NCBI GenBank assembly: GCA_024280295.1
Contig: JAJRQK010000013.1
Span: 1 to 64,000, forward strand
Source of the DNA: Bacteroidota bacterium
GTDB taxonomy: Bacteria > Bacteroidota > Bacteroidia > Flavobacteriales_D > Crocinitomicaceae
Direction: 5' to 3'
DNA length: 64,000 bases
Below, one piece after another: positions 1 to 64,000 of the stretch. A program made the translations under genes and the position numbers. Each line of letters opens with the position of its first letter. Position 1 is the stretch's first letter. The notes below the pieces were generated by a model. It worked only from the letters and a program-made list of their open reading frames with translations. It did not search any database and was not told the origin of the DNA.

Positions 1-85
1 ACACTTAATATAAAAGTAATATTCATCGCTATAATTGTTAGAGATTTTATTTTTCTGCTTATAAGTTCACTAACTATTAGCACAT

Positions 86-445
86 CTACTTTTTATTTTT
101 AGGCTTACGCTTATTACTCGCCTTTGCCTCAGTATTGAAATTCAAACACTGCTCTTCCCAAAATTTTAAATCTTCTGCATAATCAACTTTATCTGGATCG
201 ATGAATAAATAGTCTTTCATCGGTCGCTTCGTGAAATCCATGAGCCGTGCACCTTCCCTAGAGCGAAGGAGTTCTTTTACATTCGCACCAACACGTGCCA
301 TTAAATCGCCTTTCATGACACCCGTACACATTTTCTCATCCACTATGAAACAAAGTCTTCCCATCATCTTCATGGCTCTATAAACGACTTTTTTCTCGTT
401 TAAAACGGATTCGATCCGTTCCTGTAAGTATTCGTTGTATGCCAT
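86..445 (-). CDS. TfoX/Sxy N-terminal domain protein
   Basis: The 119-residue product has the size of a stand-alone TfoX N-terminal domain. The family-typical segment is visible at about residues 27-50 (MMGRLCFIVDEKM, then GDLMARVG), followed by a later GARLMDF stretch and a basic tail rich in Lys, Arg and Asn. In gamma-proteobacteria TfoX/Sxy activates competence genes. For the short Bacteroidota versions no function is established, so only the domain is assigned. The gene is divergent from the ABC transporter operon, with 53 bp between the two starts. Confidence 0.85.
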   Translation of the reverse strand: MAYNEYLQERIESVLNEKKVVYRAMKMMGRLCFIVDEKMCTGVMKGDLMARVGANVKELLRSREGARLMDFTKRPMKDYLFIDPDKVDYAEDLKFWEEQCLNFNTEAKASNKRKPKNKK

Positions 446-465
446 AATCTAAGTTACTACTTTTG
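434..465 (+). promoter_or_regulatory. Bacteroidota-type promoter for the ABC transporter operon
   Basis: A perfect TAnnTTTG element (TACTTTTG, 458-465) is preceded by GTTG at 434-437 with a 20-bp spacer, matching the known Bacteroidota -33/-7 layout. It lies 33 bp before the ATG at 499. Assigned from the motif only. Confidence 0.55.
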
Positions 466-498
466 AAATGAATTAAGCTGAAAAACGAATAAGACCAC

Positions 499-1275
499 AT
501 GATAAAAGTCTCACATCTATCAAAGGAATTTGAACTTTCAAAGAAGCAACGTAAAGAACTAGATACGACCGACACAAAAGCTGTTGCTGTCTCAGATGTT
601 AGCTTCGAGTGCAAACCAGGTCGCGTATTTTCACTTCTTGGACCGAATGGAGCAGGTAAAACGACAACTCTCCGAATGCTTTCGACAATTTTCAAACCAA
701 CTACAGGGTCTATAGAAATAGCTGGAATTGACGCACTTTCAAATCCTCAAGAAGCACGCAAAAAAATTGGTTTTTTAACTGGATCAACTGGACTTTACGC
801 TCGGTTGACACCCAACGAATTGATAAAGTACTTCGCAGATTTATATGGAGTACCTAAAAATGTCTGCGAAGAACGTAAGCAAAAACTTTATGACTTATTG
901 GACATGAATGAATTCCAAGGAAAGCGAATTGGGAAACTCTCCACTGGAATGAAACAAAAAGTTTCGATTGTTCGCACAATGATTCATGATCCTGAAGTGA
1001 TCGTCTTTGATGAACCTACAAGTGGACTTGATGTGATTACTGCTGAAAACATTATTCAATTGATTCGCGACTGTCGTACACAAGGTAAAACAGTTATTTT
1101 CTCAAGTCATATTATGAGTGAAGTCGATTTACTTTGCGACGACATTGCTATCATTCATAAAGGAGGATTGTTATTCAATGGAACAATGGACACCTTCCGT
1201 TCAGGGATGCAAGCAAAAAATTTAACCGCAGAATTCATTCGTATCGTGAATCAATCTAAAACCACTCAAACATGA
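499..1275 (+). CDS. ABC transporter ATP-binding protein (NatA-like)
   Basis: This 258-residue ATPase carries the complete ABC motif set: Walker A GPNGAGKTT (about residues 49-57), the signature LSTGMKQK (about 147-154), Walker B VIVFDEP with the catalytic Glu (about 168-174) and the switch His in FSSHIMSE (about 201-208). It shares a 4-bp ATGA overlap with the permease gene downstream, so the two form a translationally coupled exporter. The pair resembles the NatAB Na+ efflux family, but the substrate cannot be read from the sequence. Confidence 0.93.
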   Translation: MIKVSHLSKEFELSKKQRKELDTTDTKAVAVSDVSFECKPGRVFSLLGPNGAGKTTTLRMLSTIFKPTTGSIEIAGIDALSNPQEARKKIGFLTGSTGLYARLTPNELIKYFADLYGVPKNVCEERKQKLYDLLDMNEFQGKRIGKLSTGMKQKVSIVRTMIHDPEVIVFDEPTSGLDVITAENIIQLIRDCRTQGKTVIFSSHIMSEVDLLCDDIAIIHKGGLLFNGTMDTFRSGMQAKNLTAEFIRIVNQSKTTQT

Positions 1276-2465
1276 TTTTTACCATATTTAAAAAAGAACT
1301 AAAAGACACTCTTCGAGATCGAAGAACACTGATTATGATGTTGGTGATTCCATTGCTTTTATTTCCAATTATTTTGAACGTTTTTGTGGCAATCTCAAGT
1401 TCATTTCAGGAAGAAGCTGCTACCAAAACAGTGAAAATTGGGCTTGTCGGCCCAAACGATAACTACGTCAAAGAGCAACTTGAAAATTTACCAGAATCTC
1501 TTGGTAAAAAGGAGATTATTATGTACAAGGATACTACAGCTATGAAGGAAGACCTTAAGAAAGACACACTTCAGTTTGCATTATTTATCCCAAACGACTT
1601 TAAAAAGTTTAAAGATGAATTAAAACCCGCTCCAGTAACGGTTTATTATAATGCCACGGATATGGGAATGCAAGAGCGAGCTGAATCTTACCTTGAGACA
1701 ATCGAAGACATCGCCCAACAAGAAAGATATTTAGACCTTGACTTGAAAGAAGAAGAATTGAAACCTCTCAATGTCGAATATTCAAATGTTGCATCTACCA
1801 AAGAAATGATTGGTAAATTAGCTGGTGGAATATTGCCGTATATTTTTATCGCTTTTGGCTTCATAGGGTGTATGTATCCTGCAATTGACTTATTTACAGG
1901 TGAAAAAGAGCGAGGAACAATTGAAACACTCCTTACTACTCCAGTTGCTCGGTGGCAAATATTATTCGGGAAAATGGGAGTTGTGGTACTTTCAGGATTA
2001 CTAGCTGCATCCTGTGCTTTATTAGGGCTGTTTCTTTCCATTGAAGTCTTCAAAATTGTAGATGACCCCAAATTATTAGAAGTAATTCACGAAATTCTGA
2101 GCTTCAAATTCATTATTCTGCTGTATGCTCTACTCTTTCCACTCACAGTTTTCTTTGCTGGATTGATGATTCCTATTGCTGTATATGCGAAAAGTTTCAA
2201 GGAAGCCCAAAGTATTATTACTCCATTGAACATCTTAGTAGTTATGCCTGCAATGGTTGGATTTTTCCCTGGGATCGAATTAAACGCAATCACAGCTAGT
2301 ATTCCTGTCGTGAATGTTGTTCTCGCAACAAAAGAACTCATAGCTGGAACCTTAGATTATGGATTACTCGCACTCAGCTTTAGCGTGATGCTACTTCTTG
2401 CTATTATTGCCGTAATTGTTTCCTTCAAACGTTTTGATAAAGAAACAAATGTCGTAATTTCATAG
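1272..2465 (+). CDS. ABC-2 type permease (NatB-like)
   Basis: The 397-residue membrane protein has one N-terminal transmembrane helix (about residues 18-42), a soluble extracytoplasmic domain of about 140 residues, and then five or more helices in the C-terminal half. The segment GEKERGTIETLLTTPV (about 211-226) before the later helices is typical of the NatB/ABC-2 permease group. It overlaps the ATPase gene by 4 bp. It probably forms a homodimer with two copies of that ATPase and exports ions or small molecules. Substrate unknown. Confidence 0.9.
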   Translation: MIFTIFKKELKDTLRDRRTLIMMLVIPLLLFPIILNVFVAISSSFQEEAATKTVKIGLVGPNDNYVKEQLENLPESLGKKEIIMYKDTTAMKEDLKKDTLQFALFIPNDFKKFKDELKPAPVTVYYNATDMGMQERAESYLETIEDIAQQERYLDLDLKEEELKPLNVEYSNVASTKEMIGKLAGGILPYIFIAFGFIGCMYPAIDLFTGEKERGTIETLLTTPVARWQILFGKMGVVVLSGLLAASCALLGLFLSIEVFKIVDDPKLLEVIHEILSFKFIILLYALLFPLTVFFAGLMIPIAVYAKSFKEAQSIITPLNILVVMPAMVGFFPGIELNAITASIPVVNVVLATKELIAGTLDYGLLALSFSVMLLLAIIAVIVSFKRFDKETNVVIS

Positions 2466-2466
2466 C

Positions 2467-2949
2467 ATGATGCTTCGAATGCTTCTTATCGTATCAGTTT
2501 CATTGTTGACGCTTCAAATATCAGCACAGCGATTGCGTACAACCTTTAATGATGATTTCTCACATTGGATGTGGGACGGAAGTTCTTTTCAAACAGTCTT
2601 CAATAATAATTGGGACAACTGGAAATTTGATACTTATTCGATCAAAACTAATTTCACTAATGATTGGGATAGTTGGCGCGTTGGCTATGATGTAACTGTC
2701 AAAACAGTCTTTAACAATGATTTTGATGGTTGGGAAGTTCGCGGTCACGGAAAGATTATTCGTGTAAGCACAACATTTATTGATGACTTCGAGCGGTGGT
2801 CTATATCTGGCGATGCCGATGGAAGCATGAAAATCATATTTTCCAACAACTTTGGAACTTGGGACATCAGTATTGACAGTGATATCGAAGAAGATTTGCG
2901 TATTGGGATTGTTTTTATTGCTGTTTTTACGAGTTTCCGCCGTAATTAA
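2467..2949 (+). CDS. secreted protein built of six short F-x-N-D/N-F/W-D-x-W repeats
   Basis: A signal peptide (MLRMLLIVSVSLLTLQISAQ) is followed by six imperfect repeats of about 17-25 residues with the core T-x-F-x-(N/D)-(D/N)-(F/W)-x-x-W, for example TTFNDDFSHW, TVFNNNWDNW, TNFTNDWDSW, TVFNNDFDGW, TTFIDDFERW and IIFSNNFGTW. No known domain was recognised. The aromatic/acidic alternation suggests a small all-beta repeat fold outside the cytoplasm (inference). The ATG starts 1 bp after the permease stop, so it is probably the third gene of the ABC operon. Confidence 0.8.
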   Translation: MMLRMLLIVSVSLLTLQISAQRLRTTFNDDFSHWMWDGSSFQTVFNNNWDNWKFDTYSIKTNFTNDWDSWRVGYDVTVKTVFNNDFDGWEVRGHGKIIRVSTTFIDDFERWSISGDADGSMKIIFSNNFGTWDISIDSDIEEDLRIGIVFIAVFTSFRRN

Positions 2950-3045
2950 TTGCTAGAAATCACCTCATCCTATACAGATTACGGAAATAAACAACAATCT
3001 CGCAAAGAAGTTAAGTTGGAAGCATCACTATCTACAAGAATCAAT

Positions 3046-3053
3046 TATATTTG
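3046..3053 (+). promoter_or_regulatory. -7 promoter element of tRNA-Leu
   Basis: TATATTTG is a perfect match to the Bacteroidota -7 element TAnnTTTG and ends 26 bp before the mature tRNA 5' end. No good TTTG was seen 20 bp further upstream. Confidence 0.45.
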
Positions 3054-3079
3054 CACTCGCTTGTTTAAAAGAGACTACT

Positions 3080-3163
3080 GCCCACGTGGTGAAATTGGTA
3101 GACACGCAGCCTTGAGGGGGCTGTGCACGTAAGTGCGTGAAGGTTCGACTCCTTTCGTGGGCA
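3080..3163 (+). tRNA. tRNA-Leu (anticodon GAG)
   Basis: The 84-nt gene folds as a class II tRNA. The acceptor arm GCCCACG pairs with CGTGGGC (3156-3162). The anticodon stem CAGCC/GGCTG encloses the loop TTGAGGG, with anticodon GAG. The long variable arm GCACGTAAGTGC is typical of Leu and Ser tRNAs, and the T arm contains GGTTCGACTCC. The discriminator is A, as expected for tRNA-Leu. The 3' CCA is not encoded. Confidence 0.97.
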
Positions 3164-3168
3164 CATGT

Positions 3169-3197
3169 AAGTTCTTACTTCGGTAAGGACTTTTTTT
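3169..3197 (+). terminator. intrinsic terminator after tRNA-Leu
   Basis: A 10-bp stem (AAGTTCTTAC with GTAAGGACTT, one G-T wobble) closes a TTCG tetraloop and is followed by a T run. It starts 6 bp after the tRNA end. Confidence 0.9.
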
Positions 3198-3446
3198 ATG
3201 TCCTAACCTTTTTTCTTTTCAGCTATTAGAGGTCTACCTATTAAATGAAAAACTTGCATTAGTTAGTTGAATCTACGCAATATGATTTAGGGATCACTTC
3301 TTCAATTTTAATTGAAAATTATTCCTAACTTTAAAAGAGACTACTTCACTCATAATTCAAGTGATAAAAGATGAATTCAAAATTTTCAACCTTTCCGAAA
3401 ATGGCTAAGTCAGAAAATATAATTGCCATGAAATAATAAACTAATT

Positions 3447-4070
3447 ATGAAAAAAATTATCATTTTACCTTTACTTTTAATCTGCATATACGGATTTACA
3501 CAAGTGGAGATTGAAAAGAAAAACATTCTAAACACTACTCCTTTCAAATACGAGAAAGTGACCCATACATTACAGGGGAAACTGAACCCTAAATTTTATA
3601 CCAGTATTGGGTATGAGCGAATTGTTAATAATTGGAGTTGGAAAATTAGTATACAGCATTCATTTAATAAAATAGATGAAGAGTGTATTAATTGCGCTGA
3701 TCATTTTTACGGAAAAGGATATTTGCGAGAAAACAATATATTCACCGGATTCAATTACAGGTTTTTAGGGAATTCTAAATTTCAATTATCAATTGGATCT
3801 GATGTGTATTATTCAAATGTTAATTTTTCCGGAGATTTTGAAGGAGGTATTGATGGAGCAGGAACTCGAATAAATAATAATTTTCGTGGTTTGGGTTTTT
3901 CTCATCATTTTGGAGTCCACTTTTCGCCTATATCTATCCTCAGAATAAGCTTAATTTCATCCTATAGCTATGGACTATCTTGGTTAAAAAAAGTTGATGG
4001 CAAAGTATACGTACAAAATACTGAAAGTGCTTATGCAATTCCCGAAGTAAAAATCGGCTACCTGTTCTGA
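3447..4070 (+). CDS. secreted, outer-membrane beta-barrel-like protein of unknown function
   Basis: The 207-residue product starts with a signal peptide (MKKIIILPLLLICIYGFTQ). The rest alternates short amphipathic stretches such as FYTSIGYERIVNNWSWKISI and FTGFNYRFLG, and ends in KIGYLF, the terminal aromatic residue expected for an outer-membrane barrel. No named family was recognised. It stands alone on the plus strand, 250 bp after the tRNA-Leu terminator, which shows no other gene. It faces the lipoprotein gene that ends at 4442 across a 371-bp gap. Confidence 0.75.
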   Translation: MKKIIILPLLLICIYGFTQVEIEKKNILNTTPFKYEKVTHTLQGKLNPKFYTSIGYERIVNNWSWKISIQHSFNKIDEECINCADHFYGKGYLRENNIFTGFNYRFLGNSKFQLSIGSDVYYSNVNFSGDFEGGIDGAGTRINNNFRGLGFSHHFGVHFSPISILRISLISSYSYGLSWLKKVDGKVYVQNTESAYAIPEVKIGYLF

Positions 4071-4441
4071 ATATTAAACGCGAACTTAGATTAACACCCT
4101 CAAATGTATGGAATCAAGTTTCTGATATAGAAAGAGTAATGATATACCGATCATTAAATCCGTCATCAATAATTCTGGATTCCTGTCATACTATTTGGGA
4201 ATACAATGAGGAATCGAGATTCAGCTACCCACAACTTAGAAATCATTTTAAAATCAAGATCCATTTGGTCGCTATTACCTGCTGTTCCCTTCAATAGTGT
4301 TACCATAAGCCGATCGCATCCATTTATTTATTGGAGAGCTTCTTCTGTCGCTTCCAAAAACAAAAACGCGAACGGTTCTGCTACACACTGGTTTACATTT
4401 CAATCAGGAGCGCAGGTTAATCGTTGGAATTATCGAAATCG
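4071..4441. other. intergenic region with possible decayed coding remnants
   Basis: No intact gene is supported in this 371-bp stretch. On the minus strand, two open stretches in different frames overlap: one of 42 codons (stop at 4275) whose translation includes SSPINKWMRSAYGNTIEG, and one of 46 codons from an ATG at 4306 to a stop at 4166. Such adjacent, frame-shifted, protein-like fragments could be a decayed gene. I could not name a parent family, and chance is not excluded. Confidence 0.25.
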
Positions 4442-5176
4442 CTACGGAATTACCACCTTGACCACCTCACTCTTTCTCCATTTTGCCATCAACTCTTCAT
4501 TGGTCGAAATTTCTGCCACCACATAAACATTACTCTGGAAAGCATCTGCATAGTACGCTTTTTGAATCTGAACTCGGTCTTCAATATAGTTCGAATGTAA
4601 AAAATAAGGTGTTCCATTCTTGATATACAGGTAACCAACATGATTGTCTAATCCAACGAAGTACAAACCATCTTCATAGTCATTTTTCAATGTTTCCATT
4701 AAGTTATCAATACCGTAGACAGTGATATAGTTTTTATCAATTAATGCTAATGTCTGCGCTTCATGCAATCCTGCCTGTTGCGCCATTTTATAACGATTAA
4801 TATTCAGCCCAGAGTGCTTAAGTGTTGTTGAAACGAAATAACCACACGCAATCACACCTTGCCCAGGAATATCTGTATAACCATTAAAATCCCATTCAGT
4901 TTCGTACCAGAATGGGACAATTTCATTCAACAAATATTCCTCAAAATCCTTTCCATCAGTATCCCTTGATTTAACCTTAGATGATTTCGCTTTAATAGAG
5001 TTGTAAGAACCCGAAGGATTAAAAATAAGTCCTAATTCGGTAGTATCAATCACTGATGGATCAAGGTAAACCGAATCGACTTCGCTTACGGCAAAATCAA
5101 CCTTAACGCCATCAGAAACTTGAGAATTGCACGCTGCAATCAAGGCAGTAAAGAATAAAATAAATAGCGTTCGCAT
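4442..5176 (-). CDS. lipoprotein, possible papain/NlpC-like cysteine peptidase fold
   Basis: The 244-residue product has a lipoprotein signal peptide with lipobox LIAAC (Cys16). The mature part holds a Cys in a hydrophobic context (GVIACGYFVSTTL, about residue 115), then a His in NHVGYLYIKNG and a polar residue in PYFLHSNY. This order, Cys - His - polar, is that of papain-like and NlpC/P60-like folds, which suggests a diverged peptidase or amidase. This is inference and no family was firmly recognised. It is a monocistronic gene between two intergenic gaps. Confidence 0.75.
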   Translation of the reverse strand: MRTLFILFFTALIAACNSQVSDGVKVDFAVSEVDSVYLDPSVIDTTELGLIFNPSGSYNSIKAKSSKVKSRDTDGKDFEEYLLNEIVPFWYETEWDFNGYTDIPGQGVIACGYFVSTTLKHSGLNINRYKMAQQAGLHEAQTLALIDKNYITVYGIDNLMETLKNDYEDGLYFVGLDNHVGYLYIKNGTPYFLHSNYIEDRVQIQKAYYADAFQSNVYVVAEISTNEELMAKWRKSEVVKVVIP

Positions 5177-5263
5177 AAATCCGTTTTACGGATAATTCAG
5201 AATTAAAAAAAAGTAACCACTCAATTTTCGATAGATCGAGTCTTTTGATAAAATCAGTCTAAC

Positions 5264-5704
5264 TTAAAATGGCCATTCACTACTAAAATCAACTTTCCCA
5301 CTCTTCCTGTCTATCACACAATACAAGTGATCCAATCCATTCGAGAGAAAAAGTTTGTCAACATTTAAGCCGAAATTATAGGTTGCAATCTGACGAATAG
5401 TTTTATCGTCAATAGGAACTTTAGACGCTTTGCATTCTACAATCATGTCTGGATTTCCATCGCGATCAAAAACTACAATATCCGCTCGCTTAGTCCTGCC
5501 GTTGTATTTAAGTGAGTATTCGGATGCGATCAAACCTGGAGCAATTCCATGTTCATCAATAAGTGAATGAATGATATGCTGACGAACCCATTCTTCAGGT
5601 GTACATAAAAGATCTTTCTTACGAATTATACACCAAACGTAAACCTCACCATCTCGTCTTTTGAGTTTTAGATTTGCTTTAGGAAGATTAAGAGGCGTTA
5701 TCAT
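5264..5704 (-). CDS. HsdR N-terminal (PD-(D/E)xK) domain protein, stand-alone
   Basis: The 146-residue protein matches the short HSDR_N-type family common in Bacteroidota. The nuclease-like core is visible as RADIVVFDRDGNPDMIVECKAS (about residues 76-97), with the Asp of motif II and the E-x-K of motif III. The N-terminal part WCIIRKKDLLCTPEEWVRQ is also typical. There are no helicase, specificity or methylase genes nearby, so it is not part of a type I restriction system here. Its real role is unknown and it behaves as a conserved housekeeping-type protein. Confidence 0.85.
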   Translation of the reverse strand: MITPLNLPKANLKLKRRDGEVYVWCIIRKKDLLCTPEEWVRQHIIHSLIDEHGIAPGLIASEYSLKYNGRTKRADIVVFDRDGNPDMIVECKASKVPIDDKTIRQIATYNFGLNVDKLFLSNGLDHLYCVIDRKSGKVDFSSEWPF

Positions 5705-5789
5705 TCGAATTAAAAATGGAGAGTTAAGATTGTTGAATTTTCGAAGCGCACATTCATTCTTAATTCTGCCTTCAAAATTTTTAATTAAT

Positions 5790-7013
5790 TTACTTCATTC
5801 CCATTAAAAGCAATTCAATGTCCTTGTAACGTAAATCGAAAACTTTCCCAAGAACTTCACTTGTTAAAATTCCTTTGTAAATATAAACACCACTCCGAAA
5901 CCCAATATTACTAGCAATCAAACCTTTACATCCGCCTTTAGCTCCCATATCGACTAGAATTGGAGAAAATATATTTGAAAGTGCAAAAGAAGCCGTTCTT
6001 GAAACGCGTGATGCAATATTTGGAACACAGTAATGAATCACACCATGCTCAGTATAGGTTGGGTGATCATGGTTTGTCACTTTAGATGTTTCAAAACAAC
6101 CACCTTGATCAATACTTACATCAACAACTACAGAGCCTTCCTTCATTTGCTGCACCATTTCTTCAGTTACAACACATGGAGTTCGGCCTAAGGGCGCGCG
6201 TAAGGCTCCAATGGCAACATCGCATCGCATCAACGCTTTCGCTAATACTTTCGGTTGAATAACAGAGGTATAAACCCTTGTACCTAAAGCAGTTTGAAGT
6301 CGTCGCAACTTAGAGAGTGAATTATCAAACACCTTTACCGATGCTCCTAAACCAAGTGCTGCTCGTGTCGCATATTCCCCAACTGTACCAGCACCAATTA
6401 CAACAACTTCGGTTGGTTGAACACCTGCTAATCCACCTAGCATAATCCCTTTTCCATCGCTGAAAGAAGATAATAAATGTCCAGCAACGAGCATAGATGT
6501 TGTTCCTGCAATTTCTCCCATTGTCCTAACTACTGGAAAAACACCACTATCATCACGAATATAATCCCAAGCAACTGCTGTGATTTTCTTATCCATGAGC
6601 ATCTTCAGTACTTTCTTTGGCTGAATAGAAATTTGCAATGCTGAAATTAATGTTTGATTTCCAGGCATCATTTGCATTTCAGTCTCAGATGGAGGTGCAA
6701 CTTTAAAAATCAAATCACACTTAAAAATATCATCTGGCCCTTGACAAATCTCTGCCCCTGCTTCACTATAATCGTTATCAGAAAAACTTGCTCCTTCACC
6801 ACTTTTAGATTCAACCTTCACCCGATGTCCATTCGCTACAAGTACAGACACAGTTTCTGGAACCAATGCAACACGTCGTTCTTGAAAAGAAGTCTCTTTT
6901 GGAATTCCAATGTAAAGTTTTCCTTTTTTCTGAGCTACTTCGAGCATTTCTTCTTTTGGAAGAAGACTCCCTTGTTGCATTAAGCGTTTAAGAATTTCTG
7001 GATCCGTGATCAT
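5790..7013 (-). CDS. ald: alanine dehydrogenase
   Basis: This 407-residue enzyme interconverts L-alanine and pyruvate plus ammonia using NAD. The N-terminal substrate domain is visible from GIPKETSFQERRVALVPETV (about residues 36-55). The Rossmann domain has VVVIGAGTVGEYATRAALGLG (about 204-224) followed by VKVFD, whose Asp favours NAD. About 35 extra residues precede the conserved start, as is common in Bacteroidota homologues. It is the last gene of the porX-tsaE-ald cluster, overlapping the tsaE stop by 4 bp. Confidence 0.93.
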   Translation of the reverse strand: MITDPEILKRLMQQGSLLPKEEMLEVAQKKGKLYIGIPKETSFQERRVALVPETVSVLVANGHRVKVESKSGEGASFSDNDYSEAGAEICQGPDDIFKCDLIFKVAPPSETEMQMMPGNQTLISALQISIQPKKVLKMLMDKKITAVAWDYIRDDSGVFPVVRTMGEIAGTTSMLVAGHLLSSFSDGKGIMLGGLAGVQPTEVVVIGAGTVGEYATRAALGLGASVKVFDNSLSKLRRLQTALGTRVYTSVIQPKVLAKALMRCDVAIGALRAPLGRTPCVVTEEMVQQMKEGSVVVDVSIDQGGCFETSKVTNHDHPTYTEHGVIHYCVPNIASRVSRTASFALSNIFSPILVDMGAKGGCKGLIASNIGFRSGVYIYKGILTSEVLGKVFDLRYKDIELLLMGMK

Positions 7014-7426
7014 ATATCGATAGTTAAGGTTCTAGAATTATCGGCATTTTTACGAATATACGACCAAATCGTATTATCAGGAAGGAGATTCTTTATTTTT
7101 TCAGGCCATTCGATAAAACAAACATCGTTAGAGTACAACATTTCTTCGACTCCAATGTCGAATGCTTCTTCCTCATTTTCAATTCGATAAAAATCAAAAT
7201 GATAGATTTTCCCAAACATTTCACTTTCATAAACATTGACAAGCGAATATGTCGGTGAACCTTCTGTATGCTCAATTCCCATTGCCGCCAACACTCCTAA
7301 GATAAAAGTTGTTTTCCCAGATCCCATTTCTGCATCAAAGGCAAAAATTTTGCGGTGACCAATTGTATCTAAAAATGATTTTGCTGCTCCAGGAATATCT
7401 TGAAGCGATTGAATATGAATATCCAT
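7010..7426 (-). CDS. tsaE: tRNA threonylcarbamoyladenosine biosynthesis ATPase TsaE
   Basis: TsaE is the P-loop protein that, with TsaB and TsaD, is needed to form t6A37 on ANN-decoding tRNAs. The product is 138 residues. The P-loop is in AEMGSGKTTFILGVL (about residues 32-46), then the conserved SPTYSLVNVYE (about 58-68), HFDFYRI (about 76-82) and a C-terminal FIEWPEK (about 105-111). It lies 1 bp behind porX and overlaps ald by 4 bp, so all three are probably co-transcribed. Confidence 0.95.
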   Translation of the reverse strand: MDIHIQSLQDIPGAAKSFLDTIGHRKIFAFDAEMGSGKTTFILGVLAAMGIEHTEGSPTYSLVNVYESEMFGKIYHFDFYRIENEEEAFDIGVEEMLYSNDVCFIEWPEKIKNLLPDNTIWSYIRKNADNSRTLTIDI

Positions 7427-7427
7427 A

Positions 7428-8972
7428 CTACTTCGGACTCAACTCGATATAAGGAATCAATACCTCTTCCAAAGAAATTCCACCATGTTGGAATGTGTTT
7501 CCATAATATTTCACGAAATGATTGTAGTTATTTGGATAGACGAAGAAATCATCATTTTTTGCAAAAACAAATTCACTTGAAACACCAGTTTTAGGCAGAA
7601 ATGCATCCTCTGGATTCTTAACTTGGAAAACTTCTTTTTCCTTATAAGAAAGATTTCTTCCAACTTTATAGCGCAAATTTGTATTCGTACTACGCTCCCC
7701 TACTATCTTGACAGGATTTGTGACACGAACAGTACCATGATCAGTTGTAACGATTACTTTTCTTCCAGATTCTGCACATTTCCGAACAATCTCATGCAAC
7801 GGAGAATGCTCAAACCAAGATACTGTGATCGATCGATATGCTGATTCATTATCTGCTAATTCGCGAATTACTTCCATCTCTGTTCGAGCATGAGAAAGCA
7901 TATCCACGAAATTGTAAACAATCACATTTAGGTCATTATCCAACAGAGTATTGAAACTATCCGCAAGCTTCTTACCTGCATTCAAATTTGTAATCTTATT
8001 ATAAGACCACTTGATGTTTCGTCCCAAACGTTTTAAGTTAGAATCCAGAAGCTCTTTTTCAAACTGGTTCTTACTTCCTTCGTCATCCTCGCTTCTCCAA
8101 TACTGAGGATATTTTTTGGCAATTTCAGATGGCATCAGTCCTGCAAAGAATGCATTTCGAGCATACTGAGTTGCAGTTGGAAGGATTGAATAAATCACTT
8201 CCTCCGTTTTTATCGCAAAATATTTTGAAAAGATAGGACTCAACATTTTCCATTGATCGTAGCGAAGGTTATCAATTACGATGACAAACGGTTTTGAATC
8301 ATCCAAGTGCGGATTGATTTTATTCTTAAATAATGTATGTATCATTTGAGGAGCTTCATCTACTCCATTTACCCAATTCAAATAATTATCAGCAACAAAA
8401 CGTGAAAACTGAGTATTTGCCTCCTTCTTTTGCATTTTAAAGACCTCTTGCATCCCACTATCTTCGATACTTTCAAGCTTCGTTTCCCAATACACTAACT
8501 GCTCATAAACATCTGCCCACTCATCCTTGTCAAGTCTACTGTTCAGCAGCATTCCCAACTCTCGGAACTCTTGCTGATAACTCGAATTTGTTTTCTGAGA
8601 AACTAACTTACTGGAATCCAAATTTTTCTTAAGCGAAAGTAATATCTGATTCGGATTTACAGGTTTAATCAAATAATCAGCAATATTACTTCCAATTGCT
8701 TCTTCCATTATGTACTCCTCTTCACTTTTTGTAATCATTACAACAGGCACGTAAGGTTTCTCTTTCTTTATTCTTTCAAGCGCCTCTAACCCCGTGATTC
8801 CAGGCATATTCTCATCTAAGAAAATAATATCGAAGTCAGTTTCAAGATTTTTATCGACCGCTGAAGAGCCATTATTTACCGAAGTAACTTCGTAGCCTTT
8901 TGATTCTAAGAATAAGATATGTGGCTTCAACATTTCAATTTCGTCGTCTGCCCAAAGTATTTTCACCTGCAT
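7428..8972 (-). CDS. porX: PorX: response regulator with PglZ (alkaline-phosphatase-fold) output domain
   Basis: PorX is the response regulator that controls type IX secretion in Bacteroidota, acting with the kinase PorY and the sigma factor SigP. Residues 1-120 are a receiver domain with acidic pair D9/D10, phospho-acceptor near D53 (IIFLDENMPG) and Lys in YLIKP. After a helical linker comes a PglZ domain with VIVIDNLRYDQW (metal-site Asp) and VIVTTDHGTVRV (Asp-His). The total of 514 residues fits known PorX proteins. I start at the ATG at 8972 (MQVKILWADDE); the 21 residues upstream are not conserved-looking. No PorY or SigP gene is in the window. Confidence 0.95.
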   Translation of the reverse strand: MQVKILWADDEIEMLKPHILFLESKGYEVTSVNNGSSAVDKNLETDFDIIFLDENMPGITGLEALERIKKEKPYVPVVMITKSEEEYIMEEAIGSNIADYLIKPVNPNQILLSLKKNLDSSKLVSQKTNSSYQQEFRELGMLLNSRLDKDEWADVYEQLVYWETKLESIEDSGMQEVFKMQKKEANTQFSRFVADNYLNWVNGVDEAPQMIHTLFKNKINPHLDDSKPFVIVIDNLRYDQWKMLSPIFSKYFAIKTEEVIYSILPTATQYARNAFFAGLMPSEIAKKYPQYWRSEDDEGSKNQFEKELLDSNLKRLGRNIKWSYNKITNLNAGKKLADSFNTLLDNDLNVIVYNFVDMLSHARTEMEVIRELADNESAYRSITVSWFEHSPLHEIVRKCAESGRKVIVTTDHGTVRVTNPVKIVGERSTNTNLRYKVGRNLSYKEKEVFQVKNPEDAFLPKTGVSSEFVFAKNDDFFVYPNNYNHFVKYYGNTFQHGGISLEEVLIPYIELSPK

Positions 8973-8987
8973 GTGCGGTATATTTTT

Positions 8988-8995
8988 TAGTTTTG
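8988..8995 (+). promoter_or_regulatory. -7 promoter element of the HD-domain gene
   Basis: TAGTTTTG matches TAnnTTTG exactly and lies 17 bp before the chosen ATG (9013). That spacing supports the internal start over the upstream ATG at 8971, which lies in front of this element. Confidence 0.4.
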
Positions 8996-9012
8996 ATACT
9001 GGATTTAAAAGT

Positions 9013-10305
9013 ATGCAATTGCAGTCAAAAGTCAACTACAATAACAAGAAGAAAATTGTAAACGATCCTGTTTACGGTTTTATTACAATTTCGCAAGAGA
9101 TAATTTTCGATGTAATCGAGCATCCATTCTTTCAGCGATTACGCAGAATCAAGCAACTCGGATTGACTCATTTAGTCTATCCTGGTGCGATACATACGCG
9201 TTTTCATCACGTGATTGGAGCCATGCATCTAATGCAAAAGGCTATTGTTACCATTCGTAAGAAAGGCCATGAAATTACGGAATCAGAAGAGCGGGCTGTG
9301 TTGTTTGCAATACTTCTCCATGACATCGGACACGGACCCTTTAGTCACGCATTAGAGCATGATATAGTCAATGGTGTGAGTCACGAAGAGATTTCTTCCT
9401 TCTTTATAGAAAGATTAAGTGAGGAGTTTGATGGAGAATTAGATCTAGCACTACAAGTTTTCCAAAACAAATATCCAAAGAAATTTTTGCACCAATTAGT
9501 TTCAAGTCAATTGGATATGGATCGCATGGATTATTTAAATCGTGATAGTTTCTTTACTGGAGTGAGTGAAGGTATTATAGGAAGTGACCGAATCATTGAG
9601 ATGTTGAATGTGAAGGATGGAGACCTCGTTATTGAAGAAAAAGGAATCTACTCGATTGAGAAATTTATTGTCGCACGAAGATTAATGTATTGGCAAGTAT
9701 ATCTTCATAAAACGGTAGTCGCAGCAGAATTGATGTTGATTCATGTCCTTCGTCGAGCCAAAACACTAGCCTTGAATGGATCTAAACTTTTTGGTAGTCC
9801 TGCATTACTTTACTTCTTAACGAAGAATGTTTCGGCCGAAGACTTTAAGGCTAAACCTGAAGTACTAGAATATTTTTCAGCGTTAGACGACTTTGATATA
9901 ATGGGAGCGATAAAGGTTTGGCAATCACACGAAGATCTAACATTAGCAGAACTTTCTAGGCGTATTGTACAGCGGGACTTATTCAAAATTGAAATTTCAC
10001 GCGAACCTTTTTCTGAAGAGCGAATTAGTGCAACCAAGAAATATGTAACGGATAAAATGAATCTTTCAGAAGATCAAATAGAACATTTCGTTTACACAGA
10101 TCAACTAACCAATAACGCTTACAATGTTGCTCGTGAAAACATCAATTTACTTATGAAGAATGGTGCTGTAATCGACGTTTCTGAGGCTTCTGATAATTTG
10201 AATATCTCAGCATTGTCAAACCCTGTTGAGAAGTACCTGCTATGTTATCCAATCTTTAAGTCTTCTCGTCCGAAACAATTTACAATGATTAAAGATTTGA
10301 GTTAA
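9013..10305 (+). CDS. HD-domain phosphohydrolase (dNTPase/SAMHD1-like)
   Basis: The 430-residue protein belongs to the large HD-hydrolase group related to dGTP triphosphohydrolases. The start PVYGFITISQEIIFDVIEHP and RLRRIKQLG lead into the metal site: H in HTRFHHVIGAMH, HD in LLHDIGHGPFSHALEH and D in SSQLDMDRMDYLNRDS. Substrate is probably a nucleotide but is not fixed by these motifs. I start at ATG 9013 because the family begins near KKIVNDPVYGFI. It is divergent from porX with 40 bp between the starts. Confidence 0.9.
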   Translation: MQLQSKVNYNNKKKIVNDPVYGFITISQEIIFDVIEHPFFQRLRRIKQLGLTHLVYPGAIHTRFHHVIGAMHLMQKAIVTIRKKGHEITESEERAVLFAILLHDIGHGPFSHALEHDIVNGVSHEEISSFFIERLSEEFDGELDLALQVFQNKYPKKFLHQLVSSQLDMDRMDYLNRDSFFTGVSEGIIGSDRIIEMLNVKDGDLVIEEKGIYSIEKFIVARRLMYWQVYLHKTVVAAELMLIHVLRRAKTLALNGSKLFGSPALLYFLTKNVSAEDFKAKPEVLEYFSALDDFDIMGAIKVWQSHEDLTLAELSRRIVQRDLFKIEISREPFSEERISATKKYVTDKMNLSEDQIEHFVYTDQLTNNAYNVARENINLLMKNGAVIDVSEASDNLNISALSNPVEKYLLCYPIFKSSRPKQFTMIKDLS

Positions 10306-10308
10306 TTT

Positions 10309-10392
10309 ATGAATAAAATTGACACTACCTGGATGGTACTATTTCTAGGAGTTTGGGGATGTAGTTATGGCTTCCAAATAGAGAGTAACTAA
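10309..10392 (+). CDS. possible 27-residue ORF behind the HD gene
   Basis: An ATG 3 bp after the HD gene stop opens 27 codons (MNKIDTTWMVLFLGVWGCSY and seven more residues) with a hydrophobic centre ending in Cys, somewhat like a truncated lipoprotein or export signal. It could be a small membrane peptide, the stump of a lost gene or chance. No other support. Confidence 0.22.
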   Translation: MNKIDTTWMVLFLGVWGCSYGFQIESN

Positions 10393-10398
10393 AGGGGA

Positions 10399-11061
10399 TT
10401 ACTGCTTAGACAATTTCCCATCTTTCCAATCCTTGATCAGTTTAGACCAAGCATAGGGATTCAATAAGTTATTTGCTGGTAACTGACCATTCGTATATAA
10501 AGCAGTTTGATATTGCGCTTGAGCCGATCCATACGCTAACGACGCGTCGACATTTAATCGAGCCGCAGCAAATGCTAAACTTTCCCCAGACAGTTGGCGT
10601 TGAGCTCTTCTCAATGCATCGTCATAAGGATCCATGTTGATAAATGCTCGTGCAAAATCTTCACGCGATGGCCATGGAAAAACTTCTACTCCTGGTAAAT
10701 CGACAGTATCTAAATTCATCACGTGAATAATCGAATAGGAATTTTCACCCAACGAATCAGGTACAACATAATTTGATGTGATATGTCCGTATGCTGAAAA
10801 CAAAAGTGTATCCCCTGGAAAAGCAACCATCGTAAAGTAGCCATAGTAATCAGAGATAACACCACGATGAGAAGTGATATTTAACACCGTTGTATAAGGC
10901 AGTTCTTTCAACGTTTCTTCGGATACCACAACTCCTGATAACTGTATTAGATTTGTATCGAGATAGACATCTTCAACTTTAGGTGCATCTCCAAGCACCC
11001 CCATTTGTCCCTGCACATCCGCAGAAAACAAAACAAGAAATACAACAAAAAGACTACGCAT
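10399..11061 (-). CDS. secreted protein with CarboxypepD-regulatory-like domain
   Basis: A signal peptide (MRSLFVVFLVLFSADVQGQ) precedes a beta-sandwich domain of the carboxypeptidase-regulatory-like type: LSGVVVSEETLKELPYTTV, the turn HRGVISDYYGYFTMVAFPGD and TLLFSAYGH. In TonB receptors this domain sits at the N-terminus; here the protein is only 220 residues and lacks a barrel. The C-terminal half (REDFARAFINMD to KLIKDWKDGK) is unassigned. I chose ATG 11061 because the 13 upstream residues would spoil the signal peptide. Such short proteins are common in Flavobacteriia and their role is unknown. Confidence 0.85.
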   Translation of the reverse strand: MRSLFVVFLVLFSADVQGQMGVLGDAPKVEDVYLDTNLIQLSGVVVSEETLKELPYTTVLNITSHRGVISDYYGYFTMVAFPGDTLLFSAYGHITSNYVVPDSLGENSYSIIHVMNLDTVDLPGVEVFPWPSREDFARAFINMDPYDDALRRAQRQLSGESLAFAAARLNVDASLAYGSAQAQYQTALYTNGQLPANNLLNPYAWSKLIKDWKDGKLSKQ

Positions 11062-11183
11062 AAATAAAATTCTAACCATTCGAACGACAAGAATATACAA
11101 TATATTGATTTGATCAACAACATTTTCATTTCTTTAACAAAAGCTTCCTCTATATTAAGTGCTGCTAAATCGTGAATTTGTGT

Positions 11184-11191
11184 TACCTTTG
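11184..11191 (+). promoter_or_regulatory. -7 promoter element of guaB
   Basis: TACCTTTG matches TAnnTTTG exactly and is 32 bp before the guaB ATG. No clear TTTG was found 19-21 bp upstream of it. Confidence 0.45.
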
Positions 11192-11223
11192 CAAGAATTT
11201 ATTTCTTAAAAAATAGGTTCAAT

Positions 11224-12696
11224 ATGTCTCTTTCAAATCTCAACGATATCAGAGAAGGTCTTACATTCGATGACGTCCTTTTAGTTCCTGCTCATTCCAA
11301 AGTTCTTCCAAAAGATGTTCAGTTAAAAAGCAGAATCTCAAGAAATATTGAGGTAAACACTCCAATTGCATCTTCTGCTATGGATACTGTAACAGAATCT
11401 AGTTTAGCAATTTCGATTGCACAACAAGGAGGGATTGGCGTTGTACATAAAAACATGTCCATTGAAAATCAAGCACTTCAAGTTAGAAAAGTAAAACGAT
11501 CTGAAAGTGGAATGATCTTAGACCCGGTAACCCTTCCTGAGGATGCTAAGGTAATTGATGCTCTGAAATTGATGAAGGAATTTAAGATTGGTGGGATTCC
11601 TGTGGTCGATGAAAATCAATTATTAAAAGGTATTGTTACCAATCGTGATCTGCGTTTTGAGAAGAAACTAAGTCGCCCAATTCAAGAGGTTATGACTTCA
11701 GAAAATATTATCACTGCTGAAGAGAACACCTCTCTTACACAGGCGGAAGAAATACTCCAAGAGAACAAAATTGAAAAACTTCCTGTTGTTGATGAATCAA
11801 ATAAATTAATTGGTCTAATTACATTTCGAGATATTATCAAAGTAAAAGAGCACCCAAATTCATGCAAAGATCAATATGGTCGCTTAAGAGTTGCAGCAGC
11901 AGTAGGTGTTACACACGATACATTAGAAAGAGTCACTGCTCTGGTAGAGGCGGGTGTTGATGCAATAGTAATTGACACTGCACATGGGCACTCGGAGGGA
12001 GTAGTTGCTAAATTGAAAGAAGTGAAAAGTAAGTTCAAGGAACTAGATGTCATCGTTGGAAATGTTGCAACGGCTGAAGCAGCTAGATTTCTTGTAAATG
12101 CTGGAGCTGATGCTGTAAAGGTTGGAATTGGGCCAGGATCGATTTGTACTACACGAATAATAGCAGGAGTAGGAGTCCCGCAATTGACTGCTGTAAATGA
12201 TGTATCAAAAGCGCTTGAAGGTACAGGAGTTCCTGTAATTGCGGATGGTGGAATTCGTTACACTGGTGATATTGTCAAGGCGATTGCAGCTGGAGCTGAT
12301 ACCGTTATGTTAGGTTCAATGTTTGCTGGTGTTGAAGAATCTCCAGGAGAAACTGTAATATTTCAAGGACGTAAATTCAAAACTTACCGAGGAATGGGTT
12401 CACTTGAAGCAATGCAAGATGGATCAAAAGATCGTTATTTTCAAGATGCTGAAGATGATGTGAAAAAATTAGTACCAGAAGGAATTTCTGGTCGAGTACC
12501 ATTTAAAGGGAAGTTAGACGAGGTTATGTATCAGATTATTGGTGGGCTTCGTTCTGGAATGGGATATTGTGGAGCAGCTGAAATTCAATCACTTAAAGGA
12601 GCTGAATTTATAAAAATCACATCCGCTGGAGTCTTAGAAAGTCATCCACATGATGTTACCATTACAAGAGAAGCACCAAACTATAGCTTAAAATAA
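11224..12696 (+). CDS. guaB: inosine-5'-monophosphate dehydrogenase
   Basis: GuaB oxidises IMP to XMP with NAD, the committed step of GMP synthesis. The 490-residue protein has the normal bacterial length. The start [13 protein letters not shown] is canonical. Two CBS domains occupy about residues 95-210 ([21 protein letters not shown] and [20 protein letters not shown]). The catalytic loop is GPGSICTTR, with the nucleophilic Cys near residue 303. The flap follows in [10 protein letters not shown] and ends with [11 protein letters not shown]. The CBS pair usually mediates purine-nucleotide feedback. It is a monocistronic-looking gene, 62 bp before the foldase operon. Confidence 0.97.
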
Positions 12697-12729
12697 TTCG
12701 TCTAGTATGGCAAAGTCCATTTGGATGTC

Positions 12730-12737
12730 TATTTTTG
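12730..12737 (+). promoter_or_regulatory. -7 promoter element of the foldase operon
   Basis: TATTTTTG matches TAnnTTTG exactly, 21 bp before the ATG at 12759. No TTTG at the right spacing was seen. Confidence 0.4.
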
Positions 12738-12758
12738 ACACACTAAAATAATAAACCT

Positions 12759-14720
12759 ATGAATAAAATAATTGTATTTGTCCTTGCCTGTGTTATCAAC
12801 ACAATGGCTTTTGCACAGAATGATCCTGTGATTATGACAATTGACGGCAATCCAATTACACAATCTGAATTTTTACAGATTTATCTCAAGAACAACGACA
12901 ATCCAAAATATGATCAAGCTTCCCTTGATGAGTACATGGAATTGTTCAAGAAGTTTAAACTTAAAGTAGCCGAAGCTGAAGCTTTAGGATACGATACTAT
13001 CCCGAAATTGGTTAAAGAATTAGCAGGATATCAAAAACAATTGGCGCGACCTTACCTTATCGATTCAAGTAAAAATGAATCGCTTGTTAGAGAGGCTTAC
13101 GACCATACTAAATCTGAAATTAGAGCATCACACATATTGATTCGATTAGAATCAAATGCACCTCCAGAAGATACTCTCAAAGCATACAATCGCTTAATTG
13201 AAATGAAAAAGCGTATCAATGCCGGTGAAGATTTCGCAACTGTTGCAAAGAAAAAAGGAGGGTCAGAAGATCCAAGTGTAGGAAGTAACGGTGGTGATTT
13301 GGGCTATTTCACCGCATTTCAAATGGTTTATCAATTTGAAGATGCAGCCTATAGTACCCCAGTTGGCTCAGTAACTAATCCATTTAGAACTCGATTTGGT
13401 TATCATATTCTTAAAGTTTTTGATAAACGATCAGCAAGAGGAACAATTGAAGCTGCACACGTTATGATTTCTGCGCCAAAAGATGCCAGTAGCGAAGAGG
13501 TTAAAACTGCTCAAGCAAAGATTGATGAAATCCACTCTCTTTTAGAAGGCGGAGCAGATTTTACTGAAATTGTTAAGAAATATTCAGATGATCCGTCTTC
13601 GAAAGACAAAGGTGGTGCACTCCCTAAATTTGGTACTGGAACAACAACAAGAATGGTTCCTGAATTCAGTCAAGCTGCTTTCCAACTTAAAAAGGATGGT
13701 GATTTCACTAGTCCAATCAGAACTGATTACGGATTTCATATCATTAAACGAATTGGTTGGGAAGATGTTCCTGCATTTGAAGTTCTCGAAAAAGAATTGG
13801 CGAAAAAAGTATCTAAAGATGCTCGTGCTGTTAAAACTCAGGCATCGTTTGTTGTCAAACTAAAAGATCAATACGGATTTAAAAGCAAAAGTAAGAAAGG
13901 ACTAAAATGGTTCAATAAGAACATTGATTCTACTTATCATCTTGGGCAATTCAAAGCATCCGAGTTAAAAGGAAATAAAGTATTATTCAAATTAGACAAG
14001 AAGAAGTTCCGATCAAAAGCATTTGCAGAATATCTTGAAACAAATTACCGTGCTGCACGCCAAGACACTCCAAAGACAGTAGTTGCAAAACAATATAAAC
14101 TTTGGGAGAACGAGGCCATTCTAGGATATGAGGAAACAAAATTGGCAGGTAAATATCCAGCATATAAAGCTTTAATTACAGAATACCATGATGGAATTCT
14201 TCTGTATGAAGTGATGTCAGATAAGGTTTGGAACTTGGCAATGAAAGACACGAATGGATTGAAAGAATTCTACACGCAAAACAAAGACAATTATACTTGG
14301 GGAGAGCGAATCGATGGAGATATTTTTGAATGTAGTTCACAAGAAAACGCAGCTAATTTGATTAAACTTCTTGCTGTGGATACATTGTCAACACAAACTG
14401 TTGTGAGATTAGTGAATGAGAGTTCTGCATTAAACGTTAAACACAGAAGAGGTAAATATGATCTTGCGAAAACAAAAAGTCTTGCAAATGCTCCTAAATC
14501 ATTCAAAAAAGGAATGAACGATACATACGAACTCGATGGCAAGTTTTATGTTGTTCGCGTTATGGAAATCATCCCTGCAGGATTGAAAGAATTCGATGAT
14601 GCAAAAGGTGCAATTACTTCAGACTACCAAAACTATCTTGAAGTTGAGTGGTTGAAAGAAATTGAGAAGAAACATAAAGTAGTAATCAATAAAGAAGCGC
14701 TCTACTCTATTGGTAAGTAA
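12759..14720 (+). CDS. periplasmic peptidylprolyl isomerase with two parvulin domains (PpiD/SurA-like)
   Basis: A signal peptide (MNKIIVFVLACVINTMAFAQ) shows export. Two rotamase (PpiC) domains follow: the first at about residues 128-226 (RASHILIRL ... GGDLGYFTAFQMVYQFEDAAY ... FGYHILKV) and the second at about 230-335 (EAAHVMISA ... GGALPKFGTG ... YGFHIIKR). The C-terminal 300 residues are unassigned and probably hold chaperone helices. The likely job is folding of outer-membrane and secreted proteins. It is first in an operon with a lipoprotein, a SurA-like protein and a MoxR ATPase, and overlaps the next gene by 11 bp. Confidence 0.92.
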   Translation: MNKIIVFVLACVINTMAFAQNDPVIMTIDGNPITQSEFLQIYLKNNDNPKYDQASLDEYMELFKKFKLKVAEAEALGYDTIPKLVKELAGYQKQLARPYLIDSSKNESLVREAYDHTKSEIRASHILIRLESNAPPEDTLKAYNRLIEMKKRINAGEDFATVAKKKGGSEDPSVGSNGGDLGYFTAFQMVYQFEDAAYSTPVGSVTNPFRTRFGYHILKVFDKRSARGTIEAAHVMISAPKDASSEEVKTAQAKIDEIHSLLEGGADFTEIVKKYSDDPSSKDKGGALPKFGTGTTTRMVPEFSQAAFQLKKDGDFTSPIRTDYGFHIIKRIGWEDVPAFEVLEKELAKKVSKDARAVKTQASFVVKLKDQYGFKSKSKKGLKWFNKNIDSTYHLGQFKASELKGNKVLFKLDKKKFRSKAFAEYLETNYRAARQDTPKTVVAKQYKLWENEAILGYEETKLAGKYPAYKALITEYHDGILLYEVMSDKVWNLAMKDTNGLKEFYTQNKDNYTWGERIDGDIFECSSQENAANLIKLLAVDTLSTQTVVRLVNESSALNVKHRRGKYDLAKTKSLANAPKSFKKGMNDTYELDGKFYVVRVMEIIPAGLKEFDDAKGAITSDYQNYLEVEWLKEIEKKHKVVINKEALYSIGK

Positions 14721-15573
14721 GCTTTATATAAAGACTTTGCAGGCTAGCTTTTTTGCTGGCCTGTTTTGTTTTGGACTATTTTCATGTGGTCAAAAGGAAA
14801 AAGTTGTAGCATCCGTTAATGAGAAAGAATTAACCGAATCAGACGCCTTCATCCTTATGGAACACCTTGGGTACGATATAAAAGATAAAAAGCAGTACCG
14901 AGCATTCTTAGAAGATTGGTGTGAGAATGAATCATACATGGAGGAACTTCGCTCCATGGATATAGATGCAGCCAATCTTGTTAAATTAAGGTCAAATTCT
15001 TTTCAAGGAGAACTTGCTAAATATTATCTTGAAGAACACCTTCTCAAAGCTAAATTAGATACTATTGTAGTAGAGAATGAAATTGTTATTTACTATGATG
15101 AGCACAAGGATGAATTCATATTGAGTGACTATTTAGTGAAAGCTTTGTATTTGAAAATACCCATCTCTGTCGACTACAAATCAGAGGGAATTCAGAATCT
15201 GTACCTGTTAAAAAATGATAAAGACCTTTCCGAAGTAAATTCTTATGCTAAACTTTATGCTCAGAATTATTATTTCAATGATTCAGCGTGGGTATACTTT
15301 AATACTTTGGTAAAGGATGTGCCACTCACAAAATACAATGTAGATAACATCGTTCTAAACAGGACAAAGACCTATTTTTCAGATGATGAATTTACGTACT
15401 TTCTTAATGTGATTGATTATAAACTTAAAGATAAAGCACCACCAATGGAGTTTCTAAGTCAACAAATTAAGGAAATTATCGTTTTACAGCGATTACAAAA
15501 GTTAAAAGAAAAAAACGAATCAAAAATGATTCAACAGATAAAAGATAAGCATGAGATTACGATTAATATTTAG
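14710..15573 (+). CDS. lipoprotein of the SurA/PpiC foldase operon, probably chaperone-like
   Basis: The 287-residue protein has a lipoprotein signal (LFCFGLFSCGQKE, lipobox LFSC). No ATG lies upstream of the lipobox, so it must start at TTG, either at 14710 (11 bp inside the previous gene) or at 14737. The segment EKVVASVNEKELTESDAFIL looks like the beginning of a SurA N-terminal domain, but no parvulin domain follows. It probably is a catalytically empty SurA-like chaperone. It overlaps the downstream gene by 23 bp, so all three are tightly coupled. Confidence 0.85.
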   Translation: MVSKLYIKTLQASFFAGLFCFGLFSCGQKEKVVASVNEKELTESDAFILMEHLGYDIKDKKQYRAFLEDWCENESYMEELRSMDIDAANLVKLRSNSFQGELAKYYLEEHLLKAKLDTIVVENEIVIYYDEHKDEFILSDYLVKALYLKIPISVDYKSEGIQNLYLLKNDKDLSEVNSYAKLYAQNYYFNDSAWVYFNTLVKDVPLTKYNVDNIVLNRTKTYFSDDEFTYFLNVIDYKLKDKAPPMEFLSQQIKEIIVLQRLQKLKEKNESKMIQQIKDKHEITINI

Positions 15574-16894
15574 CATCATTTCAATTACAAGTTTCGGTTC
15601 ATTTGCTCAACAGACGATTGATAAAATTGCCGCACAAGTTGGAGACAAAGTGATTTTACTTTCTGATATTCAAGCTCAAAAAATACAAGCAATTCAAGCT
15701 GGTATTACAATTTCACCAGAAATGGATTGTGAAATGCTTGAGGAATTAATGTATCAGAAACTTTTGATTACTCAAGCCATTCTTGATAGCGTTGATGTAA
15801 CTTCGGAGCAAGTTAATTCTGAAATGGAGAGTCGTCTTCGCGTAATTGAGAATCAAATCGGCGGACGACAGAAGATGGAAGATTTCTACGGGAAAACTGT
15901 AACCCAGATAAAAAATGAATTCCGCCCTATCATCCGAGAACAATTAATGGCAAGAGAAATGGAATATACTATTGCTAACGGAATTAGTGTTACTCCACGT
16001 GAGGTGAAAGATTTTTATACAAAAATTCCCATTGATAGTATTCCATTCATAAATACACAATTAAGCTTTCAGCAAATTGTGATTTATCCCGAAATATCAA
16101 ATAAAGATAAAGACATCGCACGAGCAAAAATCGAGAAAATTCGCAAAGATATTATGAATGGGAAAGCATTCTCCACTCAAGCAAGAATTCATTCTATGGA
16201 TCCAGGAAGTGCTAAAGATGGAGGAAAAATAAAAGCATCCAAAGGAATGATGGTCAAACCATTTGAGTCTGTTGTGTTTGCGCTGAAGCGAGATGAAGTA
16301 TCTGAGGTCTTTGAAACTGAGTATGGTTTTCATATTATCAAACTAGGGAAGAGACTTGGAGATGACTATACATGTCAACATATTTTGATCGTTGCTGAAT
16401 TTTCTGGAGATGCTGTTGAAAATGCTGCTGTTCGACTTGATTCTTGCTATCAATTATTAGGATCAGAAAAAATAACTTGGGATGATGCAGTAGTTGAATT
16501 TTCAAATGATGAAACAACAAAACAAAATAAAGGAATTATTACAAATCCAGCAACTGGTGAACAAACGTGGGACATGGAAGATCTAAATCAAATTGATCAA
16601 CAGATTTATCTTCTGACTACAAATATGGAAGTTGGTGATGTTTCTGAGCCAAACCTCTACACAAATATTTACGAGCGAAAACAAGGTGTTCGTATTGTTC
16701 GGCTGATGGATTCCAAGCCACCTCATAGAGCCAATCTAAAAGATGATTATACATTAATCAAACGTGCTGCTGAAAACGAAAAGAAACAAATGATTATCAA
16801 TGAATGGGTAGTTTCAAGAATCAAAACCACCTATATAAGTATCAATGATCCCTACAAAGAATGTGATTTCACAAACCCTTGGAAGAAAGATTAG
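15551..16894 (+). CDS. SurA-like periplasmic chaperone/peptidylprolyl isomerase
   Basis: After a signal peptide (MRLRLIFSIISITSFGSFAQ) the SurA N-terminal domain reads IDKIAAQVGDKVILLSDIQ. The parvulin domain lies at about residues 172-275 (LSFQQIVIYPE ... GGKIKASKGMMVKPFESVVFAL ... YGFHIIKLGKR). A second, diverged copy begins at CQHILIVAEF (about 279) and lacks the usual GG-x-L-G core. Its length of 447 residues is close to that of SurA (about 430). It is expected to deliver outer-membrane proteins through the periplasm. Confidence 0.92.
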   Translation: MRLRLIFSIISITSFGSFAQQTIDKIAAQVGDKVILLSDIQAQKIQAIQAGITISPEMDCEMLEELMYQKLLITQAILDSVDVTSEQVNSEMESRLRVIENQIGGRQKMEDFYGKTVTQIKNEFRPIIREQLMAREMEYTIANGISVTPREVKDFYTKIPIDSIPFINTQLSFQQIVIYPEISNKDKDIARAKIEKIRKDIMNGKAFSTQARIHSMDPGSAKDGGKIKASKGMMVKPFESVVFALKRDEVSEVFETEYGFHIIKLGKRLGDDYTCQHILIVAEFSGDAVENAAVRLDSCYQLLGSEKITWDDAVVEFSNDETTKQNKGIITNPATGEQTWDMEDLNQIDQQIYLLTTNMEVGDVSEPNLYTNIYERKQGVRIVRLMDSKPPHRANLKDDYTLIKRAAENEKKQMIINEWVVSRIKTTYISINDPYKECDFTNPWKKD

Positions 16895-16929
16895 AAAGTT
16901 TATCTTTAGAAACTAAATCAAGAACAACT

Positions 16930-17886
16930 ATGTCAGATAAGGCTGGAATTGATCAACTTGTTGCTCATTATAAAGAATTAAAAAACGAAATTCATAAAGT
17001 TATCGTTGGACAAGACGATGTAGTTGATCAAGTACTCATCTCAATTTTCTCAAATGGTCACTGTCTACTTGTTGGAGTTCCAGGATTAGCAAAAACACTT
17101 TTGGTAAATACGATTTCTGATTGTCTCGGACTTGGATTCAATCGAATTCAGTTTACACCAGACCTTATGCCTTCAGATATTATTGGAGCTGAAATATTAG
17201 ATGAAAAACGCGAATTTAAGTTTGTAAAAGGTCCCTTGTTTACCAACATCATTTTAGCAGATGAAATTAACCGAACCCCGCCTAAAACACAATCAGCTTT
17301 GCTCGAAGCAATGCAAGAACGCTCTGTTACAACAGCTGGAATAACTCACAAACTACCTGCACCGTTTTTCGTATTGGCAACACAAAATCCAATTGAGCAA
17401 GAAGGGACATATCCTTTACCTGAAGCACAACTTGATAGATTCATGTTTAACGTTTGGGTTGATTATCCTTCATTTGCAGAGGAAATGGCAATTGTAAAAT
17501 CTACAACCACAAATCAATCTGTAACATTGAACCAGATTTTGTCTGGAGAGCAAATTATGAATTATCAAGACTTAGTCCGAAGAATTCCAGTTGCTGACAA
17601 TGTTCTCGAATATGCAGTGAAGTTAGTTGCTAAAACACGAGTCAATGACGAAAGCGCTCCAGAATTGACAAAGAACTACATTACTTGGGGAGCTGGTCCA
17701 CGTGCATCTCAATACTTGATCGTAGGTGCCAAATGTCATGCTGCCCTAAATGGTAAATATTCTCCAGACATTGAAGATGTGAAGGCGGTTGCAAAACCAA
17801 TTCTTCGTCACCGCTTAGTACGTAATTACAGAGCCGAAGCTGAAGGTTATTCAATGGACCGAATTATTGAAGAATTGATGGGGTAA
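16930..17886 (+). CDS. MoxR-family AAA+ ATPase
   Basis: The 318-residue ATPase has Walker A in GVPGLAKTL (about residues 53-61), Walker B in IILADEINR (about 113-121), then PPKTQSALLEAMQE and sensor 1 in LATQNPIEQEGTYPLPEAQLDRF. MoxR proteins act as chaperones for von-Willebrand-factor-A proteins. None is adjacent here, which is unusual because MoxR genes are often followed by DUF58 and Bat genes. I start at ATG 16930; an upstream TTG would overlap the SurA-like gene and adds non-conserved residues. It is the last gene of the foldase operon. Confidence 0.93.
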   Translation: MSDKAGIDQLVAHYKELKNEIHKVIVGQDDVVDQVLISIFSNGHCLLVGVPGLAKTLLVNTISDCLGLGFNRIQFTPDLMPSDIIGAEILDEKREFKFVKGPLFTNIILADEINRTPPKTQSALLEAMQERSVTTAGITHKLPAPFFVLATQNPIEQEGTYPLPEAQLDRFMFNVWVDYPSFAEEMAIVKSTTTNQSVTLNQILSGEQIMNYQDLVRRIPVADNVLEYAVKLVAKTRVNDESAPELTKNYITWGAGPRASQYLIVGAKCHAALNGKYSPDIEDVKAVAKPILRHRLVRNYRAEAEGYSMDRIIEELMG

Positions 17887-17983
17887 AACACTTTATTTAA
17901 CGGATTAATTTCACCCTCTGCATTAAATTAATGCATTCATTTCACAGGGCTAAACCCTTTTACTATGCGTGAGCAATAATATA

Positions 17984-18015
17984 TTTGCTCTCCACGTAAT
18001 ATTTCCGTACTTTTG
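17984..18015 (+). promoter_or_regulatory. strong Bacteroidota promoter of the T9SS module
   Basis: TTTG (17984-17987) and TACTTTTG (18008-18015) are perfect matches to the -33 and -7 elements, separated by exactly 20 bp. The ATG at 18057 follows 41 bp later. This is the best promoter in the window and drives the four-gene cluster 18057-25236. Confidence 0.8.
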
Positions 18016-18056
18016 CACGGCTGAAGATACTACTAATCAAACTAATTACGCTGATT

Positions 18057-18374
18057 ATGAAATACGGAATACTACTCTCCTTCGCACTAAGTTTTGCGCT
18101 AACCTCTTTCTCGCAAACTTACAGTTACTCCTTTGAGGCAACCTTTGATACCGAAGACCTCCAATTACTTGAGCAAACTTGTCGATCAATCGAATACGTT
18201 TCTGCGTGTAAAGTGAAATATAAAATAGAAAGTGGAAAAGGTGAAATTATTGTTCGTGCTATGTCTCAAAAAGAGAAGAAAGAAGCAACTGAAAGCTTTT
18301 CACCAATAGACTTGAAACGATTACTGATCGATTCAGGGGCCACACCATTAGAATTCATCAAACTCAACGATTAA
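18057..18374 (+). CDS. small secreted protein leading the T9SS module, unknown function
   Basis: The 105-residue product has a signal peptide (MKYGILLSFALSFALTSFSQ). The mature part has a beta-alpha-beta-like rhythm (YSFEATFDTEDLQLLEQTC, then ACKVKYKIESGKGEIIV), with a pair of Cys residues about 9 apart, which would suit a small ferredoxin-like (HMA-type) fold; this is inference. It is the first gene behind a strong promoter and only 10 bp before the large cargo gene. It may therefore be a chaperone-like or structural partner of the module. Confidence 0.8.
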   Translation: MKYGILLSFALSFALTSFSQTYSYSFEATFDTEDLQLLEQTCRSIEYVSACKVKYKIESGKGEIIVRAMSQKEKKEATESFSPIDLKRLLIDSGATPLEFIKLND

Positions 18375-18384
18375 ATCTAGTCTT

Positions 18385-21300
18385 ATGAAACGAATTATTC
18401 TCTCCGCATTTGCACTAGTAACTCTTACTACTTACGGTCAATCAGATGGATGTTCTGCAGCAACTGCAATTAGCATTACTGCAACATGCGTATCCCCAAC
18501 ACCTGGAACGACTATCGGAGCTACACAAACAATAGCTGGTTGTACGGGAAATGCAGACGATGATGTTTGGTATCAATTTGTTGCAACAGCAACATCACAT
18601 CAAATTGTAGTTGCCCCATCTGCTGGGATGGATGTCGTTGTACAATTATTCTCCGGAGGTTGCGCAACACTAGCTTCTCTTGTTTGTAAAGATGATGGGC
18701 TAACAGGTGTTAATGAAATCATCAATTATAGCGGACTTACCATAGGAAATTCTTATCGAATTCGCGTGTACGACTATTTTGCAGGATCAGGTTCTGGGAC
18801 CTTTACCATTTGTGTTACCAACCCACCACCTGCGCCATCGAATGACGCCTGTGCAGGTGCAATTCCTTTGACGGTAAATAGTACTTGCATCACTACTGTA
18901 GCAACAACTGATGGAGCCTCTCAGTCTCAAGCAGGTTGTGCTGGAGCAGCAGATGATGACGTTTGGTTTAGCTTCGTAGCAACTAACTCTCTTCAAAATA
19001 TTAAAGTTCATCCAATCGATAATTTGGACCTCGTTTATCAGGTTTTCAGTGGATCATGCGGAACCTTATCCTCTCTTGCCTGTGTCGATAATACTCTAAC
19101 ATCTCAAGATGAACAAGAAAATATTGTGGGGCTAGTTCCAGGATTGACATACTACATTCGCGTGTACGATTATTATACTGGAACAACTGGAGATTTCGAT
19201 ATCTGTATCACAGGAACACCAACAGCGATTCCAACAAACGATGAAGCCTGTACAGCAATTCAATTACCAGCAGTAACTAGTTCGTGTATTTTCTCTCAAT
19301 TTACTACCGTCGGAGCAACAGCTTCCTTAGGATCTCCTACTCCATCATCTTGTATTGGAGGTAGTGGAGCAGCGATTGGAGATTTTTCTGCAAGTTCAAG
19401 TGACGTCTGGTTTGCTATTACAGTACCTGCATCAGGAAATGTTGATGTCACCGCTCAACCAAACGGTGGAGCAGGTTCAATTTCTGATGGAGTTATGGTT
19501 TTATATTCTGGGACGTGTGGAAATTTAACGCAAATTGTTTGTTCTGATGATAACAACTACCCAGGGTTAGGTAATGATCTTCTTCCATTGATTTCTGAAA
19601 GCGGATTGAGTCCAGGAAGTACGGTTTACTTGCGCTACTTTGGATTTGGAACTTCAACAGGGGCATTTGGAATTTGCGTCTCCACTGCAACAAATGATGA
19701 TTGCGCAAATGCATTGTACATTTGTGACATTAATGGTTACAGTGGATCAACAAGCGCATCTTACACCCCAGATCGACCGGACAATATGCGAGGAAACAAT
19801 GAAGATATCAATGGTGTTAATCAACCCGACGGAATCAATACTGGTGGGATTTTTGGTGCTGGCGGACCTTGGGGAACTGGCTCTCCATTTTTCGATGTCA
19901 ATATTGATAATAATAGCTGGATCAAGTTTACTGCATCTGCAACCACAGCTACTTTAAGTGTTAGTATATTTGATTGTTGGGTTGGAAACTATCCTTCAGG
20001 TGGATTACAAATGCAAGTTTTCGAAGGCGTTAATTGCGCAAGCTTTGTACCCGTTTCTAATTTTGAAGAAAGCAGTACTGGGTTTATAATTACAGCAAAC
20101 GGTTTGATCATAGGTAATGATTACTACTTGATGATAGATGGCTATGCAGGAGATATTTGCGGATACACAATCACTGCAAACTCAGGAGTTCAATTTCCTG
20201 ACATCACAAATGTAGCTCCAATTTGTGTTGGAGCATCTGTCACATTAGTCGCTCCTCCTGGTGCAACATCCTATGATTGGCAACATGACGGATCAACAAC
20301 CCAAAGTGTAACAGTGACACCTTCAACAACAGAAACATACTTTTTAGAAGTTACCGGATTATGCGATTTCAAACAAACATTAGATGTAACGGTAATCGTA
20401 AATCCATTACCAAATGTAACGGTAACAAATGGCCCGTCTGTAGATATTTGTGATGGAAGTTCAGCAACTTTAATAGCATCGGGAGCCTCAACCTATACAT
20501 GGAGTAATTCAACATCTGGTGCTTCAACAACAGTTTCACCCACAGTTACAACGAACTATACAGTTACTGGGGTTGACGTGAATGGCTGCGTAAATACAGA
20601 CATCGTGGCAGTCAGCGTTAACCCAAACCCAACCTTAAGTGCAACACCAACAGCAGTAGATTCTGATTGTGGTGCTTCAAACGGTGCACTTAACGGAGCA
20701 CTTGGAAGTGGCGCACCAACTGTTTCTTATTCTTGGTCTGATGGATCAACTATAATCGGTACTTCACAAAATTTGACGAACATCCCCGCTGGAACCTACT
20801 TCTTGACTATAACTGACGGAAATACATGTAGTTCCACATTTGGACCATATAGCGTTGTAAATCCAGGTGCGCCTCCCACTCCATCTGTTGTAGTAATAAA
20901 TGGTTCACCTTGTTTGAATGGATCTTCTCAACTTGTCGCATCAAACACAACCCCAGGTGTAACATTTAATTGGACAGGACCTAATGGTTTTACAGCAAGT
21001 GGAACATCAATTAATTTGGCTAATGTTACATCAATTGAAGCAGGAATCTACTGTGTATCATCTTCTATTGGGGGCTGTACCGGCCCATCAATTTGTGAAC
21101 TGATCACCTTATTAGCAAACCCAATTGTAGATGTAACTGCTGCGAATAACGACTCAACAATCTGTTTAAATCAGAACTTTGATTTAACTGCTTCCGGTGC
21201 GTCTACCTATACATGGACAGGACCCAATGGGTTTAGTTCGACTGCAACTAGTGCTACAATTAGTAATGCTACCAACACAGAACAAGGATATTACTTCGTC

Positions 21301-22137
21301 ACAGGAACAGATTTAAGCGGATGTATCGGAACGGATTCGATACTAATAACAATTCTACCATTGCCTATAGTTACGGCAACAGCCGATATCAGTTCCCAGA
21401 CATATTGTAATGGTGGAATTGCCACGTTAACAGCTACTGGTGGGTCGACCTATTCATGGACTGGACCTGCAGGATTCATAGACACTTCGAGCACTACGAC
21501 TCTACTCGATTTAGTTGCTTCTAATCAAGGGTTCTATATTGTAACTGCCATAGATGCGGAGGGCTGTGCAAATCAAGACAGTGTCGAACTAATTATTATT
21601 ACTGATGTCCCAGCTGGAGTTCCAGAAGACTTCACGCTATGTCCTGGAGAGCTAATCACATTAGTGGGATCTGGAGGTACATCTTATACATGGACAGGGC
21701 CACTAGGGTTTAACTCTACAGATCAAAACCCATTAGTTACAGATGATGCAGATTTTAGCAATGAAGGGTATTACTATTTAACAGTCGTCGATTCGAATAA
21801 TTGCCTTGGCTATGACTCAGTATATGTTGAAGTGACAAACAACGCAGATTGCCTTTTCATTCCAAACTTACTTACTCCAGATAACAATAATTTAAATGAT
21901 ACGTGGGAAATAACGGGCATTGACAAATTTATTGATGCGGAAGTTGAAATCTATAATCGCTGGGGGAACCTAGTATTTTCTGCCTCACCTTATCTAAACG
22001 ACTGGGCCGGTCAAGTTAACCATGGCGCAACTATTGGCAGCAATGGGAAAGTTCCTGTTGGTACTTATTTCTATATCATCCGACTAAACGAAGGAGATAA
22101 ACCACCTTATCAAGGCTTCATTGAAGTTCAATATTAA
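18385..22137 (+). CDS. giant T9SS type B cargo protein with Ig-like repeats and gliding-type C-terminal domain
   Basis: The 1250-residue protein begins with a signal peptide (MKRIILSAFALVTLTTYGQ). Residues about 20-440 hold three related domains, each with a DDDVW(Y/F)xF or SSDVWFAI core and an FSGxC turn, typical of Bacteroidota surface proteins. Residues about 605-1150 are five to six Ig/PKD-like repeats with TYTWTGPxGF motifs. The last 90 residues (IPNLLTPDNNNLND, VEIYNRWGNLVF, PVGTYFYIIRL) are the gliding-motility-associated C-terminal domain, i.e. a type B T9SS sorting signal. It should be exported and attached to the cell surface, probably as an adhesin. Confidence 0.95.
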   Translation: MKRIILSAFALVTLTTYGQSDGCSAATAISITATCVSPTPGTTIGATQTIAGCTGNADDDVWYQFVATATSHQIVVAPSAGMDVVVQLFSGGCATLASLVCKDDGLTGVNEIINYSGLTIGNSYRIRVYDYFAGSGSGTFTICVTNPPPAPSNDACAGAIPLTVNSTCITTVATTDGASQSQAGCAGAADDDVWFSFVATNSLQNIKVHPIDNLDLVYQVFSGSCGTLSSLACVDNTLTSQDEQENIVGLVPGLTYYIRVYDYYTGTTGDFDICITGTPTAIPTNDEACTAIQLPAVTSSCIFSQFTTVGATASLGSPTPSSCIGGSGAAIGDFSASSSDVWFAITVPASGNVDVTAQPNGGAGSISDGVMVLYSGTCGNLTQIVCSDDNNYPGLGNDLLPLISESGLSPGSTVYLRYFGFGTSTGAFGICVSTATNDDCANALYICDINGYSGSTSASYTPDRPDNMRGNNEDINGVNQPDGINTGGIFGAGGPWGTGSPFFDVNIDNNSWIKFTASATTATLSVSIFDCWVGNYPSGGLQMQVFEGVNCASFVPVSNFEESSTGFIITANGLIIGNDYYLMIDGYAGDICGYTITANSGVQFPDITNVAPICVGASVTLVAPPGATSYDWQHDGSTTQSVTVTPSTTETYFLEVTGLCDFKQTLDVTVIVNPLPNVTVTNGPSVDICDGSSATLIASGASTYTWSNSTSGASTTVSPTVTTNYTVTGVDVNGCVNTDIVAVSVNPNPTLSATPTAVDSDCGASNGALNGALGSGAPTVSYSWSDGSTIIGTSQNLTNIPAGTYFLTITDGNTCSSTFGPYSVVNPGAPPTPSVVVINGSPCLNGSSQLVASNTTPGVTFNWTGPNGFTASGTSINLANVTSIEAGIYCVSSSIGGCTGPSICELITLLANPIVDVTAANNDSTICLNQNFDLTASGASTYTWTGPNGFSSTATSATISNATNTEQGYYFVTGTDLSGCIGTDSILITILPLPIVTATADISSQTYCNGGIATLTATGGSTYSWTGPAGFIDTSSTTTLLDLVASNQGFYIVTAIDAEGCANQDSVELIIITDVPAGVPEDFTLCPGELITLVGSGGTSYTWTGPLGFNSTDQNPLVTDDADFSNEGYYYLTVVDSNNCLGYDSVYVEVTNNADCLFIPNLLTPDNNNLNDTWEITGIDKFIDAEVEIYNRWGNLVFSASPYLNDWAGQVNHGATIGSNGKVPVGTYFYIIRLNEGDKPPYQGFIEVQY

Positions 22138-22147
22138 TCTAAGAGAT

Positions 22148-23083
22148 ATGAAATTAAGATTAACAATTCTCCTATTTATTTTTGGCTTTGGAATGAGTTC
22201 AAGTACTGCTCAACAAGATGAGCAACTTTCACTATACATGTACAACAAGCTTCAGTTCAACCCAGCTTATGCAGGATCACGCGATGCTATCAGTACGATT
22301 GCAATTGCACGTTTTCAATGGGTCAATTTCGAGGGCGCGCCAACTACTCAATGGTTCAGTATTCAAGCACCGTTAATGCAAAAATCAATCGGTGTTGGTA
22401 TGCACTTGGTGAATGATCGAATTGGTAAACGAACTCGCACCGGAGCTTATTTTGATTTAAGTGGAAGTATTGCTCTAAATAACAGATCTGCACGATTAGC
22501 GGCAGGGATTTCTGCGGGATTTGATAATGTTGGATTTGATTTTTCGGATCTTCAAGTAAATGATATTCAAGATCCTTACTATGGAAATGGACGCTATGGT
22601 GAAACAGCACCAAACCTTGGAGCAGGACTTTACTTTTATAGTGATAAACATTTCCTAAGTATTTCTGTCCCTAGACTTCTTGAAGCGGAAATTACAGCCC
22701 TTGCAACATCTACGGGAAGTTTAATTCAACAGTTAAACACACGACATTTCTTCATCTCAGGTGGGTATGTTTTTGATTTGAATAGTGTTTTTAAGTTAAA
22801 ACCAACGACACTAATTAAATATACCCCTGGAGCACCACTTACTGCAGATGTAAATCTAAGTCTTTTGATGTATGATAAATTATGGACAGGGTTGATGTAC
22901 AGATTTCACGAAGCAGCTGGAGTTAACATCGTATATAATATCAAAAACACTTTTAGCATTGGATATGTCTATGATTTCCCAATCAATGGATTGAGAACCT
23001 ATCAATCTGGATCGCATGAAGTCTTTCTCCGATATGATTTTGCTCCAAAGAAAGCGGCCTTCACCTCACCTCGATATTTCTAA
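22148..23083 (+). CDS. PorP/SprF family type IX secretion outer-membrane protein
   Basis: The 311-residue protein has a signal peptide (MKLRLTILLFIFGFGMSSST) and the PorP/SprF hallmark right after it: QQDEQLSLYMYNKLQFNPAYAGSRD. The remainder is a beta-barrel with the typical FDLSGSIAL, LAAGISAGFDN and FLRYDF end. SprF-like proteins are each needed to deliver or anchor a partner type B cargo encoded next door, as known for SprF and SprB of Flavobacterium johnsoniae. Here the partner is the 1250-residue protein, 10 bp upstream. I start at ATG 22148; the upstream TTG lies in the previous gene. Confidence 0.95.
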   Translation: MKLRLTILLFIFGFGMSSSTAQQDEQLSLYMYNKLQFNPAYAGSRDAISTIAIARFQWVNFEGAPTTQWFSIQAPLMQKSIGVGMHLVNDRIGKRTRTGAYFDLSGSIALNNRSARLAAGISAGFDNVGFDFSDLQVNDIQDPYYGNGRYGETAPNLGAGLYFYSDKHFLSISVPRLLEAEITALATSTGSLIQQLNTRHFFISGGYVFDLNSVFKLKPTTLIKYTPGAPLTADVNLSLLMYDKLWTGLMYRFHEAAGVNIVYNIKNTFSIGYVYDFPINGLRTYQSGSHEVFLRYDFAPKKAAFTSPRYF

Positions 23084-23085
23084 GT

Positions 23086-25236
23086 ATGAGAAGTTTACTC
23101 TTATCTATTTCCATCTTAACCGTTTTTTCAGTTTCGAGTCAAGTCAAACAAAAAATGGCAGATCAGTTGTATGCACGAATGGAATATTCGAAATGTGTAC
23201 ACATGTACACTGAATTGTCAACCAAATGTCTTGAAAATAAGAAAAAAGCAGACTGGGAAAACGTTCGAAAGGCAGCAATTTCGAATTACCATTTGTTCAA
23301 TATGGACAAAGCGATTTATTATTTCACTAAATTGCAAGGAAAGAATCTGTTGACTGAATCGGATCGAGAATCAATGATTCAAGCTTTACGGTACGAAGAG
23401 AAATATGGTAAGAGCAATGAATTAATTCGTGAAAGTACTTCCTTGTTCCCTACAAATTCATTTTTCACATCTCTGAACGATCAAAAAGATCAATTTAGTG
23501 AACTATTCGCAGATTCAGCATTTTACAGAGTCACTATTTCAGACGTGAATTCAGGTCGAGGCGATTTTGGAGCTGCATACTTTGGAGAATCACTTGTCTT
23601 TGTTTCAAAATCGAGAAATGTTGGCTTTATTAATCCAAAATACGGTTGGGATGACGATTTTTACCTTAATATTTTGCAGGCAAATTATGATATTGATTCT
23701 AGTTTAACCGAACCAATATTGATGAAGCATAATTTCTTATCACGGGCTCATGATGGACCAGTTAGTTTTTCACCAGATGGGTCACAAATGGCTATCACCA
23801 AAAATGAAATGGGTAAGAAACATGGAAAAGATGTTGTTGTTTTAGCGCTTTATTTTTCCAATCTTTCAAATGGTGGATGGACTGATCTCGTTCCTTTTGA
23901 GTTCAACAACTCTGATTACAATATGGGGCACGCCGTATATTCTCCAGATGGAACGAAACTCTATTTCGTTAGTGATAAACCAGGTGGATTTGGTGAGGCT
24001 GATATTTATATGTCAACTCGGCTAGGGAGTGGTTGGTCAGAACCAAAGAACTTGGGGGGAAATATAAATACCACTAGAGACGAAATGTTCCCATTTGTGG
24101 AAGATGATCGATTATACTTCTCTTCAAACGGTCATTATGGACTTGGAGGAATGGACATCTTCGAAACAGCTGTATCTGGCCAAGAGCCTTGCTCTAACAT
24201 TGGATATCCAGTGAATACATCACATGATGATTTTGGATTAATTTTTGATGCTTCAGGCGAGATCGGTTTTTTATCGAGTAACCGAGGAAAATCTAACGTT
24301 GATAATTTGTACCATGTCAAAAAACGTGTTGTTAAAATTGACTTAATTGGAAATGTCTTCGCTCAATACAAAGAATTGGAAGCTGTTCCAAATCAACTTG
24401 TTTACATCAAGGATAATTCTACACAATTAATGGATACGCTTATCACTTCTTCATCTGGAGAATTTACACATCCATTAAAAATCAATCGAACTTATCAGAT
24501 CTACACAAAAAAAGACGAATTCATCTTGTTGAATGAAGTCAGTTTATCAACAATGAAAATCAATCGTGATTCTACATTTCGTTGTGAGCTTGTGTTGAAA
24601 CCAACAACAATTAAGATTCATTTACGTGTTCTTGAGAAGGAGTCTCGTAAGATAATTCCAAATGCAACCACAACAATTTCAGATTATCAACTAGGTTGGG
24701 ATACTACACTTATTACGAATAGTGAAGGTATAGTAACGCTAACGGTTGATCGAAATAAGGTCTTTTGGGCGCATGGAGCAAAGAAAGGATTTATAGATGC
24801 CGATATATCTTTTAATTCTTCAAATGAGAATGACAAAGTGATTGACCTCGAATTGGCTCTCCCTCCGATTAAACGAGGTGAGCGATTTAAGTTGGAGAAC
24901 ATATTCTATGATTTAAGTAAATCAACGCTAAGGGATGAAAGCATGGTATCACTAGATCGACTGGCTGATTTTTTAATCAAGAATGATCTAAGAATTGAAT
25001 TAAGTGCTCACACGGATTCTAGAGGTAGTGGATATTACAATCAACGATTATCGCAAGCTAGAGCTCAAAGTTGTGTAGATTACCTCAAGAAAAAAGGTGT
25101 AAAATCAATAAACATGCTCGCTAAAGGTTACGGAGAGAATAAGCTGATCAATCGTTGTAAGAACGGCGTAAACTGTTCAGAAGAAGAGCATCAAGAGAAT
25201 CGAAGAACCGAAGTTAAGATATTGGAAGTCCGATAG
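23086..25236 (+). CDS. OmpA-family protein with PD40 propeller repeats, T9SS-associated
   Basis: A type I signal peptide (MRSLLLSISILTVFSVSSQ) is followed by a helical TPR-like part (to about residue 140). WD40-like PD40 propeller repeats cover about residues 215-410 (VSFSPDGSQMAI, AVYSPDGTKLYFVSDKPGG, RLYFSSNGHYGLGGMDIF). Two carboxypeptidase-regulatory-like stretches follow. The C-terminal OmpA domain (about 605-716) has IELSAHTDSRGSGYYNQRLSQARA for peptidoglycan binding. This architecture resembles PorE-like proteins and the usual third member of cargo-SprF clusters. It starts 2 bp after the PorP/SprF gene. Confidence 0.93.
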   Translation: MRSLLLSISILTVFSVSSQVKQKMADQLYARMEYSKCVHMYTELSTKCLENKKKADWENVRKAAISNYHLFNMDKAIYYFTKLQGKNLLTESDRESMIQALRYEEKYGKSNELIRESTSLFPTNSFFTSLNDQKDQFSELFADSAFYRVTISDVNSGRGDFGAAYFGESLVFVSKSRNVGFINPKYGWDDDFYLNILQANYDIDSSLTEPILMKHNFLSRAHDGPVSFSPDGSQMAITKNEMGKKHGKDVVVLALYFSNLSNGGWTDLVPFEFNNSDYNMGHAVYSPDGTKLYFVSDKPGGFGEADIYMSTRLGSGWSEPKNLGGNINTTRDEMFPFVEDDRLYFSSNGHYGLGGMDIFETAVSGQEPCSNIGYPVNTSHDDFGLIFDASGEIGFLSSNRGKSNVDNLYHVKKRVVKIDLIGNVFAQYKELEAVPNQLVYIKDNSTQLMDTLITSSSGEFTHPLKINRTYQIYTKKDEFILLNEVSLSTMKINRDSTFRCELVLKPTTIKIHLRVLEKESRKIIPNATTTISDYQLGWDTTLITNSEGIVTLTVDRNKVFWAHGAKKGFIDADISFNSSNENDKVIDLELALPPIKRGERFKLENIFYDLSKSTLRDESMVSLDRLADFLIKNDLRIELSAHTDSRGSGYYNQRLSQARAQSCVDYLKKKGVKSINMLAKGYGENKLINRCKNGVNCSEEEHQENRRTEVKILEVR

Positions 25237-25311
25237 AAAGAGAGAGATATTGGAATAGCATCAATTAAAGATGATGAATGCCTTACTTGAGAATATAGCG
25301 AAGTTAAAAAA

Positions 25312-25476
25312 ACCCATGCAGCGTGTCAACTGAAGCTTCAGTAAACACGTTTAGGATTGCTGAAATGTTCTGAGTTCCGCTGATTTTGCAATCTCGCAAG
25401 CGAGTGCGGCCTTTCATCCGATTTCTGAGACTTTCCTGAAGGTAAAATTTTAAGCTTCAAGTATTGCTACATGGGT
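25312..25476. repeat. 165-bp element bounded by imperfect inverted repeats
   Basis: The 378-bp gap 25237-25614 has no gene. Within it, ACCCATGCAGC (25312-25322) is mirrored by GCTACATGGGT (25466-25476), with 10 of 11 bases matching. The symmetry continues inward to AAGCTT on both sides (27 versus 25 nt, with a 2-nt gap). The interior holds the palindrome CTGAAGCTTCAG and the hairpin CTCGC-AA-GCGAG. It could be a MITE-like element or a structured RNA. No coding capacity was seen. Confidence 0.45.
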
Positions 25477-25614
25477 CCTCTTTCGAGTAGATACACTATT
25501 CCATCAAGTGGATGATATCATGTATTAAAGATAAACGAAATAGCTAATTAAAACTATAATTTTGCTTAAAAAATAGAATCGACTTATCAACAGTATGAAA
25601 ATAAATAAACTATA

Positions 25615-25911
25615 CTAAATTTGCTCTTCCTCCTCAATCTCTTTTAATTCCAATTGCATTTTCAACTGCCTAATCTGCTTGTCTTTCTTCTTAAATTTCC
25701 GATAATCAAACAACGATGCAAAGCCAAACCCGCCAGCAACACTCACTATAACTAATAAGGTAATTGGAATTCTAACTCGCTTAAATAAAAGGTGAACACT
25801 CGTATAACGCCAATTTAGAACAGCAAAAATCACAACCAAAATTCCAACAACAATCCCTATAATGTATTTTGCCTTTTGCGCTTTCGAAAGATCATTCCAA
25901 TATTCCTTCAT
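25615..25911 (-). CDS. LapA/DUF1049-like two-helix membrane protein
   Basis: The 98-residue protein has two transmembrane helices (about residues 15-34 and 48-66) separated by the conserved-looking FAVLNWRYTSVHLLFKRVRI, then a charged, predicted coiled-coil tail (DYRKFKKKDKQIRQLKMQLE) ending in EEEEQI. This pattern is that of the LapA (DUF1049) family, which in E. coli takes part in lipopolysaccharide assembly. The function in Bacteroidota is not established. It is divergent from efp. Confidence 0.8.
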   Translation of the reverse strand: MKEYWNDLSKAQKAKYIIGIVVGILVVIFAVLNWRYTSVHLLFKRVRIPITLLVIVSVAGGFGFASLFDYRKFKKKDKQIRQLKMQLELKEIEEEEQI

Positions 25912-26003
25912 AATGAATTATTTTAGGCAAATATCGGGAATTAATTCATTTCACGGGAATAATCATTCGTATTCCTTATATTCGTTCAACGAAAAAAACA
26001 ACA

Positions 26004-26570
26004 ATGGCAAATACTTCAGATATCAAAAACGGCTTGTGCATCAATCATAATGGAAAACTCTTCCAAGTTAAAGAATTTCAACATGTGAAACCGGGGAAAG
26101 GCCCAGCGTTTGTTCGTACTAAAATAAAACAGATTGATACTGGTCGTGTTTTAGATCACACCTTTTCTGCTGGACACAAAATTGAAGTAGTTCGGATAGA
26201 AAATCGTGAATACCAATACCTTTATCAAGAAGGAGATAGTTATGTGTTTATGAACACTGAAAATTACGAACAGGTGAACATACAACCTTCTCTTGTGGAC
26301 AAACCAGAATTTCTGATTGAAGGAATGATTGTATCAATCATCTATCACGCGGATGAAGAAATGCCATTAGTATTAGAATTACCTATGCACATTGTTTCAG
26401 AAGTGACATACACAGAACCTGGAATTAAGGGGGATACAGCAACAAACACAATGAAACCTGCAACAATTGCCAGTGGTGCAGAAGTCAGAGTCCCATTATT
26501 CATCGATACAGGCGAAGTAATTAAAGTTGATACACGAACTGGAGTTTACGTCGAGCGTGTAAAGAGCTAA
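26004..26570 (+). CDS. efp: translation elongation factor P
   Basis: EF-P relieves ribosome stalling at polyproline stretches. The 188-residue protein has the three-domain length of the family. The acceptor loop KPGKGPAFVRTK (about residues 30-41) carries the Lys that occupies the tip of the tRNA-like domain I. Domain III contains GDTATNTMKPATIASGAEVRVPLFI and the C-terminal DTRTGVYVERVKS. No EpmA or EpmB modification gene is in the window. It is a single gene closed by a terminator at 26590. Confidence 0.97.
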   Translation: MANTSDIKNGLCINHNGKLFQVKEFQHVKPGKGPAFVRTKIKQIDTGRVLDHTFSAGHKIEVVRIENREYQYLYQEGDSYVFMNTENYEQVNIQPSLVDKPEFLIEGMIVSIIYHADEEMPLVLELPMHIVSEVTYTEPGIKGDTATNTMKPATIASGAEVRVPLFIDTGEVIKVDTRTGVYVERVKS

Positions 26571-26589
26571 TCGAATTGAAAATCGAGTG

Positions 26590-26624
26590 TTGGGGTACTA
26601 TTCATTGAATAATGCCCCAATTTT
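26590..26624 (+). terminator. intrinsic terminator of efp
   Basis: TTGGGG and CCCCAA enclose a second inner stem TATTCA/TGAATA, with TTTT following. The hairpin starts 19 bp after the efp stop. Confidence 0.75.
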
Positions 26625-26707
26625 AATTTATGATATTCTTAGTTTAATTGGATTCATTTTAATGGCATACTAAATATCACTTTAATCATTTCTTAAACTA
26701 AAATCTT

Positions 26708-27736
26708 ATGTTTATTGGAAAACGCTATCCATTTTGGGGATTAGTAAACTGGAGTAAGAAATATATTTTAATCTTTATTCTAGTTGATATTATTCCCATT
26801 TTACTCTATAAACTATTGGGCTGGGAATGGCTAGCAATTCCGTGGCAACCAATAGCTCTAATCGGAATCGCAGTTTCGTTTTACTTAGGGTTCAAGAATA
26901 ATTCATCTTACGATCGATTGTGGGAAGCTCGAAAAATCTGGGGAGGAATTGTAAACTCTTCACGGACATTCACCGTTATGTCGCGAGACTTCATTACCAA
27001 CGAATTTGCGAAAAAAAAACTAACGGAGGAAGAATTAAAATCGATACACAAATCAATCGTGTATCGTCATGTTGCTTGGCTAAAGGCACTTACTTATCAG
27101 CTTCGTATGCCCAGACCTTGGGAACATTCGGCAAAAATCGAAGACATGTTGCGCAAAGAGGGAGGTGTTCATTCTGATGAAGATCATTTTCTAAAATTGA
27201 AACCTTACCTTTCAGAAGAAGATTACGATTACTTGATGACCAAAGGGAATAAAGCTTCTCATCTATTAAGTATTCAATCAAAAGAATTATTAAAGCTGAA
27301 ATTAGCAGGTCAAATTGAAGATTTCCGTCATATGGAACTTGAAAAAATGATTGGTGAATTTTACACACTACAAGGCAAATCTGAGCGTATTAAAAACTAT
27401 CCGTTTCCAAGACAATATGCCACTGTGAATTATGTATTCGTTTGGACGTTCATACTCTTGCTTCCGTTTGGAATGTTAAACATATTTCACGATCCTAGCA
27501 ATATGAGTTGGGGTTGGGGTTGGCTGGTATTTCCTTTCACACTTCTAGTGTCATGGATTTTCATTCTAATGGAATTAATTGGAGACTACTCAGAGAATCC
27601 TTTTGAGGGGCTTTACAATGATGTTCCGATTTCTACGATGGCAAGATCAATAGAAATTGATATTCGACAGATGTTAGATGACACGAACATACCTGGTCCA
27701 CTTCCTCCTGTTGGTAAATATAGTATTCTGTTCTAA
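26708..27736 (+). CDS. bestrophin-family (UPF0187) anion channel
   Basis: The 342-residue protein starts with the family-typical MFIGKRYPFWGLVNWSKKY. Helices lie at about residues 20-40, 46-64, 235-255 and 265-290. The conserved LGFKNNSSYDRLWEARKIWGGIVNSSR (about 63-89) follows the second helix, and the C-terminal region includes NPFEGLYNDVPI. Bacterial bestrophins form pentameric ion channels (a Klebsiella homologue conducts cations). Selectivity cannot be told here. It is a single gene. Confidence 0.9.
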   Translation: MFIGKRYPFWGLVNWSKKYILIFILVDIIPILLYKLLGWEWLAIPWQPIALIGIAVSFYLGFKNNSSYDRLWEARKIWGGIVNSSRTFTVMSRDFITNEFAKKKLTEEELKSIHKSIVYRHVAWLKALTYQLRMPRPWEHSAKIEDMLRKEGGVHSDEDHFLKLKPYLSEEDYDYLMTKGNKASHLLSIQSKELLKLKLAGQIEDFRHMELEKMIGEFYTLQGKSERIKNYPFPRQYATVNYVFVWTFILLLPFGMLNIFHDPSNMSWGWGWLVFPFTLLVSWIFILMELIGDYSENPFEGLYNDVPISTMARSIEIDIRQMLDDTNIPGPLPPVGKYSILF

Positions 27737-27787
27737 ACACAATCTTTTTGGACTTGATACTTTTGGATTCATCACCGTAGAATATGC

Positions 27788-27907
27788 CTAGTCCTAAATA
27801 ACCGTTACAGGTTTTAGGACTAGACAGAAAGCATAGCTTTCGAGAAGATCTCGGTGAATTTATCAATGTAGAATTATCAAACCGTTTCACTGACGTGAAA
27901 GTTTGAT
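27788..27907. repeat. series of four hairpins between the bestrophin gene and tRNA-Ser
   Basis: Within 120 bp there are CTAGTCCTAAA/TTTAGGACTAG (27788-27823, perfect 11-bp stem, 14-nt loop), GAAAGC-ATA-GCTTTC (27827-27841), CGAGA-AGA-TCTCG (27841-27853) and ATCAAAC..TTTCAC/GTGAAA.GTTTGAT (27876-27907, two unpaired bases). No gene is seen in 27737-27965. The density of hairpins suggests a repeat element or a non-coding RNA rather than a simple terminator. Confidence 0.45.
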
Positions 27908-27965
27908 GGCATCCACTTCGCTGCGGAACGAACCGTAGACTCTCATCCTACAGTTCCAAAAAACA

Positions 27966-27999
27966 AAAAAGAGCCTCGTTAAAACAAGGCTCTTTTTTT
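27966..27999 (-). terminator. intrinsic terminator of tRNA-Ser (bidirectional shape)
   Basis: AAAAAAGAGCCT and AGGCTCTTTTTT form a long stem around CGTTAAAACA. On the minus strand it follows the tRNA-Ser 3' end directly and ends in a T run. Confidence 0.85.
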
Positions 28000-28000
28000 G

Positions 28001-28085
28001 CGGAGAATGTAGGATTCGAACCTACGGTACCTTGCGGTACGCTGGTTTTCAAGACCAGTCCATTCGACCACTCTGGCAATTCTCC
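28001..28085 (-). tRNA. tRNA-Ser (anticodon TGA)
   Basis: The 85-nt class II tRNA has acceptor GGAGAAT/ATTCTCC, anticodon stem CTGGT/ACCAG with loop CTTGAAA (anticodon TGA), the long variable arm GTACCGCAAGGTAC and T arm GTAGGTTCGAATCCTAC. The discriminator is G, as expected for tRNA-Ser. CCA is not encoded. Confidence 0.97.
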
Positions 28086-28091
28086 AGACGC

Positions 28092-28122
28092 CAAAAGTAC
28101 AGAAAGATTCTTCACCTGCAAG
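28092..28122 (-). promoter_or_regulatory. promoter of tRNA-Ser
   Basis: On the minus strand TACTTTTG (complement of 28092-28099) is a perfect -7 element, 6 bp before the mature tRNA 5' end. CTTG lies 19 bp further upstream. The remaining gap to 28292 holds nothing else I could recognise. Confidence 0.55.
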
Positions 28123-28292
28123 GGAATTCTAAAAATAAATATTGTTTTTTTATTTGACTACTGCTATCTGTTAGATTAGCATTCATCGAGGGTAGTTCAC
28201 ATGCTCAAAACAACCAAGGAATCAATAACCACAAGAGTCGACAGCTATGATGTTGGATTTTTGTACCTTTAGATCGTCACTAATAGAATCGT

Positions 28293-29738
28293 ATGAAAAT
28301 ACTTGGATTGCTCCTTCTTGCATTATTTATTGGTTATTCTGCTCAATCTCAGGATAAAAAGCTTAAAGCATACTTAGATACCAAACAGTTCTATGCTCCT
28401 GGAGTTGGAAACTATATTGAATTCCAATTACAATTTGTCGGCTACTCAATTGAATATAAAGGAAAAGACAATGGACTCATCGGTGAGGTTGCTATTCGTA
28501 TGAAATTGAAGCAGAATGAACAAGTGGTTCAAGAGGATGCTTACCGTCTTACGACACCATTTATGAAGGACAGCATCGTTGAAGATTTTTTCGACATTAA
28601 ACGTTTTGTCTTAGCACCTGGCGAATATAAGTTCGAAATTGAACTCTATGATATGAATGGTCGCGAAGAACCAATGAAGGCAAGTCAAATGTTAGTTATC
28701 GAAGAACTTGGAGATGCTATTTCAATCTCAGATATTGAGGTTGCAGAAGTTGCAACAGTAGGAGATGGTACATCACCCTTTTATAAATCGGGATATGATA
28801 TAATTCCTAAATTATCGACCTTCTACCCATCAGTACTAAACTCAATTCCTGTGTACTTTGAGATCTACAATTCTATCCTGCTTGAAGATTCTATTTTTGG
28901 GGTGCGACAAACAGTTGTAAATGCAATTACGGGCAGTACAATTGAAGCTCACACTAAAACTTCCAAACACTATTCTGCTGAAGTTGTTCCTTTTTTGCGT
29001 GAAGTCGACATCTCGGAATTACCAACTGGAACTTATATTCTAAGCTACACTCTACTATCAAGAAGCATGAATGAATTAGCAACGGAATCCTATGAATTCG
29101 AACGAAGTAATGATGTTCGGAATTTTATTCTTGCCAGTGACATTATTTTAAATCCTGAATTTCAAGCATCAATTTCAGATGATAGCATCGGCTACTTTCT
29201 TGAATCACTAATCCCTATTTCCCAATCAACGGAAATTAAAAATATCATTGCTATATCCAAAACAAAAAGTGCGAATAAAGCTCGGAAACACATTCAATTG
29301 TATTGGAGTGCTACCTCGCCTGAGAATCCTTACGAAGCTTGGATCAGATACAAAAATCAAGTCTCTTTGGTGGAACGGTCGTTCTCAAACAACTTCCAAT
29401 CTGGCTATGAAACTGATAGGGGACGAGTTTATTTACAATATGGATCCCCAACAAATATTATTGTCAAGGAGAACAACATGAACGAGTATCCATTCGAAAT
29501 TTGGCAATACAATCAGATTGGGAAATTCAGCAATAAACGTTTTATTTTTTACAATCCAGATCTTGTTAATAATACCCACCGCCTACTTCATTCAGACATG
29601 ATTGGAGAATTAAAAAATCCTGGATGGCAGCAAGAATTGGCTCGCCGAAATACCGGGAATGGAAATATCAACAATCAAAACGGAGATGTCCAAGATCAAT
29701 TTGGAGGAAATGCCATTGAATATTACAATCAATATTGA
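28293..29738 (+). CDS. GWxTD domain-containing secreted protein
   Basis: A signal peptide (MKILGLLLLALFIGYSAQSQ) precedes beta-rich domains of unknown type. The C-terminal third has the GWxTD signature region: RSFSNNFQSGYETDRGRVYLQYGSP (about residues 370-394), here with the variant GYETD, followed by YPFEIWQYN and RFIFYNPD. The family is common in Bacteroidota but has no known function. The last 25 residues are rich in Asn and Gln. It is probably transcribed together with the glycosyltransferase gene 30 bp downstream. Confidence 0.9.
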   Translation: MKILGLLLLALFIGYSAQSQDKKLKAYLDTKQFYAPGVGNYIEFQLQFVGYSIEYKGKDNGLIGEVAIRMKLKQNEQVVQEDAYRLTTPFMKDSIVEDFFDIKRFVLAPGEYKFEIELYDMNGREEPMKASQMLVIEELGDAISISDIEVAEVATVGDGTSPFYKSGYDIIPKLSTFYPSVLNSIPVYFEIYNSILLEDSIFGVRQTVVNAITGSTIEAHTKTSKHYSAEVVPFLREVDISELPTGTYILSYTLLSRSMNELATESYEFERSNDVRNFILASDIILNPEFQASISDDSIGYFLESLIPISQSTEIKNIIAISKTKSANKARKHIQLYWSATSPENPYEAWIRYKNQVSLVERSFSNNFQSGYETDRGRVYLQYGSPTNIIVKENNMNEYPFEIWQYNQIGKFSNKRFIFYNPDLVNNTHRLLHSDMIGELKNPGWQQELARRNTGNGNINNQNGDVQDQFGGNAIEYYNQY

Positions 29739-29768
29739 TCATTTCGCAATTTGAATTAACTTCGGGCT

Positions 29769-30797
29769 GTGATTAATCAAACAGCCATCGTAATACTAAA
29801 CTGGAACGGAAAACAGTTTCTTGAGCAATTTTTACCTACAGTTATACGCTTTTCAAAAGGTGCGCAGGTAGTGGTTGCAGATAATGCTTCTACTGACGAT
29901 TCCATTTCCTACTTAAAAGAGAATTTTCCGGAAATTAGATTAATTCAAAACGAATCAAATGGTGGTTTTGCCAAAGGATATAATGATGCTTTAAAGCACA
30001 TTGATTCAGAATTTTACGTACTCTTAAATAGCGATGTTGAAGTCACCGAAAATTGGTTGAATCCACTGCTGGATATAATGGAGGACCCGAAGATCGCCGC
30101 GTGTCAACCTAAAGTGAAATCACATGCTACACAATCTGAGTTCGAGCATGCAGGTGCTGCTGGAGGATATTTAGATGTCAATTATCACCCCTTTTGTCGG
30201 GGTAGGATATTTAATTCTGTCGAAAAAGACCTTGGGCAATACGACCATCCAACGGAAGTTTTTTGGGCAACTGGGGCTTGTTTGCTTATTCGATCAAAGC
30301 TTTTCCATGTATCGGGTGGTTTCGATGAGGATTTTTTTGCTCACATGGAGGAAATTGATCTCTGCTGGAGATTAAAACGTGCAAACTATAAGATATTTGT
30401 TGTTCCTAAGTCTACTGTCTATCATGTTGGAGGAGGCACTCTCCCCTATTCTAGTCCGCGGAAAACATACCTAAACTTCAGAAATAGCCTTTTTATGATT
30501 ACAAAAAATCATGAAGGAATACTCTTCCCTAAAATGGTTTGGCGTGGAATACTAGATGGTATGGCTGCCGCAACTTTTCTACTGAAAGGAGAATTTAAGC
30601 AATTTGGCGCAGTTTTCAACTCACATATAGCGTACTATGGCAAAATGCGGACATTCCTTCGAAAGCGTAAAGCTTTGAAAAAATGGCAAACAGAATTTAA
30701 TTCAACAGGTCATTTTAAGGGAAACATCCTTTGGAACTATTATGGGAAAGGGGTGAAAGAGTTTTCGAAATTAAATATGCGGCTTTTTAGAAAATAA
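29769..30797 (+). CDS. glycosyltransferase family 2
   Basis: The 342-residue enzyme starts at GTG (29769); the conserved N-terminus TAIVILNWNGKQFLEQFLPTV follows at once, leaving no room for an earlier start. The nucleotide-binding part has VVADNASTDDSISYL, SNGGFAKGYNDAL and the metal-binding motif in VLLNSDVEV (D-x-D variant, S-D-V). The acceptor part has WATGACLLIRSKLF and EDFFAHMEEIDLCWRLKRA. Such rhamnosyltransferase-like GT2 enzymes build surface polysaccharides. The exact sugar is unknown. Confidence 0.93.
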   Translation: MINQTAIVILNWNGKQFLEQFLPTVIRFSKGAQVVVADNASTDDSISYLKENFPEIRLIQNESNGGFAKGYNDALKHIDSEFYVLLNSDVEVTENWLNPLLDIMEDPKIAACQPKVKSHATQSEFEHAGAAGGYLDVNYHPFCRGRIFNSVEKDLGQYDHPTEVFWATGACLLIRSKLFHVSGGFDEDFFAHMEEIDLCWRLKRANYKIFVVPKSTVYHVGGGTLPYSSPRKTYLNFRNSLFMITKNHEGILFPKMVWRGILDGMAAATFLLKGEFKQFGAVFNSHIAYYGKMRTFLRKRKALKKWQTEFNSTGHFKGNILWNYYGKGVKEFSKLNMRLFRK

Positions 30798-31205
30798 GAC
30801 TCGAAGACTTTCAGACGCTAAGATTTTAAGACAGGAAGATATATAAGAGATAGTAAGATTGGTACTCTGCCCCCACGGAGTTTGATAGCTGATTGAACAT
30901 TTCATGCTTATGCGAAGTTACTGGTGGCTGCGACCAAAGGAGCACACGCACGGTTTACTGAACACGCATGAATGAAGAGCACTAAAAAATGTAGGGGGAA
31001 TTGGCAGCAAAATAAATTCACGAATAGTAATTCAGATTTTAAGTTTTTTCTGACTGCTACCCTAGGGGTCGGGCTTTCCGCTCTATCTTTATCCAAACGT
31101 AGACTTGACTATCGGCAAATTTACAACTGAATAAAGGATGCCGCTGCTATCCCTAGCAGAAGTTCTTCGGAAAACCACTAATTGCTTAATGACTCATTTC
31201 TGGCA
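30798..31205. repeat. gene-free intergenic stretch with repeat-like sequence
   Basis: No gene is supported in the gap 30798-31278. Positions 30798-30870 are a decayed A/G-rich stretch with AGAC or AAGA recurring every 7-10 bp. Positions 30870-31100 contain CCCTAGGG followed by GTCGGGCTTTCCGCTC (31068-31083), a phrase that, from memory, recurs in many Bacteroidota intergenic regions. The 62-codon minus-strand frame across it (30908-31096) looks spurious. A terminator for glnN lies at the end. Confidence 0.4.
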
Positions 31206-31234
31206 CAAAAAAGACCGTACATTTCTGCACAGTC
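31206..31234 (-). terminator. intrinsic terminator of glnN
   Basis: On the minus strand GACTGTGC pairs with GTACGGTC (two wobbles) around a 6-nt loop AGAAAT, followed by six T. It is 45 bp after the glnN stop. Confidence 0.75.
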
Positions 31235-31278
31235 CTTCAATCTTAACATCTTTAAATATCGTCTAATAAATCTCCAAT

Positions 31279-33465
31279 TTATCTCGTAAACAACATCTCA
31301 CTAAATTTAGGAAGTGGCCAGATTTTGTCGTCAATTAAGACCTCTAACTTATCGGCATGGTAGCGAATTTCATCAAAATGAATCTTAACTGTATCGCAAT
31401 AAGTTATTGCCTTTTGTTCCATATTATCAATCTTATTTGCCTTTTTGCGTGCCGCAAGCATCTTATCACATGCATCTTTCATTTTGTTCATGTGAACCGA
31501 TGTTCGCTTTAGTAGTTCAATTTGAGCGTCACTTGCCTCTTTCCCCATTTTATCTCCGAGGACGTCAAACAACCCTTGAATATTTGCAATTAAGGTGTTT
31601 TGGTATTCTACAACAGCAGGAAGGATTGTATTTTGAGACATCTCACCCATTACACGTGCCTCGATTTGCAGCTTGTAAACGTAACTCTCAAATTCTATTT
31701 CTTGTCGGGCTTCCAATTCACGTGGAGTCAAAACGCCCATATCATTAAAGATCTTTTCCACTTTTTTATCACTCCAAACTTGAAGTGCTCGCGGCGTATC
31801 TTTTAGGTTTGATAGACCTCGTTTCTCTGCTGCTTTCACCCACTCATCTCCATATCCATTTCCTTCAAAGCGAATTTTCTTGGAAGTCTTAATCAACACT
31901 TGCAGTTCTTTAAGAATTGCCTCATCTTTCCCATTTCCCTTTTTAATTCGAGCGTCGACATTCTTTTTGAATTCAATCAATTGATTTGCCATAATTGTAT
32001 TAATTACAATCATGGCAGATGCGCAATTCGCCGATGAACCAACCGCTCTAAATTCGAATTTATTTCCTGTAAAGGCAAAAGGTGATGTTCTATTTCGATC
32101 GGTGTTATCTAACAAAATTTGAGGAATCTTACCGATATTTAGCTTTAACTCTGTTTTATCTTCTGGCGTCATTTTGCCTGCTTTCACATCCGTCTCTATC
32201 TTATCGAGTAATTCTGATAATTGCGATCCAATAAATGCGGAAATAATTGCTGGAGGCGCTTCATTTGCTCCTAAACGGTGATCATTTCCAGCTCCTGCGA
32301 TACATGCTCGCAACATATCTGAATGATCGTGGATTGCTTTCAATGTGTTCACGAAGAACGTTAAGAATTGTAGATTCGATTTTGGGTTTTTCCCAGGTGC
32401 GAGTAAGTTTACTCCTGTATCAGTACTCAATGACCAGTTGTTGTGTTTCCCAGATCCGTTTACGCCGGCAAATGGTTTTTCGTGGAGCAATACTCGAAAA
32501 TCATGCTTTCTCGCCGTTTTCTCCATTAAGTCCATCAGCAATAGATTATGATCATTCGCCAAGTTACATTCTTCAAACATTGGAGCACACTCGAATTGAT
32601 TTGGTGCAACTTCATTGTGTCGTGTTGTCACAGGAATACCCAAACGAATTGATTCCAACTCAAAATCGCGCATAAATTCTGTTGCTCGTTCTGGGATAGA
32701 TCCAAAATAGTGATCATCTAGCTGTTGGCCTTTCGCTGATGCATGACCAAACAATGTTCTTCCAGACATCTGTAAATCAGGACGAGAATTGAAATAGGCT
32801 TTATCAACTAAGAAGTACTCTTGCTCCCATCCTAAGGTTGCATTTACTTTCTTTACGTTTTTATCGAAGTAATGACAAACATCAGTGGCTGCGTTATCAA
32901 CTACGTGGAGCGCTTTCAGTAATGGCATCTTGTAATCCAAAGCTTCACCAGTATAGGCAATGAATATTGTTGGGACACATAATGTTTTTCCCATAACGAA
33001 TGCTGGCGACGATGGATCCCATGCCGAATATCCTCTTGCTTCAAATGTATTTCTAATTCCTCCATTGGGGAATGATGAAGCATCTGGTTCTTGCTGTACA
33101 AGTAACTCTCCGTCAAATCGTTCAATTGCTTTACCAGGCCCAACAGGTGTGAAAAACGCATCGTGCTTTTCTGCAGTTGCCCCTGTTAACGGCTGAAACC
33201 AATGGGTATAATGTGTCGCTCCTTTCGTCAATGCCCAATCCTTCATGGCTGAAGCAATTTGATCGGCAATTCCACGATCTAATCTAACGCCACTCTTGGC
33301 AGCACTCATCATCGATTTATATGCTTCACGCGGAAGGTATTCACGCATTACCTCAGCATGAAAAACGTTTTCACCAAAAATATCAGAGATTTTCTGATCA
33401 AAGTGAACATGTTTTGGTTTTCTATGGAGTACATCGTGATATGCTTGAAATCTTTTGTTCGTCAT
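31279..33465 (-). CDS. glnN: glutamine synthetase type III
   Basis: GlnN makes glutamine from glutamate, ammonia and ATP. The 728-residue length is that of GSIII (about 700-730), far longer than GSI (about 470). GSIII features visible are FTPVGPGKAIERFDGELLVQQEPDASSFPNGG near the start, ATLGWEQEYFLVD (metal-binding Glu), NEVAPNQFECAPMFEECN, HEKPFAGVNGSGKHNNWSL and DRNRTSPFAFTGNKFEFRAVGSS. It is the main ammonium-assimilating enzyme in many Bacteroidota. No amtB or PII gene is nearby, so the gene stands alone between its own promoter and terminator. Confidence 0.97.
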   Translation of the reverse strand: MTNKRFQAYHDVLHRKPKHVHFDQKISDIFGENVFHAEVMREYLPREAYKSMMSAAKSGVRLDRGIADQIASAMKDWALTKGATHYTHWFQPLTGATAEKHDAFFTPVGPGKAIERFDGELLVQQEPDASSFPNGGIRNTFEARGYSAWDPSSPAFVMGKTLCVPTIFIAYTGEALDYKMPLLKALHVVDNAATDVCHYFDKNVKKVNATLGWEQEYFLVDKAYFNSRPDLQMSGRTLFGHASAKGQQLDDHYFGSIPERATEFMRDFELESIRLGIPVTTRHNEVAPNQFECAPMFEECNLANDHNLLLMDLMEKTARKHDFRVLLHEKPFAGVNGSGKHNNWSLSTDTGVNLLAPGKNPKSNLQFLTFFVNTLKAIHDHSDMLRACIAGAGNDHRLGANEAPPAIISAFIGSQLSELLDKIETDVKAGKMTPEDKTELKLNIGKIPQILLDNTDRNRTSPFAFTGNKFEFRAVGSSANCASAMIVINTIMANQLIEFKKNVDARIKKGNGKDEAILKELQVLIKTSKKIRFEGNGYGDEWVKAAEKRGLSNLKDTPRALQVWSDKKVEKIFNDMGVLTPRELEARQEIEFESYVYKLQIEARVMGEMSQNTILPAVVEYQNTLIANIQGLFDVLGDKMGKEASDAQIELLKRTSVHMNKMKDACDKMLAARKKANKIDNMEQKAITYCDTVKIHFDEIRYHADKLEVLIDDKIWPLPKFSEMLFTR

Positions 33466-33485
33466 GGGATTTTGTTTTCTGTTGA

Positions 33486-33493
33486 CAAATCTA
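33486..33493 (-). promoter_or_regulatory. -7 promoter element of glnN
   Basis: The minus strand reads TAGATTTG, an exact TAnnTTTG, 20 bp before the glnN ATG. No TTTG at the proper distance upstream. Confidence 0.45.
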
Positions 33494-33626
33494 CATTATA
33501 ATTAGGGGGTAATATCTAAAAAAAACATAAAATGTTATCAACACCCCCTTACATTTAAAGGGTAAAATAAAAATAAATGAAAAAATAAGAACTATTGTCC
33601 GAAAAACGGGAAATATTGACATTAAG

Positions 33627-34859
33627 TTAATACTCAAAAATCAACTCAGAGATTAAATCAGGATTAAAGCATAATTGGGCAATTAACTGCGCTTGTTCAA
33701 TCGTTACAGAATCAATGTGTTTATAAACAACATTCATCGGATCAACCTTACCAAAAAGAAGTACACTCTTTCCAAGATTGAACATCAATTCGATATTACT
33801 ATCAAGCGAAAGAGCCAAATGACCTTTCAACTGTTCTTTAGCAGATTCAAGTTCTTCAGAAGTAAGGGGAATGTCACAAATCCGCTTTAACTCATCATGG
33901 ATCAGTACGATTGTCTTCGCAAGGTATTTCTTATCTGTACCCACATAGATATTCCAAAACCCTGTATCAGAATAGGACATATAATTCGCTTCTACATTGT
34001 AAGCATAGCCATATTTTTCACGGATTGATAAGATCAGTCGTGAGTTTAATGCAGGTCCACCTAATAAATTTGTCACAAGAGTCATCGCACGACGGGATTC
34101 ATCATTAAATGACGGCGCAAAACCTCCCAACATTGTATGTGTTTGGAAGTTGGACTTTTTCTCGCGAATCTGAAAACGCGAAGACTGAATTACAGGAATT
34201 TTTTCAGCCTCTTCTCCCGTATTACTAATTTCGCCAAAATTTGATTCGAGTGAATCTCGCACTTCATCCAAAGGAATATCACCAACAAACGAGATCACCA
34301 TATTCTTAGGGGTGAAGAGTCGTTCGATATAGGCAAGCACGTCTTTCTTGGTGAAACTCGAAACCGATTCAGTTGTTCCCAAAATATTATAACCAAGTGA
34401 ATGTCCTTTAAAAAGATGACCTTCAAACTCGTCTTGAATTCGATCACCTGGACTGTCCAAATAAGACATGATTTCATCAAGAATTACTTCTTTTTCCTTC
34501 ACCATTTCATCTTCAGGGAAGGTTGCATTTTGAACAATATCACCCAATAATTCTGAAGCAATGCCAAAATGAAGTTTTCGAAACGATGCATGAACGGCGA
34601 TTTCTTCTTTATTCGTGTAGGCATTCAACTCACCACCAACAGAATCGAGATCAGTGAAAACATCAACTGCTTTTCTCTTTTTTGTTCCTTTAAATATGCA
34701 ATGCTCGATAAAGTGAGCCAGTCCTTGTTCATTATCTCTTTCAAATCTTGAACCTGCGTAGATTAATACCCCAAGATGCGCAACAAAAGCTTCACGCCGT
34801 AAGTAAACGACCTTAATTCCGTTTGATAAGGTGAATAGTATTGGATTTATTTCGTGCAT
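33627..34859 (-). CDS. M16 family zinc peptidase (single-chain, processing-peptidase type)
   Basis: The 410-residue protein has the inverted zinc motif HFIEH (about residues 45-49) followed by CIFKGTKKR, and the distal Glu in the EEIAVHASF region. The C-terminal half keeps the Arg/Tyr pair in RLILSIREKYGYAYNVEANY. Both active-site halves are thus in one chain, as in homodimeric bacterial M16B peptidases. It is the last gene of an operon: DUF4494, pdxH (3 bp upstream), M16. Substrates unknown. There is no signal peptide, so it acts in the cytoplasm. Confidence 0.93.
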   Translation of the reverse strand: MHEINPILFTLSNGIKVVYLRREAFVAHLGVLIYAGSRFERDNEQGLAHFIEHCIFKGTKKRKAVDVFTDLDSVGGELNAYTNKEEIAVHASFRKLHFGIASELLGDIVQNATFPEDEMVKEKEVILDEIMSYLDSPGDRIQDEFEGHLFKGHSLGYNILGTTESVSSFTKKDVLAYIERLFTPKNMVISFVGDIPLDEVRDSLESNFGEISNTGEEAEKIPVIQSSRFQIREKKSNFQTHTMLGGFAPSFNDESRRAMTLVTNLLGGPALNSRLILSIREKYGYAYNVEANYMSYSDTGFWNIYVGTDKKYLAKTIVLIHDELKRICDIPLTSEELESAKEQLKGHLALSLDSNIELMFNLGKSVLLFGKVDPMNVVYKHIDSVTIEQAQLIAQLCFNPDLISELIFEY

Positions 34860-34862
34860 ACT

Positions 34863-35504
34863 TTAAGGATTCTTATGGGAAACATCCCAATCATCACCAT
34901 TTCGAGTAAAAACAAGTCGATCGTGAAGTCGCGATTTTCTTCCCGACCAAAATTCAAATAAATTCGTCTCAATTTGATAGCCACCCCAAAAATTTGGTCT
35001 AGGAACCTCTTTATCAAATTTTTCGTCGTACTCTTTAATACGCTCTTCCAAATCAATACAATTCTTGAGATCATCACTCTGACGAGAAGCCCAAGCACCA
35101 ATTTTACTTCCTCTAGGACGAGATTTGAAGTAGGCATCACTAATGCTAGAGTTAACCTTGGTACAAATACCTTCGATTCTAATTTGACGCGATAATGTAG
35201 GCCAAAAAAACAGCATTGAAACCTTTGGATTGATTAAAATTTCTTTTCCCTTTTGACTCTCGTAATTTGTGTAAAAAACAAATTTACTTTCCAAGATTTC
35301 TTTCAAATAAACGATTCGAGAACTGGATTGATTGTCTAAATTAGATGTTGAAAGCACAAAAGCATTCGCTTCAAGATCATTTCCTTCTGCGGCTTTCTCG
35401 AACCAATCCCGAAAAATACTCAACGGATCTCTGCCAAGTTCACTTGACACATCCTGAGTAAACTCGTGATGATTATCTCTGAATTTACCAAGGGCATCTT
35501 CCAT
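34863..35504 (-). CDS. pdxH: pyridoxamine 5'-phosphate oxidase
   Basis: PdxH oxidises pyridoxamine- or pyridoxine-phosphate to pyridoxal phosphate with FMN. The 213-residue length is standard. Visible motifs: NAFVLSTSNLDNQSSSRIVYLKEI (about residues 45-68), FVFYTNYESQKGKEI (FMN binding), FFWPTLSRQIRIEG, YFKSRPRGSKIGAWASRQS and the C-terminal FEFWSGRKSRLHDR with the conserved R-x-H-D. It supplies the cofactor used by GlyA and threonine aldolase, both encoded further along the window. Confidence 0.97.
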   Translation of the reverse strand: MEDALGKFRDNHHEFTQDVSSELGRDPLSIFRDWFEKAAEGNDLEANAFVLSTSNLDNQSSSRIVYLKEILESKFVFYTNYESQKGKEILINPKVSMLFFWPTLSRQIRIEGICTKVNSSISDAYFKSRPRGSKIGAWASRQSDDLKNCIDLEERIKEYDEKFDKEVPRPNFWGGYQIETNLFEFWSGRKSRLHDRLVFTRNGDDWDVSHKNP

Positions 35505-35520
35505 TGATCCAAAGTACTAA

Positions 35521-36129
35521 TTAATCTTCTTCTTCGTACTCATCTGCAACTTCGCTTTCTTCTTCTACTACTTCATCTTCATCAAGATCACTGCCTGATG
35601 CAGAAAATACTGCTCCACCGTTATCCTCTACCTCTTCTTCGATAACGTCTTCTTTTGGAGCAACTTCATCAGCAGGGCGGCGTGAAAGTTCTTTATCGAG
35701 TTCTTCCGTGAATGGAAATATCTCAACGATAGGAGAAACCATGATAGAAGGAATTTCGAAATCTACCATTAAGGTTGAAAGACTCTCTTCAATACGCTCA
35801 TACGCTTGTTTCACTGAACTAGCAGAAACCAAGAAATTTTGACTCACTTTCTTTGTCTTTTCAGTATCAGCATCGATATTATCATAACGGACTTTACATT
35901 TATACCATACATCAGCATCATCATAGGCAAAAATATCATGTATTTCTGTCTTAGCGATTCCTATTACATTGAATTCTCCACGAATCACAGCTCCTAGCTC
36001 TTCATAAATTCTAGCTTCTGCATCCGTAAAAGTCATTGCAGCCAATAAATAGGGTTCAGAGACACGCTTTAACGCACCATTATCTAATTGTTTAGTGTAT
36101 TTGACTTTGACTGTGAACCAATTATTCAT
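35521..36129 (-). CDS. DUF4494 domain protein
   Basis: The first 145 residues (WFTVKVKYTKQLDNGALKRV, FTDAEARIYEELGA, IHDIFAYDDADVWYKCKVRY, VSQNFLVSASSVKQAYERIEE) form two similar halves typical of the Bacteroidota family DUF4494, which is of unknown function. The last 55 residues are a disordered acidic tail rich in Glu, Asp and Val. It has no signal peptide. It is the first gene of the operon with pdxH and the M16 peptidase. Confidence 0.88.
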   Translation of the reverse strand: MNNWFTVKVKYTKQLDNGALKRVSEPYLLAAMTFTDAEARIYEELGAVIRGEFNVIGIAKTEIHDIFAYDDADVWYKCKVRYDNIDADTEKTKKVSQNFLVSASSVKQAYERIEESLSTLMVDFEIPSIMVSPIVEIFPFTEELDKELSRRPADEVAPKEDVIEEEVEDNGGAVFSASGSDLDEDEVVEEESEVADEYEEED

Positions 36130-36155
36130 CGCTGTTTGTTTAATAAATGAATCAA

Positions 36156-36163
36156 CAAAGATA
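36156..36163 (-). promoter_or_regulatory. -7 promoter element of the DUF4494-pdxH-M16 operon
   Basis: The minus strand reads TATCTTTG (complement of 36156-36163), an exact TAnnTTTG, 26 bp before the ATG at 36129. Confidence 0.45.
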
Positions 36164-36335
36164 GTGAGACATTCTAGTTGTACGAGTTAATTGGTGTGTT
36201 TTCTTGTAAAACGTTGATAAGATTATAGAACTGTGGACAGAGAAGGATTTCACATAGAGACGCAAAGGATATAGAGATTAATTTTGGAAGCAAGAGCTTA
36301 GGCGCAAAAATTGGAATGCAGAAAACTAGCCAATC

Positions 36336-37415
36336 TCAATCTCTATATTCTCTACCTACATGGTATAAAACAAAAGATCTATTAAACAATTCAAGTAAAA
36401 CTGAAGACCCATAGATTGAGTACTGGACATTTTGTTGGTTTGTAAGTGTTTTCACTCGCCCATCAAGCAGAGCATCAACACCTCCTGTTAAATTTGTAAA
36501 AGCGACAACATTATTCTTAATAACGTATTCTTTTGGAGTATATCTTCCAAGTTGAATCGTTTCTCCATCGACATACACTGAGGTATTTCCATTTTCACCC
36601 CAAAGAACGACATCATCTTTTACTTCCCAAAAACTTGGTGCAAAATTGGTTAACATGATTTTCTCGCCATTTCCATAATAATAAAGTTCTCCGTTGAGAT
36701 TGGTATAGGCAATAAACCCTCTTCCCGCTTGGTAAGAATCCATGTGAAACTCTTCTACATCCAAAAATTGCCCATTCTCAAAAATGGCAAAAGTTCCCAT
36801 TATAGGATCATTAAATGCAAGAATATCGGTTCCTCCGGAAAACTGAATTGGATTATGCCATACATCGAGTTCATAAATCTCTCCCTGCCAAAAGACTTTG
36901 TAAAAGTTCCCATTATCACGAAAAACGACAATGTTTTCACCAACAAAATCTGCCATATTCACAGAACCTGTTGAACTATAAAGCTCATAATTCTGTCCTG
37001 CGTAATAAACCATGAGTGAATTCGATCTAGTATGCTGATAAACAACCAAACTATCACGAATTTCATACTGACCGGCAAAATAAGTCAAGGTTTGAAGCTT
37101 TCCATCATCCCAAAGATTGAGCGTCGTTCCGACCTTCCAAACTAGCAAGTTGTCAGAAACTTGATATTCTACATTCACATTAGCTAAATCCATTGGATTC
37201 GAGCCATCAAACACACGCAAATTACCTTTAAAATCAATGTAGCCAACAACATCATCTCCAGCTTTAAAGCTTTTTATTGGCTGAAATTCAACTTGACGAA
37301 AGAATCCATTTTGATAGCTTTTAAAATAACCGTTGAAATCAACAAATGGAATAACGTCTTGAGCTATAGAAGCAGAAGAATACATACCAAATAAAATTAA
37401 TACGAGTATTTTCAT
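36336..37415 (-). CDS. secreted eight-repeat protein, probably a beta-propeller
   Basis: After a signal peptide (MKILVLILFGMYSSASIAQ) the 359-residue protein consists of about eight repeats of roughly 40 residues. Each has a hydrophobic strand plus a second strand ending in a small-residue turn: VVGYIDFKGNLRVFDG, LLVWKVGTTLNLWDDGK, LVVYQHTRSNSLMVYYAGQ, IVVFRDNGNFYKVFWQGE, ILAFNDPIMGTFAIFENGQ, FIAYTNLNGELYYYGNGEK, VVLWGENGNTSVYVDGE and VVAFTNLTGGVDALLDGR. An eight-bladed propeller is the natural reading (inference). I do not recognise a named family. It stands alone. Confidence 0.85.
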   Translation of the reverse strand: MKILVLILFGMYSSASIAQDVIPFVDFNGYFKSYQNGFFRQVEFQPIKSFKAGDDVVGYIDFKGNLRVFDGSNPMDLANVNVEYQVSDNLLVWKVGTTLNLWDDGKLQTLTYFAGQYEIRDSLVVYQHTRSNSLMVYYAGQNYELYSSTGSVNMADFVGENIVVFRDNGNFYKVFWQGEIYELDVWHNPIQFSGGTDILAFNDPIMGTFAIFENGQFLDVEEFHMDSYQAGRGFIAYTNLNGELYYYGNGEKIMLTNFAPSFWEVKDDVVLWGENGNTSVYVDGETIQLGRYTPKEYVIKNNVVAFTNLTGGVDALLDGRVKTLTNQQNVQYSIYGSSVLLELFNRSFVLYHVGREYRD

Positions 37416-37494
37416 TTTACTGCTAAGTTAAGCAAATTTCAAGCCATGATCTCTTCCTTGATAAATTACATAATTCAAGGAGGATGATAAAGCA

Positions 37495-37524
37495 AGGTCT
37501 GTATGAGAAAACTCATACAGACCT
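37495..37524 (-). terminator. perfect 13-bp hairpin, terminator-like
   Basis: AGGTCTGTATGAG and CTCATACAGACCT form a perfect 13-bp stem around AAAA (TTTT on the minus strand). It lies 33 bp behind the stop of the 37558-37902 gene. The following T-rich tract (TGCTTTATC) is weak for an intrinsic terminator. Confidence 0.6.
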
Positions 37525-37557
37525 AATAATATTGTAAATGTATAAACGGAATTAATT

Positions 37558-37902
37558 CTAATCTACTTCTCGTCTAATTTTCTGGACATTCGACTTTACT
37601 TTCGTACAATCAGAACCCGAACATCGCCCACGTTTCGCATCCTCAACAATATCTTCAATTTGTTTCAAATACTTCTGAATTGTATACCATGAATCGGTTG
37701 CTCCTCCAGAAATCAAACTTCTCAACTCATCACAGTATTCAAAAAGTTTTTGATTTATTTGCTCTCCTGGATCCAAATCATCTAAATCATCTTCAATATT
37801 CTCAACAACTCCCAAGCAAGACCGCTTAGTTTGCGCCATTGATTTTGAAGTCAATAGCATTCCAACAAAAAGCAATACTGTCACTAAAATTACATTTTTC
37901 AT
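37558..37902 (-). CDS. small secreted protein, Cys-containing, unknown function
   Basis: The 114-residue protein has a signal peptide (MKNVILVTVLLFVGMLLTSK...MAQ) and a helical, charged mature part with Cys residues in RSCLGVVENIEDDLDDLD, FEYCDELRSL and GRCSGSDCTKVKSN. Two disulphides are possible. No family was recognised. It is flanked by a perfect hairpin downstream and a good promoter far upstream. Confidence 0.75.
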   Translation of the reverse strand: MKNVILVTVLLFVGMLLTSKSMAQTKRSCLGVVENIEDDLDDLDPGEQINQKLFEYCDELRSLISGGATDSWYTIQKYLKQIEDIVEDAKRGRCSGSDCTKVKSNVQKIRREVD

Positions 37903-38015
37903 TCTTCAATTATTTTAATTATATGCCTACTCCTTATTAATAGTTAAACCCATTTTCGGCATGTTCGGGACTGAATTAATTTTGTACAAAACTGAACTAC
38001 TCATTTAAGATGATA

Positions 38016-38047
38016 CAAAGTTAAATCCGCTTCACCGATTTGTCAAT
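38016..38047 (-). promoter_or_regulatory. promoter with long 5' leader for the 37558-37902 gene
   Basis: On the minus strand TAACTTTG (complement of 38016-38023) is an exact -7 element, with ATTG 20 bp upstream (complement of 38044-38047). The ATG at 37902 is 113 bp downstream, leaving an untranslated leader of about 110 nt. The rest of the gap 37903-38177 shows nothing else I recognise. Confidence 0.5.
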
Positions 38048-38177
38048 ACCCACTAATAGGTATCTTTAAGAATTCAACATGCCGATCATCCGTTTCATTT
38101 TCCGCACATCCAGCAAAGCAATCTAAATTCATTTATCTTCCGTATTTTGTCGCCTATCAATAATTTGAACTGAAGCA

Positions 38178-39659
38178 ATGAAAAACATTTTAGTAACAGG
38201 AGTACTTGCAAGTATCACTTTTTCTGGCACTGCCCAGCGAGAGATTGAATATATTGAGTACGACTTAGACAATGGGATTCACGTCATACTTCACGAGGAA
38301 CACGCCACACCAATTGTCGCTGTATCCGTGATGTACCATGTTGGATCGAAGAATGAAAACTCTAACAGAACAGGGTTCGCTCACTTTTTTGAGCACCTTT
38401 TATTTGAAGGTTCCGCTAATATTGAACGTGGAGAATACAGTGAACTTGTGGAAAAAAATGGTGGAGCACTTAATGCGAACACCTCACAAGATCGTACTTA
38501 TTACTACGAAATATTGCCTTCAAACCAATTAGAATTGGGTCTTTGGCTGGAAAGTGAACGCTTACTTCATGCAAATGTTGATGACGTTGGAATCGAAACA
38601 CAGCGAAAAGTTGTTAAGGAGGAAAAACGTCAACGAGTAGATAATCAACCTTATGCAACGTTTATTTCTGAAATGTTCATGCGAATGTTTAAGGAACATC
38701 CATATAACTGGGTTCCAATTGGAAGTATGGAACACTTAGATGCTGCAGTTGAGGATGATTACGTGAACTTCTACCGCACTTTCTATGTACCAGCAAATGC
38801 AACACTGTCTATCGCTGGTGATATAAATATTGCACAAACAAAAGCATGGATCGATAAATATTTCGGATCAATTCCAAAAGGACAAGCGATTAACATGTTT
38901 CGTGATTTTGAAAATTTATCTGCCACAGAGTTCATTGGGAAGTATGGTATTGATCCCTCGATGTACGATGGAAATGATTTCTTAAATCCAAAAGATAAGA
39001 AAGCAAAAAGTGTACTTCGCAAACAATCTAATACTGCAATCGTCATTCCTCGACCTGAGAAAACAGACGAGCGACCTAATGGAGTGATTAAAGAAATCGT
39101 ATATGATAACATCCAATTACCGGGGTTGTTTATGGCGTATCGATTTCCGCATCAGACTCACGAGGACATGTATGCCTTGGAAATGATGAATGATGTCCTA
39201 TCTGGAGGTGCTAGTTCTAGAATCAATAAGAGCTTGGTTGAAAAACAACAAATCGCACAATTTGCCTTCTCATTTGCTTATGGACTAGAAGATGCAGGAT
39301 TAGGGATCTTCGCGGCAATTGCTGCAAAAGACAAATCTTTGGATGAAATTCAGATAGCATTTGATGCTCAAATCGAATTGATCAAAAACGAACTTATCTC
39401 ACAAGAAGAATTTGAGAAAATCCAAAATCAATATGAGAATTCTTTCATATCGACTAATTCTACAATCGCAGGGATAGCAGAAAGTCTTGCGAATAACCAC
39501 GTATATAATGGTGGAGCTGGTAAAATCAATACCGAACTTAAAAAGTACATGAGTGTTACACGAGAGGATATCCAACGTGTGGCTAAAAAATATTTAACAC
39601 AAGATTCTAGAATCATCCTTCATTACCTTCCAAAGGAAGAGGATAATTTAGAAGAGTAA
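38178..39659 (+). CDS. secreted M16 zinc peptidase, catalytic subunit
   Basis: A signal peptide (MKNILVTGVLASITFSGTAQ) directs export. The zinc motif HFFEH (about residues 68-72) followed by LLFEGS is intact, and YYYEILPSNQLELGLWLESER follows. The C-terminal half has NDVLSGGASSRINKSLVEKQQ but no clear Arg/Tyr pair, as expected for the catalytic member of a two-subunit peptidase. It lies 13 bp before the partner gene. The substrate may be peptides in the periplasm. Confidence 0.93.
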   Translation: MKNILVTGVLASITFSGTAQREIEYIEYDLDNGIHVILHEEHATPIVAVSVMYHVGSKNENSNRTGFAHFFEHLLFEGSANIERGEYSELVEKNGGALNANTSQDRTYYYEILPSNQLELGLWLESERLLHANVDDVGIETQRKVVKEEKRQRVDNQPYATFISEMFMRMFKEHPYNWVPIGSMEHLDAAVEDDYVNFYRTFYVPANATLSIAGDINIAQTKAWIDKYFGSIPKGQAINMFRDFENLSATEFIGKYGIDPSMYDGNDFLNPKDKKAKSVLRKQSNTAIVIPRPEKTDERPNGVIKEIVYDNIQLPGLFMAYRFPHQTHEDMYALEMMNDVLSGGASSRINKSLVEKQQIAQFAFSFAYGLEDAGLGIFAAIAAKDKSLDEIQIAFDAQIELIKNELISQEEFEKIQNQYENSFISTNSTIAGIAESLANNHVYNGGAGKINTELKKYMSVTREDIQRVAKKYLTQDSRIILHYLPKEEDNLEE

Positions 39660-39672
39660 AAAATAGTAAGAC

Positions 39673-41757
39673 ATGAGAAAATATATTCTTACCCTTGGGC
39701 TGTTGATTCCAACACTTTTATTTGGACAGATAGATCGCTCCATTCGACCGAAAGCAGCTCCAGCGCCTACGATTAACATAAAGGACTCTAAAGTCTTTAC
39801 GATGGATAATGGAATTACCGTTATTCTATCAGAGAATCATAAAATCCCACGTGTTTCCTTTAATCTTGTGATGGGGTCATCACCAATGCTTGCTCGGGAG
39901 AAAGCAGGACTGTCGGGAATTGCTGGATCACTAATAATGTCTGGAACTGAATCACGATCAAAAGATAAAATCGATGCAGAAATCGGTTACATTGGTGCAA
40001 GACTAAGTGCTGATGATAATTCCGTGTATCTATCGTGCTTGACAAAACACATGACAAAAGGACTCACAGTTATGTCAGATGTGATTCACAATGCAAACTT
40101 CCCTCAGAGTGAAGTTGATAGAATCATTACTCAAAATGAGTCTTCATTATTGTCAACAAAATCTGACCCTGGTGCTATGGCATCAAATGCTGAATCAGCT
40201 GCCACTTTCCCAAAAGGACACCCTTATGGAGAAATAATGACATCTGAGTCACTTAAGAATATCGACCGTACATCAATTGTTGATTATTTCAAGAAGATGT
40301 TTACACCAAACGGAAGCTATTTAGTTGTTGTTGGAGATATCAACCTTGAAGAAACCAAAACTGCGGTTGAAAAATATTTCGGCCAATGGAAAGGTGGGAA
40401 AGTATACAAAGAAGAATGGGGAACTGGAACAAGAAACAAGGGAAACCGTGTTGTGTTTGTGAAGAAAGTGGGCGCAGTTCAATCTGTGATCAATGTTTCA
40501 TTTGCGATGAATATCAAACCTGGACATGAGGACTACCTTAAGTTGAATGTCCTCAATAGTATTTTAGGAGCAGGTGGATTTGCATCGCGATTAATGCAGA
40601 ATCTTAGAGAAGATAAAGCGTACACGTATGGTTGTTATTCCAGAGCACGTGTAACTAACGATGGCAGTTGGCTTTCAGCTGGCGGGAATTTCAGAAATGA
40701 GGTTACAGATAGTGCCATCACACAAATTCTCTATGAAATAGATGGAATCATTGAAGACTATGTTACGGCCGATGAATTAAGTTTGATGAAAGCCTCAATG
40801 TCTGGTAGTTTTGCACGATCACTCGAACGCCCAACAACTGTTGCTAGATTCGCATTAAACATCATTAAAAATGACCTCCCAAAAAATTACTATCAAAATT
40901 ACCTGAAGGCATTGGATGCAATCACAGTGGATGATATACTAGAGGTAGCCCAAAAATATTTCACCGCAAACAAGTGTAATATTGTTGTTGTAGGAAATGA
41001 AGAAGTACTGCCAAGTCTACTTAAATTTGATGCTGATGGAGAAATTGAACTCATGGATGCTTTTGGGAATGAAATAAAGGAAACTATTCCATCTGATCTC
41101 ACTGCTGATGAAATTCTTGCAAAATACGTTGCAGCCATCACAAATGACCTACCAAGGAAGAAATTACTTAAAAAGCTAAAGAAGATCAAGACAATGAGAG
41201 AAGTTCTTGAGTTGTCGATGTCGCAAATTCCATTCCCGATGAAATCTACAAGTGTTTGGATTTCACCAAATCAACAAGGGGAAAAAATGGAAGGAAAAGG
41301 AATGGTTTTTAATACATCCTACTTCGATGGTAAAACTGGTGGAACATCTAATATGCAAACAGGATCTGCTGACCTAACAGAAGAAGAAATCACCGTCAAA
41401 TTGATGACTACTGGACTAATACCAGAGATGAATTATGCAACTTCTGGGATGAAATACGAAGTAGTTGGAATTGAGAAATTTAATGGAACTGAATGTTATG
41501 TGATCAAGATGGAAGATGGTATGTCTGAAGCATACGATTACTTTGATCAATCAACATTTATGAAGATTGGCTCTCTTACCATTGAAACTAAGGACGGTGA
41601 GACACAGGAAGTACTAAAAAGCTATGGCGATTTTGTTGCATCTGAAGATATATTGTTTCCAACAACCTATACTCTATCTGTCGGAGATGTCGTATTCAAT
41701 GGGAAACTTGTTTCGAGAGAACTAAATGTCGATGTTAGTTTAGATGGCTTCAAGTAA
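39673..41757 (+). CDS. secreted M16 family protein lacking the zinc motif (partner subunit)
   Basis: The 694-residue protein has a signal peptide (MRKYILTLGLLIPTLLFGQ). Where HxxEH is expected the sequence reads GLSGIAGSLIMSGTESRSKD, so the zinc site is lost. The Arg/Tyr pair is kept in LMQNLREDKAYTYGCYSRAR (about residues 310-330). This is the pattern of the inactive partner in paired M16 peptidases. The region beyond about residue 470 is an extra domain of about 225 residues (PFPMKSTSVWISPNQQGEKM ... GSLTIETKDGE), which looks like an outer-membrane lipoprotein sorting-type beta domain; this is inference. Confidence 0.92.
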   Translation: MRKYILTLGLLIPTLLFGQIDRSIRPKAAPAPTINIKDSKVFTMDNGITVILSENHKIPRVSFNLVMGSSPMLAREKAGLSGIAGSLIMSGTESRSKDKIDAEIGYIGARLSADDNSVYLSCLTKHMTKGLTVMSDVIHNANFPQSEVDRIITQNESSLLSTKSDPGAMASNAESAATFPKGHPYGEIMTSESLKNIDRTSIVDYFKKMFTPNGSYLVVVGDINLEETKTAVEKYFGQWKGGKVYKEEWGTGTRNKGNRVVFVKKVGAVQSVINVSFAMNIKPGHEDYLKLNVLNSILGAGGFASRLMQNLREDKAYTYGCYSRARVTNDGSWLSAGGNFRNEVTDSAITQILYEIDGIIEDYVTADELSLMKASMSGSFARSLERPTTVARFALNIIKNDLPKNYYQNYLKALDAITVDDILEVAQKYFTANKCNIVVVGNEEVLPSLLKFDADGEIELMDAFGNEIKETIPSDLTADEILAKYVAAITNDLPRKKLLKKLKKIKTMREVLELSMSQIPFPMKSTSVWISPNQQGEKMEGKGMVFNTSYFDGKTGGTSNMQTGSADLTEEEITVKLMTTGLIPEMNYATSGMKYEVVGIEKFNGTECYVIKMEDGMSEAYDYFDQSTFMKIGSLTIETKDGETQEVLKSYGDFVASEDILFPTTYTLSVGDVVFNGKLVSRELNVDVSLDGFK

Positions 41758-41775
41758 AGCTTAAATTAAAATATT

Positions 41776-41810
41776 GGGCTCGATTCTTCAAGTAAGAATC
41801 GGGCTCTTTT
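41776..41810 (+). terminator. intrinsic terminator of the M16 pair
   Basis: GGGCTCGATTCTT pairs with AAGAATCGGGCTC (two wobbles) around CAAGT, followed by TTTT. It starts 19 bp after the M16 stop. Confidence 0.85.
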
Positions 41811-41991
41811 GAAACCATTCTAATCAACATCCGTTGAAATAGGTATGTTGAAGCTAGTCATCAGTTTTTACTGATTATTTTTAGCCCTAAGGTTTACGCT
41901 CAAATTGTAGTAAATTCACTCTGTCCTCTCTGATGATGAAGTATTGGCTTCGAATTCTGAATCTAAATTAGGCGAATTGATAAAATATTCA

Positions 41992-42474
41992 ATGAATAAG
42001 AATAAGAGTAATAGTAGATATCATCTAATTGTGAAATTAGTTCTTTCAATCATGATAATGTCATTTATTAATGTGACAAACACTTTTGCTGCTCAATCGG
42101 ATTACTCTCCGTCTGCCGATAGTATTAAGCTCTACAAGCACGATCTAAAGTATGTTGGAAGTTCCACCATCATTGATCCTAACTATCGATATGTGATGGA
42201 GGAACTTATTGAGATTCTCACTAAAAACCCAAAAACCACAATACATATTAGAGGTCACGTATGTTGTGGACCCAGCGAACGAATTAGCTTCAAAAGAGCT
42301 CGACATGTTTTCAAATATTTAGTCCAACATGGAATTTCTCGACAACGAATTAGTTTTAAAGGTTATAGTGATAAAATCCCATTGGCATATCCTGAAAAAA
42401 CAGAAGAAGATGAGTTTATGAATCGACGCGTTGACTTTATCATAAGCCATAATGAATCCTTCCCATCCAAATAG
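41992..42474 (+). CDS. OmpA-like C-terminal domain protein
   Basis: From the ATG at 41992 the product is 160 residues: a basic N-terminus, a signal or anchor helix (YHLIVKLVLSIMIMSFI) ending near FAAQ, then an OmpA-like domain. Its core is TTIHIRGHVCCGPSERISFKRARHVFKYLVQHGISRQRISFKGYSDKIP and NRRVDFII. The usual HTD motif reads HVC here, so peptidoglycan binding may be altered. An upstream TTG at 41944 would add 16 residues with no signal-like character. Confidence 0.82.
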   Translation: MNKNKSNSRYHLIVKLVLSIMIMSFINVTNTFAAQSDYSPSADSIKLYKHDLKYVGSSTIIDPNYRYVMEELIEILTKNPKTTIHIRGHVCCGPSERISFKRARHVFKYLVQHGISRQRISFKGYSDKIPLAYPEKTEEDEFMNRRVDFIISHNESFPSK

Positions 42475-42585
42475 CACTTGCTATAAATGTCTTTTCGCCC
42501 TCTTACAAAAATGATTAAAGAGAATCATAAGAGTAAAGATATTTTCCGATTTGAGATTCACCCTTCCCACTGAATTCAACTATAC

Positions 42586-43695
42586 TTATGTATTCCCTGC
42601 TGCCTTCTTTGCCGCCTTTGCTGCCTTTTCTCGTTTCTTTCGGGCTTTCTTTTCAGCCTTAGTTTCTTTTATCTCACTACCTGGAACTTTATCATCTTCA
42701 GCACCACCATTATCAGGAGTTCCAAAAGCAAATGTCTCTCGACCTTGTTCATCATAGCGATGCTCCTCGATTCTAACTCCTTTTTTATCGTAGAGGATTT
42801 TTTGTTTGGTTATCTTATTTGGGTAGAACTCCAAAAACCAACCGATTTTCACCCCCTTTTTAAAGCTTTCCTTTACTTGAATATCTCCTTGGTAAAAAAA
42901 GGTGGTAAAATCTCCATTCTTCACCCCCATGTTGTAATTTTCGACTTTTAGCAAAGTCCCATCATCGTAATAATACTTAGCTTCCTCATGCTTTTCACCC
43001 TCTTTGTAGAGGACGTCTTGAATAATTACTCCTTTAAGGTTGTGCACTTTAAATGGACCATCAAGGACACCATTTTCATACGAAACCATGTTTTTAATAC
43101 GTGATTTCGTATAGTAGGTTCGCTTAATTCCATGAAGATTTCCCGCGGCATAATTCTCCCATAAAGTTGTATCGCTATATCCTTCTTCGTTTTTATTCTT
43201 GAAATAGATTTGTTTCCCATGTAACTCACCCAATTGATAATTGTTCTCCCATGCTAGGTAACCAGTACTGTCGTAAAAATTTAGCCATCGGCCGCTTTCA
43301 ACTCCTTGGATATGAGTTTGAATGATTCGAGTACAGCCTGAAGCATAGAAGCTAGTGTCAGTCCCCTGCCGTTTTCCGCTGACAAATGTTACCCTACGCT
43401 CCAAAACACCCGTCATGTGACACGTTTCGCAAGTACCTGTAAAAGGGCTCCCATAACTACCTGAATAGATTAGATCAGCGTCTTGATCATAGGTTAATTT
43501 TTCGTTGCAGTCAATCACTCCAGCTAATTTACCACATTCCCATTCAGCATATCGACGCTGGCTAGGTGGAATAATTTCACCTGTTGCATCGTATCGCTCA
43601 TAACACAACTTCTTTTCTTTAACCTCAGGAATTCCAGGTTGTGCCAAAACGCTCACAATTGAGAATAGACAAATTAATACCACAAAATATTTCAT
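42586..43695 (-). CDS. secreted MORN-repeat (YwqK-like) protein
   Basis: A signal peptide (MKYFVVLICLFSIVSVLAQ) is followed by many MORN-type repeats of about 23 residues, for example GYLAWENNYQLGELHGKQIYF, GYSDTTLWENYAAGNLHGI and NMVSYENGVLDGPFKVH. They match the MORN_2/YwqK family seen across Bacteroidota. A CxxC in GTCETCHMTG sits near residue 75. The C-terminal 25 residues are Lys/Ala-rich (KAEKKARKKREKAAKAAKK). I use ATG 43695; an adjacent ATG at 43698 is equally possible. The protein's role is unknown. Confidence 0.85.
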   Translation of the reverse strand: MKYFVVLICLFSIVSVLAQPGIPEVKEKKLCYERYDATGEIIPPSQRRYAEWECGKLAGVIDCNEKLTYDQDADLIYSGSYGSPFTGTCETCHMTGVLERRVTFVSGKRQGTDTSFYASGCTRIIQTHIQGVESGRWLNFYDSTGYLAWENNYQLGELHGKQIYFKNKNEEGYSDTTLWENYAAGNLHGIKRTYYTKSRIKNMVSYENGVLDGPFKVHNLKGVIIQDVLYKEGEKHEEAKYYYDDGTLLKVENYNMGVKNGDFTTFFYQGDIQVKESFKKGVKIGWFLEFYPNKITKQKILYDKKGVRIEEHRYDEQGRETFAFGTPDNGGAEDDKVPGSEIKETKAEKKARKKREKAAKAAKKAAGNT

Positions 43696-43722
43696 CATTA
43701 CAGTTTTAGCGTTAATGAACAA

Positions 43723-44124
43723 TTATTGTTCCTTTTTTAAGCTTTCAAGCATTGCTCGCATGCTATCCGGAATCTCAACAGTAGAATTTTTCTCAGTATC
43801 AAATGCGACAAGCGTGGAACTGCCAATTGCGCATAAATTATCTTTCACCATTACACTATAATCCAAAATAAAGGATTTGGTACCTATATGTGAAGTTGTT
43901 ACTTCAATTTGAGGTAAATCGTGAAGGAAAATTGGTTTTTTATATTCAATTTCATTCTTCACAAGAATAATTCCGTCCTTCTTCCAATCCCATTTGCGGC
44001 CTAAAAACCTACCAAAATAATGTACACGAGCCATCTCGAAATAGGTGAGATAAATACTATTATTGACGTGACCCATTACATCTAAATCAGAATATCGAAC
44101 GGATATTATAGCTGGTTCAATCAT
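43723..44124 (-). CDS. acyl-CoA thioesterase (hot-dog fold, 4HBT/YbgC family)
   Basis: The 133-residue protein has the 4HBT active-site region RYSDLDVMGHVNNSIYLTYFEMARV, with the catalytic Asp and the HVNN turn, followed by VKNEIEYKKPIFLHD. It hydrolyses acyl-CoA or acyl-carrier thioesters; the acyl group is not predictable. I start at ATG 44124, which overlaps the stop of the upstream sugar dehydratase gene by 8 bp. The longer frame reaching 44175 adds residues that lie inside that gene. Confidence 0.93.
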   Translation of the reverse strand: MIEPAIISVRYSDLDVMGHVNNSIYLTYFEMARVHYFGRFLGRKWDWKKDGIILVKNEIEYKKPIFLHDLPQIEVTTSHIGTKSFILDYSVMVKDNLCAIGSSTLVAFDTEKNSTVEIPDSMRAMLESLKKEQ

Positions 44125-46000
44125 GTTTATCAAGTTTTTCAAAATCAGAATTATTACTAATGAATTCGGGAACAATTGCTTTCATTTTAGCCACAATACT
44201 CATATTATTTTGTGTTCCGAATAATTTTATCAAATCATTAATCATTTTGATGTGTTCTAAATCAGCTTTGCGAACTGTTGCTTTCAATATCTGCGGATGA
44301 TGTGTTGGCAGTGTATTTTCATCCTTTGCAAGAAGTTCTTCATAAAGCTTTTCTCCAGGTCTCAATCCAGTTATTTTGATTTCAATATCAGTTCCTAATT
44401 CCAATCCGCTTAGTTTGATCATTTTTTTAGCAAGATCAATGATTTTAACAGATTCCCCCATATCGAAGACGAATATCTCGCCTCCGCTTCCCATTAGCCC
44501 AGCTTCTAACACAAGTTGGCATGCTTCAGGGATAGTCATAAAAAATCGTGTAACTCGTTCATCAGTGACGGTAATCGGTCCGCCATTGGCAATTTGACGC
44601 TGAAACAATGGAATTACCGATCCATTTGACCCAAGAACATTACCGAAGCGAGTAGTAATGAATTTTGTTTTACCAAGATCATTTTTTGCCTGAGCGTAAA
44701 CTTCAGCAATCCGTTTGGATGCTCCCATAACATTCGTAGGGTTCACGGCTTTATCTGTGGAAATCATTACAAACTTATACACTCCAAACTCAACTGAAAG
44801 GTCAACTAAATTTCGTGTCCCAAGGACATTTGTTAATACCGCTTCTGACGGATTACTTTCCATTAGAGGGACATGCTTATATGCCGCTGCATGAAAGACA
44901 AATTTCGGTTTAAATGTTCCCAGTAGATTCTTCATTCGCTCATAGCTACGAATGTCTCCAATTACAACTTCAAAATTTAAATTCGGAAAATCTGATTTGA
45001 TCTCATTTTGCAAGTCGTATTGAGGAGATTCAGCCTGATCAAGTAGAATGATTTTCGCAGGATGGTACTTTGCAATTTGCCGTACAAGTCCACTCCCAAT
45101 TGATCCAGCAGCCCCAGTTATCAAGATTATTTCGCCTTTCAACTCCTCTCGGATTTTTTCTTCTCCAAGGTTGATGGGTTTCCGACCAAGTAAGGCATCA
45201 ATTTTAATTTTCGTAAGTTGTTTTGAAGAGAATTCACCGTTGATCCAACTTTTTGTACTTGGAACCTTTACAACTGTAACATTATACTCCAGACAGAGTT
45301 CAGCGATTCGCTTTCGATTATTCTTATCAGGTTCTTGGATAGCTATTATCAAACGAGTTATTCCATCTTCTTGAAGCATTTTCTCCAATTTAGAAGTATG
45401 AAATATTGTTTTCCCTTCAAGTCGATTTCCTGCCAGTTTCTTATTATCATCGAGAAAACCAACTATTTTCTCCTTGCTCGTTAAATCTTTTTCAATGGTT
45501 CTTTTTGTTATTAATCCCGAAATTCCAGCACCATAAATAAGAACTCTCTCCTCCGTTTTTTTTACCTTCATTGATTCGAGGTACAATAATTTGATAGAAA
45601 ATCTCAAGCCAAGTAAGAGCAAGAAAGATGCAAGTAGCTCGATAAGCAAAACCGAAGTTGGGAATAAATAATGACCATCAACATAATAAAGACGAAGAAG
45701 CCCGAGAATAAAAAAGAGAAACGAACTAGTTATGGATGCGAAAAAAATACGGCGTAAATCCTCTGTGGAAGTATGTCGAACTAGCCCTTTATGAATTTTA
45801 AAGAGGTAAAAAACAAAAAATTTGACTGCGATATAAATTAAAATAGATTTTGACAAAACTTCCCATTCCTTCTCGATTATTTTAACTTCTGCCTTGAGGT
45901 CAAAACGAATTAAATAAGCGAAAAACAATGCCACGAGCGAAAGAAACAAGTCAATTAAGACAACTACCCATCGTGGTGTATTTGATTTTGGAAGAAGCAT
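44117..46000 (-). CDS. membrane-bound nucleotide-sugar 4,6-dehydratase (CapD/WbpM family)
   Basis: The 627-residue protein has four N-terminal membrane helices (to about residue 120), a CoA-binding-like Rossmann domain (VLIYGAGISG) and a C-terminal short-chain-dehydrogenase domain with ILITGAAGSIGSGLVRQI. In the place of the usual YxxxK it has MGASK (STDKAVNPTNVMGASKR), the Ser-Met-Lys triad known for WbpM-type enzymes. Such enzymes convert UDP-GlcNAc to the 4-keto-6-deoxy sugar for O-antigen or capsule. ATG 46000 is preferred over the TTG at 46006, since that TTG overlaps a perfect -7 promoter element. Confidence 0.95.
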   Translation of the reverse strand: MLLPKSNTPRWVVVLIDLFLSLVALFFAYLIRFDLKAEVKIIEKEWEVLSKSILIYIAVKFFVFYLFKIHKGLVRHTSTEDLRRIFFASITSSFLFFILGLLRLYYVDGHYLFPTSVLLIELLASFLLLLGLRFSIKLLYLESMKVKKTEERVLIYGAGISGLITKRTIEKDLTSKEKIVGFLDDNKKLAGNRLEGKTIFHTSKLEKMLQEDGITRLIIAIQEPDKNNRKRIAELCLEYNVTVVKVPSTKSWINGEFSSKQLTKIKIDALLGRKPINLGEEKIREELKGEIILITGAAGSIGSGLVRQIAKYHPAKIILLDQAESPQYDLQNEIKSDFPNLNFEVVIGDIRSYERMKNLLGTFKPKFVFHAAAYKHVPLMESNPSEAVLTNVLGTRNLVDLSVEFGVYKFVMISTDKAVNPTNVMGASKRIAEVYAQAKNDLGKTKFITTRFGNVLGSNGSVIPLFQRQIANGGPITVTDERVTRFFMTIPEACQLVLEAGLMGSGGEIFVFDMGESVKIIDLAKKMIKLSGLELGTDIEIKITGLRPGEKLYEELLAKDENTLPTHHPQILKATVRKADLEHIKMINDLIKLFGTQNNMSIVAKMKAIVPEFISNNSDFEKLDKHD

Positions 46001-46003
46001 AAA

Positions 46004-46011
46004 CAAATGTA
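46004..46011 (-). promoter_or_regulatory. -7 element directly before the sugar dehydratase start
   Basis: The minus strand reads TACATTTG, an exact TAnnTTTG, and ends only 3 nt before the ATG at 46000. If used, transcription would start at or within the start codon, giving a leaderless mRNA. Confidence 0.4.
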
Positions 46012-46042
46012 GTAAAAAGGATAGCAGGGAAAACTGCCTAAA

Positions 46043-46945
46043 TCAAGACTTTTTGAACCATCTACTTTTAATTATTCGCATCCAATTGAGCCAAAACGGT
46101 CCGTTATTGATCCGATAACTGAAATATTCAAAATCTTGCCCTCCGAAATTTTGATTAAATCTTCTAACACCTTCTACGCGTGAACCTCCAAAATCGAAAT
46201 AAAGATCATCTTTTTGTCCATTTGATATCGCCGAATCAATTGCAAGATACATTCCTCCATTATCTCTAGTTTCCTCCATCACAGCTCCTTTTGAGTAGAA
46301 AACTTGTTTTTCATCTTGAAAGCAAATAATTCCACCTTGACATTTGTCATCCCTAATTACTTCAAACGCTCGAAGGAAATCATGTTGATCTGCTGTTTCA
46401 AACATTTCTGATAATCTCGCTAAGGAAACATCGCTCATACCAGAAAATTTATTATTCAGTTCCGACTGAATGATTTTAAAAATTGATTTCCAATTGGAAG
46501 TCTGTCGAACAGTTAACTCGAAACGCTTAGATTTGTTTAGCATTCGATTTACTTGTGGTTTTCGTTTACCAGTTCCATCAAAAAATTGACAGACAAAAGT
46601 ATCAAAGTCATCACCTAAAATTGGTTCTTTGAATTCAACCTCAATCAACTTAAAACTGGAAAAAATTATTTTTTTTAACTCTTCGTAGTTTAAGGCACTC
46701 TTATTCCCTAGCAGTTCTAAATAACTGACAAATATTGGCGTGTATAAGATCCGCTGACGCATACGTTCAGTATAAGGAAGGGCAAGACCAATAGAATATG
46801 AGTCATTTGTGATGACACACCAATTTTCTGCAATGGAATCTAGGCACCATGAATAAGAGAAGAAAGCTGCGTTCATAGATCGAGCAACGAGTTCATCCCA
46901 TTTCTCAACATTTAAGTCCTCTCTATGAATGATTTTCAAGTTCAT
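46043..46945 (-). CDS. GNAT/FemAB-like acyltransferase-fold protein
   Basis: The 300-residue protein resembles Bacteroidota FemAB/GNAT-like proteins. It begins with KIIHREDLNVEKWDELVARS and FFSYSWCLDSIAENW, has LALPYTERMRQRILYTPIFVSYLELLG, and ends with the acyl-transferase-like strand MYLAIDSAISNG, LYFDFGGSRVEGVRRFNQNFGG. The fold suggests transfer of an acyl or aminoacyl group; the acceptor is unknown. The ATG at 46945 is preferred to a TTG 21 bp upstream. It lies 43 bp upstream of the sugar dehydratase gene and may be a cell-surface polymer gene as well. Confidence 0.78.
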   Translation of the reverse strand: MNLKIIHREDLNVEKWDELVARSMNAAFFSYSWCLDSIAENWCVITNDSYSIGLALPYTERMRQRILYTPIFVSYLELLGNKSALNYEELKKIIFSSFKLIEVEFKEPILGDDFDTFVCQFFDGTGKRKPQVNRMLNKSKRFELTVRQTSNWKSIFKIIQSELNNKFSGMSDVSLARLSEMFETADQHDFLRAFEVIRDDKCQGGIICFQDEKQVFYSKGAVMEETRDNGGMYLAIDSAISNGQKDDLYFDFGGSRVEGVRRFNQNFGGQDFEYFSYRINNGPFWLNWMRIIKSRWFKKS

Positions 46946-47009
46946 TTTGGTTACGAATATAAGCAATGAAAATTAGCCTTCATCGTGATCAATTTACTAT
47001 CTTAGGAGT

Positions 47010-47429
47010 ATGAAACGACTAATGTTATTTTTTATTGGAGTATTGTTTATTTTCGCTACTCATGCACAAGAACTTGAACAGGCACAGATCGATTTCGCAA
47101 ATGCATTTGTAGAGGTTGTAACTTCGCATAAACGAGGAAGAATTCTCAAGAAGATTGACAAAAAATATCGAAAAGAGCAAATCAAGTTTTTAGATGGTAA
47201 TAAAGTGCAATTTATTGATGAATTATTCGGTGGAAGTGATTTAATGACAGCTAAATGGATAAACATCAACATGCTTGATATTCAGAAAATTGAAATTGCG
47301 GAAGTACAAAAAGTTGATGACGGTTACCGCTACATTTTTCGAATTCGAGATGGGAAACACGATCTATTATCATCCTTGTTGTTAATGAAACAAAATGGGA
47401 AATTTGCATTTATTGGAGGAAGCGGATGA
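47010..47429 (+). CDS. secreted protein of unknown function
   Basis: The 139-residue protein has a signal peptide (MKRLMLFFIGVLFIFATHAQ). The mature part is one helix (ELEQAQIDFANAFVEVVTSH), basic residues (KRGRILKKIDKKYRKEQIKFL), then a beta region (IEIAEVQKVDDGYRYIFRI, LLSSLLLMKQNGKFAFIGGSG). The pattern of a helical start and a curved beta end resembles NTF2/DUF4878-like folds; this is inference. It overlaps the CYTH gene by 4 bp. Confidence 0.78.
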   Translation: MKRLMLFFIGVLFIFATHAQELEQAQIDFANAFVEVVTSHKRGRILKKIDKKYRKEQIKFLDGNKVQFIDELFGGSDLMTAKWININMLDIQKIEIAEVQKVDDGYRYIFRIRDGKHDLLSSLLLMKQNGKFAFIGGSG

Positions 47430-47878
47430 AAGAAATTGAACATAAATTCCTTGTCGATGCTGAAAAATGGGGTATTATTAACAAACCGAATCCTAGCCTC
47501 ATTGTACAAGGCTATTTGAGTAAAAGCATTGATTGCACTGTACGAATTAGAATAAATGAATCAAAGGGCTATATCACAATTAAAGGAAAGACGGAGGGGA
47601 TTTCTCGTGTGGAATTTGAGTATGAAATCCCCATGAAGGATGCCGAATCAATGATTGAATTATTCACCGAAAAGCACATCCGAAAGGATCGCTACGAAAT
47701 TAAGCACAAAGAAAATCTTTGGGAAGTCGATGTGTTTCATGGCGCACTAAAGGGTTTAATTCTTGCAGAATTGGAAGTAAAAACCGAGGATGAAGTATTT
47801 GACTTACCTGATTGGGTTACGGAAGATGTTTCTGAGGATCCAAATTATTACAATGCAGTGTTGATTGAGAAGAACTGA
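47426..47878 (+). CDS. CYTH domain protein (triphosphate tunnel metalloenzyme)
   Basis: The 150-residue protein starts with the CYTH signature E-x-E-x-K (EIEHKFLVD), then VQGYLS, TVRIRINESKGYITIKGKT, EFEYEIP and VDVFHGALKGLILAELEVKTEDE, i.e. the ring of acidic and basic residues that line the triphosphate tunnel. Members hydrolyse inorganic triphosphate or related compounds; some are class IV adenylate cyclases. The short bacterial form mostly is a triphosphatase (family knowledge). It overlaps the upstream gene by 4 bp. Confidence 0.93.
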   Translation: MKEIEHKFLVDAEKWGIINKPNPSLIVQGYLSKSIDCTVRIRINESKGYITIKGKTEGISRVEFEYEIPMKDAESMIELFTEKHIRKDRYEIKHKENLWEVDVFHGALKGLILAELEVKTEDEVFDLPDWVTEDVSEDPNYYNAVLIEKN

Positions 47879-47959
47879 GAAATAGATATTCAGTCCATTA
47901 GGGTTTTAAGACTATAATCCGAAATGTAGATTGTTTGAAAACAAGGAATAGGGAGAGAT

Positions 47960-48367
47960 ATGAGAACTTGTAAATCGTTTATTTTCATAGTAGGAATCAT
48001 TGTTTCCCCCACTTTATGGAGTCAGGGGTTTGTGGAAGGAAATCCAGCAGGATCAATTTGGCTGATTAACGAGTCAATAACTTTTAAATATCTGAATACT
48101 TCCAATGAAATTGGTTTGTCGAGAGCAAGAGAAACTGAAACTTCCCCTTCTAAAGAATTAACTTCATGGAGCTTTGGTGATGATTATGTAGTCATTGAAC
48201 GAGCACAATTGGGCAAAGATTCGATAGGAGTGATTCGCTTGAATTACTCCTATCTACCAGAATCCAAAACATTGATTTTAGCTCGCCCAGAAGCTTACTC
48301 TGCTGCATGGGTATATAAAATTGGAGCTACTTCTACAGGATCATACGTTTTGCTATTTAGACAATAA
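47960..48367 (+). CDS. small secreted protein of unknown function
   Basis: The 135-residue product has a signal peptide (MRTCKSFIFIVGIIVSPTLW, cut near SQG). The mature part is rich in beta strands (SIWLINESITFKYLN, YVVIERAQLGKDSIGVIRL, TSTGSYVLLFRQ). No family was recognised. It is convergent with the 105-residue gene that ends at 48388. Confidence 0.72.
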   Translation: MRTCKSFIFIVGIIVSPTLWSQGFVEGNPAGSIWLINESITFKYLNTSNEIGLSRARETETSPSKELTSWSFGDDYVVIERAQLGKDSIGVIRLNYSYLPESKTLILARPEAYSAAWVYKIGATSTGSYVLLFRQ

Positions 48368-48387
48368 ACCAGTAGATTTATTAAAAA

Positions 48388-48705
48388 TCACTCTCGATCC
48401 AGCCCTTTCTTAAGTAAATCCATCACTGTAGAGCCAGTTTCAACGTCAAACCAATTTTCAAATACGTTAAACTTAATTTCTGGAAATGAATCTTCATTGT
48501 CCGACACAGCATCTAATTCTGCCAAGAATATTCGCTTGAAATTCTCTTTAATTAGTAACGCATCATCATAAAATTCTTCTTCCGTAAGGTAGATGGTAGG
48601 TTCTCCATCCAGTATCAATTCAAAGTCTGGTTCTTGCTCATTAGCCCAATCAACGAAAGGCTGTTTCGCTCGAACAATTAGATAACCACGATTTACAACG
48701 AACAT
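48388..48705 (-). CDS. conserved-looking 105-residue protein, unknown function
   Basis: The protein has no signal peptide and starts MFVVNRGYLIVRAKQPFVDW. It contains PTIYLTEEEFYDDALLIKEN, FKRIFLAELDAV and FENWFDVETGSTVMDL. The Glu/Asp-rich, mixed alpha/beta make-up suggests a small soluble cytoplasmic protein. It overlaps the upstream lipoprotein gene by 1 bp and is last in the threonine aldolase operon. Confidence 0.8.
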   Translation of the reverse strand: MFVVNRGYLIVRAKQPFVDWANEQEPDFELILDGEPTIYLTEEEFYDDALLIKENFKRIFLAELDAVSDNEDSFPEIKFNVFENWFDVETGSTVMDLLKKGLDRE

Positions 48706-49334
48706 TATTTTTCTAATTTAATTGTCTTTTTCCTATCATCAACAAACTGGTACCATCGTACTTTTCCGTTTCGCGATTGTTCAAGAATATAATTCCAGTC
48801 ATCTTTGATATCTATGCTTGCAAGATAATCTTCAATTGATCTTGTTTTGATAGCGTGATCCGACTCGACAAAAATCATACACTCATTATTTGCGTACAAA
48901 TGAAATGCGTCTTTTTGAAGGTTCTTACTCTCACCAACTTGAATAGATTTGCGTTTCGGTCCAAAACAATCAATCCAGTTAAATAATGCATTCGTCACAC
49001 GAGCTGAATCTTTGTAAGTCCAACGGTAAATATGAAGTACTTGTCCACCACCGATCAATTCATACTTGACATCATCAATATGACCAAATCGATCCGCCAT
49101 TAAAGTGGTTGACACTTTATTTATACTATCAAATATAATTCCTAACTCAGCGAATTCATCTTGTAAAATAGCAAGTGAATCTACGCCCGTTTCATGTGAC
49201 AATGTATCTTTTCCATATTCACCATCAGCGGTTGGAATAATGTCACGCATATCTTTAACTTCATTCTCTGTGGAATTACATGCACTAATTAAGAGTACCA
49301 AAGTGAAAATCGATATGCTTCTAATCTTTTTCAT
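48705..49334 (-). CDS. lipoprotein of unknown function
   Basis: The 209-residue protein has a lipoprotein signal with lipobox LISAC (MKKIRSISIFTLVLLISACN). The mature part has an acidic linker and a C-terminal domain (HIDDVKYELIGGGQVLHIYRW, NALFNWIDCFGPKRKSI) without a recognised family. It directly abuts threonine aldolase (no gap) and overlaps the next gene by 1 bp. Confidence 0.8.
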   Translation of the reverse strand: MKKIRSISIFTLVLLISACNSTENEVKDMRDIIPTADGEYGKDTLSHETGVDSLAILQDEFAELGIIFDSINKVSTTLMADRFGHIDDVKYELIGGGQVLHIYRWTYKDSARVTNALFNWIDCFGPKRKSIQVGESKNLQKDAFHLYANNECMIFVESDHAIKTRSIEDYLASIDIKDDWNYILEQSRNGKVRWYQFVDDRKKTIKLEK

Positions 49335-50354
49335 CTATACATTTAACGACCGAATGACAGAAATCGTTTGATCAATGTCATTTTTTGAAATATCTAAATG
49401 TGTCACCAAACGAATCATACCTGGACCAAAAGCAATCGTTTGAATACCTTGTCCGCTTAAATTTGATATTATCACATCTCTTTTATTAGCATCTTTGAGA
49501 ATTACAACAACAATGTTTGTTTCGACTTTCGGAACTTCCAAGACCCAATCCAACCCATTAAAAACAGTTTCAAGTGCTTTTGCATTCTCATGATCCTCTG
49601 ACAGACGTGAAATATTATTTTTCAATGCGTATAATCCACCAGCAGCAATTAACCCAGCTTGTCGCATTCCTCCTCCGAATACTTTTCGTGTTCGTCTTGC
49701 TCGCTGAATGAAATCTTCAGTACCCAAAAGAAGAGATCCTATCGGTGCCCCAAGTCCTTTTGATAAACACAGTGAAATTGAATCGAATTCAGCAGCATAG
49801 GTTTTAAGATCCACGTTGTTTTCTACCATTGCATTCATTAACCGAGCACCGTCCAGATGCAATGGGAGGTTTTTACTCAAGCAAAATTTTCGAATTTTCT
49901 GGATCTCCGAAAAATCATAAATTGCGCCACCTCCTCGATTCGTAGTATCCTCCAAAGAAACCAACTGGGTAACTGGCAAATGAATATCATCAGGATTTAC
50001 CCATTGAGAAATTTGCTCGACGGACAATCTTCCTCGATCTCCATCCAATAAGCGAACAGATGCTCCAGAATTTCGAGCAATTCCACCACCTTCATACTTA
50101 TAGATATGACTTTCTTGATGCGTAATCACCTCACCACCTGGTTGAACATACAGATTAATTGCAATCTGATTTGTTTGTGTACCCGAAGAACAATAAATAG
50201 AAGCCTCCATTCCAAACATATCAGCAGCAAATGATTCTAGTTCATTTACAGTTGGATCATCTTGAAAAACGTCATCGCCCACAGGTGCGGTAAACATCGC
50301 ATCACGCATCGCTTGAGATGGCCTGGTAACCGTATCGCTTCTAAAATCAATCAT
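49335..50354 (-). CDS. ltaE: low-specificity L-threonine aldolase
   Basis: The 339-residue PLP enzyme splits L-threonine or allo-threonine into glycine and acetaldehyde. It starts with the hallmark IDFRSDTVTRPSQAMRDAM. The PLP Lys is in SLCLSKGLGAPIGSLLLG (about residues 195-212). Also seen are HIYKYEGGGIARNSGA and LEDTTNRGGGAIYDF. It is first in an operon with two unknown genes. Together with GlyA (57.2 kb) it can supply glycine and C1 units. Confidence 0.94.
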   Translation of the reverse strand: MIDFRSDTVTRPSQAMRDAMFTAPVGDDVFQDDPTVNELESFAADMFGMEASIYCSSGTQTNQIAINLYVQPGGEVITHQESHIYKYEGGGIARNSGASVRLLDGDRGRLSVEQISQWVNPDDIHLPVTQLVSLEDTTNRGGGAIYDFSEIQKIRKFCLSKNLPLHLDGARLMNAMVENNVDLKTYAAEFDSISLCLSKGLGAPIGSLLLGTEDFIQRARRTRKVFGGGMRQAGLIAAGGLYALKNNISRLSEDHENAKALETVFNGLDWVLEVPKVETNIVVVILKDANKRDVIISNLSGQGIQTIAFGPGMIRLVTHLDISKNDIDQTISVIRSLNV

Positions 50355-50425
50355 AATCTTTATTTATTTGCAAAAAATACAGTTTCCGGTAAGAAAAATG
50401 TCTTCTTTTTAGCTTTTTTTACACT

Positions 50426-50593
50426 ATGGAATATGCAATCATAGCGGTCGCCGTGCTTTTCGGTGCAAGTTTAACATTTTTCTCAGGTTTTGGGTTAGGT
50501 ACGATTATACTTCCGGTATTTAGTGTCTTCTTAGACTTTTCTATAGTGGCTTGTAGAAGTATTATCACCCCTCACGGGAGGGCTCTTAATTAG
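50426..50593 (+). pseudogene. truncated TSUP (TauE/SafE) membrane transporter gene
   Basis: The first 36 or so codons give a classic TSUP start: a hydrophobic helix and FFSGFGLGTIILPVF, followed by FLDF and then abruptly ACRSIITPHGRALN and a stop. A complete TSUP protein has about 250 residues and eight helices, so the gene has lost about 80% of its length. Nothing of the remainder is seen up to the next gene at 50692. Confidence 0.75.
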
Positions 50594-50679
50594 CGAACTA
50601 ATCCATTGAGATTAAGCTTTCACACATTTCAATCTGAATAAGATTTACAAGTTAGTTTCTTCAGACAACTGTGATCAAC

Positions 50680-50687
50680 TATCTTTG
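50680..50687 (+). promoter_or_regulatory. -7 element 4 nt before the DivIC/FtsB start
   Basis: TATCTTTG matches TAnnTTTG exactly; the ATG follows after only AAAC. This spacing suggests a leaderless mRNA. Confidence 0.4.
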
Positions 50688-50691
50688 AAAC

Positions 50692-50976
50692 ATGAAGAAA
50701 ACGTTATCCTATCTTCGCAATAAGTTTGTTATGGCAAGTGCCATATTTCTGGTATATACTTTATTTTTAGGTGAGGACGACATCTTCACAATCATACGTC
50801 ATAGGCATAAACTTGAGCAATTAGAAACATCTAAAGCTGAGATCGAATCACAATTATTTGAGACAAGATCTATACTAGATAAGTTAGATAATCGGTCCGA
50901 GGTTGAACGTTTTGCGCGTGAAAAAAAATACTTCAAAAAAGATAACGAAGACATCTTTGTCATCTTTTACGATTAG
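50692..50976 (+). CDS. septum formation initiator family protein (FtsB/DivIC)
   Basis: The 94-residue protein has one transmembrane helix (FVMASAIFLVYTLFLG, about residues 12-27), then a predicted coiled coil (HRHKLEQLETSKAEIESQLFE) and the conserved end VERFAREKKYFKKDNEDIFVIF. FtsB/DivIC bridges other divisome proteins in the inner membrane. Length and topology fit the family. It stands alone, unlike the usual eno-ftsB order of proteobacteria. Confidence 0.9.
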   Translation: MKKTLSYLRNKFVMASAIFLVYTLFLGEDDIFTIIRHRHKLEQLETSKAEIESQLFETRSILDKLDNRSEVERFAREKKYFKKDNEDIFVIFYD

Positions 50977-51033
50977 TTTCATCCAACAATCTAATGTCAA
51001 TTTTGTAGTTTTAGAGAAATAAATCTCAAATCT

Positions 51034-51441
51034 ATGAAGATATTACTTGCCACACTATTTTATCTGTTCATTGTTGGATGTTCAAATGATGTTCATCAAA
51101 AAAAAGATCCGAAGGATAATAATCAGTTAGAAGAAAAGGTCGAGCAAGAATCTAAGGATCAAGTATTCATTTACCAAAGTGATGATATGGGGATTATCGA
51201 ATACCTCAAATGCACTAAGATTGATAAAAAGGCTTCAAACTGGGTTTATTACACAGAGAAGAATCACAAAGAAATTGAACTTGGTGTGATGAATTATCGT
51301 GGAATGGAAATGATCTTCTTTAAAAATAGTCCTGATGTGATTTACGATATTTTAGGATCAGAGTGTGGATTTACGCTGGAAGAAAATGATGATATCTCTC
51401 AGTGGTATGAGCAAATTAGTCCAGATTGTGATCTAAACTAG
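51034..51441 (+). CDS. lipoprotein of unknown function
   Basis: The 135-residue protein has a lipoprotein signal (MKILLATLFYLFIVGCSND, lipobox FIVGC), a Lys/Glu/Asp/Gln-rich linker and a small C-terminal domain (FIYQSDDMGIIEYLKCTKID, KASNWVYYTEKNHKE, GVMNYRGMEMIFFKNS). Three Cys remain in the mature part. No family was recognised. It is convergent with the SpoIID gene, ending 2 bp before it. Confidence 0.75.
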   Translation: MKILLATLFYLFIVGCSNDVHQKKDPKDNNQLEEKVEQESKDQVFIYQSDDMGIIEYLKCTKIDKKASNWVYYTEKNHKEIELGVMNYRGMEMIFFKNSPDVIYDILGSECGFTLEENDDISQWYEQISPDCDLN

Positions 51442-51443
51442 TC

Positions 51444-52574
51444 CTATAATTCGGAGTAATTCCGAATAGATAATCCTGTAAAGTAATAAAGTGCAATTTG
51501 CCGATAATTATATCCCTTCTCACCCATATTCATTGCCCCTTCTTGACAGAGTCCAACTCCATGTCCAAACCCTCGCCCAGTAATAATCACATCATTTCCA
51601 ACTGGCTTAGTACTGAAGTAAGCCGATTTCAATCCAAATTTCGAGCGCAAATCTCTCATTGGGATTCCTAACGAAGGGTGAATGTAAAATGCAGACCTAT
51701 CTTCTGATTCAAATGAATAAATTCGAGCATTCATCAAAGAATCTCCCACAGGGTATCCATATTTCTTGACCAGAAAGTTTTCCCAAGAAGATTGACTCAC
51801 ACTCTTCGTCCATGTTGCTTGTTTTGTGCGAATACAGAAAGTATCTTTAAACGTCTCTACATGTGGAACGGAAGTATTCCAGACTTGTGAAGCATCACAT
51901 ATTTGGCCACCACAATTTGCAGAAAAATACGTCGACACAAGTTTTCCTCTTTGGTTACAAAGTACCTCTCCCTTTGTTTCACGGACGGCAGTTCTAATTT
52001 CTGGAGTGAATCGTAACATATTATGGTAAGCTTGGCAGTGTATACCATCACAGACACTAAATCCATCCGATTTGTGTCTTTTGAGATTCTTTAGTGCATA
52101 GGTTCTGCTCATCAAAGATTGCACTTTGTAATATTCAGCATGACGACCACTTCCTGCTTCAGACTCAAGTACTCCAGACAAATAATTCTCCATGCTCACA
52201 TGGTTCACACTAACAATTCGGGATGAACGAGCAGAGACTGTGAAGCTGCCTTGGTATTTTCTTTCACGAGCAGATGGTGATTTTGAAGTCACATTCATAA
52301 CCCCATCCCCGATTAATCGGACTTGCTTGTAGCTGCCTAATAATTCATTATTGAGTTTAAGTTGAAGTTCTCCATCAATCAATGAAATTTCACATGTTGA
52401 TCCATAATTCATTGTCCCAAGATCAACTGCATCCCCTTGAATAGTGTAAGAGCCTTTATTGTATGTAAAAACAATTCGACTGACTTTCTTCGTGTGTAAA
52501 ATACCAACATTCATCACTTGGGATTTCCCAAGAAAGACAAACATAAAAATGACACATGTCAACACCCATTTCAT
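51444..52574 (-). CDS. SpoIID/LytB domain protein
   Basis: The 376-residue protein has a signal peptide (MKWVLTCVIFMFVFLGKSQ). The SpoIID domain starts with VSMENYLSGVLESEAGSG and has the conserved Glu, then YKVQSLMSRTYAL, CDGIHCQAYHN and the C-terminal GRGFGHGVGLCQEGAMNMGEKGYNYRQIALYYF. SpoIID of Bacillus is a lytic transglycosylase for denuded glycan strands; the Bacteroidota version probably trims peptidoglycan too. It is last in the surE-TM-lpxB-SpoIID cluster, 24 bp behind lpxB. Confidence 0.94.
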   Translation of the reverse strand: MKWVLTCVIFMFVFLGKSQVMNVGILHTKKVSRIVFTYNKGSYTIQGDAVDLGTMNYGSTCEISLIDGELQLKLNNELLGSYKQVRLIGDGVMNVTSKSPSARERKYQGSFTVSARSSRIVSVNHVSMENYLSGVLESEAGSGRHAEYYKVQSLMSRTYALKNLKRHKSDGFSVCDGIHCQAYHNMLRFTPEIRTAVRETKGEVLCNQRGKLVSTYFSANCGGQICDASQVWNTSVPHVETFKDTFCIRTKQATWTKSVSQSSWENFLVKKYGYPVGDSLMNARIYSFESEDRSAFYIHPSLGIPMRDLRSKFGLKSAYFSTKPVGNDVIITGRGFGHGVGLCQEGAMNMGEKGYNYRQIALYYFTGLSIRNYSEL

Positions 52575-52598
52575 AAAACTGATCTAAAAACTTATAGT

Positions 52599-53723
52599 TT
52601 ACATTTTACTTAGCAAGGATTGTGCAACTTTCTGACTGGCACCACCTCCGCCAAGTGTTTCTTCCAGTTTAGTATAATTCTTGTCAAGTTCAGATCGATA
52701 ATCAGAATCATTTAAGAGTTTCTTTACCTCATCTTGAATTGCTTTCGCATTACAATCATTCTGAATTAATTCCAAAACGACCTCCTTGTCCATGATAAGA
52801 TTAACCAATGAAATGTACTTTACTTTTACCAATCGCTTTGCGATCGAATAAGAAACCTTAGAACTCTTGTAACAAACAACTTCGGGAACTTTGAACAAAG
52901 CTGTTTCTAGTGTGGCTGTGCCAGAAGTAACCACTGCAACAGAAGAGCAAGCCAACAACTCATATGTTTCATTCGAAATCATTTTAACATTCTCACTATT
53001 ATAGGGAGCATAAAAAGATTCATCCAAGCTTGGCGCTCCAGCAATGACAATCTGATAATTTTCAAATACCTTTAACGCATCCAACATAATTGGAAGTTTC
53101 TTGCTAATTTCCTGTCGCCGACTTCCTGGAAGTACTGCAATTATAGGTCGTTCATTAAGTTCATAGCGTTTATAGAAATCCTGCTTCACTTCTTCGCTGA
53201 ATCTATACTTTGCAATTTCATCCAAGAGTGGATGCCCAACGTATGTTACATTATAATCAAATTGCTTATAAAAATCTTTCTCGAATGGGAGTATTACATA
53301 CATATCATCAACTACACGTTTAATTTTATGAACGCGCTTCTGCTTCCATGCCCAAACTTGTGGAGAAATGTAGTAGATCACTCTAATGTTTTGCTCCTTT
53401 GCCCATTCTGCGATCCGAAGATTAAACCCTGGGTAATCGACTAAAATTAATGCATCTGGCTGATACTCTAAAATGTCTTTCTTACAAAAACTTATGTTCT
53501 TTAGGATCGTCCGCAAATTTATTATTACTTCAAGGAAGCCCATAAAAGCAAGATCCTTGATATGCTTAACCATTCCTGGACAAATATCCTTCATTTTGTC
53601 ACCTCCCCAGTAACGAAAATCGAGTGTTGAATCAGCTTGAATCATTGCCTGCATCAAATTACTAGCATGTAAATCGCCTGATGCCTCACCAGCAATAATG
53701 TAGAATTTCTTTCCGTTCGACAT
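52599..53723 (-). CDS. lpxB: lipid-A-disaccharide synthase
   Basis: LpxB joins UDP-2,3-diacylglucosamine and lipid X to the lipid A disaccharide at the inner membrane. The 374-residue enzyme has KFYIIAGEASGDLHASNLM at the start, LVDYPGFNLRIAEWA, YYISPQVWAWKQKRVHKIKR, ILPFEKDFY, YVGHPLLDE, LPGSRRQEI and VVTSGTATLETALFKVPEVVCYK. All are family hallmarks. It confirms a Gram-negative envelope with lipid A. It is 4 bp downstream of the small membrane protein gene. Confidence 0.97.
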   Translation of the reverse strand: MSNGKKFYIIAGEASGDLHASNLMQAMIQADSTLDFRYWGGDKMKDICPGMVKHIKDLAFMGFLEVIINLRTILKNISFCKKDILEYQPDALILVDYPGFNLRIAEWAKEQNIRVIYYISPQVWAWKQKRVHKIKRVVDDMYVILPFEKDFYKQFDYNVTYVGHPLLDEIAKYRFSEEVKQDFYKRYELNERPIIAVLPGSRRQEISKKLPIMLDALKVFENYQIVIAGAPSLDESFYAPYNSENVKMISNETYELLACSSVAVVTSGTATLETALFKVPEVVCYKSSKVSYSIAKRLVKVKYISLVNLIMDKEVVLELIQNDCNAKAIQDEVKKLLNDSDYRSELDKNYTKLEETLGGGGASQKVAQSLLSKM

Positions 53724-53727
53724 TGAA

Positions 53728-54033
53728 TTAGAAAAATTTCACATAAAGAATGTAGGGTGCATACGCGATTGAACCAATAATAATACCGCGGACATGATTA
53801 TATTTCTTACGGTTTAAGAAAAAGTAGAACCAAAATAGATTTGCAATGATCGAAATCGTTAATATTTTAATCTGATAAGGATTGTTTGAATTGAATTTCG
53901 CCCACAAAAATTCAAAGTAATAATCCTGCATCCAAGCAAGGAAAACAAGTACGAGTGGAAAAATGATGATTGGAGTTAAAATTCCAATAATCGCTCCATA
54001 GGTATGTGACAATGTCCATTTTTTCCAATTCAT
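53728..54033 (-). CDS. three-helix membrane protein between surE and lpxB
   Basis: The 101-residue product (starting MNWKKWTLSHTYGAIIGILT) has three predicted transmembrane helices (about residues 13-33, 56-75 and 82-99). I chose ATG 54033 because it gives a 4-bp ATGA overlap with surE; the longer start at 54042 is possible. I recognise no named family. Its position between surE and lpxB suggests an envelope role (inference). Confidence 0.85.
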   Translation of the reverse strand: MNWKKWTLSHTYGAIIGILTPIIIFPLVLVFLAWMQDYYFEFLWAKFNSNNPYQIKILTISIIANLFWFYFFLNRKKYNHVRGIIIGSIAYAPYILYVKFF

Positions 54034-54800
54034 AAATTCCAATTTTCTATTTCCTTCATTATACTATATGATGTCATATCGAACTGAGTAGGAACAATCG
54101 TTGCATACCCTTTCGAGATCCAATATACATCCGTATCAGTTTGCTCTTTTTGATCCTTAAAATCACCTGTTAACCAATAGTATGTACGATTGTGTTGATC
54201 AAGTCGCTGATCAAATCGATCCTCCCAGTATGCATTTGCTTGGCGACAGACTTTAATTCCAACTATATCATCTGCACTTACATCTGGAATATTCACATTT
54301 AAGCAGTTTCCTTCTGGAATTCCGTTTTCCAATGTTTCTCGAACGACGATTTCTACAATCTTCATTGCCACACTAAAATCGGCTTGTGAGTCAAATGAAT
54401 CTAGTGAAAACCCTATTGATGGAATTCCCTCCATAGCACCTTCGATTGCCGCTGACATCGTTCCCGAATAAAGAACATTCGTGGCAGTATTAGCTCCATG
54501 ATTGATCCCTGAAACAATTAAATCTGGTTTGCGGTGCATTACTTCCGAGATACCCAATTTCACACAATCCACAGGCGTTCCAGAGCACGAGTAAGCCTCA
54601 ATATCTTCCAAAAAATCAGTTTTATCTAGTCGAAGTGGATCATTTATTGTAATTGCGTGTCCCATACCTGATTGTGGAGAATCTGGAGCGACAACAACAA
54701 CATCACCAATCGACTTAACAGCATTTATCAACGACCGAATTCCTTTTGAAAAGATACTGTCGTCGTTTGTAACCAATATTAACGGTCGCTTGGATGCCAT
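54030..54800 (-). CDS. surE: 5'/3'-nucleotidase SurE
   Basis: SurE is a metal-dependent nucleotide phosphatase of stationary-phase survival. The 256-residue protein has the family signature ILVTNDDSIFSKGIRSL (metal-binding ND), VVAPDSPQSGMGHAIT, CSGTPVDCVKLGI, DLIVSGINHGANTATNVLYSGT (metal-binding Asn) and IPSIGFSLD. It is first in the cluster with lpxB and SpoIID; SurE genes sit next to lpxB in many Bacteroidota, to my knowledge. Confidence 0.97.
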   Translation of the reverse strand: MASKRPLILVTNDDSIFSKGIRSLINAVKSIGDVVVVAPDSPQSGMGHAITINDPLRLDKTDFLEDIEAYSCSGTPVDCVKLGISEVMHRKPDLIVSGINHGANTATNVLYSGTMSAAIEGAMEGIPSIGFSLDSFDSQADFSVAMKIVEIVVRETLENGIPEGNCLNVNIPDVSADDIVGIKVCRQANAYWEDRFDQRLDQHNRTYYWLTGDFKDQKEQTDTDVYWISKGYATIVPTQFDMTSYSIMKEIENWNL

Positions 54801-54866
54801 TTAATAATACAATTAATTTCATTACGAAAGTAACTAATTTCTATCGACGATTATCCATGAATTTAC

Positions 54867-54874
54867 TACTTTTG
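54867..54874 (+). promoter_or_regulatory. -7 promoter element of the DinB-like gene
   Basis: TACTTTTG is an exact TAnnTTTG, 38 bp before the ATG at 54913. The same TTACTACTTTTG phrase occurs before the ABC operon (454-465). Confidence 0.45.
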
Positions 54875-54912
54875 AACTACGAAAGAAATCATTGCAACTT
54901 TCACGTAAAGAG

Positions 54913-55491
54913 ATGACAACAAAAGAGCTTATTCGTATTGCTACCGAAATTACTGAAGAGAATATCTCTCAAGTAGATAAATGGATGCAAAAGTTAAGTG
55001 AGAATCAATTAAACTGGCGACCAAATCCAGGTATTTGGAGCGTTGCAGAAATTCTTTCTCACCTCAACTCATACGCAAAGTACTATCATCCAGTATTCTT
55101 AAATAAAATTGAGAATACACGATTTAGAAATGCAAAGGAAGAGTTTGTTAGTTCTCCTCTAGGAAGATCCGCTTGGAAATCGATGAAACTAGGACGGTTA
55201 AAAAACGTTAAGCGGAAATTTAAAGCACCAAAGGGACAAAATCCAACAATTGATCCTGCACTAGTTACAGGAAACGAAGTTCAAGATTTTAAAAAGAATC
55301 AAGAACAACTCAGTAGTATTTTCGATCTTGCTAAACAGGTGAATATGCGCAAAGTGAAAATTCCAATTTCAATTTCAAAAATTGTTCGATTAAAGTTAGG
55401 AGATGCTTTACTTTTTGTTGTTTATCACAACGAGCGTCACATGCAGCAGCTCTTAAATCTAAAGAAAAGTCCAAATTTCCCAAGAAAATAA
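54913..55491 (+). CDS. DinB-family (four-helix metal-binding) protein
   Basis: The 192-residue protein has the DinB/DUF664 four-helix pattern. The first conserved His is in WSVAEILSHLNSY (about residue 45); the other two are in FVVYHNERHMQQLL (about 173-183), together forming a metal site. Some members are thiol-dependent transferases, e.g. for bacillithiol. Its precise reaction is unknown. I start at ATG 54913 (MTTKELI) rather than a TTG 21 bp upstream. It shares one base with the NlpC/P60 gene. Confidence 0.88.
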   Translation: MTTKELIRIATEITEENISQVDKWMQKLSENQLNWRPNPGIWSVAEILSHLNSYAKYYHPVFLNKIENTRFRNAKEEFVSSPLGRSAWKSMKLGRLKNVKRKFKAPKGQNPTIDPALVTGNEVQDFKKNQEQLSSIFDLAKQVNMRKVKIPISISKIVRLKLGDALLFVVYHNERHMQQLLNLKKSPNFPRK

Positions 55492-56243
55492 TGGCTGAAT
55501 TTAGCGCATATTGTATGGTCAGTATTGCACCTGTTCGCGCAGAAGCCGCTGATCAATCAGAAATCGTTACGCAACTCTTATTTGGTGAAATCATCGAAGT
55601 TGAAGAAATAAATTCACCTTGGGCAAAAATTCACATTCTCTCCGACGGTTATGAAGGATATATTGATTGTAAACACCTTCGTGAATTGTCGAATCAAGAG
55701 GTTAAAAACTGGTCAAATGATGCAATTTACCTAAGTCACAGGGAAGTATTACTTGATACTCCATGGGGAGAACAACAGATTTGTCGCGGATCGTTTATCC
55801 ATGAAAATTTAGAGCGTTTTTCAATCGGGTCAGATTTATTCGAACTAAAGTTAATCGAGACAAAGGATAACATCGAACTATTTGACTATGCTCAAAGTTA
55901 TCTCAACACACCCTATCTATGGGGTGGAAAGTCGCCTTATGGAATTGATTGTTCTGGAATAACACAAGTCATCTATCGCTTATTCGGGTGGAATTTACCT
56001 CGCGATGCATCCGATCAAGTGAATCATGGTCAAGAGGTTGAGTTTAATGACATACAATCAGGAGATCTTGCTTATTTTAACAACTCAAAAGGCATTTCAA
56101 CTCATGTTGGCATTCTCGATGGTTGTGGAAATATTATTCATGCAAGTGGTCATGTGCGTAAAGATCGATTAACAAAAGAGGGAATTATTCACTTAGAAAA
56201 TGGAAACCTCACACATAAATTACATGTTATTAAAAGGATGTGA
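55491..56243 (+). CDS. NlpC/P60 peptidase with SH3 domain, no signal peptide
   Basis: The 250-residue protein has an SH3-like region (about residues 8-65: VSIAPVRAEAADQSEIVTQLLFGE, WAKIHILSDGYEGYIDCKHL) and a C-terminal NlpC/P60 domain with catalytic Cys in YGIDCSGITQ, His in STHVGILDG and a third polar residue in IIHASGHV. There is no signal peptide, so it probably cleaves recycled muropeptides in the cytoplasm, like the YkfC group. Substrate is inferred. Confidence 0.93.
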   Translation: MAEFSAYCMVSIAPVRAEAADQSEIVTQLLFGEIIEVEEINSPWAKIHILSDGYEGYIDCKHLRELSNQEVKNWSNDAIYLSHREVLLDTPWGEQQICRGSFIHENLERFSIGSDLFELKLIETKDNIELFDYAQSYLNTPYLWGGKSPYGIDCSGITQVIYRLFGWNLPRDASDQVNHGQEVEFNDIQSGDLAYFNNSKGISTHVGILDGCGNIIHASGHVRKDRLTKEGIIHLENGNLTHKLHVIKRM

Positions 56244-56307
56244 AATTGGTGCTTAACACACTATTTTAATGAAAATTAATCATCATATTTGTACTAAATC
56301 TACTAGA

Positions 56308-57225
56308 ATGAAAATACTAATTACAGGAGGAGCAGGATTTATTGGAAGTAACCTATCAAAACGATTGGTCAATGACGGTCATGATGTTGTCGTATTAGAT
56401 TCACTTCTTCGAGGAAACAAACTTGAGAAAGATACTTTCGATAAAATAGACTTCATTAAAGGTGATGTCAGAGATGCAGACACTGTTGTCAATGCATCTA
56501 AAGGATGTGATCTTATTTTCCATTTTGCCGCTGTACTTGGTGTGGATATCGTTGCAGATAATCCTGTAGAAACGATGGATGTTGAAGTAATCGGTACACG
56601 AAATGTAGTTCATGCTGCCGAAGTCAATAATATTAAGAAGATTATGTACGCTTCTACAAGCGGAATTTATGGTCACTCTGCTATTGAATCAGCGTTAACC
56701 GAAGAAGTTCTTGTTGATCCACGCACATCTTATGCGATGGCAAAACGTTACAATGAAATTTACCTTGCTTCACACTTTGAAGAGAAAGGGTTAAATGTAG
56801 TTTCACTTCGATTCTTTAACGTTTATGGATGGAATCAAGACAATCGAATGGTAATTCCATTGTTCTTTGAGCAAGCACTTGCGGGAAATAATATTACTGT
56901 TTTTGGAACAGGTAAACAAACAAGAGATTTCACTTACATCGACGACACTGTTGAAGCCTGTATCCGATTGATGGATATTACTGGTTGTCACATTGTTAAT
57001 ATTGCCAATGAAGCAGAATGGTGCATTATCGATGTTGCAGACAGTATTAAAGACATTACAACATCTAACTCGGATATTGCTTTCATCGAAGCTCCTAAAA
57101 AACGATACGATTATGAGGTTGAGCGTCGTGTTGGTAGTTCTAAAAAATTAGTCGACTTAACTGGATATAAACCTGACACTTCACTTACAGACGGACTTAA
57201 ACGTATATTCAAACGAAACTATTAG
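56308..57225 (+). CDS. NAD-dependent sugar epimerase/dehydratase (GalE-like)
   Basis: The 305-residue protein (from ATG 56308) starts with the Rossmann motif MKILITGGAGFIGSNLSKRL and has DVRDADTVV, the catalytic Ser region MYASTSGIYG, YxxxK in SYAMAKRYNEIY and the sugar-binding GTGKQTRDFTYIDDT. It belongs to the extended SDR group that acts on UDP- or dTDP-sugars. The exact sugar is not clear. The stop is 6 bp before glyA, so both may be co-transcribed. Confidence 0.93.
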   Translation: MKILITGGAGFIGSNLSKRLVNDGHDVVVLDSLLRGNKLEKDTFDKIDFIKGDVRDADTVVNASKGCDLIFHFAAVLGVDIVADNPVETMDVEVIGTRNVVHAAEVNNIKKIMYASTSGIYGHSAIESALTEEVLVDPRTSYAMAKRYNEIYLASHFEEKGLNVVSLRFFNVYGWNQDNRMVIPLFFEQALAGNNITVFGTGKQTRDFTYIDDTVEACIRLMDITGCHIVNIANEAEWCIIDVADSIKDITTSNSDIAFIEAPKKRYDYEVERRVGSSKKLVDLTGYKPDTSLTDGLKRIFKRNY

Positions 57226-57231
57226 AACCGA

Positions 57232-58506
57232 ATGCCTAGAGATCAAAAAATATTCGCCTTAATTGATGCAGAGAAAGAGCGTCAAATTAATGGTATTGAA
57301 CTTATTGCATCAGAAAACTTTGTCAGTGAACAAGTGATGGAAGCAATGGGAAGTGTACTCACGAATAAATATGCTGAAGGACTTCCTGGAAAGAGATATT
57401 ACGGTGGATGTGAGGTTGTTGATCAAGTTGAAACCTTAGCGATTGATCGTCTCAAAGAATTATTTGGTGCAGAATGGGCAAATGTTCAGCCACACTCTGG
57501 AGCACAAGCAAACACCGCCGTTTTCTTAGCATGCCTCAAACCAGGTGATAAAACATTAGGTTTTGATCTATCTCACGGTGGACATTTATCGCACGGATCT
57601 CCTGTTAATTTTTCTGGAAAGATTTATAATCCATACTTCTACGGTGTGAATAAAGAAACCGGTCGAGTTGATTATGATCAGATGGAGGAAATTGCGCGTC
57701 GTGAAAAACCAAAATTGATTATTTGTGGAGCCTCTGCTTACTCAAGAGATTGGGATTATGAACGAATTCGAAAAATCGCAGATGAAGTTGGAGCCTTAAT
57801 TCTTGCAGATATTTCTCATCCAGCGGGATTAATTGCTGCTGGACTTCTTAAAAACCCACTCGAACATTGTCATATTGTAACAACGACTACCCACAAAACG
57901 TTGCGTGGCCCGCGAGGTGGAGTTATTATGCTAGGAAAAAACTTTGACAATCCATTTGGTCTTAAATGGAAGAATGGAAACCCAAAATCAATGGCTGCAT
58001 TGTTAGATGCTGCTGTTTTTCCAGGAACACAGGGCGGTCCACTTGAGCACGTTATTGCTGCTAAAGCGGTTGCATTTAGTGAAGCACTCTCCGATGAGTA
58101 TAAGATATACATGAAACAAACCCAAACGAATGCTTCAATCATGGCAGATGAATTTGTAAAGCGGGGCTATTCTGTAATATCTGGCGGAACAGATAATCAT
58201 TCTATGCTCATTGATCTTCGTTCTAAGGGAGTAACGGGGAAAGATGCCGAGAACACTCTTGTACTAGCTGACATAACAGTCAATAAAAATATGGTTCCAT
58301 TTGATACCGAGTCTCCATTTGTGACTTCGGGGATGCGTCTTGGAACTTCAGCCATTACAACACGTGGAGTTAGTGCCGATGAGATTCCGAAAATTGTTAG
58401 TTTGATCGATGAAGTCCTGAGTGATATCGAAAATAAAGAAACCATTACTCGTGTGAAAAGTGAAGTCAATATTATAATGGGTGAAAAGCCACTATTTAAA
58501 GATTAA
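57232..58506 (+). CDS. glyA: serine hydroxymethyltransferase
   Basis: GlyA converts serine and tetrahydrofolate to glycine and methylene-THF. The 424-residue length is standard. Motifs: [49 protein letters not shown], and the PLP site [15 protein letters not shown] (Lys, about residue 224). An insertion-like segment [20 protein letters not shown] follows and is common in Bacteroidota SHMTs. The ATG has no strong upstream promoter and is 6 bp behind the epimerase gene. Confidence 0.97.
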
Positions 58507-58803
58507 CTAACCACTGACAAACTCTGTTAGTTCTCACTAAATTCTTTCTTTCGAGGTCAAGATAAGTCATGGATTCTGATTTCAAACTCTTAGTCATCCA
58601 AATGGTAGTGATTATTCTGCGTATCTGATATAATCTTTAATCCGGCATCGAATTTCTGTATAACACATCCGTACGACATCCTGTTTATCTATAAATAAAA
58701 GCTGTTTATCGATAATAAACGTTAGTTAGTCGTATTATTTCCGTATATTATTAAACTGCTTCATTTTTAGCATCACGCTAACTTAACTAACGAAAACTTA
58801 ATC
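58507..58803 (+). promoter_or_regulatory. regulatory-looking region before the receiver-cyclase gene
   Basis: This 297-bp region has no gene. It holds the direct repeat CTGTTTATC at 58681-58689 and 58702-58710, exactly 21 bp (two helical turns) apart, and an inverted ATAAAC just behind. CGTTAGTTA (58720-58728) is mirrored by TAACTAACG (58784-58792), just before the ATG at 58804. AACTAAC/GTTAGTT (58505-58532) may be the weak terminator of glyA. No clear TAnnTTTG was found. Confidence 0.4.
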
Positions 58804-59934
58804 ATGGGAAAGAATCTCACTTCCGACCGGTTTAGAATTCTAATTGTCGATGGCAACCCCATTAGTCAAACATTCATTTGCCGAATACTTTGTGAACTAG
58901 ATGTGATACTTCACATGACAGATACTGGTACCGAAGCCATCGAGCAGAGTCTTTTGTATGATTATTCGATGATCATCTGTGATCTTCAAATGCCTGACAT
59001 AGATGGTTTTGAGTTTTTAAATCGATTAAATGAAAATTCAACTATGCAGACTATACCAGTCATAGTAATGACAAGCGGAATAATCAGCGATCAATTGTTC
59101 ACAGAAGTTATTGCTTCTGGAGGATATGATATTATTCAGAAAACAAAAAGTGCTGAAGTCTTGAAAGCCAAATTCAACGCAATCATCAGACTAATTAAAT
59201 CAAGAACGAAAAATTTATCAGCACTGCGTCCAACAATCGAGCATGGAAAATTGAAACCGGAGAAAGCAAATTCAGTAATTCGAAATTACACCAATGCTTC
59301 TGTATTTTTTGCCGATTTTGTTGACTTTACTGGAATTTCAAAGAAATCGGACATTGAAGCAGTTGTTAGAAAATTGGCCAATTATTTTGACCAATTCGAT
59401 GAAATTTCAAGAGACCTAAATATCGAAAAAATTAAAACCATTGGTGATTGTTACATGGCCGTAGCTGGTATGCCTACCCAAAATAAGTACAGTGCCTTCG
59501 AAGTTTTATTGGCGGCACTTCGTATAAGAAAGTATGTCAAAACCATTGCAGATGAAGAGGCAGCTAACGGTAATCAAAAATGGCATATCAAAATTGGAAT
59601 TGCTACCGGATTTATCACTTCAGGTATCTTAAAATCGAATAATTACAAATATGACGTTTGGGGAAACTCTGTTAACCTAGCCAGCAGAATAGAAGGCCAA
59701 GCGATTAAGGACGAAATACTTGTTTGTGAACAAACTTACCTGCGCACTCATTCACTATTTGAATTTGAACTATACGGGATTATAAATTTGCGTGGATTTG
59801 GCAACGCTAGTCTTTATCGTCTAATTGGGATTCGTTCTGATTATGCAGATTTTGGAGATCGGGCGATACCAAATCAACATTTTTATGATAATCTTTATCG
59901 TGAAAGTCAAGAATATCTTGAACCGAGCGATTAA
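58804..59934 (+). CDS. receiver domain-adenylate cyclase fusion (class III)
   Basis: The 376-residue protein has a receiver domain (residues 10-130) with phospho-acceptor D60 in ICDLQMPDIDG. The usual acidic pair is reduced to D16-G17. Residues about 165-345 form a class III cyclase domain. The first metal Asp is in VFFADFVDFTG, the substrate-binding Lys in KIKTIGDCYMAVAG, the adenine-recognising Asp in YKYDVWGNSVNLASRIEG and the Asn/Arg pair in the same helix. Lys plus Asp predicts ATP, so cAMP is the likely product, perhaps switched by phosphorylation. No histidine kinase is adjacent. Confidence 0.92.
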   Translation: MGKNLTSDRFRILIVDGNPISQTFICRILCELDVILHMTDTGTEAIEQSLLYDYSMIICDLQMPDIDGFEFLNRLNENSTMQTIPVIVMTSGIISDQLFTEVIASGGYDIIQKTKSAEVLKAKFNAIIRLIKSRTKNLSALRPTIEHGKLKPEKANSVIRNYTNASVFFADFVDFTGISKKSDIEAVVRKLANYFDQFDEISRDLNIEKIKTIGDCYMAVAGMPTQNKYSAFEVLLAALRIRKYVKTIADEEAANGNQKWHIKIGIATGFITSGILKSNNYKYDVWGNSVNLASRIEGQAIKDEILVCEQTYLRTHSLFEFELYGIINLRGFGNASLYRLIGIRSDYADFGDRAIPNQHFYDNLYRESQEYLEPSD

Positions 59935-59989
59935 TCCGATTCTGACATCCAAACTAATTTACTACTTTAGGAGTACTAAAAATCGACCT

Positions 59990-61888
59990 ATGGATCTCCG
60001 AATAAAAAGCTACCAAGAATACAAAGACAATTATGCCCAAAGTATTGAAAATCCTGAAGAATTTTGGTCAGTAATCGCCAAAAAATTCACTTGGAAAAAG
60101 CAATGGAAGACTACACTAGAATGGAATTTTAATGAGCCAAATATTAAGTGGTTCCAAGAAGGAGAATTAAATATCACCGAAAATTTACTCGATCGTCATC
60201 TTGAAACAAAAGGAGAGCAAGTTGCATTTTATTGGGAAGCGAATGACCCATCTGAAGTTGGAAAATCAATCACTTATAATGAACTCTATAAAGAAGTTTG
60301 TAAGTTCTCAAATGCGCTTCGTCAATCTGGTGTTAAAAAAGGAGATCGGATTTGCATTTACATGCCAATGGTACTTGAATCAGTTGTTGCCATTCTTGCT
60401 TGTGCACGAGTTGGTGCAATTCACTCAATTATTTTTGCAGGGTTCTCATCAAATGCACTCGCCGACAGAATAAATGATGCCCAAGCGAAACTCGTGATTA
60501 CTTCAGATGGCTTAAATCGCGGAACCAAGCAAGTAGATTTAAAATCTATGGTCGATGTAGCTGTTAATTCATGCTCATGCATCGAAAAAATTATCGTCTT
60601 AAATTGTATCAATTCTAATCCACCAATGCAGGAAGGAAGAGATGTTTGGTACAATGATATCATCAAAGGGCAGTCAACAACCTGTCAACCAGAAATAATG
60701 AACTCAGAGGACATGTTGTTCATCCTCTATACTTCTGGATCTACAGGAAAACCTAAAGGGGTTGTTCACACATGTGGTGGCTACATGGTTTATACTGCTT
60801 ATTCTTTTCAGAATGTTTTTCAATATGAAGAAGGAGATGTCTTCTGGTGTACCGCCGATATTGGTTGGATTACCGGTCATTCATACATCGTTTATGGCCC
60901 ATTATTAGCAGGAGCAACATCAGTTATTTTTGAAGGAGTCCCAACTTATCCGGATGCGGGTCGTTTTTGGCAAGTTTGCGAAAAATATAACGTAAATCAG
61001 TTCTACACTGCACCAACAGCAATTCGCTCTTTGATGGCATTTGGCTTAGACGTAGTTAATAAATACGACTTATCTGCGCTCAAAGTAATTGGATCAGTTG
61101 GTGAACCAATCAACGAAGAAGCTTGGAATTGGTATTTCGAGAACATTGGGAAAAAGAATTGCCCTGTTGTAGATACTTGGTGGCAAACTGAAACTGGAGG
61201 TATCATGCTTTCTGGTTTAGGGAAATTATCTCCGATGAAGCCAACGCATGCTGGCTATCCTCTCCCTGGAATCCAAATGGTTTTACTTGATGGAGATGGC
61301 ACCGAAATTATCGAGAATCAACAAGAAGGCTACTTGTGCATCAAGTTCCCTTGGCCGTCAATGCTAAGAACCACTTACGGCGATCACGACCGCTGCAAAA
61401 ATGTGTATTTCTCAAATTACGATGGATATTATTTCACTGGTGATGGTGCGAAGCGTGATGAAAACGGCATGTATCGTATAATTGGTCGTGTGGATGATGT
61501 TATTAATGTCTCTGGCCATCGTTTTGGAACAGCTGAAATCGAAGATGCAATTAACACCAATAAATTTGCGCTTGAATCTGCGGTTGTTGGATATCCCCAT
61601 GACATTAAAGGTCAAGGAATCTATGCCTATGTTGTTGTAGATGGGACCAATTCTGCGGAGCAATCACAAATAATATCTTCGCTCACAGAATCAGTATCAG
61701 AGGGGATTGGTAAGATCGCAAAGCCTGATAAAATTCAATTAGTAACTGGACTTCCGAAAACAAGGTCAGGGAAAATTATGAGACGGATTTTGCGCAAAAT
61801 AGCGGAAGGAGAAAAATCAAATTTTGGCGATACATCTACCCTACTTGACCCAACACTGGTGGAAGATATTGTATCAAATTCACTCTAA
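59990..61888 (+). CDS. acs: acetate--CoA ligase (acetyl-CoA synthetase)
   Basis: Acs makes acetyl-CoA from acetate and ATP through acetyl-AMP. From ATG 59990 the enzyme has 632 residues (typical 630-655). It has FTWKKQWKTTLEWN at the N-terminus, FILYTSGSTGKPKGVVHT (P-loop), WCTADIGWITGHSYIVYGPL, DTWWQTETGGIM and the C-terminal KTRSGKIMRRILRKIA, whose Lys is the known acetylation site in the family. The gene is 55 bp behind the adenylate cyclase; a longer frame starting at 59825 overlaps that gene and is rejected. Confidence 0.97.
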   Translation: MDLRIKSYQEYKDNYAQSIENPEEFWSVIAKKFTWKKQWKTTLEWNFNEPNIKWFQEGELNITENLLDRHLETKGEQVAFYWEANDPSEVGKSITYNELYKEVCKFSNALRQSGVKKGDRICIYMPMVLESVVAILACARVGAIHSIIFAGFSSNALADRINDAQAKLVITSDGLNRGTKQVDLKSMVDVAVNSCSCIEKIIVLNCINSNPPMQEGRDVWYNDIIKGQSTTCQPEIMNSEDMLFILYTSGSTGKPKGVVHTCGGYMVYTAYSFQNVFQYEEGDVFWCTADIGWITGHSYIVYGPLLAGATSVIFEGVPTYPDAGRFWQVCEKYNVNQFYTAPTAIRSLMAFGLDVVNKYDLSALKVIGSVGEPINEEAWNWYFENIGKKNCPVVDTWWQTETGGIMLSGLGKLSPMKPTHAGYPLPGIQMVLLDGDGTEIIENQQEGYLCIKFPWPSMLRTTYGDHDRCKNVYFSNYDGYYFTGDGAKRDENGMYRIIGRVDDVINVSGHRFGTAEIEDAINTNKFALESAVVGYPHDIKGQGIYAYVVVDGTNSAEQSQIISSLTESVSEGIGKIAKPDKIQLVTGLPKTRSGKIMRRILRKIAEGEKSNFGDTSTLLDPTLVEDIVSNSL

Positions 61889-61898
61889 AATACTTTTA

Positions 61899-63116
61899 CT
61901 ATCGTTCTGATGAATGCCTCTTCATCGCAATTCGAAATAGAACTATCGCGATGACAACGAAAATTGAGGCGGCAAAATAAGGCGAACCAAAGATTTTTTG
62001 ATCTTCAGGAAGATTTACCGTTGTATAGGTAAATAGTCCCATCATAAGAAGGGGACCAATTATCTCAGCAAGACTTATGAGACTTGTGATTGTGCCTTGA
62101 AGTTCTCCTTGTTCATCATCCTTCGTATTATTTGCCATGATTGCTTTTACAGCTGGCCCTGCTAATCCAGTAAATGCGTAGGGTATCATTAACGCGTAAA
62201 GCATCCAACCACTTGAAGAAAATCCGATTCCTAGAAGGGCAAAAAAGAAAACAAAAAGACCGATTTGCGCTGTACGTCTATCCCCTATTACTTTCGAGAA
62301 TCTACCTGCTAATGCACCTTGAACTATTGCTATACAAATTCCTACTACTGCAAGAGATATTCCGACATCGCGAGGTGTCCATCCAAATTTACCTTCAGTC
62401 AAATAATTCCAAGAACTATGAATCGCCATTCCAGCAAGGTAGTACATGAAAATCACTACAAATAAGAGTGCCAATCCTTTATACTTTTTGATCTGTGAGA
62501 ATGCTCCAATTGGATTAGATCTTATAAAAGAAAATGCTCTTCGCTTATCTAATGGTAAGGATTCCTTTAAAACTAAAGAGCCATAAATTAAATTCATCAA
62601 GGAGAAAATAGCTGCTGCAAGAAAAGGAATTCGCAAACCAAATTCAGCCAAGTATCCACCAAGAGCAGGTCCCAGTACAAATCCAATTCCAAATCCAGCA
62701 CCAATGAATCCAAAGTTTTTAGTCCTATTTTCTGGAGTTGAAACATCTGAAATATATGCTGATGCTGTGGTAAAACTCGCGCCAAACATTCCTGCAATAC
62801 ATCTACCTATGATGAGCCAAAATAGCGTCGGTGCGAAAAACATAAATAAGTAATCTATTCCTAAACCGAAAAGTGATAATAGAAGAACTGGTCGCCTTCC
62901 GTAACGATCACTTAGTCCTCCCATAATCGGGGCAAACAAAAATTGCATGACCGCATAACTCACTAAGACAGGACCGTAATACGCAGATGATTGTTCAACA
63001 GTGACATTTGCTGTTTCTGCTACTAAGTATGGAAGAGAAGGAATTATAATCCCTAAGCCTGTTGCGTCAATCACAATCGTGATAAAAATAAACAACATGG
63101 CATTCTTTGAATTCAT
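61899..63116 (-). CDS. MFS transporter, TetA/TCR-like
   Basis: The 405-residue transporter has 12 predicted helices. It resembles the Tet family of drug-proton antiporters: GLGIIIPSLPYL at the start, motif A in GGLSDRYGRRPVLL (about residues 61-74), and YISDVSTPENRTKNFGFIGAGFGIGFVLGPALGG (motif C). Substrate is probably a small amphiphile; tetracycline cannot be assumed. There is no TetR-type repressor nearby. It is convergent with acs. Confidence 0.93.
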   Translation of the reverse strand: MNSKNAMLFIFITIVIDATGLGIIIPSLPYLVAETANVTVEQSSAYYGPVLVSYAVMQFLFAPIMGGLSDRYGRRPVLLLSLFGLGIDYLFMFFAPTLFWLIIGRCIAGMFGASFTTASAYISDVSTPENRTKNFGFIGAGFGIGFVLGPALGGYLAEFGLRIPFLAAAIFSLMNLIYGSLVLKESLPLDKRRAFSFIRSNPIGAFSQIKKYKGLALLFVVIFMYYLAGMAIHSSWNYLTEGKFGWTPRDVGISLAVVGICIAIVQGALAGRFSKVIGDRRTAQIGLFVFFFALLGIGFSSSGWMLYALMIPYAFTGLAGPAVKAIMANNTKDDEQGELQGTITSLISLAEIIGPLLMMGLFTYTTVNLPEDQKIFGSPYFAASIFVVIAIVLFRIAMKRHSSER

Positions 63117-63250
63117 GTCGCAAATATAATCGATTATTTAGCAAGCAAACACAATCACTGCCTTTCGATATTCATTAAAGGGGTAGAGTCAATTAGTGTT
63201 CAATAAGATTAATCATAAATGCAGAAGTTAATCAACGCTGAACTCAAAGT

Positions 63251-64000
63251 TTACTCCTTCCGAAATAATCCTTCAATTTTCCGTCCTTTTGAAGTTGGCA
63301 TATCGAATTTCAACAAGTCAGCAACTAAAACGCTAATGTCGAGCTGCTCATATTCTTCTGTTATGACTTTATCTTGATAAAAATCTGGACCAAGAGCTAG
63401 CATATAAATATCGCGACAACCTGCGCACCCATCGCCATGTTCTTTGTATCCCGTTCTGCGGCCATCTAAATGACGGCCATGATCATTGGTTATTATTAAT
63501 GTTGTATTGCCCATATAATGCTCATTCGTTTGCAGGTAATTCCACAATTTGAAAGCATAATCATCCGTATTTCTAATCGCCTGGAGATATTTCTCCCAAC
63601 TACCTCCGTGAGCCTGTGTATCGACCTCAAGAAGATTGATTAACATTAGGTTTGGCTGCTCATTATTAAGAACGTCCATCACTTTCACCCATGTCGTGAT
63701 ATCACCAGCATAATCTGCACCATTTCCTTGAGGACCACAGTAATCTGATGGCATAAAGCAATTAGCCCACCCTTTTTTCTGAGCATTAGATAAAACATTC
63801 AACTTCCCTTTACTAGCAACAATCCAAGCTTTGTCTTTTGATTTCTTTGATTCCTTGAGGTAGTATTGAAATATTGAAGGATACTTTGGAAGTTCTGTAC
63901 CGTCATTCTTTATTCGTTGGTAAGTTCCAGTTGTTATGGCAGCATGACCTGAGTTTGTTGTTGTTACTCCATTATTCTTGAAGTTAGTAAATAAAACCCC
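63251..64000 (-). CDS. alkaline phosphatase family hydrolase (partial, 5' end outside the window)
   Basis: The reading frame is open from the stop at 63251 to the window edge at 64000, so about 249 C-terminal residues are visible and the start lies beyond. TTTNSGHAAITTGTYQRI (about 20 residues from the edge) contains the nucleophile-type Thr followed by Gly-His, and LLEVDTQAHGG and IITNDHGRHLDG supply metal-binding Asp and His. This is the type I phosphodiesterase/nucleotide pyrophosphatase (AP superfamily) pattern. A Cys cluster (GDGCAGCRDIY) is a local oddity. Confidence 0.88.
   Translation of the reverse strand, partial: GVLFTNFKNNGVTTTNSGHAAITTGTYQRIKNDGTELPKYPSIFQYYLKESKKSKDKAWIVASKGKLNVLSNAQKKGWANCFMPSDYCGPQGNGADYAGDITTWVKVMDVLNNEQPNLMLINLLEVDTQAHGGSWEKYLQAIRNTDDYAFKLWNYLQTNEHYMGNTTLIITNDHGRHLDGRRTGYKEHGDGCAGCRDIYMLALGPDFYQDKVITEEYEQLDISVLVADLLKFDMPTSKGRKIEGLFRKE

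Follow-up and report, generated by a model that had tools for sequence, protein, structure and literature searches.

A small exported leader protein encoded directly ahead of one class of T9SS cargo and its possible role as a dedicated partner

Genes and predicted promoter at the locus

The window is the whole analysed stretch of 64,000 nucleotides from a Bacteroidota bacterium (contig JAJRQK010000013.1). Within 17984-25236, four genes follow one another on the forward strand; the ORF coordinates give intergenic gaps of 10, 10 and 2 bp, the very run described in the first-pass annotation. A promoter had also been claimed ahead of the first gene, and we likewise predict one: TTTG (17984-17987) is followed by 20 nt and TACTTTTG (18008-18015), and this forward-strand TTTG-N20-TACTTTTG (17984..18015) agrees with the Bacteroidetes promoter consensus, a promoter type outside the coverage of the sigma-70 scan. 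The pattern TTG-N17-23-TAnnTTTG lies within 250 nt upstream of 15 of the 55 leader homologues, always 8-44 nt ahead of the start, versus 26 of 1080 downstream control windows; the motif is thus present upstream of leader homologues beyond chance, and the strict pattern is absent from these 250 nt in 40 of the 55.

The first gene (18057..18374, forward strand, as are all that follow) encodes the leader, a protein of 105 aa with a Sec signal peptide, a mature N-terminal Gln20 and a predicted beta-alpha-beta-beta-alpha-beta domain at residues 20-103. The second (18385..22137) encodes a T9SS cargo of 1250 aa with three GBD_T9SS_assoc and five Ig_7 stretches. Its C-terminal sorting domain is of type B by CHU_C (E 8e-26; 90.4 bits, cut-off 27) and by TIGR04131 (E 8e-12; 45.2 bits, cut-off 35). 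Cargo residues 446-622 (19720..20250) are conserved, have no Pfam match and served as the marker for leader-linked cargos. The third gene encodes a PorP/SprF family shuttle or anchor barrel (PF11751, E 3e-71; TIGR03519, 247.7 bits, cut-off 90.55); its mechanical start is TTG at 22121, and the likely one is ATG at 22148, which gives 311 aa (22148..23083). The fourth (23086..25236) encodes a PorE-like protein of 716 aa with matches to PD40, CarboxypepD_reg and OmpA; it scores 307 and 333 bits against the PorE and CHU_0125 models, below their cut-offs of 600 and 620.

The last two genes are optional members of the unit. Of 48 assessable units, 28 have SprF adjoining the cargo and 20 do not, and 21 have a PorE-like gene downstream. 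These counts leave out L037, L044, L045, L081, L082 and L121 (contig ends) and the decayed L031; PorE could not be judged in L056, where the contig breaks off too soon, and an SprF-like ORF further downstream in L112 was not counted. The four-gene T9SS module proposed earlier therefore holds as the gene order here and is rejected as a conserved unit, which consists of the leader and the cargo.

Operons of a type B cargo, PorP/SprF and PorE are known, as described in the available parts of the papers on the P. gingivalis PG1035-PorP-PorE complex (PMC9143113) and on Fjoh_3952-3951-3950, one of five cargo-SprF-PorE operons in F. johnsoniae (PMC12618676). The locus shares with them a type B cargo, a PorP/SprF barrel and a PorE-like OmpA protein in one run. 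PorE has TPR, propeller, carboxypeptidase-regulatory-like and OmpA domains and is described there as a lipoprotein, whereas the PorE-like sequence here has no lipobox Cys. The operon passages of these two papers make no mention of a small leader. The first-pass view that cargo, SprF and OmpA are known together is thus borne out; as to the leader lying outside the described set, our search of the open-access literature found no published description of it. In the accessible text of PMC12635249 the matches were confined to reference entries, and the tandem-gene pair in that of PMC9950754 concerns pep25/lbp26 and led nowhere.

Pairing of the leader with the cargo

The first-pass annotation had asked whether homologues of the leader lie near T9SS cargo genes or mainly away from them. 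True leaders are present in 55 of 57 loci, and all 55 directly precede a cargo with the same type of N-terminal region; the other two loci (L083 and L131) were false matches due to signal-peptide similarity and were dropped. In the reverse direction, a leader stands ahead of 32 of the 33 close copies of the cargo in the family sample and at 28 of 28 assessable places (29 in all) in the class sample. The median leader-to-cargo gap is 10 nt; in several units start and stop overlap, and the gap does not exceed 30 nt for 46 of the 55 leaders. In the named set, the leaders of L245 and L252 lie more than 1 kb ahead of the marker-bearing ORF because the cargo frame is broken. Cargo copies with no leader are L137, L238, L241 and the remote L254. 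G064 and the MAG Dive100_bin10.67 each carry, in addition to a leaderless copy, one with a leader, so the leader could act there in trans.

T9SS cargos do not generally have such a leader: of 40 other cargo genes in the host genome, 4 (one of them doubtful) have a small signal-bearing ORF at most 30 nt upstream, versus 46 of 55 above. The controls comprised 27 other CHU_C genes above the cut-off and the 13 best type A genes; an 85-aa CHU_C fragment was excluded, as were, by design, two leader-linked host cargos including that of the paralogue. The four positive controls (L161, L166, L171 and L186) rest on a crude hydrophobicity test, and L166 looks spurious. The small signal-bearing ORF of L178 and L189 is further away than 30 nt, and L162, L167, L168 and L170 have no intact-looking start.

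The partnership is with the N-terminal region of the cargo and is independent of both the C-terminal domain type and SprF/PorE. BLAST coverage of leader-linked cargos includes residues 26-625 in 51-53 of 54; past 625 the figure remains 41-50 of 54. The contrast between the cargo halves therefore rests more on the C-terminal domain type and on length (861-2345 aa) than on coverage by itself. This domain is of type B in 44 of 47 leader-linked cargos and of type A in 3 (the latter scanned singly), and a tie of the leader to the type B signal itself is accordingly rejected.

The leader protein and its relatives

The leader has no family match in Pfam or NCBIfam and no sequence match in the PDB, and it belongs to a genuine family found in relatives across the class. 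A Pfam match to tRNA_bind_2 was rejected (E 0.013, in 1 of 27 members). The AlphaFold2 model (pLDDT 85.5) predicts a ferredoxin-like beta-alpha-beta-beta-alpha-beta fold of the HMA type, with which the Foldseek and VIA matches agree: VIA-align gives Z 10.1 with rmsd 2.1 over 74 residues for HMA7 domain 3dxs, and a higher Z of 11.5 for a circularly permuted ribosomal S6. On the model, the leader would have its fold in common with Atx1, CopZ and CCS domain 1; it differs from HMA proteins in being exported, in lacking C-x-x-C and in having no sequence link to them (the best PDB HMA chain has E 0.84). A C-x-x-C metal site after residue 18 is absent in 55 of 56 leaders, and the sole match (L122) is upstream of the likely Met of that leader; a role as a metal chaperone is rejected, the mature leaders being without this site.

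Across 16 units the leader is 26-51% identical, versus 62-79% for the cargo region, and thus diverges faster. Six pairs nonetheless give dN/dS of 0.08-0.27, which indicates purifying selection on the leader, and invariant residues run through 27 leader sequences. The pI values of 51 pairs do not support charge complementarity as a general rule: the leaders have a median of 5.4 with 13 above 7 (5.0 for the one in the window), and the cargo N-terminal regions are below 5 in 51 of 51.

Another cargo class is preceded, in 28 of 30 loci, by leaders of a second family whose predicted fold is similar. Comparisons between leader groups by hhalign give 95.6-95.7 with signal peptides and 48-52 without; in the latter form, E is 1.8e-4 for A1-A2 and 1.4e-4 for A1-A4 (maximum of 3.4 over 30 column shuffles each), and A2 against A4 gives 72 with signal peptides and 0.4 without. 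Because of this fall, and of the A2-A4 value, a common origin of A1 (from which L031, L045 and L056 are excluded) and A4 is only suggested. In one-locus searches L222 and L223 bridge A1 and A2 (A2, E 4e-21 and 2e-18; A1, E 2e-5 and 3e-7). A1 and the A3 leaders are unrelated.

Possible function of the leader

In many Bacteroidota the leader stands directly ahead of a large surface protein of one kind, and exceptions are very few, which suggests a helper or partner dedicated to that protein. Of the earlier proposal of a cargo-specific chaperone or a surface subunit, the cargo-specific partner is well supported by the 55 of 57 loci. We believe, with a probability of about 0.5, that this partner is periplasmic and most probably serves the N-terminal region of the cargo (approximately residues 20-620) as a chaperone or foldase. 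The leader would be translated from the cargo mRNA, immediately before the cargo itself; it is predicted to cross the inner membrane via Sec, lose its signal peptide and fold as a small metal-free HMA-like domain. We infer that it then binds the jelly-roll-like N-terminal region of the cargo on its exit from Sec, keeps it soluble or aids its folding, and is released once the T9SS translocon takes up the cargo; SprF and the PorE-like wall anchor, where present, would afterwards retain the cargo at the surface. Counted against a chaperone were the far lower conservation of the leader than of the region supposedly bound (26-51% vs 62-79%), the leaderless copies L137, L238 and L241, and the want of such a gene at most other T9SS cargos in the genome.

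It is possible, though we are doubtful, that the leader attaches to the folded cargo in the periplasm and travels with it through the T9SS pore, to become a small component of the structure at the cell surface. The nearly one-to-one pairing and the independence from SprF and PorE are in keeping with this. No T9SS C-terminal domain model matched the leader (P0001, 105 aa), so that a protein with a Sec signal and without its own T9SS signal would need a carrier to the surface. However, the leader diverges faster than the cargo region on which it would sit, and cargo copies without it exist. We know of no demonstrated case of one protein riding on a T9SS cargo through the pore.

We regard as improbable a periplasmic inhibitor or quality-control factor, which before export would block ligand binding or self-binding of the cargo, or flag its misfolded form. 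In keeping with this, the leader is made ahead of a cargo whose several GBD-like and Ig-like domains could make it an adhesin; yet no inhibitor or protease-adaptor domain of known type was matched in the leader. That the upstream ORF merely sets cargo expression by translational coupling, its product being nearly functionless, would suit the tight spacing and the start-stop overlaps and is very unlikely given the protein-level constraint, the invariant residues and the confident predicted fold.

Returning to the chaperone, the parts available of a 2017 review (PMC5445135) call it unknown whether chaperones are required for T9SS cargos to fold or to arrive at the translocon, and those of a 2023 paper (PMC10202324) still call unclear the stage at which effectors attain their final fold. 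According to the same parts of the review, gingipain N-terminal prodomains assist the cargo during periplasmic folding as chaperones in cis and so are a T9SS precedent; they are protease inhibitors within the cargo chain, whereas the leader is a separate protein. Among the periplasmic chaperones of T9SS, SkpA, described in PMC10994853 as a periplasmic member of a chaperone family with importance for T9SS export, has a Skp fold and belongs to the extended translocon as a general component, unlike the small leader tied to one cargo class. A parallel may lie in type III secretion chaperones: like the leader, they are small, lack the export signal of their cargo and are encoded in an adjacent, coupled gene; they bind the cargo before export and stay behind, which for the leader is a proposal by analogy.

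We tentatively extend this to a class: T9SS cargos with N-terminal jelly-roll-type regions might have periplasmic chaperones of their own. These would be small HMA-fold proteins, exported by Sec and encoded immediately upstream; two cargo classes would be served by at least two diverged families, and before more distant cargos unrelated small proteins would take the same position. Such chaperones would be a T9SS counterpart of type III effector-specific chaperones. The cargo-SprF-PorE operons are already known; the role of a dedicated partner is so far undescribed for T9SS. Since this small protein is almost always found with one cargo class and tracks its N-terminal region rather than the export signal, the chaperone question can be tested directly; annotators also gain a family that can be named and a means of predicting which cargos require a partner. 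Going by the title of the paper, SprC and SprD upstream of SprB in F. johnsoniae are a similar case of accessory genes in a cargo-SprF operon.

The four-gene unit and its leader

The first-pass annotation described a four-gene T9SS module behind a single promoter, and all four genes are present in the window, with gaps of 10, 10 and 2 bp confirmed from the sequence. A predicted TTTG-N20-TACTTTTG promoter (17984-18015) precedes the genes for the 105-aa leader (18057-18374) and the 1250-aa cargo (18385-22137), in which a domain search found GBD_T9SS_assoc and Ig_7 repeats and a type B C-terminal sorting domain (CTD). The same search placed a PorP/SprF protein and then a PorE-like protein 3' of the cargo; type B cargos are known to depend on SprF together with PorE as their route. 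The PorE-like protein (23086-25236) has no lipobox cysteine and scores well under the PorE model's cut-off. Upstream of the unit lies a MoxR-type AAA ATPase gene (16879-17886); a MoxR-like ORF is also found upstream in L031, L032, L033, L035, L036 and L048, and flanks differ elsewhere.

The window leader (P0001) gave one chance-level match in Pfam, by which no family can be assigned, and zero matches in NCBIfam. When 27 leaders were scanned singly against Pfam, every matched family had at most one leader, and a leader profile search of PDB sequences returned nothing under E 0.04. The open-access papers searched yielded no account of the leader. We class it as a new part of an operon kind already known; the wider chaperone class is the bolder reading. 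By single-sequence search, 29 of the 150 family genomes, counting the host itself, have the leader; a profile of 27 members (A1) matches 21 of 299 order genomes and 25 of 395 class genomes.

Pairing of leader and cargo

The co-occurrence of leader homologues with T9SS cargo genes, a question raised by the first-pass annotation, was checked and is borne out. Besides the window, 57 loci were fetched (29 from the family search, including the host paralogue L039, and 28 from wider searches); in 55 of them the leader stands directly before a matching cargo gene, the next downstream gene carrying the N-terminal region of the window cargo at E 1.2e-19 or better. The gap has a median of 10 nt and ranges from -38 to 99 nt; at L129, where the cargo frame is broken, it is 66 or 662 nt depending on the ORF chosen. 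L083 and L131 were ruled out as leaders: the signal-peptide end of the profile had matched ORFs of 224 and 554 aa. At L031 the unit is decayed, with the leader cut to 90 aa and the cargo open for only 67 codons; its genome (G135, of the same genus) has no marker match anywhere at E 1e-5.

The reverse pairing, from cargo copy to leader, also holds. The marker, cargo residues 446-622 (19720-20250), is a conserved region with no Pfam match. Searched against the 150 family genomes, it gave 33 strongest places at E 1.1e-42 or better: 27 had a leader already found by single-sequence search, five (L132-L136) had a diverged leader missed by it, and one (L137, G064:C15) is leaderless, and there the cargo's N-terminal part lies in a different frame. 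Among the 395 class genomes, which share G000 (the host) and G013 with the family sample, the marker at E 1e-25 gave 29 places in 27 genomes; 26 are beside a leader found by the A1 profile, L222 and L223 have a leader on inspection, and one (L224 in G708) starts at a contig edge and was excluded as not judgeable. Close or remote versions of the marker occur in 90 of the 150 family genomes.

Named genomes, with hosts including Crocinitomicaceae, Fluviicola, Brumimicrobium, Vicingaceae and Bacteroidales MAGs, supplied 29 loci, some being the same records as in the other samples. With L249 (5' end cut) and L254 (remote, 36% identity) set aside, 25 of the remaining 27 have the leader. The cargos of the two leaderless loci, L238 and L241, have about 870 aa and end in a type A CTD. 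MAG Dive100_bin10.67, from which L241 comes, also carries a leader-bearing copy (L246), and G064 likewise has one (L035).

Residues 26-625 of the window cargo are covered in 51-53 of 54 leader-linked cargos, and the positions beyond in 41-50 of 54. A type B signal is found in 44 of the 47 with a complete C-terminus; the cargos of L039, L122 and L130, scanned singly, gave a type A match only. SprF and PorE come and go around leader-linked cargos: of the 48 units that could be assessed, 28 have SprF adjoining the cargo and 21 have a PorE-like gene further on, so the four-gene module stands for the window and fails as a conserved unit. Since the N-terminal region is shared while CTD type, SprF and PorE vary, we take the leader to be a partner of that region. 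The paralogous pair in the host genome (L039, G000:C14) consists of a leader and a cargo of 861 aa whose CTD is of type A; neither SprF nor a PorE-like gene follows.

The host's T9SS output is very large: in 3.46 Mb, 29 type B (CHU_C) matches exceed the cut-off, and type A matches number at least 150, with 150 of 194 candidates having been scored. In a comparison set of 40 other host cargo genes (27 type B, 13 type A), four are preceded at no more than 30 nt by a small ORF whose N-terminus is signal-like, and one of these four is doubtful. Measured in the same way, 46 of 55 leaders are this close to their cargo, and the signal test is passed by 54 of 55. The leader-cargo pairing is special, not unique.

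Selection and the presumed role

Leader dN/dS is 0.08-0.27 in six close pairs, and 0.03-0.13 for the first 600 cargo codons in the five pairs where both sequences are long enough. Against the window, 16 units show identities of 26-51% for the leader and 62-79% for the cargo N-terminal region. Judged by these comparisons, the leader is a functional protein under looser constraint than its cargo.

With predicted Sec export and no T9SS signal, the leader should end up in the periplasm, unless the cargo carries it along. The latter would make it a co-exported subunit, which is the main rival reading. Most likely, we believe, the leader is a dedicated chaperone or foldase working between Sec and T9SS, which would bind the cargo, help it to fold and release it; this fits a protein made just before its cargo, strictly paired with the N-terminal region and indifferent to the export signal. 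Chaperoning of T9SS cargos figures as an open question in a 2017 review (PMC5445135) and in a 2023 review (PMC10202324). For F. johnsoniae, one report (PMC12618676) lists five cargo-SprF-PorE operons, with substrates thought to be static.

A second family and other small exported proteins

One of the four small ORFs in the comparison set (L161, overlapping its cargo by 4 nt) led to a second leader family. Its host member, P0005 (115 aa), has matches in 59 of 150 family genomes, and the profile matches two of 198 class genomes, both in the host's family. There are 62 places in all, and we examined 30 loci. At 28 of them the cargo that follows has one shared N-terminal type, which is not that of the window; L201 and L214 precede another secreted protein.

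The AlphaFold2 model of the window leader is predicted as strand-helix-strand-strand-helix-strand (pLDDT 85.5); that of the second family keeps this order, but its second helix is split (pLDDT 84.8). The solved structures nearest to the former are ferredoxin-like: a circularly permuted S6 scores Z 11.5, and HMA copper domains reach Z 10.1; nearest to the latter is the copper chaperone CCS (Foldseek E 1.5e-3). Profile comparison of the two families without signal peptides gave a probability of 52 (E 1.4e-4), whereas none of 30 column-shuffled controls exceeded 2.6; this is suggestive, short of proof, of a common origin.

Among 14 weaker marker matches (L138-L151), nine have a small ORF of 86-142 aa, overlapping the cargo start or ending at most 10 nt before it, and five have none. 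Six of the nine form a separate family, A3, unrelated to A1 by profile comparison. A3 proteins (L138, L139, L140, L149, L150, L151) are exported, of 86-96 aa, overlap the cargo gene start by 4 nt and look helical by sequence in the mature part. Small exported proteins also stand directly before the cargo genes at L145, L146 and L148 (129, 142 and 132 aa) and, in the host genome, 12 and 28 nt before T9SS cargos at L171 and L186 (151 and 127 aa).
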